Source: Coffea arabica
Lineage: Eukaryota; Streptophyta; Magnoliopsida; Gentianales; Rubiaceae
Assembly: GCF_036785885.1 (NCBI RefSeq)
Contig: NC_092312.1
Span: forward strand, 19,424,001 to 19,488,000
Direction of reading: 5' to 3'
DNA length: 64,000 bases
Shown here piece by piece: positions 1 to 64,000 of the stretch (positions within the stretch are counted from its first letter, which is position 1; each line of letters starts with the position of its first letter). Position numbers and translations under genes: made by a program. The notes below the pieces were generated by a model, which was not told the origin of the DNA, ran no database searches, and was given only the letters and a program-made list of their open reading frames with translations.

Positions 1-1515
1 GACGTCTTTTTTTTGCTCTTCTTTTACTACTTGTAAGTGACCATACTGAAATTTTCTTCTTTGATTGGATGTTTGATGGCTTACAACTAGGATTTTAATA
101 GCTAAAAAGGGAGGACGGGAAAAAAAGGCTTGATGGCTTATATTTTTTTTCTTTTTTTCAACAAACAAAGAGAGAAAACGAAGCGTGTCTTCATTTTTAT
201 TCTTGAAATTATAGGCATGTTAGAAAGATATGTACTTTTTGGCCGAAAAAGTAAGCAAAAATGAGCTTTGGGACCAATCGAGTAGACTTTTTTATATCTG
301 AAAGACTATGGTGGCCGATTTTAAATGTAAGAGACTAAAAAAGTTTTTTTTTTTTTTTAAATATGAGGGACCAATTTGACAAATTTTCCTTTTGTATTTT
401 ATTAGTTTTCAGAGACTTCTCATTTCTCATGTTAGTAACTAATGTTGAATAAACCAGTCATGGTACCTAATTTATCTGTCAAGCTTTTACTACGTGTTTC
501 TGTTAAACAAATATTTACTACAATTTCTAAGTTCTTTTTCCTTCATTAATAAAGAGGAGATCTCTTTTTAATAAAAAAACAAATACAACGGAAACTGGAC
601 TGCTATGAACTTTATAGTGGCATTTTTCTGGCCCTGATTGGGCATTAACACAATGAAAAATGCATTCGTAAGCTGCTGTAACACAGTCATTGGCATATGA
701 AGTAAATAAGGCAAAAGGGAAATTGACTGAAGAAGTTTTTATTTAGTGGTTAAGTTTCAAATTTCAGGATTTGGAGATTTTTGGGTCAAATTGCCTTTTA
801 CTACTCTTCATTTCTTGAATTCCACATAAAATTTTTTTAACAAAAAGGCAAAAAGGAAATCAATAGACGGACGAAGAATCACTGGAATGGTATTTAACAA
901 CGGACTTCTTGTCTAACTTAATAGGCAGAGTAAATATTCATGGAAAAGGAAGATGAAACAAACGTTCAATACCAGGGAGATTGATACGAGTGTAAGATTA
1001 AATAGTTTGTACTAAACTCCATTTTTTTTGGGGGTTTAGCAGCACTAAATTCATTAGCTAAGGACTATCAGCAAGGAAGTTATACCATAAAAAAGAAAAA
1101 CCACTCATAAATTGATTAAAATGGCTTCTAAACCAGACGCATTATTGAGAAATGCAGGGCAAGAACTGTGAAATCCCTGTTAATGACGTTGCAGGTCAGT
1201 TAAAATGCAATTGCCACAAGAGAATCTTCAAATTTCTATCACAGAAAAGAAATCATCCAAGGCTGTAAGTTTTGTAACCAAGAAATTTTCTTGGAAAAGG
1301 ATTATTCTGAATCCATCAAAACTCAAAAGTAAAATGCCCCTATTTGATACTCATTCTGAATCAACAAAATCCTATTTTGATGCTTATAATCCTGACTTCA
1401 GCTCCTGACTGAATCAATAAAATTAAGAATGAAGAGCCAAACAAGTGCAAACTTCTGCTGTTTGAACAAGAAGTGGGGCGAGCTTTGTCATGAGCCTTCT
1501 GCTTCTGCAGCTCAT
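1..1515. other. intergenic, AT-rich, no gene recognised
   Basis: This stretch lies 3' of the ketopantoate hydroxymethyltransferase gene. It is AT-rich with several poly-A and poly-T runs, for example around 340-358. The only open frame of any length, at 1205-1408 on the plus strand, has no recognisable motif. The part next to 1515 should include the 3' UTR of the minus-strand gene. Confidence 0.6.
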
Positions 1516-4231
1516 TTAGACCTGATTATTCAGTGGTTTCAATTTCTCAGCAGCAGCACTAGCTGCAGATGCTGCATCACTCAGTCCAAGTTTCTCTAAC
1601 TCTTTTGAAAAGCTATCCACGTCAGCAGCAGAAATTTTATATGGACTATGGGCAGAGCTTGGAAAAGAACCGCTTGTTACTTCTTCCTTGTACCCCAAAA
1701 GAGCTTTATTGATGACATCTCCGACATGTGCATACTGTTTGCAGAACCTTGGAGTGACCTGCAATAATTGCGTATCAAGCACTAATGAGTTGTCAAATCC
1801 AGTATTTTATGAAGGCAAAGGAGATTGAGAAAAGTGGAAGATCCAGAAAAGCGAAATAAAATCCCAAACCTTAGCATGATGTGGGTGTCGTAGCATCCCT
1901 AAGAGATCATGGTAAACTAGCACCTGGCCATGTGAATTGATAAAAGGTGGGAAATAAAATAGTCAGTAATTTCAGCCTAACGACTCATAGTAAAGAAATA
2001 GGAGGGCCCTGAACTTGATCATTAAGGATAACAAAACATGAAGAGAACTTGCGATGCTGGCCATGTTCCAATGTCAACCAATAGCATCAAAATTTACAGT
2101 GCAATAGAAAAACGTTGCAAATCAATGAGAAAGATCATAAGTATCAACATTTGGTGGGAAAGGTTTTCATATTTTGCCAGTAACTACTAAGGCAAAGTTG
2201 GCGGATGCAAGCATAGGAAGTCAAAGCATTGGCTTTTGTTCAATTTTCACTACATCGAAAGGATACATTTCTGAAGTTTGCCAAGAAATCAATATATCCT
2301 CTAAGCGGATAGATGATATTTCCTAATGAATCCATAGAACATTTTTCTCGAGCAAACAATCTTCCAAAGAAATCTTACCCAAACACATATTCAGGAAAAA
2401 CAAAAAAGAGGAACTTCCCCAGGATGTCCACACCTCTTTTAACAATATGTCACTAACTGTCATCACTGCAAACGGCAGGCAAAAAAGTTGACCTAAACAA
2501 TAATCATCAAGCAGTTGGAGGAAAAGTTCATTCACTTCATCAAACCATTGAATGTGACCATTTTCTCTTCAGACGCTCTTCAAAGTTGTTAAGGTTCTAT
2601 TGGAAGTCAGACTGATTAAACAGCTTTCAAGGTTTAGAATATTGCTTATCTTGTTACTCAATCAAAATTGTCCTAAGCTCTATTTCAACCAATAACAGTC
2701 AATTTGAAGAGAATATGTAACCAATTTACAAAATGCATCAAGGAAAATGAAAATTGTCAATACTGACTTAGTAACTGACCAAAACCTCATGGAACCATTT
2801 ACTTATTTTTGGAATATGTTTAACAATATTTGTCAGTCAGTCCTGGGATGAAGAAACAGAACTTAAAAGCAACAAACCTGACCACTACAAAATGGACCTG
2901 CACCAATGCCAATAGTGGGGATTTGAAGAGCTGATGTTGCTGCAGCAGCTACAGGTGCAGGAACACATTCCAGAACAACAGCGAAACAACCTGCTTCCTG
3001 CAATGCTATGGCAGTCTCCACAACCTGCAGAAAGACATAATTACTCTTTAGATAAAGTTCCAAAAATAACCAAACAAAGCCCTGGGAGAGCATCCCCTGC
3101 TAAGGATAGGATTATGAAAAGATTACCTTTACAGCACCAGCAACATTTCGACCTTGAGGTCTAAATCCTCCCAGAACGCTAATAGCCTGAGGAGTAAGCC
3201 CAACGTGCCCCATAACAGCAATCCCAGCTTCAACAATAGCTTTAGCTGCAGTAATTCTTGATGGTGCTCCAGCTTCTAATTTAATTGCATCCATTCCTCC
3301 TTCCTTGAGTATCCTAACTGCTGTATCAACTGCCTGCTCACAATTCAAACTGCAATATCACCAACCATTACACATTCAAAAGAGATAGAAACCACATTTC
3401 GTCTAATTCGGACAGAAACTGCATAATATGAATTTGCTAGAACCTTGCAAAGAATAATATGAAATAATTAACCCTAACAAGGACTCTCAGCAACAGTTTC
3501 ACTTAAAAAGCCAACAGTTGACAGGGACGGGTGTAAGACGACTCAGTATATCCGTATTCTTCCATATTTTTTTCCCGTTCAAAAGTCTGCCTTCCCAATT
3601 TCCCTTTTTTTACCCCTCTATTTCCTCCAAACCAAATTTTAAAATGCAAACCTCCATCAAATAATAGAATAAAAAACAAATGGGATTGAAGTTGCTTTCA
3701 TAGTAACATCACAATACTGAGAATATGCATAACTACCCAGAAAAAGGTAAAAACTGAAAGTACTATTTTTGCGGGCAACAAAAGGAGTAGCATGCACATC
3801 ACCTGATGAGTACTGGACTCATAAGTACCAAAAGGTAGGTCCCCAACAAGGAGTGGATTCTTGGCGCCTCTTGCCACGGCACGGCAATGAACAAGCATTT
3901 CTTCAAGAGTAATAGGCAAAGTGGTGTCATGGCCATGAACCACCATGGAAGCAGAGTCACCCACAAGGCAAATATCAATGCCAGCAGTGTCAAGATGCAG
4001 TGCAGACGGATAATCATAGGCTGTCACCATTGTTATGGGCTCCCCCTTTTTATGCTTCTGGCGTAAATTTGTCAGTGTCACTCTTTGGTTTGGATCCTGC
4101 GGCTTTGGCCCTCCATAAACTGTGTTCTCTGGAACATTGCTCAAACACCCTGTTCCCAAAAGGATCTTGGAAAAGGATTCCCTTTTGGTGATAAAGCCTA
4201 AGGACTTCCTGATTGAAGTGAGAACTGCCAT
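1516..4231 (-). CDS. KPHMT1: 3-methyl-2-oxobutanoate (ketopantoate) hydroxymethyltransferase, probably mitochondrial
   Basis: This enzyme makes ketopantoate from 2-oxoisovalerate and methylene-tetrahydrofolate, the first committed step of pantothenate (vitamin B5) and coenzyme A synthesis. The model has five exons: 4231-3803, 3333-3127, 3024-2878, 1923-1870 and 1758-1516. All junctions are GT-AG and in phase 0, giving 359 residues, close to plant homologues. About 45 N-terminal residues ([17 protein letters not shown]...) look like a mitochondrial presequence. The core follows with [21 protein letters not shown], the [10 protein letters not shown] block and KLEAG. In the bacterial enzyme the Asp of GDS, the Asp of DLPF and the Glu of KLE(A/G)G bind Mg. 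LECVPAPVA carries the catalytic Glu and [12 protein letters not shown] follows. The exon 2 acceptor was set at GAGCAG|GCAGTT because it keeps [17 protein letters not shown] in frame; a nearby TTGCAG would not. The gene appears intact. Family assignment is firm; mitochondrial targeting is inferred. Confidence 0.95.
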
Positions 4232-4509
4232 TCAAACTTGGAAAATAAAATCGAGATTTTAACTTTCTTAGAATCTTGTAGGTGGAAATGTGAAGGGTCG
4301 TAATTATATTATTTAGGAAATTGGGGTGGAGGGAGGGGATTGGTTTTGCTGGCCCCTTCACTTCACAGCTCAGTTTTGGGGCTGCCCCACCAGCAGAACA
4401 ATTGGGGAAGATGAGAAATGGGGATACGCTGGGATACGTTAGGTGGACTGGTGGGCTGGTCACAGGTCAGTCAGCAAACGAATATTGCAACCACTTTTGG
4501 CAGTGCCAG

Positions 4510-4522
4510 GTTTATATATAAG
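4510..4522 (-). promoter_or_regulatory. candidate TATA box of the KPHMT gene
   Basis: On the minus strand the sequence reads CTTATATATAAACC, about 285 bp upstream of the KPHMT start codon at 4231. It is the best TATA-like string in the interval, and would imply a 5' leader of about 250 nt. This rests on consensus alone. Confidence 0.35.
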
Positions 4523-4531
4523 TTTTTGTGG

Positions 4532-5323
4532 GACGTTAATCACGTCATCCATGATGAAGGACGCAAATTGCAAATTGCAAATTGCGACCACCCAAAATAG
4601 AAGCACTTTCTTCTGACATTTTAAGACATCGACAATATTTGCATCCTTATAAGCTCAGTGTTATCGCCTCCCACCATTGGCTACAAAATGTGGCAAGCCA
4701 TTTAAGTGGCTTCCACACGAGTGCATAATATATTCATCTGTCGATAGGTGGGATGGCTTTCACATGAGTGCATAATATATTCATCTGAGTCGATAGGTGG
4801 TTCAGTCCCCTCCCATGATACGCCTTTTAAGTTGCCATTCTTGTGCCAATGGCAGAGAGCTAGAACTCTAATCAAGCAAAAAAGCTGCAACAGCTGAACT
4901 CTTAGATCTTTGATCCACCATTTCAGCACTTTGCCACGAGACAAAAAGCTTTCCGCTACAGTACCATTATCATGGTTGATTTCACAGGGAAGTCTTCAAC
5001 TTAATCTCCTGTTTGGTGCAGCTGGTAAGGCCAGAGGAGATTAATGAAATAGAAGTGTGACGGCCACATTGATGGGAAGTGTAATCTTTAGCCTTCAACT
5101 CCCATAAATGTAAAGCAGAAGTACGTTCTTGGGGCTGCCATTATGGGAAAAAGCCATCCTGAAGGACGACTTTAAATTGTTCGAGACTCTCCCTCTGACA
5201 CGACAAGAAGACAAAGTCAAAGGTATAATTACGATTTCCAGATAATTTCATTTATGCAAGACTCGAATCCACATTCTCACCTGATAAATAGTGAAAAACA
5301 CGAAGGCAGAATGCGCTTTAAGA
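4532..5323. other. intergenic region between KPHMT and ABC4, with a short imperfect tandem duplication
   Basis: The region lies between two minus-strand genes and contains the distal KPHMT promoter and the ABC4 3' end. A segment of about 47 bp is duplicated at roughly 4709-4800: both copies carry GTGCATAATATATTCATCTG followed by GTCGATAGGTGG. A short GCAAATT(GCAAATT) run lies near 4562-4585. No gene is recognised. Confidence 0.6.
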
Positions 5324-8300
5324 TTAGATACCACTCCCAGCAACCATTCTAGCTGCCACAAGTCCAGCGGCTAAAGCAGTGCCAAATACAGTATGCAACC
5401 TCACACAGTAATATTTTGCCATGAAAATTTTTGTGTTGTCCTATAAAGTTGTGAATTAGATCAAACTTCAGAAGCATATCCAAGAAATTATAGAAAGGAC
5501 AGTAAACGAAGGGCCAATATTATCATAGGGAAAGAAAATGGTTCTGTGGTTCTATGTTGGGAGAGGGTTCACAAAAATGAATTCTTTTTCATTTTTTAAG
5601 GAAACAAAATGCGGCATCCATCAACTGCAAAGGTAAGGGTTGGCTTGGCAGCTGCCATAGCTGCCACACCATGTCCATCATTGCTTATGCAGTAAAATTT
5701 GGAGATCCTACCTAGAAGTACATGTCAGTGCAGTTCACTTAAACTGACGTATTGAACCCTCCATAGGTTATCACTCAACAAATTCAGTTCATGTGTGGCT
5801 ATCTCACATATATTTTTTCCAATTTTAAGACTTAAATCAATCACTCACCTGGTGATTTTCTGCCACATATCTAATTACCAATCTCCCAATTGGGACTGTT
5901 AGTCCACAAAGAATCTGAAACAAAAGGGCAACCAAATTTGAAAATTGATATGAGGAAAATCTTTTAAGCAACAATGTGAAGACAAAATTGCAGCGCACTA
6001 AAACAAAATTTGACTAATGTTATTGTCAATGGCCCTCCAAAGTAAGCTTCTCCACTTCATGAGGTGATCTGTTAGCAACAATTTTGGCTTTGTCCAAGCC
6101 TACAAGCTAATAATAAAAGGAGTTAAAACACGCTTTAAAACTCACAATGCATGTGATTGGAAGTCCGCCAAAAAGACCAAGAACAAGCAAAGATGAATAG
6201 AGAACCACCACAGCAATTTTCACCACATCAGAGCCCGCTCTGGTCCCCAGTCTAACCTGGAATAACATAGTGAGATGTGCATGATTAATTGATCCTTCAG
6301 CTTTTTCTTTTCAATGAAATTTTAATCATCATTATCAGTGCACTAACCAAAGGGGACATTTTTCCAACTGCCATATCATCCTTTACCTGGATTATTCATC
6401 ATAAGGTTAGTAGTAAAAGTACATGGAGAGGAAGGGAAGGAGGGAGAGGAGGGAGGAGAGGGAGGGAGACTACCTGATGAAAGTGACTACAGAAGAGGAT
6501 CAGACTTGTTGTTAAACCAACAAGAATTGATGCAGAAAGGACAGTGCCGGTAATTGGTAGCTCACTATCATTATACAGAATGAACTGCATAAGCAAAAGA
6601 ATTTCCATGTAGTAATTGCAGGTAAACTATACAAGTAACTACCATGTCCTGCTCTGAAGCAAATAAAAGGCAGCTGTAGCAAATGGGCCAAATGCTGCAA
6701 AGCATAAGGGTTCTCCAAGTCCCTAGTAGCTTAGCCGAAATGGAGGGCACTGCAACAAAAGTTTTTGGAAGGACGTGAGTTTTTGGACTTTCCCATGCAC
6801 AGAACAGTTGACAGGCTATAAGAAAGAGAATTGCTCCAAGATTTATTGCTTAGAATTTGTTTAGTAGATGTCCCTCACTAAGAATATGGTGAGAGAGGCT
6901 GGGGAACCTGAGATGAACATGAAGGGGTATGAATTATAACATCATGCAGTATCAACTTAAGGTTTGCAGCTCTCCTGATTAGGGTGCTCCGGAGGTACTA
7001 TAAGATGGTAAAGAGACCAAGAATTGTACATGGATGAAGTGGGTGCAGGTATGAGAACATGAAAGCACATGCATCACATAAAAAGCAAGATAAAGCCAAG
7101 AAGACCCATTGTAATCTGTAGTGCTCCTGTAGAAACAGTTTACAGGCACAATAGCTTCCATATTTGCTTTTCACAAGCCTACTCCATCTTGATCCACCTA
7201 TGTTTATTCCAATATGAATTGTTTAATTTGATGCTAGTTTAACTGGTGCAGCAAGGGATATGCATGTGCTTTGGGATTATCTAATTTCGTGCAAATTGTA
7301 CCACCTGGTATATGTACCCACAAGTGATTGCAGATGCCAGTAATAATATTGAGCGCACATTTCCTGCCTCCAAGGATGCCCAAATAAGCCCCATAAAACC
7401 CAGAATGAGTGATAAAACTGCAGCAACAAGGGTCCCTGTACGGCTTCCATCAAATAATACAGTTCCAATTAGCCAATTTAGAACAAAACTGTTTAGAGGA
7501 ATGTAGAAGACAAACTCTAACGTGCCTCCGATGTTAGAAGAGTATTTAAATAGTTAATTGTACTTTGTTAAGTTGACTCAATTGAAAAGAAAAAAGTAGC
7601 TAAGTCACTGGGGTAACGAGAATAAAACACTAAACATGAAATCTTACCTGCCCAGGATATTGACAACTGACTCTTTCTTGTTCTTATCTGCCCCTGTATC
7701 AAAGTCATAAACGTCGTTGCTGCCCATATTACACATATATAAATGAAGGGGTGAAAAGCTGTCAGCTGATATCCAAATTAAATAGATCAACTGGTGATAT
7801 GCTAACAAAGAGCATATCAACCAAATGACAGGAAAGAGAGATAAAGTAACAGATAAGAAGGATGGAGAAAACTTTAATGAACTTGACAACCTCACTCTAT
7901 TCTTTGATCAAGGAACAGAGATTACAAAACTAGAGAACCTCATTTCTATGTTCAAAAATCCTTAGCTGCAACAACTTCCAACCCCTGAGGGGATGCTTCC
8001 TATTAACTAAATGGAGTTGATTTTTCCTTTTCTAGTCTGACATATTACAGCAATTAACTCCAAAACTTTTTTTTCCCTTTTCATCTTTTGATCAATATTT
8101 GTACAATAAATTTATTGACATTTATTAGAATGGAAGAGATACCAATCTGAATCCTAAAAGATTAAGCATCTAACCTTAAGTTGAGCCAAGTGATGATAAG
8201 AGCTGACGAGGCCAAGAGAACAACAAAACGCCCAGAAGAAAACAGGCCTGTCTGCAAATATGCAGCTGCACTTGCTACCTATTTGCAGTAATAGCAGCAT

Positions 8301-9692
8301 ATTATAAAGAAGCTAGTAATTAAGTGTTATACAATAGACGTTTGTTGTTGACTGACTGAATGTTCCAAATAATCCTACACTAACAAATATGCGGAAAATT
8401 AATCATTTCAACAGGAGAGCTCACTCTCTCGCACTAGAACTACTATTAAGTCCAAAACAGCACGTTTTTGAATTCCCAGGCCGAAGTTGAGAGAGCAGTT
8501 AATAGTGCTATGTGCCTAAAAGAAGTTAAAGAAAATAATCCTATCATTAAAAGTCAGATAAAAGCTAAGGAAACAAAAGTTATAACTGCCATGCAATGAT
8601 ACTTACAGCTAGTGGAATCAAGGCAACAGAATAAATTGGTAACTTGATCGCCCTCCATATTATGGTTGCTCTAGGAGTGTCATCTTTTTCCTCTTCAATG
8701 ATAGTATCAGACGTACTCTGGAAAAAGGTTTTCCATTGTTGCCTTTGCTGCTTTACTGCAAGTTGCATTATGCTGGGCTGGTGACATGTTTTAGGGCACT
8801 TGCAGAACCAGGGCCTTCTTATGTTTCCAGACAAGGAAGGCACTGGACAGAATCTGCAATAAATTTTGTTTAAGATGGTATATAAATGAGGAATGTTTTC
8901 CATCTTGTGCCTTCTGCTGACTCTAATTGACTCCTTGACTGGCCATAAAGCTAGTAGCCCTCTTCTCACCCAGAGTAATAGATAAATCCTGCACTACCTC
9001 TTTAGCAATGACAATAAACCTGAATCTGATTTGAGCAGGTTACTAAAGCTAAGAAAGACAGGAAGCCAATACTTCCTTGACAATATAACCTTCATCATAG
9101 TAGTTTGTAGGTGTAGCCTAGAGTAATGTGTAACTATCATTGTGCTTGTCCTTCAGTTGAATCACTCTCTGTATCTGATATTTCGTTTCCTTTAAAAATT
9201 GAAAGAAAGAACAGCTGAGATCAACTAGAAGATTAGGTAGGAAACCAAGTTAGGTGTTTTATTATCATTCTCTAAGCATCTTGCTCAAAAAGCTTTAGTA
9301 AAAGTTAGCAAGTGCCATAAACAAAAACACTAAGCAACATTGATCGAACAATTTGGGGTGTTGGTGTTACAACCTCTCTCTCTAAACTCCCCCCCCCCCC
9401 CCCCCCAACACAACCCACTTTTTTTTTTTTTTCTCTGTTGGTGGTTGCCAAAATTTAGGTGACAATGTCCAAGCTAGCAGTGAGCTTAACAACCTGAAAG
9501 AAGTCTTTTTTATTTCAAATTTTGCATCATATGAACATGTTGTAGCACAAAATATATGAGAAATTACATTTGAAAAGGGTGAACAAAGAAATATAAGTGG
9601 ACTTGCCTTGTACTGTTGTCTCTGTAAAGAAAGTGATTGTTGAGTTTGTTGAGGCCAAAAGCGCGGTTCGGGTAACAGAATGTAGCTGCCAT
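5324..9692 (-). CDS. ABC4: 2-carboxy-1,4-naphthoquinone phytyltransferase (ABC4/MenA), plastid; reading frame interrupted by an in-frame TAG
   Basis: This is a UbiA-family prenyltransferase that attaches the phytyl chain to the naphthoquinone ring in phylloquinone (vitamin K1, photosystem I) synthesis in the plastid. The model has 11 exons: 9692-9607, 8853-8607, 8278-8175, 7719-7648, 7443-7305, 6749-6643, 6564-6474, 6386-6348, 6256-6146, 5914-5849 and 5440-5324, or 393 codons including the stop. The start ATG at 9692 opens a transit-peptide-like N-terminus (MAATFCYPNRAFGLNK). Diagnostic segments are WRAIKLPIYSVALIPLAV, the Asp-rich NDVYDFDTGADKNK, SRTGTLVAAVLSL, LFCSHFHQ, DDMAVGKMSPL, VRLGTRAGSD and DNTKIFMAKYYCVRLH. 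Two oddities were seen. Intron 1 has a GC donor (AAG|GCAAGT). Exon 6 reads CPPFRLSY-TAG-GLGEPLCF, where family members have Gln. The exon 6/7 junction is the least certain: only the weak acceptor TGATAG|TGAGC (78-nt intron) keeps phase. Identity is firm; whether this copy is functional is open. Confidence 0.88.
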
Positions 9693-11111
9693 AGCCAATC
9701 CTACTGCAACAAAGATGCATATTTTTCAGCAATCTTGGGGTTAAGTCAGGTAATCAAAATTAAGAAGGATAAACATTTACCAGCAAAGAGAATGCATTAA
9801 AACTACTAAAACAACAACAAAAAACTTAGAAAAAAAAACTTAGAACAGCACCGTCCACCTTGAGAAACAGACAAGAAGCACCCAAAAAGAAGACCATGAA
9901 ACAAGAAGGCACAGTCGGCGCTCACAGTTGAAATTGCCAGAGGAAAAGAAGTAAAGGCTTAGAGAATTAGAGGTAATACCCATTATTCCATGAACAGCAA
10001 TAGAAGAAGCAAGATAAACAGCAGGACTAGGATATAGGAAGTTGGAAGTGGGAAATTTACCCCAGAGAGGGAACAAGACGTTATCCATACTGGAGAGTGG
10101 CGCAAATCTAGCCAAACCAATAATGTGTAGCCATGTTGGCATGTAAATAAAAGACCCGCTTCATAAGCTTTACGGCAGTTTACTGAGGATGGATCGTGTG
10201 GACCAACATTCCTGTTGTACGAACATTCCGTACAACTGGGTGCTGAAAAAGTTACCATTTAAAGCTACTGTCCATCAAAAATTGCCTCGAGGTTAAGATT
10301 ATCTTGGGTTATTATCAACGAACATTTGCCTAACATCATAGGAATTTTGCAGAAGGAAAGTAATTAGAATGACTTCTCGGGAAAATTTGGAAAAGAAGAT
10401 GGGAAGAATTGAAGTTCATATGCAGGGTCTAATTTTTTTTAGGAAAATTGTGCATGGGCATCAGTTAAATTTTATGTATTTAAAAAAGAGATGATGAATA
10501 TATTTTTAAATGATTAAATTATCCTTATAACGTTGTGCACTTTATTAATTCGAAATGTGCACCTTAACGAATGAAAGGCAAACATTGGTAAATACATCTG
10601 AATGTGCAAATTGAAATCAAGATATTTGCACTTATATATATACTTAAATAATATATATATATGTATAACACATGTGCATATACAAGAATCAGAATGTGCA
10701 CTCATATATTTGATAGTGCTCGACTCTATATAACATGTGTGCATATATAAGAATCAGAATGTACACCTAATCGTCATTTGATAATTTTGTCTACAAAACA
10801 AATTCTTTTACCATTTATGAATGATAATACTTGCACGATCTATAAATTTCTAAAAATTTTCACCCTTGTGAATTTCAATTCTTCCTAGCTCCTTTTTATT
10901 AAATTTTCCCCAATTATTTTATTTACCTTTTCCATTCTATGGTTAGAACCCAACTTAAGCTGTTCATGCCAGATTCATTCGATTAAAAGAAAAAAAAAAA
11001 AAATCAACTCGTATTGCATGTAGAATGGGATGACCTACAACTGGGCTTAGTATCGCGGGCATAAATAGAAAAGAGAAGCGTGGGGGGCGGGGGGAACTGT
11101 TCCACATCCAT
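9693..11111. other. intergenic, no gene recognised
   Basis: The proximal part (9.7-10.3 kb) should contain the ABC4 promoter and 5' leader. Open frames near 9840-10258 on the minus strand show no known motif. At 10.5-10.8 kb the DNA is AT-rich, with a short imperfect repeat of a GTGTGCATATA(C/T)AAGAATCAGAATGT type near 10674-10770. Confidence 0.5.
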
Positions 11112-11591
11112 AAGCTATAAAGCCAGCATGTCAGCAGAGCTCTGGGGTATAAGAAATGATTTAGAGATTGCAAACTCTGCGAACATAGCTCATTTGGAGG
11201 TGGAAGTCTGACTGTTCTGATATAATTTCCTTTGATTCATTCGAATGATAACAGTAACACTGATCATTATGTTAGTCCCATATTGTCGGATGGCAGATTC
11301 CTCCTATGGCAGCTCCAGCAACTTAAGACTCTCCCATGTTTATCGTGAAGCCAATAGATGTGCTGATGCGCTAACTAGGATTGGATACAATGTGGACAGC
11401 ACTTTTGTTATTTTTTATGTCTGTCCACCTGAATTGGCTTCAGTTTTTTGATGAGGAGCAACGTGGAGTCTGTTTCCCGCGTTCGATTCCTCTGCAATGT
11501 TTTTTTGCAGTATGTAAACTGAAGTCTACTTTTATTAATGCTATTCTCCTTTTATTACCCAGAAAGAAAAGAAAAAAAAAAAAGCTATAAA
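11112..11591 (+). mobile_element. 5'-truncated non-LTR (LINE) retrotransposon, RNase H-domain end, with target-site duplication
   Basis: The decayed coding part reads AELWGIRNDLEIANSANIA...LEVEV, then after stops LRLSHVYREANRCADALTRIG. These are the start and end of the RNase H-like domain found at the C-terminus of plant LINE polyproteins. A 3' UTR and an A-rich tail follow, ending at about 11581. The 10-bp string AAGCTATAAA occurs just before the element (11112-11121) and again directly after the tail (11582-11591), as expected of a target-site duplication. The insertion is therefore about 460 bp, heavily 5'-truncated and non-autonomous. It lies about 0.5 kb upstream of the first ABCG gene. 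Confidence 0.8.
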
Positions 11592-12099
11592 AGCATTCCC
11601 AAGGATACGAGGGAGTATAGAGTTACACTAGAGTGGAAATTCGGACACTGACCAATCTGTTTAATGGTCTAAATAGCTAAACTCCTCTCACAAATCTGTA
11701 ACATCCCTTGACAATTTCTTGATCTGTCAAGGGCAGCATCGCCAGCCGCTTGTCCCAAGCCCGTGTTCCTCGAACAACGCCACAAAGTTGAATATATCAA
11801 TCGTAGCAACTGGATTTTGTTTGACACTCTGACAAGAATAATGTCTCGTGGCTTTTGGACCCTCTGAACTACGCTAGCATCCATTCTCCACAGACAAATC
11901 TTGCGTCTCTGCCCTGTCTCCTGGGACGGGAACCACGGGGGAAAAGCGCCGTCCATACAATACATGAAGTTGTTTGTTCATTTCCCCCGAGGCTTAACTT
12001 AGCTAACATAGTAGTAATATACTAGCTAGCTTTAAATGCCAGCATCCCTTTTGCAGTGTATCACAATTCTGACATTTTCAACCACAATTTTGATTCTTC

Positions 12100-15000
12100 A
12101 TGGCTTATCCAATTTGCAAGGATTCGCGTGCACACCTGCCCGACCTTGAACAATGTGAAAAGGATGCGCTTGATGTTGAAACAGTTGATTTTGTTGCAGG
12201 AGGAGCACAATATGGTTTTCATGGGAGAGGAGTATACTTGACGTGGAAGGACGTTTGGGTGACAGTTTCCAATGTAAAAGAAGGCACCAAATCCTTTCTG
12301 CAAGGACTTAATGGTTATGCAACTCCCGGTCAGCTCCTAGCGATCATGGGTCCTTCTGGTTGTGGCAAATCAACTCTTCTGGATGCGGCAAATCAACTCT
12401 TCTGGATGCATTGTCTGGTAAAACAACAACTTAAAACTTTTTATTTTATTTTCTTTATACTTGTACTTGAACGTCAGCTCCTATTAAAAAGCCTGTTAAT
12501 TTTTTAACAGCACTGTCCATTAGAAAACTTAGCAACCGGACTGAATCTTTTGTAATTTTCTCCATTGGCGCAATATGGAAACTTGAATAATCATGGCCAA
12601 TCTGTTGATGTAGTGTTTTCCCATTCGAGGTTTTTCCTTTTATGTTCTAAACTTCCAATGTGTTGTTCATTTACATAGGTTTCTGGATGTGTAATCTTGA
12701 TTTCGTGCCACCCCAAAATGCAGCTGTTAATTTCCTCTCTGTACTTCGCATAACAAGTCCAAATCCTGGTTTCCACAAAATTCTGTCCCATTAATGTCCC
12801 TTTTCAAGTGTTTCAGTAGAAATTTTGGAATTTACTAGCAGAAACTGTCAACTCTTTCAGGGAGGCTAGGCACAAAGATGAAGCGGTGTGGCGAAATTCT
12901 GATTAATGGCCGACAACAAGAGCTTGCATATGGGACATCGGTATTTGCTCTTCTCCGCTGTTATCTTACAATGCCAATTACAAAACCACTCTAGTTCTAA
13001 CTTTTGCTATCACTTTTAGCCACTAAAGTTAAATTCTTGGTCTATGGAGATGAAAATTAAGAGCAGCTGCGCACGCGGATTTGGGTGATAATCATTGACA
13101 TCTATGCAAGAGCCAAAACATACTGAAATCAGATAAATAAATTGTTCCCAGAGACCATTTTATCACTTCTGTTGATGGCAGAAGAAAGTCAGATTCACAT
13201 CATGATTGACTACATGAATGGAGATGAACCCTGTTCCTTCTACTTGATTGGTAGAAAGGGGAAACCTTCTATACCTCTGGGATCACAGGAGCTCTTTCTT
13301 GCCATTCTCATTACTTAATCCTGATGGGATGTTTTCCCCCCTTCCTTGCTAGAAACCTGAGTTCGAGGGCGCAAATATAATGTAATTAATAAAATTGGGG
13401 CTCCTCAAGTTTTCAATTGGCCATAAAAATCACTTATAGCTAAAAGTACTATAAAATCTGTAATTCATTACCTTGTGCTTCTTTTAGGCCTACGTGACTG
13501 ATAATGACATCCTAACATGGACATTGACCGTTAGAGAAGCTGTCTACTATTCTGCTAACCTCCAACTGCCAAATGCAATGTCGAGATCAGAGAAAAAAGA
13601 GAGAGCAGAGAGAACGATAAGGGAAATGGGATTGCTTCCTTGCTTTGATACTAGAATTGGAGGCTGGGGCATTAAAGGCCTCAGTAACGGGCAAAAGAGG
13701 AGAGTGAGCATTTGCATGGAAATTTTGACGCGACCCAAGCTTCTCTTCCTTGATGAGCCAACAAGTGGACTCGACAGTGCTGCTGCATACTGTATTGTAA
13801 ATAGAATTGTTAGACTGGCTCGGCATTATGGGATGACTGTGGTAGCATCTTTGCATCAACCTAGCAGTGAAGCCTTCAAGCTCCTTGACAATCTTTGCCT
13901 CCTCTGTTTGGGTAGGACAATATACTTTGGACCTGCCTATGCTGCAAATCAGGTGAGTACAATATCCTAGAATTGTTAAACTGGCTCAGTGCCCCAGTAT
14001 CTTAGCTGACTTTGCTTTCTGAAGTTGAGATGTGAAATCCGTTTGAGTTGACTGATTTTTGCCTGCTTCAGTTTTTTGCAGGGAATGGCTTTCCATGTCC
14101 TGCTCTCCAGAATCCAGCAGATCATTATCTGAGGATGGTCAACAGTGATTTCAGTGAGGTACTTAGCCAGTTAACTTCACCCTTAGCCACTGCATAGAGC
14201 TTAAAGCTGTTCCAGGCCGGAGGTTGGGTTGACTCCCCTTTCCCACTTCCCCTTGTACGTTGTCATTTAGGTATCTGGTAATTGAATATAATGTGAAACC
14301 ATTTTAGGACATTCAATACGGTGCTGGAGGAAAGACAACCACAAGGGAAGTAATTGATATGCTGGCAGAATCTTATAGATCGTCTGATGCCTATAAAGAT
14401 ATCCTGAGACAAGCGGCAGAGATGGATAAACAAGTAAGCCACTTGAACTGATGGAAGACCTGAAGCAAAAGAAAAGCTTGCGCGATGTTTATTAACAATT
14501 GAATATTCTTTGACATGCTAAATTTCTCATTTATGAGGTGCAGAGCACTGGTACGATGGAGAAGAAGGGGAGCCCCGCAAGCTTCTTTATACACTGCCTC
14601 GTCCTCATTGAAAGGTCATTTCTGAATATGTACCGTGATGTAGGGTACTACTGGTTGCGCCTTGGTATAAACATTGCATTAGGTTTTGGGTTGGGTACCG
14701 TGTTCCATAATGTTGGAAACAGTTACAGCTCCATCAATGTAAGTTCAATCATCAATGTTTCTATTGACTAGGTAGGAGTTTCACGCCATGAATTTTTAAT
14801 GTTCTCAGATATTCACGTTTCCCATTTTTGTTTAGGCCAGAGGTTCTATGCTTATGTTTGTAGCATCGTTATTAACCATCATGGCTATTGGAGGGTTCCC
14901 ATCAGTTGTGGAGGACATAAAGGTTAGACCATTCATTTTATTATCAACTTTATGATCTCCCGGAACAATCTGTTGGATATGTTTTGCCTAATTAACATGT

Positions 15001-15601
15001 GTAGGTCTTCAAGCGTGAAAGATTAAATGGGCATTACGGTGTTGCAGCATTTGTTGTCAGCAATACAGTTTCTTCACTTCCTTTCTTGCTCCTAATATCT
15101 ATGATTCCTGGAGCAATTTCTTATTACCTTGTTGGACTTCAGCAGGGAAGTGACAGGTTTTTGTACTTCATAATGGTACTCATTGCATGTCTTATGTTGG
15201 TTGAGACCCTTGTGATGATTGTGGCGACCATAGTGCCAAATTTCCTCATGGGACTCATCACCGGTGCTGGACTTCAAGGTTTAATGATGTTAAGCGGCGG
15301 TTTCTTTCGACTTCCAAGTGATTTACCAAAGATTTTTTGGAAATATCCGATGTACTACATTGCCTTTCATAAGTATGCATATCAAGGACTATACAAGAAT
15401 GAATTCCAAGGGCTAGCATTTCCCAAAAATCTGTTGGCCGGAGGATCTTCTAATCTGGTAGATGGTGAAACTATTTTGAGGGATATCTGGCAGGTGGAGA
15501 TGGGTTACTCCAAGTGGATTGATCTGGAAATCTTATTTGGAATGGTGATATTGTACAGACTCTTACTCTTTGGGGCTATCAAGATTGCAGAAAAGTTTTA
15601 A
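12100..15601 (+). pseudogene. ABCG half-size ABC transporter, copy A; frameshifted in Walker A by a 23-bp duplication
   Basis: Copy A has the ABCG order: nucleotide-binding domain, then a six-helix membrane domain. Its coding exons are 12100-12417, 12861-12940, 13488-13952, 14072-14158, 14308-14433, 14544-14738, 14836-14922 and 15005-15601. Exons 2 to 7 (80, 465, 87, 126, 195 and 87 nt) match copy B exactly in size. In exon 1 a perfect 23-bp repeat (12364-12386 and 12387-12409) follows GPSGC, inside the Walker A codons. It shifts the frame, and translation would stop at a TAG just after entering exon 2, at about 107 residues. Downstream exons remain open: YVTDND, Walker [37 protein letters not shown]. 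The signature motif reads LSNGQKRR, not LSGGQKRR. The C-terminus (IAEKF) is about 14 residues shorter than copy B. The good state of the other exons suggests a recent lesion, or an assembly artefact. Confidence 0.88.
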
Positions 15602-17697
15602 CTTGTCAGGCTAGCACTATAATGGGGTTCGTTGGTTGGTTATGTTAGCGCGAAGCAGCAGTTTGTAAATTCCAAACTCCCACCAACAAGTAGGGTAGAA
15701 TGACACGAGTAGACGGCAATGACAGTTTCTAAGCAGTGCAAAAGTAACTGATTGAGATTCCATCACCTCTGGTGTCTTTAGTATCCCCAGAGATTGACGA
15801 AAAAGCATCTAACTTGATTTATGGTCTGCTAGATAACATAAAAAACGGTTGAAACTGAACCTTTTCAAATATTCAGATGTTCCGAGTGTTTGATAAATAA
15901 AAATCCATCTGCTGAACTTGTGTGTATTTTTTTCAGCACAAGAATCCTAACTGCATGCTTAATTCTGATAATAATCAATAGAATTACTTCAACTATCTTA
16001 TCTTATCTATCAAATCTACCCTTGTTTGTTAATTATATTCAAAATTGTTATCTAATTAAACAACTTGATATTCTCTATCTAACGATTTTTTGTTTTTCTT
16101 TTCTCCCTTTTTAATGACTTTCACATCTTCTCCATACTCCTCATACACTATCTTTCATCTTTTATACTAATTTGATTTAAAAAATAAATATTGTCATTTT
16201 CATACCTAACAATTTTAAGTTAAGTAAATCATAGGTTCTAATTCTTTTTGAATGAAAAGATATAAGGGCAAAATTGTCAAATTAAATTTATCAAACATTC
16301 AGTTATAAATATTTATCAAATAGTATAAATCGGTTTGGTATTGAAATTAAGACTTTCATATATTTCTTTTTGGTGCTTAAAATTCAGCAAATTAATTATT
16401 TCAGAATTCAAACTTTTGAATTCAGATTCAATTTTATCAACCGGAACCTTAGAAGTGATGCTAAATCTGGTGAGTTGCCTAGTTGCTTGGACTGCTGTCT
16501 AATCTAACTTGTTAATTCTGGTGGAGGGTTGTCCCAAGATCGTTGTTTAGAGGTCACTTCAGTGAGAAAATGAATCACTGGACGCCCAATAAGGCAAACA
16601 GCAATTAAACATCTTCCCATTTTCAGTTAGCTCTAAGTTGCTGAGCATTAAAAGCTTTTCATTAATATCCTTGTGTATACACCAATAATCATGATTCATA
16701 CATTTTCCTTGCCTTGTCTGTGGAAGAAAAAAAATCAGAACATCAGACACACTAGTTGATATTCCATTGATCCGAAGAACGCGCACAAGCTGATTGGGTG
16801 CCAAGATGACAGCTAAATGGATGGGCTACAGGAAGCCATCCATGCAGAGTAGCGCGCTAGCTAGTACTGCGATGACAACATGGCACCGGCAAAAAATGCA
16901 ATCAAACTCAGAACACAGCTACTAATAACTGCTAACTACTTAGGGTGCCCACATGATGGATGCGTGTGAAGAATAGATACAACTATTTTGCAAGACCGAT
17001 ACTTGAGGAATGAGCCTTTCGAGGTTTCAATTAATTTGATGCTGAAGTTGTCGCAGAACGGAATAACAAAGGCCGACGCGGAGAGTGCGTAACCTCAAAA
17101 GTCCTCAAGTACGAGACGACGAAGAAGACAACTCTTTGATGGGTTAATTTCATTTCAGAAGCCTCCCTTTAAGATTTCTGATAACTGCGGCCAGTGCCCC
17201 TCTAATTTGAATAATCACGCATGCACCCACTATTTGTATCTTAGGTAATCATTTGAAACTATTCATGGCCGAGATTTGACCACATCTCCTGCTGGATACA
17301 TCTTTCTGGTGAGTTTTATCTAACCATTAAGTGCTCATGCCAAAAGTACAATCTCAATCAAATGTAAATTCAATACAACGGGTTTATCTTCAAACAGTAC
17401 GTACGTAGTTATGCAATGTAAAAAGTATCCTTTTAGCGTTGGTAGCCAGCAACTTGATTGCAATAAAAAGATGATCTTGAGTTGCCTTCAAGCAGAAAGC
17501 ATGCAATTTAATGATTTACATGATCATCTTGAGATTTCAAGACCCTGCTTTAATGCATTAACAAGGACTCCTTGTGTTCGGCTTCAGAAATCACAATCAC
17601 CCATACAATCCAGCCCACCATGATTAAATCCATCTACTAATAAATCATTGAAACTACTCGCACCGATCAACTCCTTCTCTACTCCACTAAAATTATA
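15602..17697. other. intergenic between ABCG copies A and B; AT-rich repeat remnants
   Basis: No gene is recognised. From about 15870 to 16450 the DNA is AT-rich and contains strings such as GTTTGATAAATA, TTATCAAAC and CAGTTATAAATATTTATCAAAT, like the dispersed AT-rich repeat seen elsewhere in this window. Small open frames (16559-16804 minus, 17411-17623 plus) lack known motifs. Confidence 0.5.
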
Positions 17698-18030
17698 CTC
17701 CCTCCGTCCGTCCCACTTTAATAGTCCTGATTCTTTTTTCACACAGTTTAAGAAAAAGTAGTTAACTTTGTTGGAACAATTAATTTAGCTAGTTATTTTC
17801 CTAAAATACCCTCACATTAATTAGAGTGCAACTTTATGGGAGCTTGAATTGATGGTAAAAAAGGAATAAACTCTCATTAAATGGGGTAGGTTTATAGTAA
17901 CAACAACTTACATTGAATAAAGGTATTTTAGAAAAATTAAAATACAACTACATTCTTCGATTGGAAAGTGAACTATAATTTGGGACAGACGAAAAAGGAA
18001 AACAGGACTATCAAAGTGGGACGGATGGAG
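17698..18030. mobile_element. Stowaway-type MITE (Tc1/mariner), 333 bp, in the promoter of ABCG copy B
   Basis: The left end reads CTCCCTCCGTCCGTCCCACT and the right end is its near-complement (AGTGGGACGGATGGAG). The dinucleotide TA flanks both sides (17696-17697 and 18031-18032). CTCCCTCCGTC termini with a TA target duplication are the hallmark of Stowaway elements. The interior is AT-rich with no coding capacity. The right end lies about 20 bp before a run of TATATA and 104 bp before the ATG of ABCG copy B. Confidence 0.92.
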
Positions 18031-18049
18031 TAAATGGCATTGGTAGTCT

Positions 18050-18078
18050 TACTATATATACATATATATATATATTGT
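18050..18078 (+). promoter_or_regulatory. candidate TATA region of ABCG copy B
   Basis: A TATATATACATATATATATA run begins about 20 bp downstream of the Stowaway element and ends about 57 bp before the start codon at 18135. It is the only TATA-like sequence close to the gene. This rests on consensus and position alone. Confidence 0.45.
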
Positions 18079-18134
18079 ATCCTCAAAACTCCAATATTCC
18101 TAGCTAGCTCCCCTAGTCCCGAAACTACTTCAGC

Positions 18135-21100
18135 ATGGCTTGTCCAAATCTCGCCTCCCCATCTCGTCTTAGCAACGACGACTGTGCTGATGTGCTGATG
18201 AATTCGCCACATACTACTGTTTCAGAAATCAAGATTCCATTAGAGGTGGATGGAGATCATGAAGATGGAAAGGAAAATGCTGGTCCAGATTACTGTAAAT
18301 CTAACTCAAACAGCAAAGGCGTGTTTTTAACGTGGGACGACTTGTGGGTTAGTGTTCCTAATGGTAAGAAGGGGTGTAAAGCGATCCTTCAAGGGCTCAC
18401 GGGCTATGCACGTCCAGGTGAACTTTTAGCCATTATGGGTCCTTCTGGCTGTGGCAAGTCCACGCTGCTTGATGCTCTAGCAGGTGCTACGAGTCTTTTG
18501 CTCAATCTTTTACGTGCCAGAATTCACATGTTTCCTTGTTATATATCTCAAAACAATTACTCCCTCTAGGCTAGAAAAATTGGTATGCAGGGAGACATCC
18601 AACATCTACTTGCTTTGAAAGAACTTACATTTATACCAACTACTTCAGGCTTTTTAAAACCTCAGTCTGCAAGGCATCAAAACTTGGTCCTCGTAATCTA
18701 GATGGAAATACTAATGGCTTGGCCAAAACCCAATTAGATTGTCCTTTTCTTAGGCCTTAAATAACAAATATGGCAGGGGATTTTGTGGCATGAAACCCAG
18801 ACTAAAGTTCTTTCCAACTCTGTATGGTGGTATGCTTGTTTCAGGAAGGCTTGATTCAATATCAAAGCAAAGGGGGGAAATTTTAGTTAACGGCCGAATG
18901 CAACAGCTAGCTTATGGAACGTCGGTATGACCAATTTAATACTTCTTCTTCACCACGCTTTCAGCATGAGGCAATATATAGTAATGATGCACCACGCTTT
19001 CACCATGCTTATAGTAATGATGCATGAGGCAATACATTCTGACTAACAAACAAACGCACACCGTTTACCAGATTTATACGTGCCGAAGTCTGAAATTCTT
19101 TCCTGTCAGATTGGCTGATTTGATTGTCTTAAACATCATGATGTATTTTTATGTGGGATTTTTCTAGACACTTGTTACTACAATTAAATCGCATCCACCT
19201 ACCATATAAGTTATGCAAAACACAAAATAATATTATTGATTACTACTCTATCTTGCATTTATAGCTCCATCAACATCTGAATTGTATCTTCGGGCACTCT
19301 TAAGATAGAAAATTATCGATAATAACTTGGAATTTGAATCCAAACAAAAAAAGTAAAATAATTATACTTCATTTAATTATGGCATTTATGGGAGGGGGAA
19401 AGGGGAGCCACCCTCAAAAATTTTACAAATCTTTTTGTATTTCCTTAAAAGTTTATTAAAGTTTTCGCTTTTGTCTTTGTACAAATTAGACTTTGACCCC
19501 CCAAGATTTTTGGAAATACTTGTACATCCGTTTTCAATATTAAATATTTTCATGTATATCCTTAAAAAATTAGACTTTGCCCCCCGAGGTTTTTATGAAT
19601 CATTCCAGATTTTGGAAGGCGTGATTATAATCAAAATACAAAGAAATTTAGTAACAGATTTCTTGAAAGTTCTATATGTACGAGTCTTACCAAATGATAC
19701 TTTTTCTGTATTAAAGAAAAAGGATCTCTAAATGTATAGCCCTGTATAATCTTTTTCTTTTTTCAGGCTTATGTGACTCAAGACAATATCCTGACATGGA
19801 CTTTAACCACAAGAGAAGCTGTATACTACTCCGCTCAGCTCCAACTGCCTAACACTATGTCAAAGGCAGAGAAAATAGACAGAGCAGACAGGACGATCAG
19901 GGAAATGGGATTGCAGAGTTGTATTGACACCAGAATTGGAGGCTGGGGAAGCAAAGGTCTCAGCGGTGGACAGAAAAGGAGAGTAAGCATTTGCATTGAA
20001 ATGTTGACGCGACCGAAGCTTCTTTTCCTGGATGAGCCGACAAGTGGACTCGATAGTGCTGCTTCATACTATGTCATGAATCGAATTGTTGAACTTGCCA
20101 AGGAATATGGGATGACAGTAATAGCATCAATGCATCAGCCTAGTACAGAAGTCTGCAACCTACTTGACAACCTTTGTCTCCTTTCCTTAGGTAGGACCAT
20201 ATACTTTGGGCCTTCCTTTGCAGCAAGTCAGGTGAGTATGATTAGTGTTGGACTTTGGTTTTTGGTTGCTTTGATCTGAGAGAAAATAGTTATTGCGGAT
20301 GACTAATTTTTGTTGTCAATTTAGTTTTTTACAAGGAATGGTTTCTCTTGCCCTGGTCTACAAAATCCAGCCGATCACTATATAAGAATGATAAACACAG
20401 ATTTCGATGAGGTAAGTGTATAACAGCCCTTTTCTAAGTTATGCAGCACTCCTCTATAGTATATGGGGTGTCAAGCTTATAATTTCGGTAAACATCGAAA
20501 CCATGTGTAGGACATTGAGTCAGCTGCTGAAGGAAAGACCACCACAAGGGAGGCGATCGATAAGCTTGTCGATTCTTACACATCATCTGATATATATAAC
20601 CTGACCCTGAGTGTAGTAGCACAGATAAATGGACAAGTAAGCTCTCCTGAACAAGCTAGAAGCGATAGTATATGAAAGTTTGAGCAACTCCTTTTACATT
20701 CTTCAATATGTTAAACCTTAAAAATGCAAATGTTGAATTAATGTATTGTAGCAACTTCGAGTGATGGCGAAGAAGAGGAGACGTGCTAGCTTCTTTATGC
20801 AGTGCCTTGTCCTGACAGAGAGGTCATTTGTGAATATGTACCGTGACCTAGGCTACTACTGGCTACGTCTTGCTATATACATCACTTTAGCTTTTGGCTT
20901 AGGTACCGTCTTCTACAATGTTGGAAACAGTTACAACTCCATTAATGTAAGCCAAATCTTTCGTATGCATTTAGCAGTTTTTCTAATTTTACTTCCCCCT
21001 GCATCCATATTCTACTATTTGGAAATGCTTGTTACCATTTTGTTCAGGCAAGAGCCTCAATGCTCATGTTTGTAGCATCATTATTGACTCTCTTGAGTAT

Positions 21101-21860
21101 TGGAGGTTTCCCATCATTTGTGGAGGAAATAAAGGTCAGAAGAACATTCATTTTTTGCTCTATTTCTGTCACAGAACAACCATCCTGATTAATTTTGTGA
21201 AGTAAATGCATACAGGTTTTTCAACGAGAAAGATTGAATGGGCACTACGGGGTTGCAGCATTTGTTATTAGCAACACAGTTTCATCAGTTCTCTTCCTGT
21301 TCCTCATAGCTGTCATTCCCGGAGTGATTGCTTATTATCTGGTAGGACTGCACCGGGGAACTGAAAGATTTCTCTACTTCACTATGGTACTCTTTGCTTC
21401 TATTGTGTTGGTTGAAGGCCTCATGATGATTGTAGCAAGTTTGGTACCAAATTTCCTAATGGGATTGATTATTGGGGCTGGTACTCAAGGTGTAATGATG
21501 CTGAGTGGCGGTTTCTTTCGTTTACCAGATGATCTGCCAAAAATATTTTGGAAATATCCAATCTACTACATTTCCTTCCATAGGTATGCATATCAAGGCC
21601 TATACAAGAACGAGTTTGAAGGGCTGAAATTTCCCAGTAATGAGTTGATGATGGGTGGATCTTCTCTGATTGATGGTGAAACTATTTTGAGAGATACATG
21701 GCAAGTTGAGAGGGGCTACTCCAAGTGGATTGATCTGGCAATCTTGTTTCTAATGGTGATCATATACAGGCTCTTATTCTTCGGGATAATCAAAGTAAGA
21801 GAAAGCATTAAACCTCTGGTCAAACGTTTTCACCTGGGGCTTTCGTATAAGAAAGAATGA
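18135..21860 (+). CDS. ABCG (WBC) half-size ABC transporter, copy B, intact
   Basis: This is a plasma-membrane-type half-transporter that should act as a dimer. It resembles the ABCG11/12/13/15 clade, whose members export cuticular lipids; the substrate here is unknown. Exons are 18135-18483, 18845-18924, 19767-20231, 20325-20411, 20511-20636, 20752-20946, 21048-21134 and 21216-21860, giving 677 residues with every junction GT-AG and in phase. A variable N-terminal tail of about 60 residues leads to VFLTWDDLWVSV. Walker A GPSGCGKS is at about residues 102-109, the Q-loop at YVTQDN (about 144), signature LSGGQKRR at about 208, Walker [14 protein letters not shown] (Asp about 232) and the H-loop His at about 266. 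The membrane domain follows from about residue 385: [75 protein letters not shown]. The C-terminal tail is basic (KRFHLGLSYKKE). It is the middle copy of the tandem array. Confidence 0.95.
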
Positions 21861-24000
21861 TTTGTGAATTGCTCACTAGGCTACTTCAAAGGGCCAAGAG
21901 AAAGAAGCTCTGGCTGGAGATTTAATAGGTTCTGTATCAGACTCGTTTCGTTAGTCTCAGTAGTATGTTACTTACTGGCCTAACATCAATCTTAGCATGT
22001 CCAAATATTAAGGTGAGTCTTTATTTCTCTTGTTGGAAGCAAGAACCATCCTGGAGTTGGATGAGTTGAACTAAATATAATTGAGAAAGTTTTAGCTGTT
22101 AATCACTAAAGCGAACCGCTTCAATTTTTACAAATAAATTATCCGTCAAAGAAATCACGATCGTCATTCTTCGAATCTATTTCTTTAAGAGCAACGAATT
22201 TGCACGTGATCCAAAAGATGTCGTCATGAAGCCAAATATATTACTCCCCGGAAGGGAAAAAGGGTTACGTTTAAGGTGCGTTTAATAAAACTGAAATTTG
22301 AAATTTAAAATCTGAAATCTGAATCTATTAAGTTATTGAATTGTTAAACATTAAATCTAATACATTTAAGTGCATATTACATTCAATGATAAATAAATAG
22401 CTTAACACTTAATTTTGGAAGCAAATTTTGTCTACAAAATTCAGTACCATTTAGTTAATTCAGATATTTAATTTTTGGTTATCAAATAATCTGAATATAT
22501 TGAAATCTAAATCCATTAAATTTAAGTACTGAAGTGGATTACTTCTCCTCGGTCCTCACAAATCGCTAGTAGAATGCCAAGATGGTTCGTAGCTCTACAC
22601 AATCCCATTAAATTCCTCCAACCCAACTAGAATGCTTCTTACGGAAACGAGAACTTGAGAAATTAAACCTAATCCTAGAACAGTACTCAAAAGCCGGCAA
22701 CTCTTGAGCATGTCCCAGGGACTTAACTACCCAACCCCCAATCCCCCCAAGACCGATGTGGGATAGAAACCCCAACAGGGGCCAAGCCCAGAACTAGAAT
22801 GCATTCCGTGGAAAACAGAAGCTACAGTAAGAACTTCCAGGGCTGACGTCAATTTCAGTATTTTACCTGCTCGTTCGCTGGCCTAGCAGTGATAAGACAA
22901 GTAGAACTATTAGTGCAAAAATGGAAGGTGACGAAAAGTGTAACATGTGTAGGCATGGACCGGGGCAAGAAGCAACTGTCCCGAAGATTACGTGTATTTT
23001 ACACACGACATAATCGTGTTTACATGCAGTATAACTTATTTTTAATAATGTGTAATTTTAAAATAAAATTTTGTGAATTTCACGCATATTAAAAAAGAGA
23101 TACAAGATGAAATCTGAACCTTACAATTTTTTTTTATCAAATCTTGGCCGTGACCTACCAGGGACGGCTACTTCTCTTCCGTGTAGGCATGGTATCTGTT
23201 TCTTATACACGTGTCATGGGACCTTTCCAAAAGGAGGAAACTCTAAAAAGTTTCTTGCATATTACCTGAATTTTATTTTTTAATTATATAATAAGCATGT
23301 TGTGCAACAAAAATATATATACGATAAGGTATGCAAAATGATTTTTTGGGGCATGCAAGAAACGTTCTCCACCTAGAAAATATAATAGCAAGATATGATA
23401 CGTACGCTACAAGAAGAATCTGTGGATTCATAAGAAAAGATCAAAACTATCATTACCAAAACCAGTAGTCTGTTACTTGCAAACTATACGTTGGAGGATA
23501 TATCTTATTAACATATATAGTAAATGTGTGAATGCCAATCCCTCCAATTGAACCCAATTGCTGACGTGGCGTGCTGTGATTGGCTGATTGATGGTAGTCC
23601 TCCGTTGATTGAGCTGATGAATTGAATTGAGGACAAAATTGAGATTTCACGCCTTGATGAATAGGTAGGGTTCCTGAGGGTCTTCACTTGCGCCGCTCAT
23701 ATACTCTTGCTTCTGCTCCGTCTTTCTTCCTTTCTTCTCCGATTCTTTCTCCCTTTCTCCTTTCTTTGTCTTTCACTTCTTCTCTTTCTTCTTTAATTGA
23801 ACATTAAATAACAGTGCAAGACAAAACAAAGGTCACACGTTGGGCTTCTTCTTATCTTACAAGTTAAAGGGTATCTCCAGAGCTTCTCTTCCCTTCCATT
23901 TTTCTTTTCTTTGTTCCTTTCTTTGGGAAGAAAATAAGATTCGGGATTTTCTCTCCCAGAAATGTCAAAATGTTTTTCCTCCTCTTAGTTTCTCTTCATC
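21861..24000. other. intergenic; dispersed AT-rich repeat and possible retrotransposon remnant
   Basis: An AT-rich repeat of about 270 bp at 22275-22550 has related sequence near 49815-50015 and, inverted, near 56050-56330. Shared strings include AATCTAATA(C/T)ATTTAA, GTCATTTA or CCATTTAGTTAATTCA, and TTTTTGGTTATCAAA. Around 22735-22775 the string GACCGATGTGGGATAGAAAC resembles a motif common in plant LTR retroelements, but I could not define an element. A C/T-rich tract at about 23700-23800 looks like a 5' leader. No complete gene is recognised. Confidence 0.45.
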
Positions 24001-24244
24001 TCTCCAGTCTTTTTCTACACCGCCATCTACCCATTCTTTCTTCCTCTCATCAGTTGAATCATGAGTACACTGGATCATCCACCATTATAAAAGCAATATA
24101 TATATATATATATATATATATATGGAGATCATTTTTCCCTTTTAAACTTTTCTTCATCTCCTTCTCAGAAATTGTCATCTTTATCGGTGATTTTTGTGGG
24201 TTTTTTTTTCCTAATACTCGATTGTACTTTCTATGGTGCTGTAG

Positions 24245-24581
24245 GTGAAAAGGTTGAATATTTACATGGACTACAGATTCAAGGTAAGTGTCTTCCACGA
24301 CTTTTCCTTATCTTTAAAATCCAGATTCAAGCAAATTCTTTTTCTCGTATGCTTTTACTCTCATCTCTAAGATTTTTTTTTTCTGTTTTTTCGTATTGCT
24401 TTAAGAAGGAATAATTTGACTTCCCTATAATGTATTGTGCTCTTTATGATGTTTTGGTGAAACAATTTTTTGTTTTCGTTTTGGGTTTTTTGCTGTTGCT
24501 GTAATTTAGGGATTTTTTTTTTATGGAGAGCAGTGAAGGAGGGGATGATAATGTTCTGGACGGTTTAGCAAGTCAAAAAAG
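24245..24581 (+). pseudogene. possible 5' end of an unidentified gene (leader exon and short first coding exon), no downstream exons found
   Basis: Following the pyrimidine-rich leader there is a good leader exon at about 24245-24283 (TGTAG| before it, AAG|GTAAGTG after it). A second candidate exon runs from about 24510 to 24581 between TTTAG and AAG|GTTTGC, and contains an ATG at 24523 opening MESSEGGDDNVLDGLASQK. I do not recognise the protein. No convincing continuation appears before the hAT element at 25.86 kb. It may be a truncated gene, a fragment carried by a mobile element, or chance. Confidence 0.3.
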
Positions 24582-25855
24582 GTTTGCATTTTTTCATACC
24601 CTTTTCTAAATAATCAAGAACATTATTATTGTACTTTTTTGGATTGAAATATCTTATATTTCACAACATTTTGCCGAAGGATTAATAGGGAATGGCTTTG
24701 GAAATATGCTTTGAACAATCAATTGTATGCATGTAGAAAATTACTCCAGTTCTTTTGTTTGATTTGAAAAACGAGGTAGTGTATTTTTTGGTGATACAGG
24801 AAGTTTTCTGAAGCAAGACTTATCACTTGAGATATGATAAGTGAATGGGTAATATAGTTGAAGTTTTGATGTTAGAAATCACATTGGAAATGGTGATACA
24901 TTTGACCATAAACCTTTTACGAATAAGAAATTTTTTTGCTTTCACTGGACTAGAATGCACCTACTTTTACACTTTTTTTCTTCATTCCGCCAATTTTTTG
25001 TCTCCTATGTTTCAGAATTTTTTGTCTAAATGTTTTCTTTTAACCCGAAAAAGTAGAAATAGGCTTTTGTGTGTGCCTATAGGGGTTTAAAAAGTAAATG
25101 CACTTTTAGAGTTAAATAAAAATGAATGGTCCTTGACGATATGTTTTAATTTCCCTTTTTTTTGTGAACAGATTTTTTTTCATTGTAACTTACTGTAACT
25201 TTCTGCTCTCTTTATCCTGTTATTGGTCTTTACAAAAGTGAAGGGTGAAAATTTGTGACGGCATCCTATTTCCTTTAGATCCAAAGTTATTTTCTTTTAC
25301 TTGTTTTACTTGCTCCGTTTTTAATTGTTTTGAGTTCTCTGTTTGAGAATCATACATTGCCAGAACCTAAAGCTCAATTTCTTTTTTTGCAGAATTCAAC
25401 TCAGACATGTTATTGCTTGTACATTTGCTGTTTGGCTTGTAGCTTTACTTGTTCCCTTTTTCTAGAGATATGTCTTGTTTTTGTTTTTTTAGTTTTTGTT
25501 TATTTGTCAACCTTATTGATAATTTACTTTTCTTTTTGTTTATCAACTCAGTAGTGGCAAGGAGAGTAAATTAAGTTGTTTTCCTAGGTAATTTGTAGTT
25601 TGCCTTTTGTTGGAACTTTATTTTGGTTGGCAATGTCAACCTAGCCAGTTAAAAAACGGCTTAAAAATTTGGGAATAATGTATGAAAAATTTGTATAGCA
25701 GATTCAAGGCTGTATGAATGTCTTGCTGATAAGAGCTGGTAGCTTGTGGCTTTCGGTAAAGCCACGACTTCTGAAATTGCATGTCATATTTCCTTTGAAA
25801 GTCTCTCAATAAAATTTTAAAATATGGGGATCAAAAGGAATAGGAGGGGCAGGGA

Positions 25856-27365
25856 TAGGCCTGCTGACGATCCGAGCTGCTCGCGAGCAGCTCGGGTCAA
25901 AGCTCGGCTCGAGCTCGTGTTGACCGAGCTCGAGCCGAGTTCGAGCCGCTAGTTAATATAAACGAGCCGAGTACGAGTCTTTATTTCATAGGCTCGATAG
26001 TTCGACGAGCCGCTCGATAGGCTCGAATAACTGTGAAATTATAAAAATACCCCTACATCAATTAAAATTTACAAGTTTATGACTATTTCTCATTTTCTCC
26101 GTCGATTTACCTAATTCCCAAATCCTCACTTCCTCGGCCGACTCCTGCCGATTCCCAACTCCCAAACTCCAAATTCCCACTTCCGCCAGCTCCACCTCCA
26201 CCAGCTCCACCCAGCTTTTGCAGGTATGTACTCAGCTTCTCTTTCTTTTCCTTTTCCGTTTTCTTTCTTCCCCAGCTTGGCAGCCCCCTCCTTTCAAAGC
26301 TTTAGATCTATGGATAATAGCTTTCTTTCTTTCTTCCCCTGCTCGGTAGATCCATCCTTTCAAAGCTTTATCATTCAAAGCTTTAGATCTATTGCAAAAG
26401 AGGTAGTTGTGGACCCCCGTGATGTTCTTTTGTTTTTTCTTCTACGGTGGTCCAACTTAGGGGCTTGAAGCAGATACATTGACTGGGGAACCCATCTTGA
26501 GGCTGATATTGATGGAAATGGAGTTCTGGACTATGGAGAGTTTGTAGCAGTGACGATACACTTGCAGAGGATGGAGAATGATGAGCACTTTCGTAGAGCG
26601 TTCATGTTTTTTTGACAAAGACGGATTTTTAGTTAATTTGGATATGGCAATTTTTGGTTGTTGTTTGGCCCCTTTTTATGGCTTATTTTTAGCTGTGTTA
26701 AAGCTATATTTTTGCCGATTTTTTGTGCTCAATTTCTCAATTAGCAGGCTGATTTTTTGACATTTTTTTGGCTGCTGTTTTTCTTTCTTTCTTTTTTCTT
26801 TTTGGATAGCTCATTTGCTGGTTTCTCTGGCTTCTTAATGTAATTAGAGTTGAAGAGCATAATTACAGTTTGGCTTGACGATGAATTGCTGAAGACATAA
26901 TTTATATTTGAAATTTGTTGGTAACTAAAAATTTCAAATGTTGAACATTTAGATTTTTATATATTATATGTTTATGATTATATTAGTGGATAATTTGTAC
27001 CTCTCAAATCAAGATTATGTGAAAATTGCTGTTATTATTCTTAAATTTTACCAAAAATATGCGGACAAAAATTCTATTTTTTGCCTAAATTTGGAGAAAG
27101 TCAGCTGATTTCGAGCTCGTCACGAGCCGAAAAATCGAACAAAATTTGAGCTAATGTGGCGAGCTGCTCGCGAGCCAAAATCGAGCTAAGCTCGCGAGCT
27201 ATAATCGAGTCGATCTCGAGTGCCCCTTTTCTATATCGAGTCAAGCTCGAGCTTCATTTTTCGAGCTCGACGAACTCGAGCTCGAACTCGAGCTCGCATA
27301 TAAATAAGCCTAACTCGACTCGATAAGTTCAAAACTCGACTCGACTCGACTCGTTTGCACCCCTA
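25856..27365. mobile_element. non-autonomous hAT element (1,510 bp) carrying a captured CDPK fragment
   Basis: The exact 8-bp repeat GGCAGGGA flanks the element (25848-25855 and 27366-27373), the duplication length expected for hAT transposons. The ends are TAGGCCTGCTGACGAT and ...TCGTTTGCACCCCTA, imperfect inverted repeats: TAGG..TGC..ACGA against TAGGGGTGCAAACGA. Both subterminal regions are packed with CGAGC/GCTCG strings (25870-26030 and 27105-27350), the usual hAT subterminal repeat layout. No transposase is seen. The interior contains about 130 bp of calcium-dependent protein kinase coding sequence, listed separately. Confidence 0.87.
26499..26632 (+). pseudogene. captured fragment of a calcium-dependent protein kinase (EF-hand region), inside the hAT element
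   Basis: The frame reads [15 protein letters not shown], then [16 protein letters not shown], then RRAFMFF. This is the EF-hand 2 to EF-hand 3 part of the calmodulin-like domain of plant CDPKs. The loop [12 protein letters not shown] has the canonical Ca-binding pattern at positions 1, 3, 5, 9 and 12. After MFF the T-run at 26607-26613 has one extra T, so GACAAAGACGG (DKDG) is shifted and a TGA appears. Only about 44 codons are recognisable and no kinase domain is present. It is a gene fragment carried by the transposon, not a working gene. Confidence 0.85.
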
Positions 27366-27477
27366 GGCAGGGATGAGGGGTAATAAACAAGGTTGTCTTC
27401 TAGAATACCTATGCTCTGATTTTCTACATTTTCTGCTTGCCCCTACACTGTGTAACAAGGTTGAAGTCTCTTGATGT

Positions 27478-28047
27478 CACTGCCTACAGAGTGTTGTAGG
27501 ACATCAATAACTAGGTTGTTTCGACGATGGCGGGTAATGATCAAGGTTGTTTTCATGAATGCCTGTGCTGCTATACTTCATTGTGAATCTCTGTTTCTTT
27601 TTGTTTTCCCCCTTTGTGCTTGTGTGTGTGTGTTGTAGGTAGGGGTGAGGAGTAGGTTTTGTTGTTCCATTTTTTAAGTAAATATACCTTCACCTGCTAG
27701 CTTGAACAACCACAAATCCTGCCATCAATTGCCAATTATAAGGAGAAAACAGAAAAGCTACAATGTGGATTCTCTCTGTATAAAATACAATTCACTATTT
27801 TATGAATGCCATATGCTGGTAATGTGTTCCTACCCAGATTACATTGATTCAAACTCATTAAGTTTAACAAGTTTAGGGATTTATACATCACGAGGAACAA
27901 CTTTTGTCATATGTAGGAAGACAAACTTATTTTGTATTGATGCTTAGTTGATTTGTGTTAAATGAATTGCTTATTGTAATGAATATGCTTGCAATATTAT
28001 AAAGCCACATCTTGAAGTCTATTGATGTCCTACACTGTGTAGGCAGT
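27478..28047. mobile_element. possible small inverted-repeat element, family unknown
   Basis: The left end reads CACTGCCTACAGAGTG, then TTGTAGGACATCAATA. The right end is its complement (TATTGATGTCC, then TACACTGTGTAGGCAGTG). The shared inverted repeat is about 30 bp with a 2-bp gap. Each arm is itself partly palindromic. I found no clear target duplication, so superfamily and exact ends are uncertain. The interior of about 500 bp has no recognisable coding sequence. Confidence 0.45.
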
Positions 28048-28242
28048 GACCAATTGTTGTTGCTTAACAGGTCCCATAAGTTCGTATTTGCATAATTCTT
28101 GACATGTTTCTCTTTTTTGGGTGGCAAAGGAGGCTTCGTTCTTTATTCTGCAATCCATGATACTGATTCCGTGGAATGGAAGATTACCTGTTATGTTCTT
28201 CTTGATTAGTTCTCAGTCTTTTCCATGGATTTCATATTTCAG

Positions 28243-29888
28243 GATTTCCGTCAGCTTCTTGATGAAAAACTTGAACTATCATTGAAGTTGAGAGACTTAA
28301 CTATTCACTAGGTACAAGAAGGATTTCAAGAATTCTTCAGAAAACTCAATGAGTGATTCCTTTTTCTTTCAGGCAAGAGTAAGTCAGGTAGCCAAGATCT
28401 AAGTTTGACGCAGGGAGTGCAAGGAGAAAAGGTCCTTCCTGGGATTGTTCTTCTGTTCGCTCAATTATCTCTTTTCATTGGGCGAAGTGCTATCCCAAGA
28501 ATTACCGAGGTCACTTTCTGTTCTGTGTTTTTATTGTGTTTGTTTCTGCATTCTACTAGAGAATATGTAATCTCCATTAAATTCTGAAAACTTTCTAAAA
28601 AATCCTATCTTTAACGGTGTCAGGAAATAGCTTCTTCCTTTTCTTCTGGTCGTGCTCGGGGTTATGAGTATGGCCCTGCTTTCATCCCTGCAGTGATTTG
28701 TCGCACCTTCTGGGTAGCTGGGGAGAAGTGCTTGGACCATGTATGGATTTTTGGATCATCTTTTCCACTACTTGTTCTTGCTCAAAAACTTTCACTTACT
28801 ATGTGCAAAATTGTTACATTTGTGTAGTGAAATTTGGAGGGCTATTAGCCTAGCTCGCTAGATTCGAGACTCAAAATCTATCTCATATTATTATTTCAAA
28901 GAAGCCAAATTTCTTGTTCTCATTCAAAACTTCAGTTTCTACATGCAAAAACTCTACTTTTCACATTTGTGTAGTGAATTTTGGAGGACTATTACCCTAG
29001 CTCACTAGATTATGGACACAATCAGATCCTTTGAGGCCATATCTTGCCTAAGAGAATGGAAGATGGAAGTGGAATCCTTGCTTGAAGTAAATATAAATTT
29101 TTGAATCTGATGTAAAAAGTAGCCATTGAGTACTTTATTTTTTTCTTTCAGTATGTAAGGTTAAGAGCTCAAAAGATATCAGTTATGTTGCGGACGAGGT
29201 TTACAACACCAAACTGGGTTTAAGGTTAGTTAATTCTGTAAAATTTTTGCAGCGAATAGTTCAAAATCTATTCCCTTCATAAGTTTAGCTAATGTTTTGA
29301 GCTTCTCCTTTTATGATAGCACAACGAGCCAAGAGAGGTTCATATGTTTGTTGATCTGCTGCTTCAAGAGGTAATTTCTTTCATTTTCTAACATGATCTT
29401 TCTGTTGTAAACTCTGATTCTTAACATATAAATGTTTTCTTAAGCTGTGATCAATTTCTGACCTCTTGCAATGTGCATATTTTGTATGAGAGAGAATTGA
29501 GAATATAAGATGTTGGAGCTGTCAGAGTGCGTGTGCGTGAGTGTGTGTTTAGCACAAAAGTTCAAGTTTGAGAAAGTTATTACCTTTCTTCATCTCATTC
29601 TTTCGTTGACATTTTGATAATCAAGGAACTTACTTTCTTCATTAATCTTGCTTTTAGTTCGAAGCCATAAGAGGCGAAGTAAAGCAGATTTTACCTCCAG
29701 AACTTAGCCGTAAACATCGTCGTACAGACAGTAACGGGAGCACCACCACTTCTCGCAGCAATCCTTTGAGAGACGACAGAATGAACCGGTCAAATACTCA
29801 AAGGGCCACGAGCCAGCTACTGGAATCCCATCTAGCAAAATTGTTTAAACAAAAAATGGAGATATTTATGAAAATTGAATTCACACAG
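28243..29888 (+). pseudogene. VPS51 (GARP/EARP tethering complex subunit) pseudogene fragment
   Basis: Exon-like blocks with preserved splice sites are 28243-28509, 28624-28740, 29152-29224, 29320-29370 and 29658-29888. They spell the C-terminal half of the plant VPS51 homologue: DFRQLLDEKLELSLKLRDL, VQGEKVLPGIVLLFAQLSLF, EIASSFSSGRARGYEYGPAF, LRTRFTTPNWV, HNEPREVHMFVDLLLQE, EVKQILPPELSRKHRRTDSN and SHLAKLFKQKMEIF. VPS51 normally helps tether endosome-derived vesicles at the Golgi. Lesions seen: TAG at 28309 where Trp is expected, TGA at 28354, and an extra T before 29224 giving TAA. The first half of the protein is missing and the sequence stops after EFTQ, before the conserved C-terminus. 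Retained introns argue against retroposition. The block ends 260 bp before a Helitron-type 3' end, so capture by a Helitron is likely. Confidence 0.88.
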
Positions 29889-30114
29889 GTTTGGTAGGAG
29901 TGCTTGTTGCTAGGTAATTTACATTATTCCCACCGGTAATATAGCTATTTTTTAGTTCTTTGTAATGATGATGATCCTTGAAGGACATCAAGGACATCAA
30001 TAAATCAAATTTTCTGACTTTTTGATGGTTTATTAAAACGTTGCAAAGATTTTACTTTTTATAATTAATATTTTAATTTGAATAACAGGATGTTTCTGGG
30101 CAAGCCTGAAAATT

Positions 30115-30147
30115 ACACCGCGCATCGTCGCGGTGTTCTCCTCCTAG
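30115..30147 (+). mobile_element. Helitron 3' terminus (hairpin plus CTAG)
   Basis: The sequence CACCGCG-CATCGT-CGCGGTG forms a perfect 7-bp stem-loop, followed by TTCTCCTC and then CTAG with T next (30144-30148). A GC-rich hairpin about 10 nt before a terminal CTRR, with insertion before T, defines Helitron 3' ends. The 5' terminus was not found. The VPS51 fragment just upstream, in the same orientation, is the likely cargo. Confidence 0.7.
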
Positions 30148-30734
30148 TCTTATCTTAAATTACATAGAGCGCGGGAAGCTCCAGCTACAGTTGAGTGTCT
30201 TGGTTTCAATGTGATTCTCCAGCTGATTTCGTCCTTTTTGATCCTTTCCAAGCTTCCGTGCAGCCCCTTTGGCTGCTGGTGCCTTATTGCTCTCTGCTTT
30301 TTTTCCCCTTCTTCCAATTGTGCCATTGTCCTGGTTTCTTTGTAATTTTATGCTCAATTTTGTCCTTTTGTTTGCTGTCCATCCTTCGGCTGCTGCTGCA
30401 ATTGTTATCTAACAGTTTTGTTCTTTTGTTTCTTGTGCATCTTCCGCTGCTGCAATTGTTATCTAACTTTATTGACAACAATATATTAATTTATCGATTT
30501 GATTTATTAACTTCCTTCTTTAACTTTCTCCTTTTTTAAAATATATAATTTCCTCTGCTCTTTTATATTTATTAACTTTCTCCAAAATATATATATTAGC
30601 AAAGATATTAATTTTCTAAAAAATACACAAATCAATAAAAATTCTGTGTGCATCTAATATATGCAGAACAATATAAATTCTATATGGTACATTATCTATT
30701 CATTGATTTTGAATGAGATATTAATTCATCAATA

Positions 30735-31050
30735 AATAAATTGCTTCATGATTAAATAAATATTATTCATATATGCTATTCAATCAAACATTATTAATTT
30801 TTGATATCAATGAACTAACGAACTCTTCAAAATTGTGTTATCTTTAAATTTTAGAATCTTATTAATTCCCAAAAAAATTGAGTAAGATATTGATTGATCA
30901 ATAAATAAATTGCTTCATGATTAAATGAATATTTTTTCATATATGTTATTCAATCAAGCATTATTAATTTTTGATATCAATAAACTAACGGACTCTTTGA
31001 AATTGTGTTATCTTTAAATTTTAGAATCTTATTAATTCCCAAAAAATTAA
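30735..31050. repeat. two tandem copies of a ~169-bp AT-rich unit
   Basis: TTGCTTCATGATTAAAT occurs at about 30741 and 30910. It is followed in both cases by ATTCATATATG, TTATTAATTTTTGATATCAA, TGTGTTATCTTTAAATTTTA and GAATCTTATTAATTCCC, so the spacing is about 169 bp. The copies differ at a few positions. Confidence 0.85.
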
Positions 31051-31415
31051 TGCAAGTACTATTATTTCCAGCAACATTTATTTACAAATCAATCGATCTA
31101 ATACTCATAGAATACAAAAATGATTATTCGATTAATAAATACAAATATATGATTTCTTAATTTCTAATATCACATTGTTAAAAATCTTTAATTTATATAT
31201 GTTGCTTCGATATCACATTGTTAATTTATATACAAGAAACAAGATACACACATTGAATAATAAAGATGTTGCTTCGATGATATTCTCTCTTAATTATTGT
31301 TTCTTTACTTTTGTTTATTGCAGTTGCGCAGCTGCTACCTTCCATTCCTTAATGCAGACGCGATTTTTTTGGGCTATCCAAATCTATATATATATTCTTG
31401 CATCCTATTTGTGTG

Positions 31416-31451
<36 letters not shown>

Positions 31452-31679
31452 CATTTTCTCCAAAATATATATGTCGACAAAAATATGATTTTTAGAAAAT
31501 ATATATATCGACAGAAATTTTGTGTGTATCTAATAAATATAAATCAATTGTGCCACTTTGTATTAGCTTCCATTAATACGACCAATTGTTTTTAAAAATA
31601 TAGGATAATTTCCCTCTATTTCGAAAATATAACTTCCATAATATTTGTTAACTACTAAATTATTAATTTAAAGCTTTTG

Positions 31680-33500
31680 CATTTTCGAGACTATTTTTCG
31701 AGACTAAAAAAATATTAAATATCAAAAAATTACGCAGGTCACTAAAAATCCTATGTATATCTCATACATACTAACAAATAAAAATTCTATATGTATCTAA
31801 TCAATATATATAAATCGATTATGCTGTTTTGTATTAATGCATATAAATGAAAATTATATGTGTTTAACCTATATCTAATGTATATAAATTAATAATACTG
31901 CCTTGTATTAACATATAATAAGTGTTTTTTATCAAATAATTATAATTTCAAGACTATTTCTATATTTATAATTTTCTCTCCTTCTTTATATTTATCCGCT
32001 TATTTATTAACTCGCTTATTAATTAATTTTGTCGAAAGTGTGTATATTGACAAAAATATTGACTATTAAAAAAATGCAAATCACTAAAAATGCTATGCAC
32101 ATCTAATACATAAAATAGCGTTCTTTTTATGTTTATTCACTTATTTATTAGTTTTCTCTAAAATATATATTAGCAAAAATATTAAATATGAAAAAAATGC
32201 AAATTCTTAAAAATCCTACGTACATCTAATATATACAAATGAATAAAAATTCTATGTGTATCCAATTACTATATATAAATCAATTATGATGTTTCGTATT
32301 AAATATCAAAAAAATATGCAAGTCGCTAAAAATCCTATGTACATCTAAAACATACAAACAAATTATTAATTCTATATGTATCTAATCAATATATACAAAT
32401 CGATTATGATGTTTTGTATTAATGCAGATCAATGAAAATCATATATGATTAGCATGCATCTAATAGATATAAATTAATAATACTACTTTGTATTAACATA
32501 TAATAAGTGTTATTTATGTGAAATAATTATAATTCGACACTATTTCTATGTTTATAATTTTCCGTCCTTCTTTATATTTATCAACTTATTTATTAACTCG
32601 CTTATTTATTAACTTTGTCAAAAGTGTGTGTATTGAAAAAAATATTAAATATCAAAAAATTACGCAGGTCACTAAAAATCCTTTGTATATCTAATACATA
32701 CTAATGAATAAAAATTCTATATGTATCTAATCAATATATATAAATCGATTATGCTGTTTTATATTAATGCAGATCAATGAAAATTATATATGTTTAACGT
32801 ATATCTAATATATATAAATTAATAATACTGGCTTGTATTAACATATAATAAGTGTTATGTATGTCAAATAATTATAATTTCGAGACTATTTCTATATTTA
32901 TAATTGTCTCTCCTTCTTTATATTTATCCGCTTATTTATTAACTCGCTTATTTATTAATTTTCTCGAAAGTATGTATATTGACAAAAAATATTAACTATT
33001 AAAAAAAATACACAAATCGCTAAAAATGCTATGCACATCTAATACATACAATAGCCTTCTTTTTATGTTTTTTCGCTTATTTATTAATTTTCTCCAAAAT
33101 ATATATTAGCAAAAATATTAAATATGAAAAAATGCAAATTCTTAAAAATCCTAGGTACATCTAATATATGCAAATGAATAAAAATTCTATGTGTATCCAA
33201 TCAGTATATATAAATCAATTATGCTATTTCGTATTAATACAAATCAATGAAAATCATATGTACATAACATGTATCTAATGTATATAAATTTAATTAATTT
33301 TCTCCAAAATGTATATATTAGCAAAAATATTAAATATGAAAAAAATACGCAAATCGCTAAAAATTCTGCGTGTATCTAATATATGCAAATGAATACAAAT
33401 TCTATGTGTATCCAGTCAAATATATAAATTGATTATGCTATTTCGTATTAATACAAATGAATGAAAATCATATGTACTTGACATGTATCTAATATATATA
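31680..33500. repeat. diverged tandem repeat with ~930-bp period
   Basis: TACGCAGGTCACTAAAAATCC occurs at 31731 and again at 32661. CTTCTTTATATTTATCCGC occurs at about 31981 and 32913. TATATATTAGCAAAAATATT occurs near 32164 and 33104, and again near 33308. The spacings are 930-940 bp, so about two full units plus a partial one fill this stretch. Within each unit the strings AAAATCCTATGTA.ATCTAATA and AATTCTATATGTATCTAATC recur at shorter intervals. Confidence 0.8.
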
Positions 33501-34458
33501 AACTTAAAAATAAATCAATCCAATATTTATTGATTCAAAAAACAATTATTCGATCAATAAATACAAATATATGATTCTAAATTTATAATTTCAAATTGTT
33601 AAAAATCCTTAATTTGTATATATTATATTTATGAATCTATATTCTTCACTATATTTCTTTTCTTTTAGTTTTTCTAATACTAAACAATTCCATTATCTAA
33701 CACACGATTTTGAATCTTTGGTGAGTTTCATACAAATTACATTCCAATCAATATAATTCATACACTACATTGCTACTCTCATTTCATAATACAACTACAT
33801 TTTTTCCCTATTTTCTATCTCAGATACTCATTGGTGATATACCCTCAGCTCGCATATACAAACAGACAACATAAGAGTCATCAATTGCTATCATGGTAAA
33901 ATTCGGTGGATCTTTCAGCTAGAAGGAATAGAAATAACAGAAAATTGACCAATATTCACACAAAAACACATCTTACATAAAGGAAGTGTCATCCTGTTCA
34001 CCCTACTCAATGAAAACAATTATCATTTGCAGCTCATCAGCAGAGACTTTATCCAACAATCATAATTAAACGTGTCCACTACAGCTTCTTGCACAACGCA
34101 ATTATCTGTTTCCTAATTTTTCTTTATTCTACTTCCACTTATATTTAACAATATAAAAATAAACATATTGAAATTATTTCGAATTATTAATTTATCTCAA
34201 CTCTTAACAAATGATTTACATTCCATTAATTTAAATAGTATTTACATCCTGTTACTCTTAAAAAATTAAATACAAATCACAACAATATTACTATATCTAT
34301 TTATAAATATATTAATCCAATATATTGCTTCTCTATTTATTATTCCAACTCTACTATTATATAAAACACTCTAAACATTAATTATTAAATAAATCTTACA
34401 TTACTCTTAAACAGTCAATAATGAGCACTCTGCGAAACTCACGGGGCACAATGCCTAG

Positions 34459-35533
34459 TATATATATATCTAGAGTTGGCCCGGCGGTACGAGAGAGCTC
34501 TTAGAAGTCAAACAGCAGTTAACAAAAATGTTGACATCTCTTGCTCCTGACAAGATTTTCTTCTGCAATTATTTGATAAGAAGGGTCCTTCCTTCAAGAT
34601 TAGGGGGGCTGACAAAAGAATATCTGCTGCAATTATTTCATAAGGGTCCATCCTTGAGGATTAGATCCTGATTTATTGTAAGGTTTGGAAAAAATCTGGA
34701 CCGTCCCATGCAAATGTCGAATGTACGGTTTCACTTGTCTAGGTTGCAGACCCAAATCCCTTCCCTTATGGTACCATTGTTCAAAAATTTGGATCTCCTT
34801 CCAACAGTGTGCTGTGGTGGAGCTTAAAATAATTCATGCAAATATTCTGACAGCAGAAAATTATATCTGAGGTCTTAGCTGTTTGTTGCATTTGATTCCA
34901 TTAGAGAGGCCTGATTAGGGAGGAGCATATCACTCAAACCTGAAACAGTCAGTTACCAGGGTTGCTTTGCATCACTTGGCTCTACTCGGACGTATCATCT
35001 CCCACAGGTCCAAGAAATCATTCACAAGCATACGATCATGTGCATATCAACAACTGAATCCAAAAGTGAATTGCTGAACAAGAGCGCCTCGCCAGGCTTA
35101 AATTAGTCATATATGCAGAATAAAATCGCACAGGAAAATGTTAAATTGCACTTTCACACAGTCATTTTTATGGTATGATTTCCATTTATCACGTTACATG
35201 ATGAAATAAATTGTGAGGGTACGATAAAATAAAAGGGGAATAGGGTTAACACTTCCCAATCACAAAACATATTTGACGTAAAATGGCAGGATTAGCATGG
35301 GACCTCCACCCCCGTACCAGTGAATTAAAGCTCCGTTACAAGATTCACGGGCAAATGTTTTTCACGGAGACGCAACAAAGATGGCATTCTCATTCCATGC
35401 AGCCCCCCTGCGCTTATGAACAGTAGTCATGGGAGACTGAAGTTGACGTGCAGGCTACTTAGGTCCACTAAATTGATTTGGGGAAGAACAAACTCCTACA
35501 TGGAGGAGGTTAAGATATTTGCAAAGTCTTTAA
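34459..35533. other. intergenic, no gene recognised; short direct repeat
   Basis: A segment of about 45 bp is repeated in direct orientation near 34559-34602 and 34622-34665; both carry TCTGC(T)GCAATTATTT.ATAAG and a GGTCC(T/A)TCCTT..GGATTAG-like end. The open frame at 34685-34870 has no known motif. Confidence 0.5.
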
Positions 35534-35542
35534 AATTGTAAA

Positions 35543-36168
35543 GGGATAATTCTAGAAGCCTTCCATGAGATTTGTAATGATTGCAATCACCTCCCTTGAG
35601 GTTTTGAAAAATTGTAGAAACATCCCCTACAAAATATGTTTTGGTAAGTACAAAAAAATCTAATGAATATCCTACATTTCGCCTATTTGATTTACAAAAC
35701 AAACTAAATGACAAAAGAAATCAAATGTAAGCATTACTTACTAAGAAAAAAAAATTTAAGGTAGTTCTTTGCAGCAAAATTTAGGCTATATTTCAAGGCA
35801 TCATTTTTTAACATTTGGACCTCTTTTTTTTTTTCCCTCCTTTGCTAAGTAAGTTGTGAAGAAATTGTTTTTAACAAATGCATCCCTCTAGTAGGTTATT
35901 TATAAAACTAAGCAAGCAGTCTATTTAAATGATCTAGGAATTGAATATAATGTATTAAATGAGTTGGAGTTCGAGCTATTGGATAAAGAAATATTTGTAA
36001 AATGCGGATTTCTTTTTCCTTTACATCCATTTTTTATTTAGGATTCATAGATCTATCGAGCCTATTATAATCCTTTCATAATACCAAGGAAAGTAAGTAT
36101 AATTTTTTAAACCTCAAGAGAGGTGGCTGCATGTCAAAAATCCCAAGGGAGGTTTATGAAATTATCCC
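35543..36168. mobile_element. Mutator-like MITE (626 bp) with ~60-bp terminal inverted repeats
   Basis: The left end starts GGGATAATTCTAGAAGCCTT and runs to CACCTCCCTTGAGGTTT. The right end is its complement, starting AAACCTCAAGAGAGGTGG and ending TTTATGAAATTATCCC. The flanks are AATTGTAAA (35534-35542) and AATGGTAAA (36169-36177), an 8-of-9 match, which fits the 9-bp target duplication of Mutator-type elements. No transposase is seen. Confidence 0.8.
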
Positions 36169-36177
36169 AATGGTAAA

Positions 36178-39100
36178 ACCCTCGATGCAAATATGTCAGA
36201 ATTGTCACATCGATGATCCATTCCATTCAAAATTGGCCACGTTGGGTAAGCAATTTTCAACCACCAGCCTTTGATCTGGCGGTCACCACCAAAGCATTAA
36301 AGCTTAGTGGGTTGCTTTCCATCAATTGCCACTTTAAGTAATTTTGCTTAAAAAAATTCAGACGGGTGTACTGATCCGGTGATGGTTTAATTCCTCCGAG
36401 TTATCCTTGGATTTCTTCAGGTCTGCCTCCTTCTCCTAATATAGAATAGAATAGGTTTATCGTTTCTGTGGAAAAAAAAAAAAAAGGTGAGCAATTTTTC
36501 TACAAATAAAAATAAATAAATAAATAATTCTAAACCATAGCAAGTCAAACGGGCTCACACCACGAAACTGAAGAGAATTATAGCCACATATGCCTGCTGA
36601 TGGACAAACACCCCTAGATCTTTTTTTTTTTTTGGGTTGCCAGATAATGGACAAATTAGCTCCCGCATTTCTTCCTGTCACTGGAGCTCATTTGTTTTCA
36701 ATGTTTGACGCAACATAAGTTCCAAAATTCCAGCGTACCAAAGAGTTTATTGCCCTTCAATTCCGTTGAAAATGTTAAATTAATATTTTGTTTGCATGAA
36801 AAAGAATATAAACAACTCACGTCTTTTGCAAGGGCCACTAATCTGCCAGCGCCTCGTACTATTTTTGGCAGTTCCCAAAGTCGGCCATGAACTCAACAGA
36901 GCTGCATCATTTCAAGTGTCAATTCTACTTTGCTGTGCTGGCCTTCTTTTAGTGGTGGAACAGAGTTGGCTATTTCAAGTGAAGAAGCTGCATTGAGCAA
37001 GAGCCACGTGTAAGATTCGCTATGTTCCAAGATGTGTGAAAAAATATCCACAACGGGGACAAATGCTTGAACAGTTGGGAAAAAGAAGAAAAGATTAGTG
37101 AGGTGGCTTGATTTAAACTGGAGCGCCTCTCCACCATGAACTCATTTACCTAGTCAATTTACCCGTCAAATCTGAGCTTTCTTGTGTTATCGCCATCTGA
37201 CTTCTTTTGTGTAGTAACAATGGATATTATTTGATTTCGACTAAAGATAGTGAATATATAAATAATCTTTTCTACATAATTTGAGAGATCTTTGGATTCT
37301 TGAACGTATGGCTGATAGAGCGGAGGCATACTGAGAGTGACAGGAATTATTGCCCTTGTTGTGTTAGACTAATCGCGGCGTTGCACGGCCGGTATTAAGA
37401 AGGATTATTAGTCTTCCCCTCCCTCTCTCTCTTTTTTTTTTTTTTGAGTAGCTCTTTAATTGTTTATGGAACATTTATATTTGTTAATCCACGGGAAAAA
37501 GACTTATCGGATAAAATGACACACGTTAATGGGTTCAAGACATCTATAAGTACAATGCCAATTCACGGTATCTCCTACTATTACTATCAGAGAGGTGTCG
37601 ATCATAATCAAATTATATTATTTGATCCACCTAAATCCACCCGCTAATGACTCGCCCAAATCCGTTCATTATCTTTAAATGTGTCTAAATTGATATCCAA
37701 TTAGATCCATTTAATTAGTGGGTAGTGGGTTGATTCAAGTTACGCATTTATATTCATTTAAAAATAATTATATATTTAAACTCAATTTTTAGCGAGTGTT
37801 ACGGAGATAAATTTGAATTTTCTACCAATATACTAACAATAATTTTGTCGAATAATAAATAAAATTTCAAATGATTCATAAATGAATAATTAATTATACC
37901 TATATTCATTTATTAAATAAATTAATATAAATGAATTGAGTCAATTATAACCACTATCCACTTATAACACGCTGGAACTCGTTCAAGTCACGGCACCTCC
38001 AGCCACCACTAATTTCAATAGCCTGATGCAACGTGGAGATTAGCACAGCAATAGATTCAAATATTAAAACAGTAAATATTAATGTTAGGCACTAATGCAA
38101 TAAGTTACAAAAATACAGTATATGTTATCATTTAATCAAATTTATGTCGGAAATTTCGTATTACCACTACAAAAAAAGATCTTGCAATAGAAACAAGAAA
38201 GACTGAAAACAAATACTCTACGTGGGATTGCTTACGTCCTCAGCGGAAGGTTCCGGCAGCCAGTACACGACGGGAAACGTTTACAGCATGGCCGCCGCCC
38301 CGACTGCATGTGCATTCGAAACACGACTAGCCTGGCCCCGGGCGGTTGTTTACAATTCAAACCACATTTAATGGTCCGTCGCCTTCATTTATTAATCTCG
38401 TGGATCACGCCTTGCGATTCTTGTCGAAAAACATCGGCAGCGAAATCAGAATTTTCGGTTTCGGCTTAGAAAGAAGACTAGTAACATGTCATTCGCTTTT
38501 TTTTTTTTTTAATGACACTCCGCCGTTTGTCTCTATATCAGAATTAACTGTGCGGCAAATTCAGTACCAAAAATTACGTTATTATTAACAAGATTTCCAA
38601 CTTTGAAGTAGTATTATCTATTTTTGTTAGTTGGCTTTCTTTTTTTTTTTTTTCAAACAAACAAACCTATGACAAATAATTCTTTATACCTATAATTTCA
38701 ACTGAGATCCGTCTAGTGTTTATTTTTAGTAAAAGTTCTTGAAATTCTAACGAGGCGTTTAATTCGCATTCCAAAATCCGAATTGATATCATAAACCTCA
38801 TTATTCTATTCATGGGTTAATCAACTTGAAATCCAAAAATAGCTCCTAATCTTCGCATAATTCTCATAAACTACTACAATCCAGAATTTATTACACTTTG
38901 GCCCTTCAATTTCAATCATTCAATTTATTACACTTTGGCCCATCTACCAAGCACGCCTAAAACCTTTGTAATAAATCAAGTCGATTACGTAAGCGTTGTC
39001 TCCATTGTTTGATTTTCTCAAGTGGACGCCAAACCAAATAAAACCACAATAACATTCAACTTGAATTAATTCAATAAATTACACAAATTAAGCACTGTCA

Positions 39101-39864
39101 GGATACTATTAACACACAAAGTTACAACGGTCGACACGTATTAAGCAGCATTAGACTCAGCAAGCTACATTTACAGCACTAGAATAGGTTGGGTACGTAT
39201 TAGAAAAGCTTACGCATAGAATAACACTTCTCCCCCATCCCCCCTCCAATCCCGCCTTGGAACTCAGGGGGCAGTCACATTTTACACCTCCCTCTAATTT
39301 TAAATATATACACTTTATCCCTCATGAACACCAGTTAAAGTTAAAAATACAAAAAAAAAAAAAAAAAAAAAGTGAGTGCAATGATGTTATTGCTCGTTTA
39401 TTCATGAAATTATCTATAACTTAATATTATTTTCTTTCATTTTTCAAAAAATATACATATTCTCTATCATATCAACAGTATAAATTTATCAAACTGAAAA
39501 ATGCTAAATAAAGTTTAAATTTAGTTTATATCCATAAAATTTTTTCTAGCGATTAGTATTCACTTTTATATATGCTTTGTTCAATTTATTATAATTTGAG
39601 TCAAACAAAAAGAATAAATAATACTAAAATAAACGTAGATACCAAATTCCTTTTTTAAAAAGACGTAATATACTAAACTTATTTTTTGTTTTAAAAAGTA
39701 GTTTTTTTATTCTTTTAGTTTATGTGAACTTTTAGTCTAATACTATATATTGTCATTTAAATTTGATTTAATCTCCATTTTCCTTCTCTGAGTTTAAAAA
39801 TGAGGTTGACTATTCCTCTTTTACGGCCAATCAATGCCGGGAAGATGTGTGATTTTGTGCATGA
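36178..39864. other. intergenic, no gene recognised
   Basis: The stretch is AT-rich with homopolymer runs (36472-36485 A, 37431-37445 T, 38499-38511 T, 39351-39370 A). At about 38165 CACTACAAAAAAAGAT resembles the end of a CACTA transposon, but I found no partner end. No open frame has a recognisable domain. Confidence 0.5.
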
Positions 39865-39872
39865 CTCCTTAA

Positions 39873-41280
39873 TAGGGGTGGGCACGGGTCGGGTATCCGC
39901 TCCTAACAAGATATGGCTGATCCGACCCTAAAATATTGGATCAGCCATTTTGCGACCCTAACCCACTCTAATGTTTTCGGGTACCCGCTATTTGGATACT
40001 CGAAAAAAAGGGGCGAGTCATAGGGTACCCGCCCCTAAAAAAAAAAAACTATTTTCAATAAAAAATATTTTTCACTTAATATCAACATGTTTTCCAATAA
40101 AAAAAAGTATGCTTTCCAATTAACATTGGTAGATATATTATAATCAAAATCCATGTATCACCATTCTCACACATTTCATCCAATAATCAAACTGATTTCA
40201 TAAATTTAGTACATATTAGAATTATAATATCTAATAGATAAAACGAAATTTTATAATAATTTTGAATACATCACCGTTCTCACGCATTTCATCCTTCTAT
40301 AACATAACAAACACAAGAATAATAAGTATATGGCAACTTTTCCAACTTTTCCAAGTATAACAGACACAAGAATAAAACGAAATTTTATGATAATTTTGAG
40401 TATATCACCATTCTCACGCATTTCATTCTTTTACAACATAACAATTAACAAATACAAGAATAATAAGTATATGGCAACTTTTCCAACTTCCTTAAGGATA
40501 TTATGGTACAAGATTGCATCCAAATGAGTCGATTGTGGAATCAAGTCCGGAAAAGAATTGAACAGAGTTAATAATTTTTTAAGAAAGTATAACCAAAGTA
40601 ATCCTAAAAAATTTTCCCCAACTTTCTTACATCTTTGGAATAGACATTGTTGCATTAAAGGTGATGAAAAAGGAAAAAAAAAAATTCTTGCACTAAAATA
40701 AAGGAAACAAATTTAAGAGACACAATTACAATAAAATAAATAAATAAATGAAAGACACAAATGTTTTAATTATATAGCTAACAGAAAATTGGAGCTCCAA
40801 ACACAAATTTTTGATTGAATTGATCAAAATTTTACAGAAAAGATCGATGGAAGTAGAATAACAATGAAAAAGGATGAAAGAAATGAACAATTTTTATGAT
40901 AGAGTTTCACAAATTTCTCTTTGTTTTATTCATTTGGTTCAGGTTTCACCAAGAATATTCACTTTTTTTAGACAAGATGAGGAGAGACGGATCATATGAG
41001 ATTAAAATATGAGGTTGTGAACCACTTTACTTACACTTAGGATTAAAAATTATAAAATTATATAATGAACCCTTATTTTTTTAATATTTATATACTATAC
41101 CCTGCGGGTCGGGTACCTGCGGATTTTTATTTTGCTGATCCATATCCGTATCCGTTTTTGCAGGTACTTGATCCGCATCTGCCCCGCCAAGAAAAATCGA
41201 ATCGGATATCCTATTTTTCGGATTGGATCGGGTCGGGTTGGTCGGGTTTCTGATCGAATCGGATTGTTTGTCCACCTCTA
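39873..41280. mobile_element. non-autonomous hAT element (1,408 bp) ending 10 bp before the TATA box of ABCG copy C
   Basis: The left end reads TAGGGGTGGGCACGGGTCGG and the right end TTTGTCCACCTCTA, whose complement is TAGAGGTGGACAAA. The 8-bp flanks are CTCCTTAA (39865-39872) and CTCCTGAA (41281-41288), a 7-of-8 match. Subterminal regions are rich in GGGTC/GGGTA and GGTCGGGT strings, as in hAT elements. Inside, a block of about 130 bp is repeated near 40265-40355 and 40400-40490 (ATCACC.TTCTCACGCATTTC, later AATAATAAGTATATGGCAAC). No transposase is seen. Confidence 0.82.
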
Positions 41281-41290
41281 CTCCTGAAGT

Positions 41291-41300
41291 CTATAAGTAT
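41291..41300 (+). promoter_or_regulatory. candidate TATA box of ABCG copy C
   Basis: CTATAAGTAT lies 78-87 bp before the likely start codon at 41378 and about 10 bp after the hAT element. A transcription start about 30 bp downstream would give a 5' leader of about 50 nt. This rests on consensus and position alone. Confidence 0.45.
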
Positions 41301-41377
41301 CACTTGCGCTAGTACGTATTTTGCAGCATTCCAAGCAAACTGCAAGCGCACATTCCGCCATTTTTCTTCTTTCGAGC

Positions 41378-44300
41378 ATGGCTTCCAATAATTGCACCAC
41401 CCCACCTCCAGATGACAACCATGAGCTGAGTCATAGTGTTTTAGAAATCGAAAACCCATCCCCATCAGAAGTTAAGACGAGTTTTAGGGAAATGCAAAAC
41501 CAAGGAGAAGGAAATCACGGCCTTACAGACCAAACCCATTCCAGCAGGAGAGGGGTTTTTCTGACTTGGAAGGACTTATGGGTCACGGTCTCCAATGGGA
41601 AAAAAAGTAGCAGATGCATCCTTCAAGGGCTGACGGGCTATGCCCGTCCCGGTGAACTTTTAGCCATTATGGGTCCTTCTGGCTGCGGCAAATCAACACT
41701 TCTTGATGCATTAGCAGGTACTACATATATAAATCGTCTCAAATTATTCTCTCTGTTACTGCAATCTTGAACTCTGCAGGGTATTCCTCTCTGCGCATAC
41801 AAACATGGATCCAATCCAACACCATTATATTATATAAATTACGGGGAGTTTGCTCTGGAAGACAATTTAAATTCATTATTAACGTGAATATATGGAGGCA
41901 CTTTTCAAGCAAATCCACATTCTCGTGGTATAAAAAAATGGATTTGCAGTTGCACTTATCTGGGCACACTCTTCCTGAATCTCTCCCAACACAGCCACAC
42001 CCACACCCACACCCACACCCATTCCGTTTCTTTCTTTTGTCTTTAGGATGAGAATTTTAGCAGATAATATGGTGCTCGAGGAGTTAGACGTTATGTGTCG
42101 GAGCAAAAAAAACACCCTGCCTGATTTTTCTGAGCAAGACACCGTTCGTTTTCTCGACATGGTGAACTACTCCCAAAGCTTTCATGCAATACCAAATATT
42201 CACACGATAAAATCCGAGGGATTTTGCTTCCATTTTTCCTTTCCTTCATTCCCAACAATTAATCATCTTTTTGTCCCAAGTTCTTTTAACCTTGTGTCTG
42301 GTTTTGCGTCTGCTTTAGAAAATCAACTATATGAGTTACATTAACATATTGATCCGTGACTTGAAAAATCAATTAGGGGGACGAAAGCACAAGAATCACA
42401 GATCAATAAACACGTCACATCAATGATGGGTTCCCTAATTTGGCATCTTCACACTTTGTCGCGATTACGCCTACTAAATATGGTGACCAAAGGTGACACC
42501 GTGACAATGCATTGAATTTATCTTACATCGATTGTGAAAAAGGCGTGGTGGGATGAGAAAGCCACTGGCACCATGACAACCCCTCTCAATAGACATTCAA
42601 ATGAAATGAAATGTTGTCCCAACCTAGTACCCGGCGGATGACAGCGATGATGTACGGGGCGAGATTGCTGTTGCGTTTAATCAAATATAAACGCGCGTAT
42701 CCGGCGAACTTAAAACGTTGAAAATTCAATTTTTATACATAAGAACTTAAAAAACAGTTCAAGGTCAATTGTTTTTATGTTATGATGATCAAGTTGTTGG
42801 TTTTGAAAATCAACTTGTGTTTAATCCATGAAGTTGTACAATTTCTGTGAGTATAGGAAGGCTGGACTCGAACACGGGGCAGAGTGGTGATATCTTGGTC
42901 AATGGTCGTAGACAAGCACTGGCCTACGGAACTTCTGTAAGATTTTCCATTCTCTGATTTTTACCTGGTCATTGTAGTCCGATGTTTGTTGAACTCAACT
43001 CAGAGCCACACAATGGCATCATCGTTAATAGTTACACCTGCCAAATGATAAATGTCCCGATTTTTTTTTTTTTTTTTTTAAAGTGGAAGGATTTGAGGTA
43101 TAACTTTCTATTTACAGTTCAACCCATTATAATTACTGGTACAAATTGGTCAAAGCAGTTGTTAAATGCATGAACTTGGACTCTAGAAGTCAATTGGACT
43201 CTTAATTAAGTATTAATTGTCAAGCTCCCCAACCCTACGCTTCCCCGCAGCTCAAATTATTTATTACTAAGTAGTATAAGTTAGTCAAAATAGCTGTTAA
43301 ACACATGACCTTAGATGCTACGTACGAGTCAATTAGAGTATTAATTGAGTATTAGCCAATGCGAAAGGTCAGGAGAAAAGAAACCTACTACAACCTAAAG
43401 TTGAAGAAAGCATCCAAAACAACAGATGAGACAACAAATTATTAAGTAGCATTTACAAGACTCGGCTAAAGCCAAGGTTAAAAAAAAAAAAAACCTAATT
43501 AAACTTTGACCATTTATTCTTGGTTAAAAATACTTGGACAAAAGCTAATTAACGATGATAGAGAGGAAAATGATTAAACCTTCTTAACCTGAAGTGTACA
43601 TATATTAATTTAGCTTGTTAATTTGGATGCATATATAACACAAGACTTTTGCAGCACAGCACTGTAATTCTCTCCTTGCAACAACGTCTTTACACTGTCA
43701 ATTTAAGAAAGATTAACTTTTAAAGAGGAAAAAAAAAAATCAAGCTACCAGTCGACTAGTCTGCAAATTTTGAACTATATTATCAAGAAAAGTACTCGCA
43801 AGGTAAGATTAAGAGTTTAAGACTGATCAAGTTTATTTCTTCTCAAATTTTTGGTAAAATCAGGCCTATGTGACTCAAGATGACGCATTGATTGCCACCT
43901 TAACTGTAAAAGAGGCTGTGTACTATTCTGCTCAACTTCAGCTGCCAAATTCCATGCCCAAGTCGGAGAAAAAGGAGAGAGCTGAAATGACCATAAGAGA
44001 GATGGGGTTGCAAGATGCAATGAACACGAGAGTCGGAGGATGGGGGCAAAAGGGACTTAGCGGCGGACAAAAGAGGAGACTCAGCATTTGCATCGAGATA
44101 CTGACTCGCCCAAAGCTTCTCTTCCTTGATGAACCAACGAGCGGACTTGACAGTGCCGCTTCATATTATGTTATGAGCAGAATTGCAAGACAGCGGGCAG
44201 GAAAGACCATTTTAGCATCCATTCATCAGCCGAGTGCTGAAGTTTTCAGCCTATTTCAGAACGTCTGTCTATTGTCTTCGGGGAGAACTATATATTTTGG

Positions 44301-46251
44301 CCCAACGAATGCAGCCAATGGGGTGAGTGAGATTATACCCATATATTATCGTTTTTATGAGGTTGGGATTATCGGAAGTGGAGCTCAAATATGTTTATAA
44401 ACATGCTTGTAAGATACAATTCCAGTTGCAATTCCGACAGAGAGCCAAATGCAGAGAAATAGTAATTGCAGATTATCTTTGAGGTATAACCAACTAGGAA
44501 TGATTAATCTTCCAAGCTTTCTCTTGCTGCAGTTTTTTGCATCGAATGGTTTTCCCTGCCCAACTCTCCAAAATCCATCTGATCACTTCCTGAAGACTAT
44601 AAACACCGACTTTGATGAGGTATGTCAAATATAAAGACAATGAATTCTTTATCTTCTTTTAGTTTATGGAATATGTAATGTCCTTGAATCCATGTTTAAT
44701 TCTTCCTTAATTAATTTGACTTACGAAGCTAAGGGTTTAATTTGGAGGGTCTTGACAGGATATCGAAGAGGGCTCAACTGGAAAGATGCGAACGGAGGAA
44801 GTCATCAGCATTCTTATTGAGTCCTATAAATCATCCATTAACTACCAAGAAGTTCAGAGGCAGGTTGATGAAATATGCAGTGAGGTGAGGACACATTCAT
44901 TTTTAATCTCTCTTTCTTCTTCTTTCTTTTTCCTTTTCGTTGTAGTCTTTTCAAAATTTCACAAGTAACACACAACATGTCGAAGGCCTCCAATCAAATT
45001 CAAAACTTGTTTCGTGTAAGTAATTAGTTGTAATAAGCATTTATCACGTACCTGCAGAATGGGGAAGAACTAGAGAAAAGGAGAGACAATGCCAACTTCA
45101 TCAGTCAATGCAGCGTTCTGACAAGAAGATCATCCGTAAACATGTTTAGAGATCTTGGATATTACTGGATGCGCCTGGTAGTCTACACCGTACTGGCTCT
45201 TGGTATCGGAACCATCTATTACGATGTTGGCAGTGGCAAAAGCTATAATTCCATTCAGGTATGAAATTAGGAATTATGCCGTTAAAATTTAAAGCCACAA
45301 TGGAAAACAACAGTAATGCAGGTTCTTTCTAACCAGTCAATTAAGCCTAAACAATTTTCGCTATTTTTCAGGCAAGAGGTTCAATGCTCATGTTTGTGGC
45401 TTCATTCCTAACTTTCATGGCTATAGGTGGATTCCCTTCATTCGTAGAGGAAATGAAGGTATAATACACTTATTGTCTAGAAAATCAAAGATCAACATAC
45501 AAATATTATAATTACTCTGAGAAAGGCATATTGACTTCCACAACCAATAACTTAACAGGTGTTTCAACGAGAAAGATTGAATGGCCACTATGATTCTAGT
45601 GCTTTTGTTATTGGCAACATTGTGTCTGCACTGCCATACTTGCTACTAGTTTCGCTGATTCCAGGATCGATCGCTTATTATCTTGCTGGACTTGAGAAAG
45701 GAGTTGGACCTGGAGAAGCATTTGAACATTTTATTTATTTCTGTACCATTCTCTTCGTTTCCATGATGTTGGTTGAGAGCCTGATGATGATTGTTGCAAG
45801 CGTTGTCCCTAATTTCCTCATGGGAATCATAGTTGGCGCCGGAATCCAAGGCCTGATGATTCTAAGCGGCGGGTTCTTCCGCTATCCAAACGATTTGCCA
45901 GCACCATTCTGGAAATACCCACTCTACTACATTGCCTTCCACAAGTATGCATATCAAGGTCTATACAAGAGTGAGTTCGAAGGCCGAACCTTTTACCGTC
46001 CTGGAGAAAACCTTCCAACGCTCAGCGGTGAAAGCATCTTGCGAAATACTTGGCAAGTTGAAATGACGTACTCCAAGTGGGTGGACATTGCCATTTTGTT
46101 TGGAATGGTTGTTGTATATCGCTCGCTCTTCTGGCTTATTGTCAAGGTTGGTGAAAAGGTTAGGCCTGTTTTAAGAGCATTGACGTCTGTTCAACCACAG
46201 AAGGCCAGGCAAGTAATGTCAGCAAATGATCCGGCGGAGCTTCTACAGTGA
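41378..46251 (+). CDS. ABCG (WBC) half-size ABC transporter, copy C, intact
   Basis: This is a third paralogue with the same eight-exon layout: 41378-41717, 42857-42936, 43864-44322, 44533-44619, 44759-44884, 45058-45258, 45372-45458 and 45559-46251, giving 690 residues with all junctions GT-AG and in phase. The ATG at 41378 ([14 protein letters not shown]) is preferred over the upstream one at 41321, because it fits the TATA position and the N-termini of the other copies. Walker A GPSGCGKS is at about residues 99-106, YVTQDD at about 142, LSGGQKRR at about 205, [13 protein letters not shown] (Asp about 229) and [10 protein letters not shown] (His about 261). The membrane domain has [61 protein letters not shown] and [13 protein letters not shown]. 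It differs from copies A and B by two codons fewer in exon 3, two more in exon 6, an insertion [13 protein letters not shown] in a loop of exon 8 and a longer C-terminal tail. It is therefore the most diverged copy. Substrate unknown. Confidence 0.95.
41995..42020. repeat. (CCCACA)n microsatellite in intron 1 of ABCG copy C
   Basis: About four tandem CCACAC hexamers occur in the first intron of ABCG copy C. Confidence 0.85.
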
Positions 46252-47340
46252 ATGGCGCACGAATCAATGAAATCCCTCTTAGCCAGATCTAGCTAGATGC
46301 CATCTGTAGGATAAAGTAGCAACTGAGCAGAATTTGTACCACGATAATGAGTCCATGAAATAGCAGAGGCATGCTCAATTATTGCCTTGTGCTACCTTGT
46401 TTCCGTTGGTATGTTCTATATGAGTACAGTTAGTTGTATCATGTCCCGAAAAAAGTTGCTATATATTTTATGAGAATGGTAGCATTTCACGTGACTTTTC
46501 GCACATAAATTGAACCACCCATGTGTTGGAGTCTCACTTCCTTCATTTGATACACATAACTTGGTAGGGATGAGAGCAGTTTAAGAACTTTTTTTTTGGT
46601 TAATCATAAGCATTTAAATGCAACTCAATACATAAATTGGTCATCCACCCCATTCCACTTTTCAACCCAAATAAGAAACTAGTGAGTGTGTCTGGGTAGG
46701 AGATTATGTGTGTTTGCATAGAGTATTATTTAAAATAATTACTATAGCATGTAGTATTTTTTATGATATGATATATGTGAGATAAAAATGTTGTTGAAAA
46801 TATAAAAAGGTGGATTGGAAAATATGTTTATGATGCAAGCAAAATATTATTTGAAAAAAATTACTGTAGCACTTTTTAGAATATGATGTATGTGAGATAA
46901 AAAAAATAGTTTGAAAGATAAAAAAATTAATTAAAAATTATGTTTCTTAATAGTACCAAATGAATACTAGATACTTGTTTTCTGAGGTGCACGTTGAAAA
47001 TTTTCGCTGTGGCATTTTTATAGATAAATGTATGTACGGTGAAATAAAAATGTGATTGAAAAACATATTTAAAGTTTTTTTTTTTTAAACATGGCCAAAC
47101 ATTCAAGGCCAAAATTATTGACATACCTCCCCTAAGAAAAAAGGCCAAAAGTTAGAAAAAAAAAATCATGCCAAACAAACAAGGCTAAAATTATTCATAG
47201 ACCTCCCCAAATAAAATAAATTCTATCTACATACAACAATATTCATCTAATCTTGACACACGATTAATTAGACTATGCTAATGCTTGAAAAACACAATAC
47301 TAATGCTAATATATATAGATATATGTATGAAAGTAGACGG
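46252..47340. other. 3' flank of ABCG copy C with dispersed repeat copies
   Basis: Between about 46715 and 47075 three diverged copies of one motif follow each other: (A)CTGTAGCA or similar, then GATATGATGTATGTGAGATA, then AAAA.TG.TTGAAA. Related sequence appears near 55905-55925 (inverted), 59130-59290, 60750-60900 and 61280-61400. This is a dispersed repeat family. No gene is recognised. Confidence 0.55.
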
Positions 47341-49405
47341 GTCCGTTTGGATTAGCTGTTTTTGGGGTTGTTTTTCAAAAACAGCACTGTAGCATTTCGT
47401 TTTTCAAATACAAGTCCGTTTGGATTAGTTATTTTTGGCGTTGTTTTTCAAAAACTATATGAAAAACTTTTACTGTAGATGTTTTATGGATTATTTTTAG
47501 ATGTATTTTTAAAACATATTTTCAAGTGTTTTTATAATTTATAATTTTTATATTTTTATAACAATAAATATTTATGCATTTATAATACATTTATAAATAT
47601 TTATAAATAAATATATTTATATATTTATATAAAAATATATAAATTATAAATGTATAAATTATAAATGAATATCATATAAATGTATAAATGTATAAATTAT
47701 AATTTCCAATTTTTATATTATTATATTTATATACATTTATGCATTTATAATACATTTATAAATATTTATAAATAAATAAATTTATATATTTATAAATAAA
47801 TATAAATGTATTATATTATATATAATAAATAATATAAATACATTTATAAATATATAAATTATAAATGAATATCATATAAATGTATAAATTATAATTTATA
47901 ATTTATATATTTTTATATTTATATACATTTATGCATTTATAAATATTTATAGATAAATATATTTATATATTTATATAAATATATGTAAATGTATTATAAA
48001 TGTATTATATTATATATAATACATAATATAAATATTTTTATAAATGTGTAAATGAATATTTTATAAATGTATAAATGTATAAATTATAAATTTTATATTT
48101 ATTTATAAATATATTTATATATATTTGTAAATACCTTTATAAATATTTATAAATGAATATTTATATATATTTATAAATAAATATATATATATATATTTAT
48201 AAATGAATATTTATATATATTTATAAATAAATATTTATATACATTTATAAATGAATATTTACATATATTTATAAATAAATATTTATATATATTTATAAAT
48301 GAATATTTACATATATTTATAAATGAATATTTACATATATTTATAAATAAATATTTACATATATTTATTAATCAATATTTATATATATTTATAAATGAAT
48401 ATTTACATATATTTATAAATAAATATTTATATATATTTATAAATCAATATTTACATATATTTATAAATAAATATTTACATATATTTATAAATCAATATTT
48501 ATATATATTTATAAATGAATATTTACATATATTTATAAATAAATATTTATATATATTTATAAATAAATATTTATATATATTTATAAATAAATATATAAAT
48601 GTATATTATTATAAATATATAAATTATAAGTGAATATTATTTAAATGTATAAATTATAAATTATAAATTATAATTTTTATATTTATATATTTATATACAT
48701 TTATGTATTTATAATACATTTATATATATTTATAAATAAATGCATTTATGTATTTATAAATGCATTTATATTATATATAATACATAATATAAATGTATTT
48801 ATAAATGTATAAATGTATGTTATTATAAATGTGTATAAATTATAAATGTATAAATTAATATATTATAAATATATATATTAATATTATGTATAGGTGTATT
48901 AATATAATAAATATAAATGTATAAAGGTATTAATATCATGTATAAATGTATAATTAATATTATGTATATTAATATAAATGTATAAATGCATAATATTATA
49001 TATAATACATAATATAAATGTATATTATAAATATACATAAACATATATATTATGTGTATATTAAATATATAATTTTTAATATTTAAAATTCATAAATTTG
49101 TATAATACATATTTATATTATATATAATTTATATAATACATAATATTTGTATAAATATATTATAGAAATATAAAAAAATATTTTATATAAAATAAAATAT
49201 AAATTAATATAATATATATATCCTATACATAATTGAAATATACAAATTGAAATAAACATATTAAATATGTATTTGGAGTTGTTTTTGATATATTGTTTGG
49301 ATATAGTGTTTTTGGAGTTGTTTTTGAAATACACATTACTGTAGCATTTGGAATGTGAAAAACAGTTTTTCAAAAACAGACTCAAAAAGATATTTTAATT
49401 AGAGT
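47341..49405. repeat. AT-rich repeat block framed by GTTTGGATTAG...TTTTTCAAAAACA motifs
   Basis: The left edge has two copies of GTCCGTTTGGATTAG followed by TTTTTGG.GTTGTTTTTCAAAA (47341 and about 47402). A related motif (GTTTGGATATAGTGTTTTTG, GAGTTGTTTTTGAAATACA) and ACTGTAGCATTTGG occur at the right edge near 49290-49350. Between them lie nearly 2 kb of almost pure A and T, mostly combinations of TATAAAT and ATTTATA. Open frames here are low-complexity artefacts. Confidence 0.7.
48160..48600. repeat. 24-bp minisatellite, about 18 copies
   Basis: The unit is TTTATAAATAAATATTTATA followed by TATA, with common variants AAATGAAT or AAATCAAT and TTACATATA. TTTATAAAT recurs every 24 bp through the stretch. 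Some neighbouring pairs alternate between the TATATATA and ACATATA variants. Confidence 0.85.
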
Positions 49406-50090
49406 TGTTTCTCACTCCTGTGTAGCATATCCAATTGAAGAGAATTAAATGGTTATAAGTCATTTGGGTTTTACCCATATTGACTGTTATATTATATGTT
49501 TAAAAATTATTCCTAATTTTAAAATAATTTTAAAAAATAACTAATACTATCTTAATGATATCTAAAATAATTTTAAAAATAACTAATCTTATCTTAATAA
49601 TATCTGCATTCTATCAAATTATTACATACAACTATTGTAAAACTTTTTTCAAATCACAATTATTAAAATCTTACATATTCCATAAATCACTTCCTTTCAC
49701 TACCATATCATTGATTAGTATTCAAATTGTTCATCATCTCTTTCCTTAATTTTGAATTAACTTAGTGCAAAACACTGATTAGCATTAGTGAAAAAGGGCA
49801 AAAGAAAAAGAAAAACTATTAAATCTAATATATTTAAATGTATATCATATTTAGTGATAAGTGAATAGTTTATTTCTTAATTTTGAAAACAAGTTTTATC
49901 TAGAAAATTTAATGTCATTTAATTAATTCATATGTTTAATTTTTAGTTATAAAACGATTTGAATATACTAAGATTCGAATCCATTAAAATTAAGTGTGAA
50001 TTATATTATTAAACAGGCTAAGAAGGTAAACTCAAAACGTAAGTCCTGTTTTGTCCTTTTAATATTTAGAACACATATTTTAGATTTTTT
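49406..50090. other. AT-rich flank with one copy of a dispersed repeat
   Basis: From about 49815 to 50015 the DNA matches the repeat at 22275-22550 in order and content: AAATCTAATATATTTAA, GTGATAAGTGAATAG, CTTAATTTTG, TCATTTAATTAATTCATATG and TTTTTAGTTAT. Upstream DNA is featureless and AT-rich. Confidence 0.5.
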
Positions 50091-50093
50091 TAT

Positions 50094-50163
50094 TATATGT
50101 ATATATACTGAGTGAGAGAGAGAGGAGAGCGAGAGAGGAACGGGGGGAGAGAGAGAGATCGCG
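50094..50163 (+). promoter_or_regulatory. candidate TATA box and GA-rich leader of the PABN gene
   Basis: TTATATGTATATATACTG lies about 60 bp before the start codon and is followed by a GAGAGAGA-rich stretch up to the ATG at 50164. GA-rich leaders are common in plant genes. The exact transcription start is not visible. Confidence 0.4.
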
Positions 50164-53100
50164 ATGGAGGGCGACGTGGAGATGGCCGCGGCGGAGGATG
50201 GAGCTTTCGTGGTTCGCTCCTCTTTCTAACTCTGTCGCTTGCAAGTTTTTCTGCTATTAATTGACTTCGTTTCTTTTTCATTTATCTTTTTTTTTTCAAA
50301 ACCCTAACTTTTTTGCTTGTACTGACCTAAAAATCAAAACTGATGATTTTGTACGTGTCAAATTATTATCACGCAGGAGTTGGACGACATGAAGAAAAGA
50401 TTGAAGGAGATGGAAGACGAAGCGGCAGCTCTCCGGGAAATGCAGGCCAAAGTCGAGAAAGAAATGGGCGCCGTTCAAGGTCTTCCCTTTTCGTATGATA
50501 CATATATTCATATTTTGAAAGCCTTTTTCTACTATTCGTCGCTCTTGTTAATTTGATCATTAGGATTTTAGAGTTATTTGGTGAATAGTGATGTGAGCTT
50601 TGTTGGTAATTGCAATATCTGGCATTTTTTAAGGGATCTATTTTGTAGCTAAAAACCTGTTCTTAATGTGTGCATTGGTGTTTTCTGCGGCTCTTTTTTT
50701 TTCGGTTTTTTTTGGGGGTTCTTTGTTGCTGTTCGTTGAGCTACGAATCCACGGATTGGTCTAAATTAGAAAGTTTGAGGAGTTTTAATGTGTAAACTAG
50801 GAGTATCTGTGGGCTTATAATGTAGGGCAAGGTCTGCTCTATTGGCCAAAGTTTTTCTTTTTACGTACTCTAGCTGTTGAATTTGGAATAATCTTAAGAA
50901 ATTACTGAAATTGGCAATTTGACGACCACTATTTGGATGGACTTTGTAATCGATTGCTCAACTTATTTTGAGTCTTGTTTGATATTGTAAATTTTTTGGG
51001 TTTGGGTTTCATTACAGCTTCACAGCTTTTCACAACTACAGTCATTACCATCTCCATATGTTGTTGGACATGCTGCAATTTACATTTTTTTAGTTGCTGG
51101 TTGGATAAGTTCAATTGTGAAATTTCCTGTACGGCAGAGAACTTTGGTTGAATTTGATTTAATACAAGCAATTAGATATTCTTCCATATGCTCTTAGGAT
51201 CTTTTGATCTGTTTAAAGAGCAATCAAATCTCTGATTTTCTATTTTTTTAACTGTTCTGTTTGATCTTTTCGCAATTTCCCAGTTGGAAAGTCTAGTATT
51301 CTTCTACATCTTAAGGACATTTGTCAGTATTTATCTTATCTTGGTTCACTTTCTGAAATGTCATGTAATGTGGCCCTTCCCCTTGGCAAGTACAATGATA
51401 AAACTGATTAGCATTTGCATTTTTTTTGTTAAATTTTCTACCTTGTCATTATTATTTCCTCTTTGAAATGCAATCAGATCCTGCTGCTGCTGCAGCAAGT
51501 CAAGCAAATAGGGAAGAAGTGGATTCTCGATCCGTCTTTGTTGGCAATGTGAGAATCTCTATGATAAGCTACTAATTATTAGATGAAGTGTACTTTTAAA
51601 CTCGCATTAATGGCTCATTAACTCATGAATCACCTGACTTCCCTGAAGCTTGTTTGCTTTCGATAATTAATGTTCATTTATTTTATAATGTGTTGCTTTA
51701 GTGATTGATATTCATAGATATCTCTGTGTCGATATATGGGTTTTGTGGCTGGCATGATTGCCTTGTGAAAGTTTTGTTTTATCTTTGTCTATGTTTAGTT
51801 ATTTTCCTCCTAATTATATCAGGATATGCATGCAAGATAAGTGAAAATTGTACAAAGATTCCTGGAAGATGCTGCTTGATGAATTTGATTTTTATAAGAA
51901 GTTGATGGGTGTTTAAATGTATACTTTAGGAGCTGTTGGAATTTTTTTGGGTAATTTCATTCAATTTTGGAATCAATATGTCCTTATATGAATTTGATTA
52001 GATTTTCAAATCATTCAGTCTTTGTTTGGTCTTCCAGACTCAGTACTATGAACTCACAATCTTTCTTCATATATGTTTCCTTCCCTCACTTTCTGTGCTG
52101 TTAAGAACAAGATTTCATCCCTTTGGGGAAAAACTGGGAATGAGAGTATTAGCTTCAAGCTTCTAGTTTGTAATCATCATGTAGGGTGCTTGATTGTGTG
52201 AAAATGCTTCATGGCTTAATTGTCTAAACCAAAAGAATCAATATTTTTTTTCTTTCCAGAGTCTAGGATTTAGGATCCAACAGTCCATGACTGTTCATGT
52301 AAGCTTAAGTTTATTAAAGGTCACAAACTGTGAAATTTATGGCTTTTAACTGATCATTTTCATCCTTCCTGTGTCAGTGAAGAAACCTATCATTGTTACT
52401 TTAGGTTATTCATGTGGAATTGTGTCGGCTTCTTTATATCGTCTCAGTGATTAGAACAACGAAATCTCATACGCTTTTCCTAAGGACTGACCTACTAGCA
52501 ACAAAATCTCATGCGGATTTGATTTATCTTAAGGGCCTTGGACTGATATATTTTTTGAAGTGGTTGACAAGCAATCATTGTTCCAATTTCAAAACCTGAT
52601 TGGCTAGATTCCAATTATAGTTTTTCTTTTTCAGTTTGTGCAAGAACCTGGGGCATGAAATGTTTACAAATTTTCTTTTTGTTTGTTAAGATGTTCCCTT
52701 GAAGTGGATAAACATTGATACAATGCAATCGAGGGCAATGGGAGCTTTAGGTCTCCTGGTGCTGGTTTCTAATAGCAGTCTTTGTTGGAGAGGTTTATTC
52801 CGGTTCTATGGTTGAGTTATTGCTTACTTTTTGAATTTTGGGAATGATTATGGAGCTTTTGCTGAGAATTTAGTAATCCTTAGCATTTCATTGCTTGCAT
52901 TTTGTCTCTGTGACCTATGGTCCCTCAGAGTTGGGCTTATTTCTGATTGTGAAAGGAAAATTTCCAGTGGTTAATTGTATTTTCAGCTAATTTAACCAGG
53001 TTGCATATGTTATTATATGTTATGATCTATATGTTACATAATTTGTGAATATTCTGCTACATGATTTTGTTGTATTATAGCGGATTGTTCTGCCAGACAG

Positions 53101-54450
53101 TGTCAAGGACTTGTTTCTCTTTCCTTGTTAATCTGATTGAAGCCACAATGGAAATTAGTTGCTGTAATTACACTTTCTTATGGATATATTAACTATTCAG
53201 TCACTGTCATATGGATTTTTACCTAGTGTCAACCTTATGAGTATGAATAAATTTCTTGCAAATATGACTTGTATTCTTGTGGACAGTGAAATTGTTAAAT
53301 AAATGAAGCACCTTCAGTTTGCCATATGGCTTGTTTCTTTTTTTTTTTTCCTTTGGTCCCTTGGTTATTTGTTGTACGTACTTCTTGCACGGTTGTAATT
53401 TTTTGAGACAAGTTGTATGACAAAATTACCGGAGGCTAGCATGACTTGTACTAAGATACCTAACTTCTTCTACCAGTGGATAAGTGAAAAATAATCTGCT
53501 TTGTAAATCAAACTGTTGATGGATATTGACAAGCCAAGGGATTTTTTTTTAATTTTTTAATCCTCTTATGTAGCTTTTTTTGGGTGAGATACCTCTTATG
53601 TAGTTTAAGTCTTTTGGTGTAAATATGGAACCACAATTCACGTAATTATTTCCTGAGTAGTTCTCTGTGTGGTATCAACTTGCTCTGTAGGTGGATTATT
53701 CATGTACCCCAGAGGAGGTACAGCAGCATTTTCAAGCATGTGGAACAGTTAATAGAGTAACCATCCGAACAAACAAGTTTGGCCAACCAAAGGGATATGC
53801 TTATGTCGAATTTCTTGAACCAGAAGCTGTTCAAGAGGCTCTCCTTCTCAATGAGTCTGAGCTTCATGGTCGCCAGTTGAAAGTAAGAAAACACATAAGC
53901 CAAGGTTCAATCTTCTATGCTTGTTTTGTTTCAAGAAACAACTTCTTGACATAAGGAATCTGAATCCTGCAATGAAAGTAAGCAAACACATAAGCCAAGA
54001 TCCAATCGTCTGTCCTTGTTTTGTTTCAAGGAACAACCTCTTGGCAAAAGGACCCTGAATCCTGCAATGACTTTAGTTGCATGGTGAAGCCTTACCGTTT
54101 GTTTTCCTATTCATTTTGGAGGCTTGCTTTATCTCTTTAACTCTGGATATGTTATTAGGTATCTGCTAAACGGACTAATGTTCCTGGCATGAAACAATTT
54201 CGTCCCAGGCGTCCCAGCCCCTATATGGGATTTAGGGGCAGGACACCTTATGTGGCTCCTTATGTATATCCTCCCTATGGATTTGGGTGAGCTTCCATGA
54301 TTTCTCTGCGATGTTATTTTTTCTGTAAATTGTGTTTGCTACAATGGACATTCCACATGTTATTACCTTGGGCAATGGTATTGGAAATATCTGTTTTGCA
54401 GGAAGGTTCCCAGGTTCAGAATGCCTATGCGTTACAGCCCTTATTTCTGA
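50164..54450 (+). CDS. PABN: nuclear poly(A)-binding protein, PABPN1-type (PABN)
   Basis: This protein binds growing poly(A) tails in the nucleus, stimulates poly(A) polymerase and helps set tail length. The model has six exons: 50164-50211, 50377-50479, 51478-51548, 53691-53882, 54159-54286 and 54402-54450, giving 196 residues, all GT-AG and in phase. The order of parts is typical of the family: acidic start [16 protein letters not shown]; a coiled-coil helix, [19 protein letters not shown] then [12 protein letters not shown] (residues 17-45); a linker [17 protein letters not shown]; and one RRM. The RRM has RNP2 SVFVGNVDY and RNP1 KGYAYVEF, plus the [11 protein letters not shown] helix. The C-terminus is Arg/Pro/Tyr-rich ([19 protein letters not shown], ending [11 protein letters not shown]). 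The RRM is split between exons 3 and 4 right after RNP2. Exon 1 could end three bases earlier, at TTC|GTG. Intron 4 holds a tandem duplication that copies its own 5' splice site. Confidence 0.95.
53877..54068. repeat. ~96-bp tandem duplication in PABN intron 4, including the 5' splice site
   Basis: The first copy starts at the exon 4 donor (TTGAAA|GTAAGAAAAC). The second starts near 53973 (ATGAAAGTAAGCAAAC). Both continue with ACATAAGCCAAG, TTGTTTTGTTTCAAG and CTGAATCCTGCAATGA. The second GTAAG is therefore a duplicated donor. Use of it would add VRKHISQGS... and hit a stop at 53952. Confidence 0.85.
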
Positions 54451-55275
54451 ATCCGGTTTTCCATGAGATCATATGATAGGGCGCTCTTCTGCAAAGCCTG
54501 TGTCTTGCCTTGTGATGTGTCATCCAATATGCTTGGAAGGAACCCATTGCGGTTTCGGGGTGGAGTGGTGGTTTCGGGATCGGTCGAGAATCTGTCAGTC
54601 CTTGGTGGTACTTGTATGCTTTACCTTCTGGATATTGTTGGTTAATATTGTAATTATGGACCCGAACAGTTTCTTCTGCTGTGGATTGATGCTGTTTGAG
54701 TGATTTACGCAAGGTCTTTTAATGCCTCCTCATTTTTCAATTGCATGTGTGCACTTATTTATTTATTTTTTGAAAAAAAAGGATTTTGGAACTAATAATG
54801 TCTGGATAACACATTACGCTAGGAAAAGATCTCCCATTCCTCTCGCGCCTGGAGGCAATTAAACGCTCGAATATCTGAATGAGGCAGATGATACCTTTGT
54901 CCAGTTAAGCAGGGAATTCAAGTCTTTACCTGGAACCGAGTTCTCTTTTTTTGATTATTATTTATTCAAAAAACCTTGCCCACATCGTCTGAGTTCGAGA
55001 GCAGATTGCGATACTTCTATTGCCGTTTGATGTAAACTCCAATGGCTGCAAGAGGAATCACTTTAATGGTCGTTGATGTTTATTTTTTATTCCTTGTAAG
55101 CTAGCTGCCGCAAACTACGATCTTTTGAGATATGGGTGTTACTTAATATTCTTATGAATGTGCAATAATTGCACGTTATTTTTTGTGATCAACGGTTTAG
55201 CAGCCCGAATGCTTGATTGCTGACTAGCAGGCTGGTTCAAGATACTTCTCACGAGTAAAAACGACATTATTAACA
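54451..55275. other. 3' flank of PABN
   Basis: The first 300 bp should contain the 3' UTR. Small open frames on both strands (54425-54712) overlap it and lack known motifs. No other gene is recognised. Confidence 0.5.
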
Positions 55276-55310
55276 CTAGTGCTCATGGCACACGGCATGT
55301 GTGTGCCATC
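55276..55310 (-). mobile_element. Helitron 3' terminus on the minus strand
   Basis: Read on the minus strand the sequence is ATGGCACAC-ACATGCC-GTGTGCCAT, a perfect 9-bp stem-loop, followed by GAGCA, then CTAG and T. A hairpin a few nucleotides before CTAG-T is the Helitron 3' signature. The element body would extend to higher coordinates. I could not fix its 5' end; one weak candidate (minus-strand TCTTAGTAAAATATG) lies near 57188-57202. Confidence 0.6.
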
Positions 55311-56599
55311 GCTAATATTTCTTTTTGTTATTTTTAAAAAAAGAATAAGCGAAAATTAGTTATACATGAAACAAGTTTATTAATTTTTGAGTTCTTTTTG
55401 GATTATATATTGATATATTGATTGGTTATGCACTAAGTAATAGTTAAAAGCCTTGAAAATGGGAAGCTTTGAAAGTTTGAGTGTTTAAAACCATTAATTA
55501 GTTTAGTTGGTTTTACACTAATGTGCATTAGGAGAGAAACAGAATGATGTAAAAGATAATTAATAGATGACTTATTAATAGATAATATAAATAAAATAGC
55601 TCGCTATTAAGCATTATGCAAATTTTCTTTTAAAAAAATTGCATTCCACTTGACAGAATGTATAGTAAAAATTGGGTTTATGTAGGTGCTTCATTATTCT
55701 GGAAAAAGAAAATTGGTTGCATCTTAAATAGGTGTGTTAATTATTTTTTAATTTTTCCAACCACATCTTTATTTCACATACATGATATCATGGAAGTTTC
55801 TAGAGTATGGATAGCAACTTTTTCCAAAAGAAAAAATTCGCTTGCATCATGAACACATTTTTCAATTCATTTTTTTATATTGTCAATCACCTTTTTATCT
55901 CACATCATAAAAATTGTTACAGTAATTATTCCAAATAATTATTTGGGATACTCTATCGAAACAAAAGTCAAGTTGAGCCTTATTATGCATAAAAAAGAAA
56001 AAAAAAAAGTTGATCCTTATTACTGTAAATTGTATCTTAATAGACTAAGGTCTTGTTTGATAACGTAATTCATCACTTAAAATTAATGTATTTAGATCTT
56101 AATATATTCAGACACGTTTGATAACAAAAAATTGAACATCTGAATTAATTAAGTGCCACTAAATTTTCTAAGTAAAATTTGCTTACAAAAATAAGTGATA
56201 AGTTATTCACTTATCGCTAAATGTCATATACACTCAAATATATTTAATTTAATATTTAAGAGTTCAATAACATAATGGATTCATATTTCAATTTGTAAAT
56301 TTTAATTTTATCAAATGCACACTAAGAAGTAATTGAGAAGGAATTTTTTAATAAAAAATTATGTCCAACAGAGATGACATTAAAATAATCATTTGAAAAA
56401 CCCTCAAGTTTGAGGTTGTATTTTTCTTTTTGATATATACCATAAACCGTAAAATGTAACTGTGGAAAAGGATGTGAATAATCTAAGCTAAAATCTATGC
56501 TAATTGCTAAGATTTTCGTTTTCCGTTCCTTTTTTTTTTTGTTTTTTTAATTAGTCTTCTTTCTGATCCTTTACCAGTCCAAATCTCAGGACAGAAGCA
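55311..56599. other. AT-rich region with dispersed-repeat copies
   Basis: Sequence at about 56050-56330 is an inverted relative of the repeats at 22275-22550 and 49815-50015: TTTGATAACAAAAAATTGAA, CATCTGAATTAATTAAGTG, AAATTTGCTTACAAAA. The part at 55640-55925 contains copies related to the TGTGAGATAAAAAGGTGATTG family, in inverted orientation. No gene is recognised. Confidence 0.5.
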
Positions 56600-57078
56600 A
56601 TGGCTCAGGCGCTGACAACCACCATCACAGTGGCGGACGTGACCTGCAACTCAAACGTCCCAAGCGCCTTCCTCCACCCTGCAGCCACTAAACCCACTTT
56701 ACTGTCCTCTTTCCCGTTCAACTCTTTTCCCCGTAGAAAATTCAATGCCAAGCCCATCTCAGCCGTGGCCACAACACCACCAGCCCAGAAGGATTGGAGG
56801 CCAGATAGCTGGAAATCCAAAACAGCGTTTCAGCTCCCAGAATATCCGGATAAATCTGATCTTGAATCAGTTCTAAAGATCCTTGAATCCTTCCCTCCTA
56901 TAGTTTTTGCAGGGGAAGCTAGAAACCTCGAAGAAAAGCTCGGCCAGGCTGCACTTGGGAACGCTTTTTTATTGCAGGGTGGTGATTGCGCTGAGAGCTT
57001 TAAAGAATTCAATGCCAATAATATTAGGGACACTTTCAGAGTCATTCTGCAGATGGGGGTTGTGCTCATGTCTGGTGC
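56600..57078 (+). pseudogene. N-terminal fragment of plastid DAHP synthase (class II), truncated
   Basis: The intact enzyme condenses phosphoenolpyruvate and erythrose-4-phosphate, the entry step of the shikimate pathway. The ATG at 56600 opens a plastid transit peptide ([17 protein letters not shown]..., Ser/Thr/Pro-rich, about 60 residues). The conserved start of the mature protein follows: [73 protein letters not shown]. At that point family members continue FGGQMPVIKVGRMAGQF, but here the sequence reads [11 protein letters not shown] and all similarity ends. About 160 of an expected 500-plus residues are present, and the remaining 480 bp before the EXORDIUM-like gene has no further exons. 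It contains no stops before the break, so it may be a fairly recent partial duplication, possibly Helitron cargo. Confidence 0.85.
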
Positions 57079-57560
57079 AAAAGAGGACATATGCATATTT
57101 TTTATTAAGAGCAATTTCAAGGCTTCTTTTTATGGACACCGGACTTAAACAGCACTTAATACAGTCCTATAATAATCAACCTTCCTTTCATATTTTACTA
57201 AGATATATGATCATAGTACTGATCATAATTACTACTGGTAGTGGTATCACTTAATTTACCCCTCTATTGCAATTTTCACATTTTTCTTTTTCATGCTTCT
57301 AGTAATGGTGATGAATATACACGTCACGTCACACAAAACAACAAAACCACTTCTCCGGCCAGCAGCAGCACCCAAAGCTGGCCTCATTCCAAATTTCAAA
57401 AACCATTCTGCGACCGTGTATCTACATAAAAAGTACGGCTGCCACACCTCATAATAACATAATTTCCATTTACCCATCCATCCATCCATCATCAACTCTC
57501 TTTTTTTTTTTTCCGGGTTGGGTTGGGTCGGGTCGGGTTCATCAATCATCACAATCACAG

Positions 57561-58472
57561 TCAAACCAGTGTCGAGCAGGCAGAGCTCTGGGGGTCCCAT
57601 ATAGCCGGCAGCAAGAACTTGCGACCATTCACCCCGTTCGCATTGTAACTCGCCCCGCTGGCCTTATCCACCAGCAAGTTACCCGGGTAGCCCGGGTAAG
57701 ACCCCGACCCGAACATCCCCGTACACGCCGACACGGCCTCTAACGGCGCCGTTGCTGGGCCCTGGAAATACCCGCTGTTGTACGGATTCGTAACGGCTCC
57801 CGCCAAAACCGTGGCCAAGTTTATTACCATGCCGTCCACTCCGACGTCTCCGTTGGGCGCCACCAGCGGAGGAGTCTGGGGACCGTACAGCGGCTGGTGG
57901 AAAGGCCAGGCGCACTGCCCCGGGCACTGAGTCTCCGAGTTACCAACCCAGGCATATGCAAACCGAGCCGGGCCCCGAGTCGAGCCGTGCGTCCCGCACC
58001 TGCTGCAGAACCCGTCCACGTAAACGTCCGCCGACGTCAAAACAACGTTAATGGAACCAGCCATGTGGCCCCCTCTGGCAGCCAAATAAACGAGATTCGA
58101 GTTCTTGAGCATTTTTCCGAGAGAGTAGTTCTCGTCGAGAATCTGCTTCCCCACGACCAGCGTGGAGGCGCCACCGCCCTTGTACTTCTCGGTCGTCATC
58201 CACCAGGAGGCGGCGGAGGGAGAAGCCGCCCTGGGGGAGTTAAGGGATTGAAGAAAATCGACAATAATGGAGCGCTGGGTGGGCGTAAACTTGCCGTACC
58301 AGATGAGGTTGACGGTGATTTTACCTTTGAGAAGAATACCGTTATGGTATTGGAGGACCAGGGGCTGCTGTTGGACCAAGGCCGCGGAAGCCGGTTCAGA
58401 TATGAGAGTGGATAAGAAGATGGTACTAGCGAAGAACAGAAGAGTACCACAAGTAGTAGAAGAAGAAGCCAT
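57561..58472 (-). CDS. EXORDIUM-like (phosphate-induced protein 1 family) secreted protein
   Basis: The family is apoplastic. Arabidopsis EXO and EXL proteins are linked to brassinosteroid-promoted growth and to responses to low carbon; the biochemical activity is not known. This is an intronless frame of 303 residues, near the usual family length. It starts with a signal peptide (residues 1-30, hydrophobic [14 protein letters not shown], cleavage likely after PASA). Family landmarks follow: [50 protein letters not shown], a Cys-containing block [96 protein letters not shown] and the C-terminal [21 protein letters not shown]. All expected cysteine blocks are present, and no lesion is seen. 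Codon use is GC-rich compared with the window. A plausible TATA box lies about 110 bp upstream. Confidence 0.95.
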
Positions 58473-58574
58473 TGTTGTACTGCTATTCTTGATATTATTA
58501 TTATTTTTTTGTGTTTTTTTGGGACAGAGTTAAGAAAGAAGGCTCTGCTGCGGGTTTGAGAGGAGGATGTAGCA

Positions 58575-58590
58575 GCTTATATATAGAGGC
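58575..58590 (-). promoter_or_regulatory. candidate TATA box of the EXORDIUM-like gene
   Basis: The minus strand reads CCTCTATATATAAGCTGC, 103-118 bp upstream of the start codon at 58472. It is a strong plant TATA consensus and would give a 5' leader of about 75 nt. Confidence 0.6.
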
Positions 58591-61500
58591 CCGAAGACAG
58601 GAAGGACAGCTGTAGAAGCGAAGAAGATGTCAACTGGGGAGGGATGCGAGGTGGAGGCAGGGGATTGGGGAGAGGGGAGTTCGGCCAGGCTGGAAGCTGG
58701 AGACGGATGACGTGGGAGTCTAGAGTGGGGTTTGATCTGACGTGGTGGAGAGATGGGGAATGCAATTGAGAGAGAAGGGGTGGTGTTGACGTGTGCATGC
58801 CATTACACCTGGACTGATATTTTTGTAGTATTTTGTTTTACTCCTCCTACGCTACCTACTGAAAAAAAAACACGCACGCAGAAGAGAAACAGGGCCCTGG
58901 CTGCCCGAAACAGGAATCCAGAAGGAAAGGACTTTGATGCCCCATCTCATCCAAATCCATTCCTCTACGCTTTCCCTCCCTCTCTCTCTCTCTTCATTGC
59001 CACGCTCAACAGCTGTCTGTAAAACGCTGATGCGGTGCAAAGCTTTCATGCCTTCTGGATTGGCATTTATTGGTAGCAGTGACATCTACCTTTTGATTTT
59101 GAAATATCATGTGTTTGGATAATAATCCTTGTTTGGTTGCAATTTTTTTCAAAATACTTTTATATTTTATGTAAACATATTTTTCTGTTATTTTTTTACC
59201 TTACATTTATCAAATCGTTACAGTATATTTTTCTATAAAAAAATAAAAGCTTCATTCATATTATAAACCTATTTTCGAATCATTTTTTTGTTCAACATGT
59301 TGGTAATAGTTTGTAACGAGAAAATTGAAAAAGTTCATTCTTCCACGTTGAAAGAGGGCGCCTTGGACCTTGGGGCTTTCTGATCAGGGTAGGGTGTTAA
59401 CTAACTAACTGTTTAAAATATGTTTTCACAGCTGCTCCATTTGTACCTTGGAACCATTTAGCAGTCGTGGCCCGTGATTATAAGCTAGTCACAAATGGAA
59501 GCAAACATGATGAATGAAAGCAAGTAGGATCACTAGATTCTTTGGTGATGTGGCATCTATCACATTAAGACCGAGCGCACATTTCAAACTAATTGCCAAC
59601 AATTTTAGGGCTCACCTACATTTATGCCTCTGTATTCTCGCACTCTATCGTGTGTGTTGCCACTCAACAAGATTCATAGGCATGAATTGAATATCTTTTT
59701 TTTTTTTTTGCTTATTGAATACCTTTACGTCAAATAATGGTTAAAATTTTTTGAATAGTGAACAATTACATATCACGCGAGTCTTAATGAAAATATTAAA
59801 AAATTTTTAGTAAAAATTAGCTTTCCAAACAAGGCATTTTTTATTAAAATACTAATAAACACCACGATTTGTTTGACAGGGGCGTCCGTTTCGTGTTTTC
59901 TTCAACTTCTAATTTGTAAAGGGCAGCCCCCGCAATGTATTTATGTATGGCCCCATCAGCATCCCCGCTCTAGTCCTTAGTGGTACCACTACGACTAGTG
60001 AAATTCGGATTTTTCTCCCCAGTCTTTTAATTGTCAATTTAACTTGCGAGACACACGACCAATAAAGTTCCTTAATTCAAACAGTAGCACGATGCTGGTT
60101 CTTGTACGTATCCATCCAGAAATTCAAAAGAAAATCGGGACCACTGGGAAAGAAAGGGTACATGTCCTTATTTTGAGTTGGTAGAGGGCTATCTAAGATT
60201 CTATAGGGCAAAAGGGTAGGGGGCTGCACGAAGCTGGCGTTTGGTGATTGGAGGGCATTGGTGGGGATGGACCCGAATGTGGAGTCCACCGGCGGTGACT
60301 TGCTTTTGGGTGGCAGTGGTACAGAATTCGATGCTAAATTGCTAATAGTAGTGTGCTTCTCTTGCTTTTTAGGGCCTGTTTCATTACACACACTACTAAT
60401 TTTTTATTCATTCATATACCAATGCCACTACTAAGCAGGTCGCATGATCGGTCCGGAACTTCCAATAAAATGACTTGGCTTTTTTATGCTGACTCTCCCT
60501 TCGCAAAGGGCAGACTGAGCGGGCGGGGGGGGGGTCCCCGGCTCGTTTCTTGGTTGGTTCGTTTTCTCGAATCTAGGCGTCTGAGTTCTTCGGTTGTTGG
60601 ATTTCGTGACCTTACGTCACTCTCTCTATCCACTCTACATTATTGTTTCAAAATTTAACAAAAAAAAAAAATTATACATTATTGTTAGTTTAAGGAACGA
60701 TTGAAGCACAAAGAAACGTAAATAACCGAAGTGGACGCCGCGGACGGAGTTTGTTTGGATAAGAGTTTATTTGAATGATTTATTTGAGATAATTATTGTA
60801 ATATTTGTTGTGATGTGATGTATGCGAGATAAAATGATGATTAGAAAGATGAAAGGGTGGTTGAAATTTATGAAATAAATTATTTTATTTCAAATGGGTA
60901 TTAATTTTGGGGTTTTGGTGTTGGCCGGTTGGGTGGTTTTGTCGGTGGCGGTGTTCAGGTGGGTTCACCAGAGTCGTCGGAGAGTGGACCAAAAGTATTT
61001 ACTTACTAGTGCTAGTAAAAAGAGCTAATGACGGTGTATCGAGATTTTTCACCGGTAAATGCACCGCAGCTGCTCGAAAAAGGCAACGGTGCCGACTTTG
61101 TGTTTCTCGTTTCAATGCTTTGTTTGATTTGGATGGACGTTTTCGCCGCGTTAAATGTAAACTGGAATTTGGATGAAACTTGGAAATGCAACAATAATAC
61201 TTAGTAGAGAGGAAGGAAATGGACTGAGTTAAAAAATATATATAACAGCTTTCTCCATTAACACATTTCTCTAAATCCTAACAGCTTTGTTTGGATTCTA
61301 AATTTTTTAGAGTTTTTATAAAAAAAAGTATAACAATAATGATGTGATGTATGTAAAATAAAATTTTATTAAAATAATTTTAATAAAAACTAACCATCCA
61401 AACGAGCAATAAATTTATCGATGCCATACGAATGCATGAATCACTCAAACGCAACATGTTCAAATCATTCAATTTCTCTCTTCAAACGACTGGGAAATCC

Positions 61501-64000
61501 AGGTAAAATTTCAAACTCGTCGCGGTCATAATAATTAGATTTTTGCTACCCTCGTGCGCTCGATTGATTATTCAATTCTGAATCACTCAAGCGTAACATA
61601 TTTTCCAACCTTTCTCGTGATTGCATGACATATTTTCATTTTTTTTTAAAAATTTTACTTAAACAGTATACCACAAATTCTGTTTGACCATTTGATTTAG
61701 GAACATTGGGCTTTCTTGCTGGTAAAAGGTGAAGAATGTACAAACTTTTGAAGTGGCATGTTTGAATGCTTGTGAATAAAGCCGGATGGAGGTAGGCACG
61801 AAAAGCATTTCATTATATATAGTAGTGTATACTCCCAAAGTCCACAGACTTGGCTTGTAATTGTCGCCCTTCAAAATTCGACCATGAATAAAAAATCACG
61901 TGTCCGTGTGCGTGTGGAGGTGGTGAAGTGAGGCGTCGTCGGCAATCTGAGGCTGGTCAAATTTGGACGAATCAAACTTATCTAATCACCTTTGCACCAG
62001 TCCAACATCAACCCCCGGTGGCCGGTGGGGGCCCCTATTAGTATTAGTGTATGATTTGGCGTTGTTCTTCTTCTTTTGACTTAAATGCTGGGCCCCTCTG
62101 GTTCTGATCTCACCGGTGATTAAACTAGCGGCAGCCACGTGTAAAACTAAACACCCCCTCCTTAAGGCTCAGCCAGTATCTGTGGCGCATTGCATGCTCT
62201 GCCAATCTGCTGCTACAATTTGCAGCAGGGGATAAGATAAGCTTCAGCTTCAAGTTCTGTGCTAAAAGTATGTAATGGGAATCAAGAATTAATTGAAGAA
62301 GAAGCACTGCTTCTTTTTTTTGCCAAAATGTATCAGCTAAACAGGCTTGTGATTGCTGACAAAAAGGCAAATTTTGCTGCCTCCCAATATCAGTAGCTTT
62401 GACATTTTACTGACTTACTCTTTTAGTTTTGTGGTCCAACTCCGATCAATTATTGTCCACCCAAAAACTTAGCGGTGTTTGGCCTGCAATTTTGTGTAAG
62501 AACGTGAAACGCATTTCTCAATCACCACGTTGTTGACTAATCGGCGTAAACGACGAATACCCAAAAGGGCATTTTCTTTCCCTGTCAATTACTCCGTCCA
62601 TCGGAAAGGGGTGCAAGAATTGCCATTACAATTGTTATAATCGCGTCCAACGCAATTGGTTAATAGAAAGTAAATTGCCGTTTGTAATCGGTGGATAATG
62701 ACAAAACAACCTTCTTTATAAAAAGTAAATTTAACATTCCGACTCTGAATGATGCAGGTTCTCTAGTAGTAGTAGTAGTCTCCACGCTCAGAGCAAACAG
62801 TCGTTTTTTTTTTTTAAAAAAAAAAAAACAATTTTTATTTAAAAGTGAATTTAACTTTGCGTAAAAATGAAGGAAAAACTCACCTCAACAGGTAGCCCGT
62901 GAGAGCTTATCCTCTCTTTATCTTATTGCGCTTTTCAATTGTCAGCGAATCACATCTCATAATTGGAGAGACAATTATGACAAACTCCTAAGACTAACAA
63001 GAGATGAGATAGCACAGTGAAAGTGACCTTGAAGGCCTTTTATCCGCTAAAAATGATCGATTAAGAGAGTATGTTGGATCAACAATGATGGAGCTCTCAA
63101 GTCGGTTGTTTGCATCAAGTGTCAACTACTAGGTGTTAAAACATACTTATCACTCATTAAACTACTAATCCTCATTAGTATAAAATTTGCATCAAATCCC
63201 GCTCAATACCAGAGCCATAGATTCTAGTAATGCTGGAAAAAAGGATTGATCAGGTCAGGAGCCCGTGGAGGCAGGTAGCTTTAACGTTTTCATGGTGGAA
63301 AACAGTTGTTGTCCATAAATGCGAGTTGTGTTCATGTAACTGGTTTTGAGCCATCAATGGGTGAGAGCGGCACACAGCCTAGAGTCGTGCAGTTCAGGCC
63401 CATCAAATTATTTAGCTAGCTAACGTTTAAGTGTTTGGATTATGATGAATCTTTACGACGATAATGTGATAAAGATAAACTTCTACAATATGTAGTATGC
63501 TGTTTTTTAATATGTAGCATGCTGCATTCAAATCTCAAGCATGACAAATGGAAAAAAAAAAAAAAAAAAAAAGGATGGGTTTGCCTAATAAACTTCAAAA
63601 GAGTGTGTTTGGACGGGAGATTATTTGTCCGAATTTATTTGCTTATATCATCATTGCGATTTTCAATATATTTTTTTATTTTTTTAATTATTTATATATA
63701 TATATATAGTAGTCATTTTGGTGGGGCTGAGAGAGAGAGAGAGGGTGGGGGTGGGAAAGGAGTGTCAAGGAATAAGGACGTGATAATCAACCGTACCAAG
63801 ACATAACATCTACCAGAATTTTGAGGCAGATTGATGAAGTAATCAAACGACAAGAGTATCCGAATAATAGAGTAAGGGGTCAACACTCCTATCTACAAAA
63901 TTTGTAGCATGATTTTTGAGAGCTCCTCTTCGATTTGATGCCCATCATTCTCCCTCCCAGACGTCTCTTTTCTTGACAAAATGGCCATATCATGTACATG
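58591..64000. other. intergenic, no gene recognised
   Basis: Diverged copies of the GATGTGATGTATG.GAGATAAAA repeat family lie near 59130-59290 (inverted, partly), 60750-60900 and 61280-61400. Simple repeats include CT at 58975-58993, a T12-A13 junction near 62804-62828, an A run at 63551-63572, TA at 63692-63708 and GA at 63728-63742. The minus-strand frame at 60077-60391 (104 codons, proline-rich, with PYRILDSPLPTQNKDMYPF) is the only one that looks somewhat protein-like. I do not recognise it and do not call it a gene. Confidence 0.5.

Follow-up and report, generated by a model that had tools for sequence, protein, structure and literature searches.

A premature stop codon in one of two ABC4/MenA copies of Coffea arabica probably reflects the recent loss of one homeolog

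Coffea arabica is an allotetraploid (2n=4x=44), the polyploidy of which has been dated to 350-610 ka, and the HiFi assembly of its di-haploid ET-39 (1,198 Mb, 132 scaffolds, N50 53.7 Mb) anchors 1,192 Mb and has 93.6% of BUSCO genes duplicated, with about 5% back in a diploid state; genes were lost mainly by being excised, singly or several together (PMC11018527). Loss of a MenA duplicate has been described in the Lamiales, where MenA1 and MenA2 arose by a lineage-specific duplication with relocalised products and phylloquinone can still be made after the loss of one copy (PMC8133638). The consequences of phylloquinone deficiency are severe, as ics mutations kill rice at the seedling stage and the mutants have been likened to the Arabidopsis pha, aae14, and abc4 mutants (PMC11624176). 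Premature stops themselves are common, with 27,813 among 1,135 genomes of Arabidopsis thaliana (PMC7878030). Here, we analyzed a stretch of 64,000 nucleotides of C. arabica (the window), which lies on the chromosome-scale contig called C3 and carries an ABC4/MenA gene with an in-frame stop codon; a collinear copy lies on its partner, C4. As in the homeolog losses described for C. arabica (PMC11018527), one subgenome copy appears to be disabled with the other kept, but here the gene has not been excised and is complete apart from a nonsense point mutation. As in the Lamiales, MenA is duplicated and one copy seems dispensable, but the C. arabica copies are most likely a subgenome pair with 94-97% DNA identity (PMC8133638). 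We consider it highly probable that a recent nonsense mutation silenced the C3 homeolog in the allotetraploid and that the C4 copy supplies phylloquinone. In the literature, no paper on the C3 lesion was found, as judged by titles.

The C3 gene was modeled with a coding sequence of 1,179 nt in 11 exons, specifying 392 residues (Table 1). Its ten introns all end in AG and nine of them start with GT, the GC start of intron 1 (9607, - strand) being common to the C3 and C4 copies. Exon 6 reads CPPFRLSY, stop, and then GLGEPLCFAAFGPF, and MenA homology continues in the same frame on either side of the TAG at 6725-6723. Thus, the in-frame stop that an earlier sequence-only reading had noticed is real, and it is the only one, as the 1,179-nt coding sequence of the model contains no other internal stop or frameshift. 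That reading had also taken the ten other exons to be open and in phase. They are open, but being in phase depends on the start of exon 7, for which two acceptors compete: the one at 6584 gives an intron of 58 nt and scores higher in the acceptor matrix (3.2) but shifts the frame, and the one at 6564 gives an intron of 78 nt, scores 1.7, and keeps the frame.

Table 1. Coordinates of the features within the window (a slash marks a splice boundary).
Feature	Position	Strand	Remarks
ABC4/MenA (2-carboxy-1,4-naphthoquinone phytyltransferase) gene, C3 copy	5324..9692	-	11 coding exons; homology, TIGR02235, PF01040
Exon 1 of C3 ABC4	9607..9692	-	start ATG at 9692; GC donor CAAG/gcaagt
Exon 6 of C3 ABC4	6643..6749	-	107 nt, carries the stop; acceptor gttgcag/TGC, donor CATG/gtagtt
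Premature TAG	6723..6725	-	codon 225 of 392; Gln codon in C4 copy
Proposed alternative acceptor TAG/G	6722..6725	-	first exon base 6722; in frame, drops CPPFRLSY and stop (27 nt)
Competing exon 7 acceptors of C3 ABC4	6564..6584	-	first exon base 6584 or 6564
Normal TAA stop of C3 ABC4	5324..5326	-	5-nt deletion at this place in C4 copy
ABCG half-transporter, first copy	12094-15601	+	aligned exon blocks
ABCG half-transporter, second copy	18117-21860	+	aligned exon blocks
ABCG half-transporter, third copy	41297-46251	+	aligned exon blocks
ORF with first part of class II DAHP synthase	56567-57148	+	profile positions 1-99 of 438
Intronless EXORDIUM-like (Phi_1) ORF	57561-58529	-	profile search

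With X placed at the stop, the C3 protein scored 273.7 bits against the plant and cyanobacterial MenA family TIGR02235 (menA_cyano-plnt; curated cut-off, 225) and 87.1 bits against the UbiA domain PF01040, so that it shares with the plant ABC4/MenA proteins an above-cut-off score and the UbiA domain. It also shares with them NDVYDFDTG and VKDDMAVGK, which we take to be the two Asp-rich motifs of the UbiA type; both are encoded by the C3 exons and kept in relatives, the second lying after the stop. It differs from these proteins in that its reading frame stops at codon 225, and the 224-residue product ended by the TAG scored only 123.8 against TIGR02235, which is below the cut-off. On the basis of its sequence, the C3 gene is classed as a disabled member of the family because the TAG breaks its open reading frame.

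A DNA search of the genome with the whole gene returned three match rows that represent two loci, C3 itself and, on the same strand, C4 (C4:19377827-19381759, 97%; C4:19382119-19382597, 94%). The protein-level search gave 18 matches at E <= 0.001, nine at each of the two loci. No third ABC4 locus was detected among the best candidates that these DNA and protein searches scored, tblastn found no second ABC4 within the 64-kb window, and a search of viral contigs found no stray plant relatives. There may be a very diverged third copy in the genome, because the searches score best candidates and neither ABC4 locus is among the 21 matches listed in the PF01040 search. In the C4 copy, exons 1-10 equal those of C3 in length, the splice-site dinucleotides are kept, codon 225 is a Gln codon, and there are no internal stops. 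Three further proposals of the sequence-only reading were borne out: that a second copy exists, in a polyploid or duplicated locus; that the residue at the TAG is Gln, as in the Arabidopsis protein; and that a single-base change could explain the nonsense codon. A 5-nt deletion in the C4 copy removes the normal stop, giving a protein that is six residues longer and ends in ...GSGILKRILP (L093, C4:19376500-19384500); this tail is presumed to be harmless. The two copies differ at 18 of 1174 exon positions and 76 of 3172 intron positions. A comparison of 391 codons gave 10 synonymous differences and 7 others, one of the latter being the nonsense change, which corresponds to a pS of 3.6% and a pN/pS of 0.22; this ratio suggests that both copies have been under constraint for most of their separation.

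To assess the conservation of the block hit by the stop, we used the best 80 of 269 cyanobacterial MenA relatives, which were found with a two-sequence alignment, a single-protein query having found nothing. These 80 loci came via two patterns, one of which covers GYxYQxPP, and the conservation of those residues is therefore partly due to selection. The nine-residue block, CPPFRLSY and the stop position, aligned without gaps in all 80, and PPFR and the Tyr were invariant (80/80), the pattern having covered PP. In GLGE, both G residues and the E were also invariant in the 80, and L was present in 76. The stop position itself was occupied by Gln in 59, in agreement with the sequence-only reading, and otherwise by L (10), K (8), H (2), or Y (1). 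Among the 288 nine-residue windows, the block ranked 11th for conservation. In the predicted structure of one cyanobacterial relative (L005; mean pLDDT, 92.1), TM4 spans 104-120 and TM5 132-153, and the block corresponds to residues 121-129 of the connector between them (121-131). The sole solved relative in a profile search with 19 sequences was UBIAD1 (8djk, E 1.5e-17); two designed armadillo chains, which had outranked it in a single-protein search of the PDB, were gone in the profile search. UBIAD1 residues K181, G186, and L188 presumably lie in the counterpart of the TM4-TM5 connector, and we did not use them as evidence. In the portion of PMC9314443 drawn on here, these three residues are not mentioned, and the disease mutations of UBIAD1 are placed in L2-3, in Hx6-7, or in the lining of the active-site cavity, with the TM4-TM5 connector not singled out.

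The sequence-only reading had also suggested that TACTAG/GGACTT is itself used as a splice acceptor (first exon base 6722), which would remove the stop and leave a C3 enzyme nine residues shorter. Such an option does exist, as this AG preserves the frame, the resulting 383-aa product contains no stop and scores 236.7 bits, above the TIGR02235 cut-off, and the site scores 3.3, within the spread of the gene's ten acceptors (-6.0 to 6.2), in a matrix that was built on nine sites, too few for the score alone to exclude use of this AG. However, the normal acceptor, which scores 6.0, directly follows a stretch of 36 nt that is free of AG, whereas the AG at 6722 comes after two others, that of the normal acceptor included, and lies 27 nt further on. 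The deletion would cost 37 bits in TIGR02235 and nine of the eleven residues of the TM4-TM5 connector in the modeled relative, including the PPFR and Tyr that are invariant and free of gaps in the 80 relatives. Moreover, the same AG is present in the C4 copy, so the site was not created by the mutation, and the open C4 twin makes a rescue needless. It is thus very unlikely that this acceptor is functionally used, and still less likely that some active, nine-residue-shorter enzyme is made from C3 by bypassing the nonsense codon through the in-frame downstream acceptor. Two forms of exon skipping were also rejected, because the frame is lost if only exon 6 is skipped and is kept, at the cost of 66 residues, if exons 6 and 7 are skipped together. 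A further AG at 6815 (- strand), upstream of exon 6 (attctctttcttatag/C), scores 6.9 vs 6.0 for the normal acceptor; it is in frame, adds 66 nt, and leaves the stop in the message.

The two copies could alternatively be alleles of a heterozygous diploid, with a recessive null on one haplotype. They are collinear on a pair of chromosomes of near-equal length (76.9 and 77.3 Mb), and an identity of 94-97% would also suit a phased diploid. However, the assembly that contains the window has 1,197,963,845 bases in 131 contigs with an N50 of 53.74 Mb, and 99.0% of it (1,185.6 Mb) is held by 22 contigs (C1-C22), so that its size, N50, and chromosome number agree with the di-haploid allotetraploid C. 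arabica. Small differences from the published ET-39 assembly are seen in the count of sequences (131 contigs vs 132 scaffolds) and in the chromosome-scale total (1,185.6 Mb vs 1,192 Mb anchored). Contigs paired by number also differ in length by 1-27%, the pairing of genes being shown for C3/C4 and C7/C8 only. Similar to the ABC4 pair, three further UbiA locus pairs of this genome have identities of 93.6%, 95.8%, and 97.0%. If the assembly is that of ET-39, as we infer, the copies are homeologs, because a di-haploid carries no allele pair. Accordingly, the C3 and C4 copies are most likely homeologs, and an allelic relationship is highly improbable. The 95.8% identical UbiA pair (G000:C11:63480434 and G000:C13:144420; same strand) has its first member at a chromosome end and its second at a chromosome start, unlike the C3/C4 and C7/C8 pairs, which sit at matching positions.

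ABC4 is not the only gene of the window with a lesion. The ABCG gene at 12.1-15.6 kb contains a perfect 23-bp tandem duplication (12364-12409, + strand), which lies in the P-loop exon and shifts the frame; its C4 counterpart has a single 23-bp unit, and the duplication probably marks another recent gene loss in C3. Two genes of the window, ABC4 and ABCG, thus carry lesions private to C3, from which we claim no chromosome-wide trend. The second and third ABCG copies have no stop inside their aligned exon blocks, with the exception of one at a block edge in the second copy, which was taken to be outside the exon. Either the DAHP synthase ORF is followed by a very long intron or it represents a fragment of a gene; a search with a single query sequence found no further exon of it up to position 64000.

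An error in the consensus or assembly at 6725, which would leave both ABC4 copies intact, was also considered. A single base is at stake, and another private coding lesion lies nearby, in the ABCG gene. However, isolated substitution errors are rare in a PacBio HiFi assembly of a di-haploid, such as the one that the present assembly matches, and the ABCG lesion is a duplication of 23 bp and involves no substitution, making an error very doubtful. Programmed stop-codon readthrough to a full-length C3 protein has a negligible probability, since, even though the variable residue at the stop position in relatives (Q, L, K, H, or Y) suggests tolerance of an amino acid inserted there, the context TAG-GGA-CTT differs from the TMV-type signal TAG-CAR-YYA, the 83 nt past the stop fold no better than shuffled sequences (z = +1.28), and the twin copy makes readthrough needless.

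We return to the silencing of the C3 homeolog by a nonsense mutation and to its age. With a disabling lesion, an open relative, and few other lesions, the C3 gene fits a young pseudogene. If it had been null since the split of the parental species, 2.6-4.8 further lesions would be expected, and if it had been null since the polyploidy (350-610 ka), 0.02-0.23; the observed number is 0. These expectations assume a mutation rate of 7e-9 and a generation time of 5 years, or of 21 years as given in PMC11018527. The loss is therefore probably recent and post-polyploid, as far as the sequence indicates. An older loss is disfavored, and only to this degree, because the chance of zero lesions at an expectation of 2.6 is still about 7%.

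Taken together, a single transition most likely turned the Gln codon 225 of the C3 gene into TAG. The C3 product would then comprise only 224 residues and lack both the second Asp-rich motif and the remaining membrane domain, and the C3 message is a probable target of nonsense-mediated decay, because five exon junctions lie past the stop, so that we infer the silence of the C3 gene at the protein level. Judged from its open exons, the C4 copy is most likely the sole supplier of the enzyme and would be sufficient as such. The C3 copy is then probably a very young pseudogene, representing an early step in the gene-by-gene loss of duplicates that presumably followed polyploidy.

The C3 stop is, in this respect, ordinary duplicate-gene decay after genome doubling. 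The presence of the twin copy matters because phylloquinone synthesis is vital, and the view of ABC4 as a required gene is unchallenged by the nonsense codon in C3. ABC4 is normally an indispensable gene with a link to photosynthesis, and it has probably been captured here at the very start of the loss of one homeolog. In that case, the plant's phylloquinone depends on C4 alone, which would be relevant to the editing or mapping of ABC4 in Arabica coffee.
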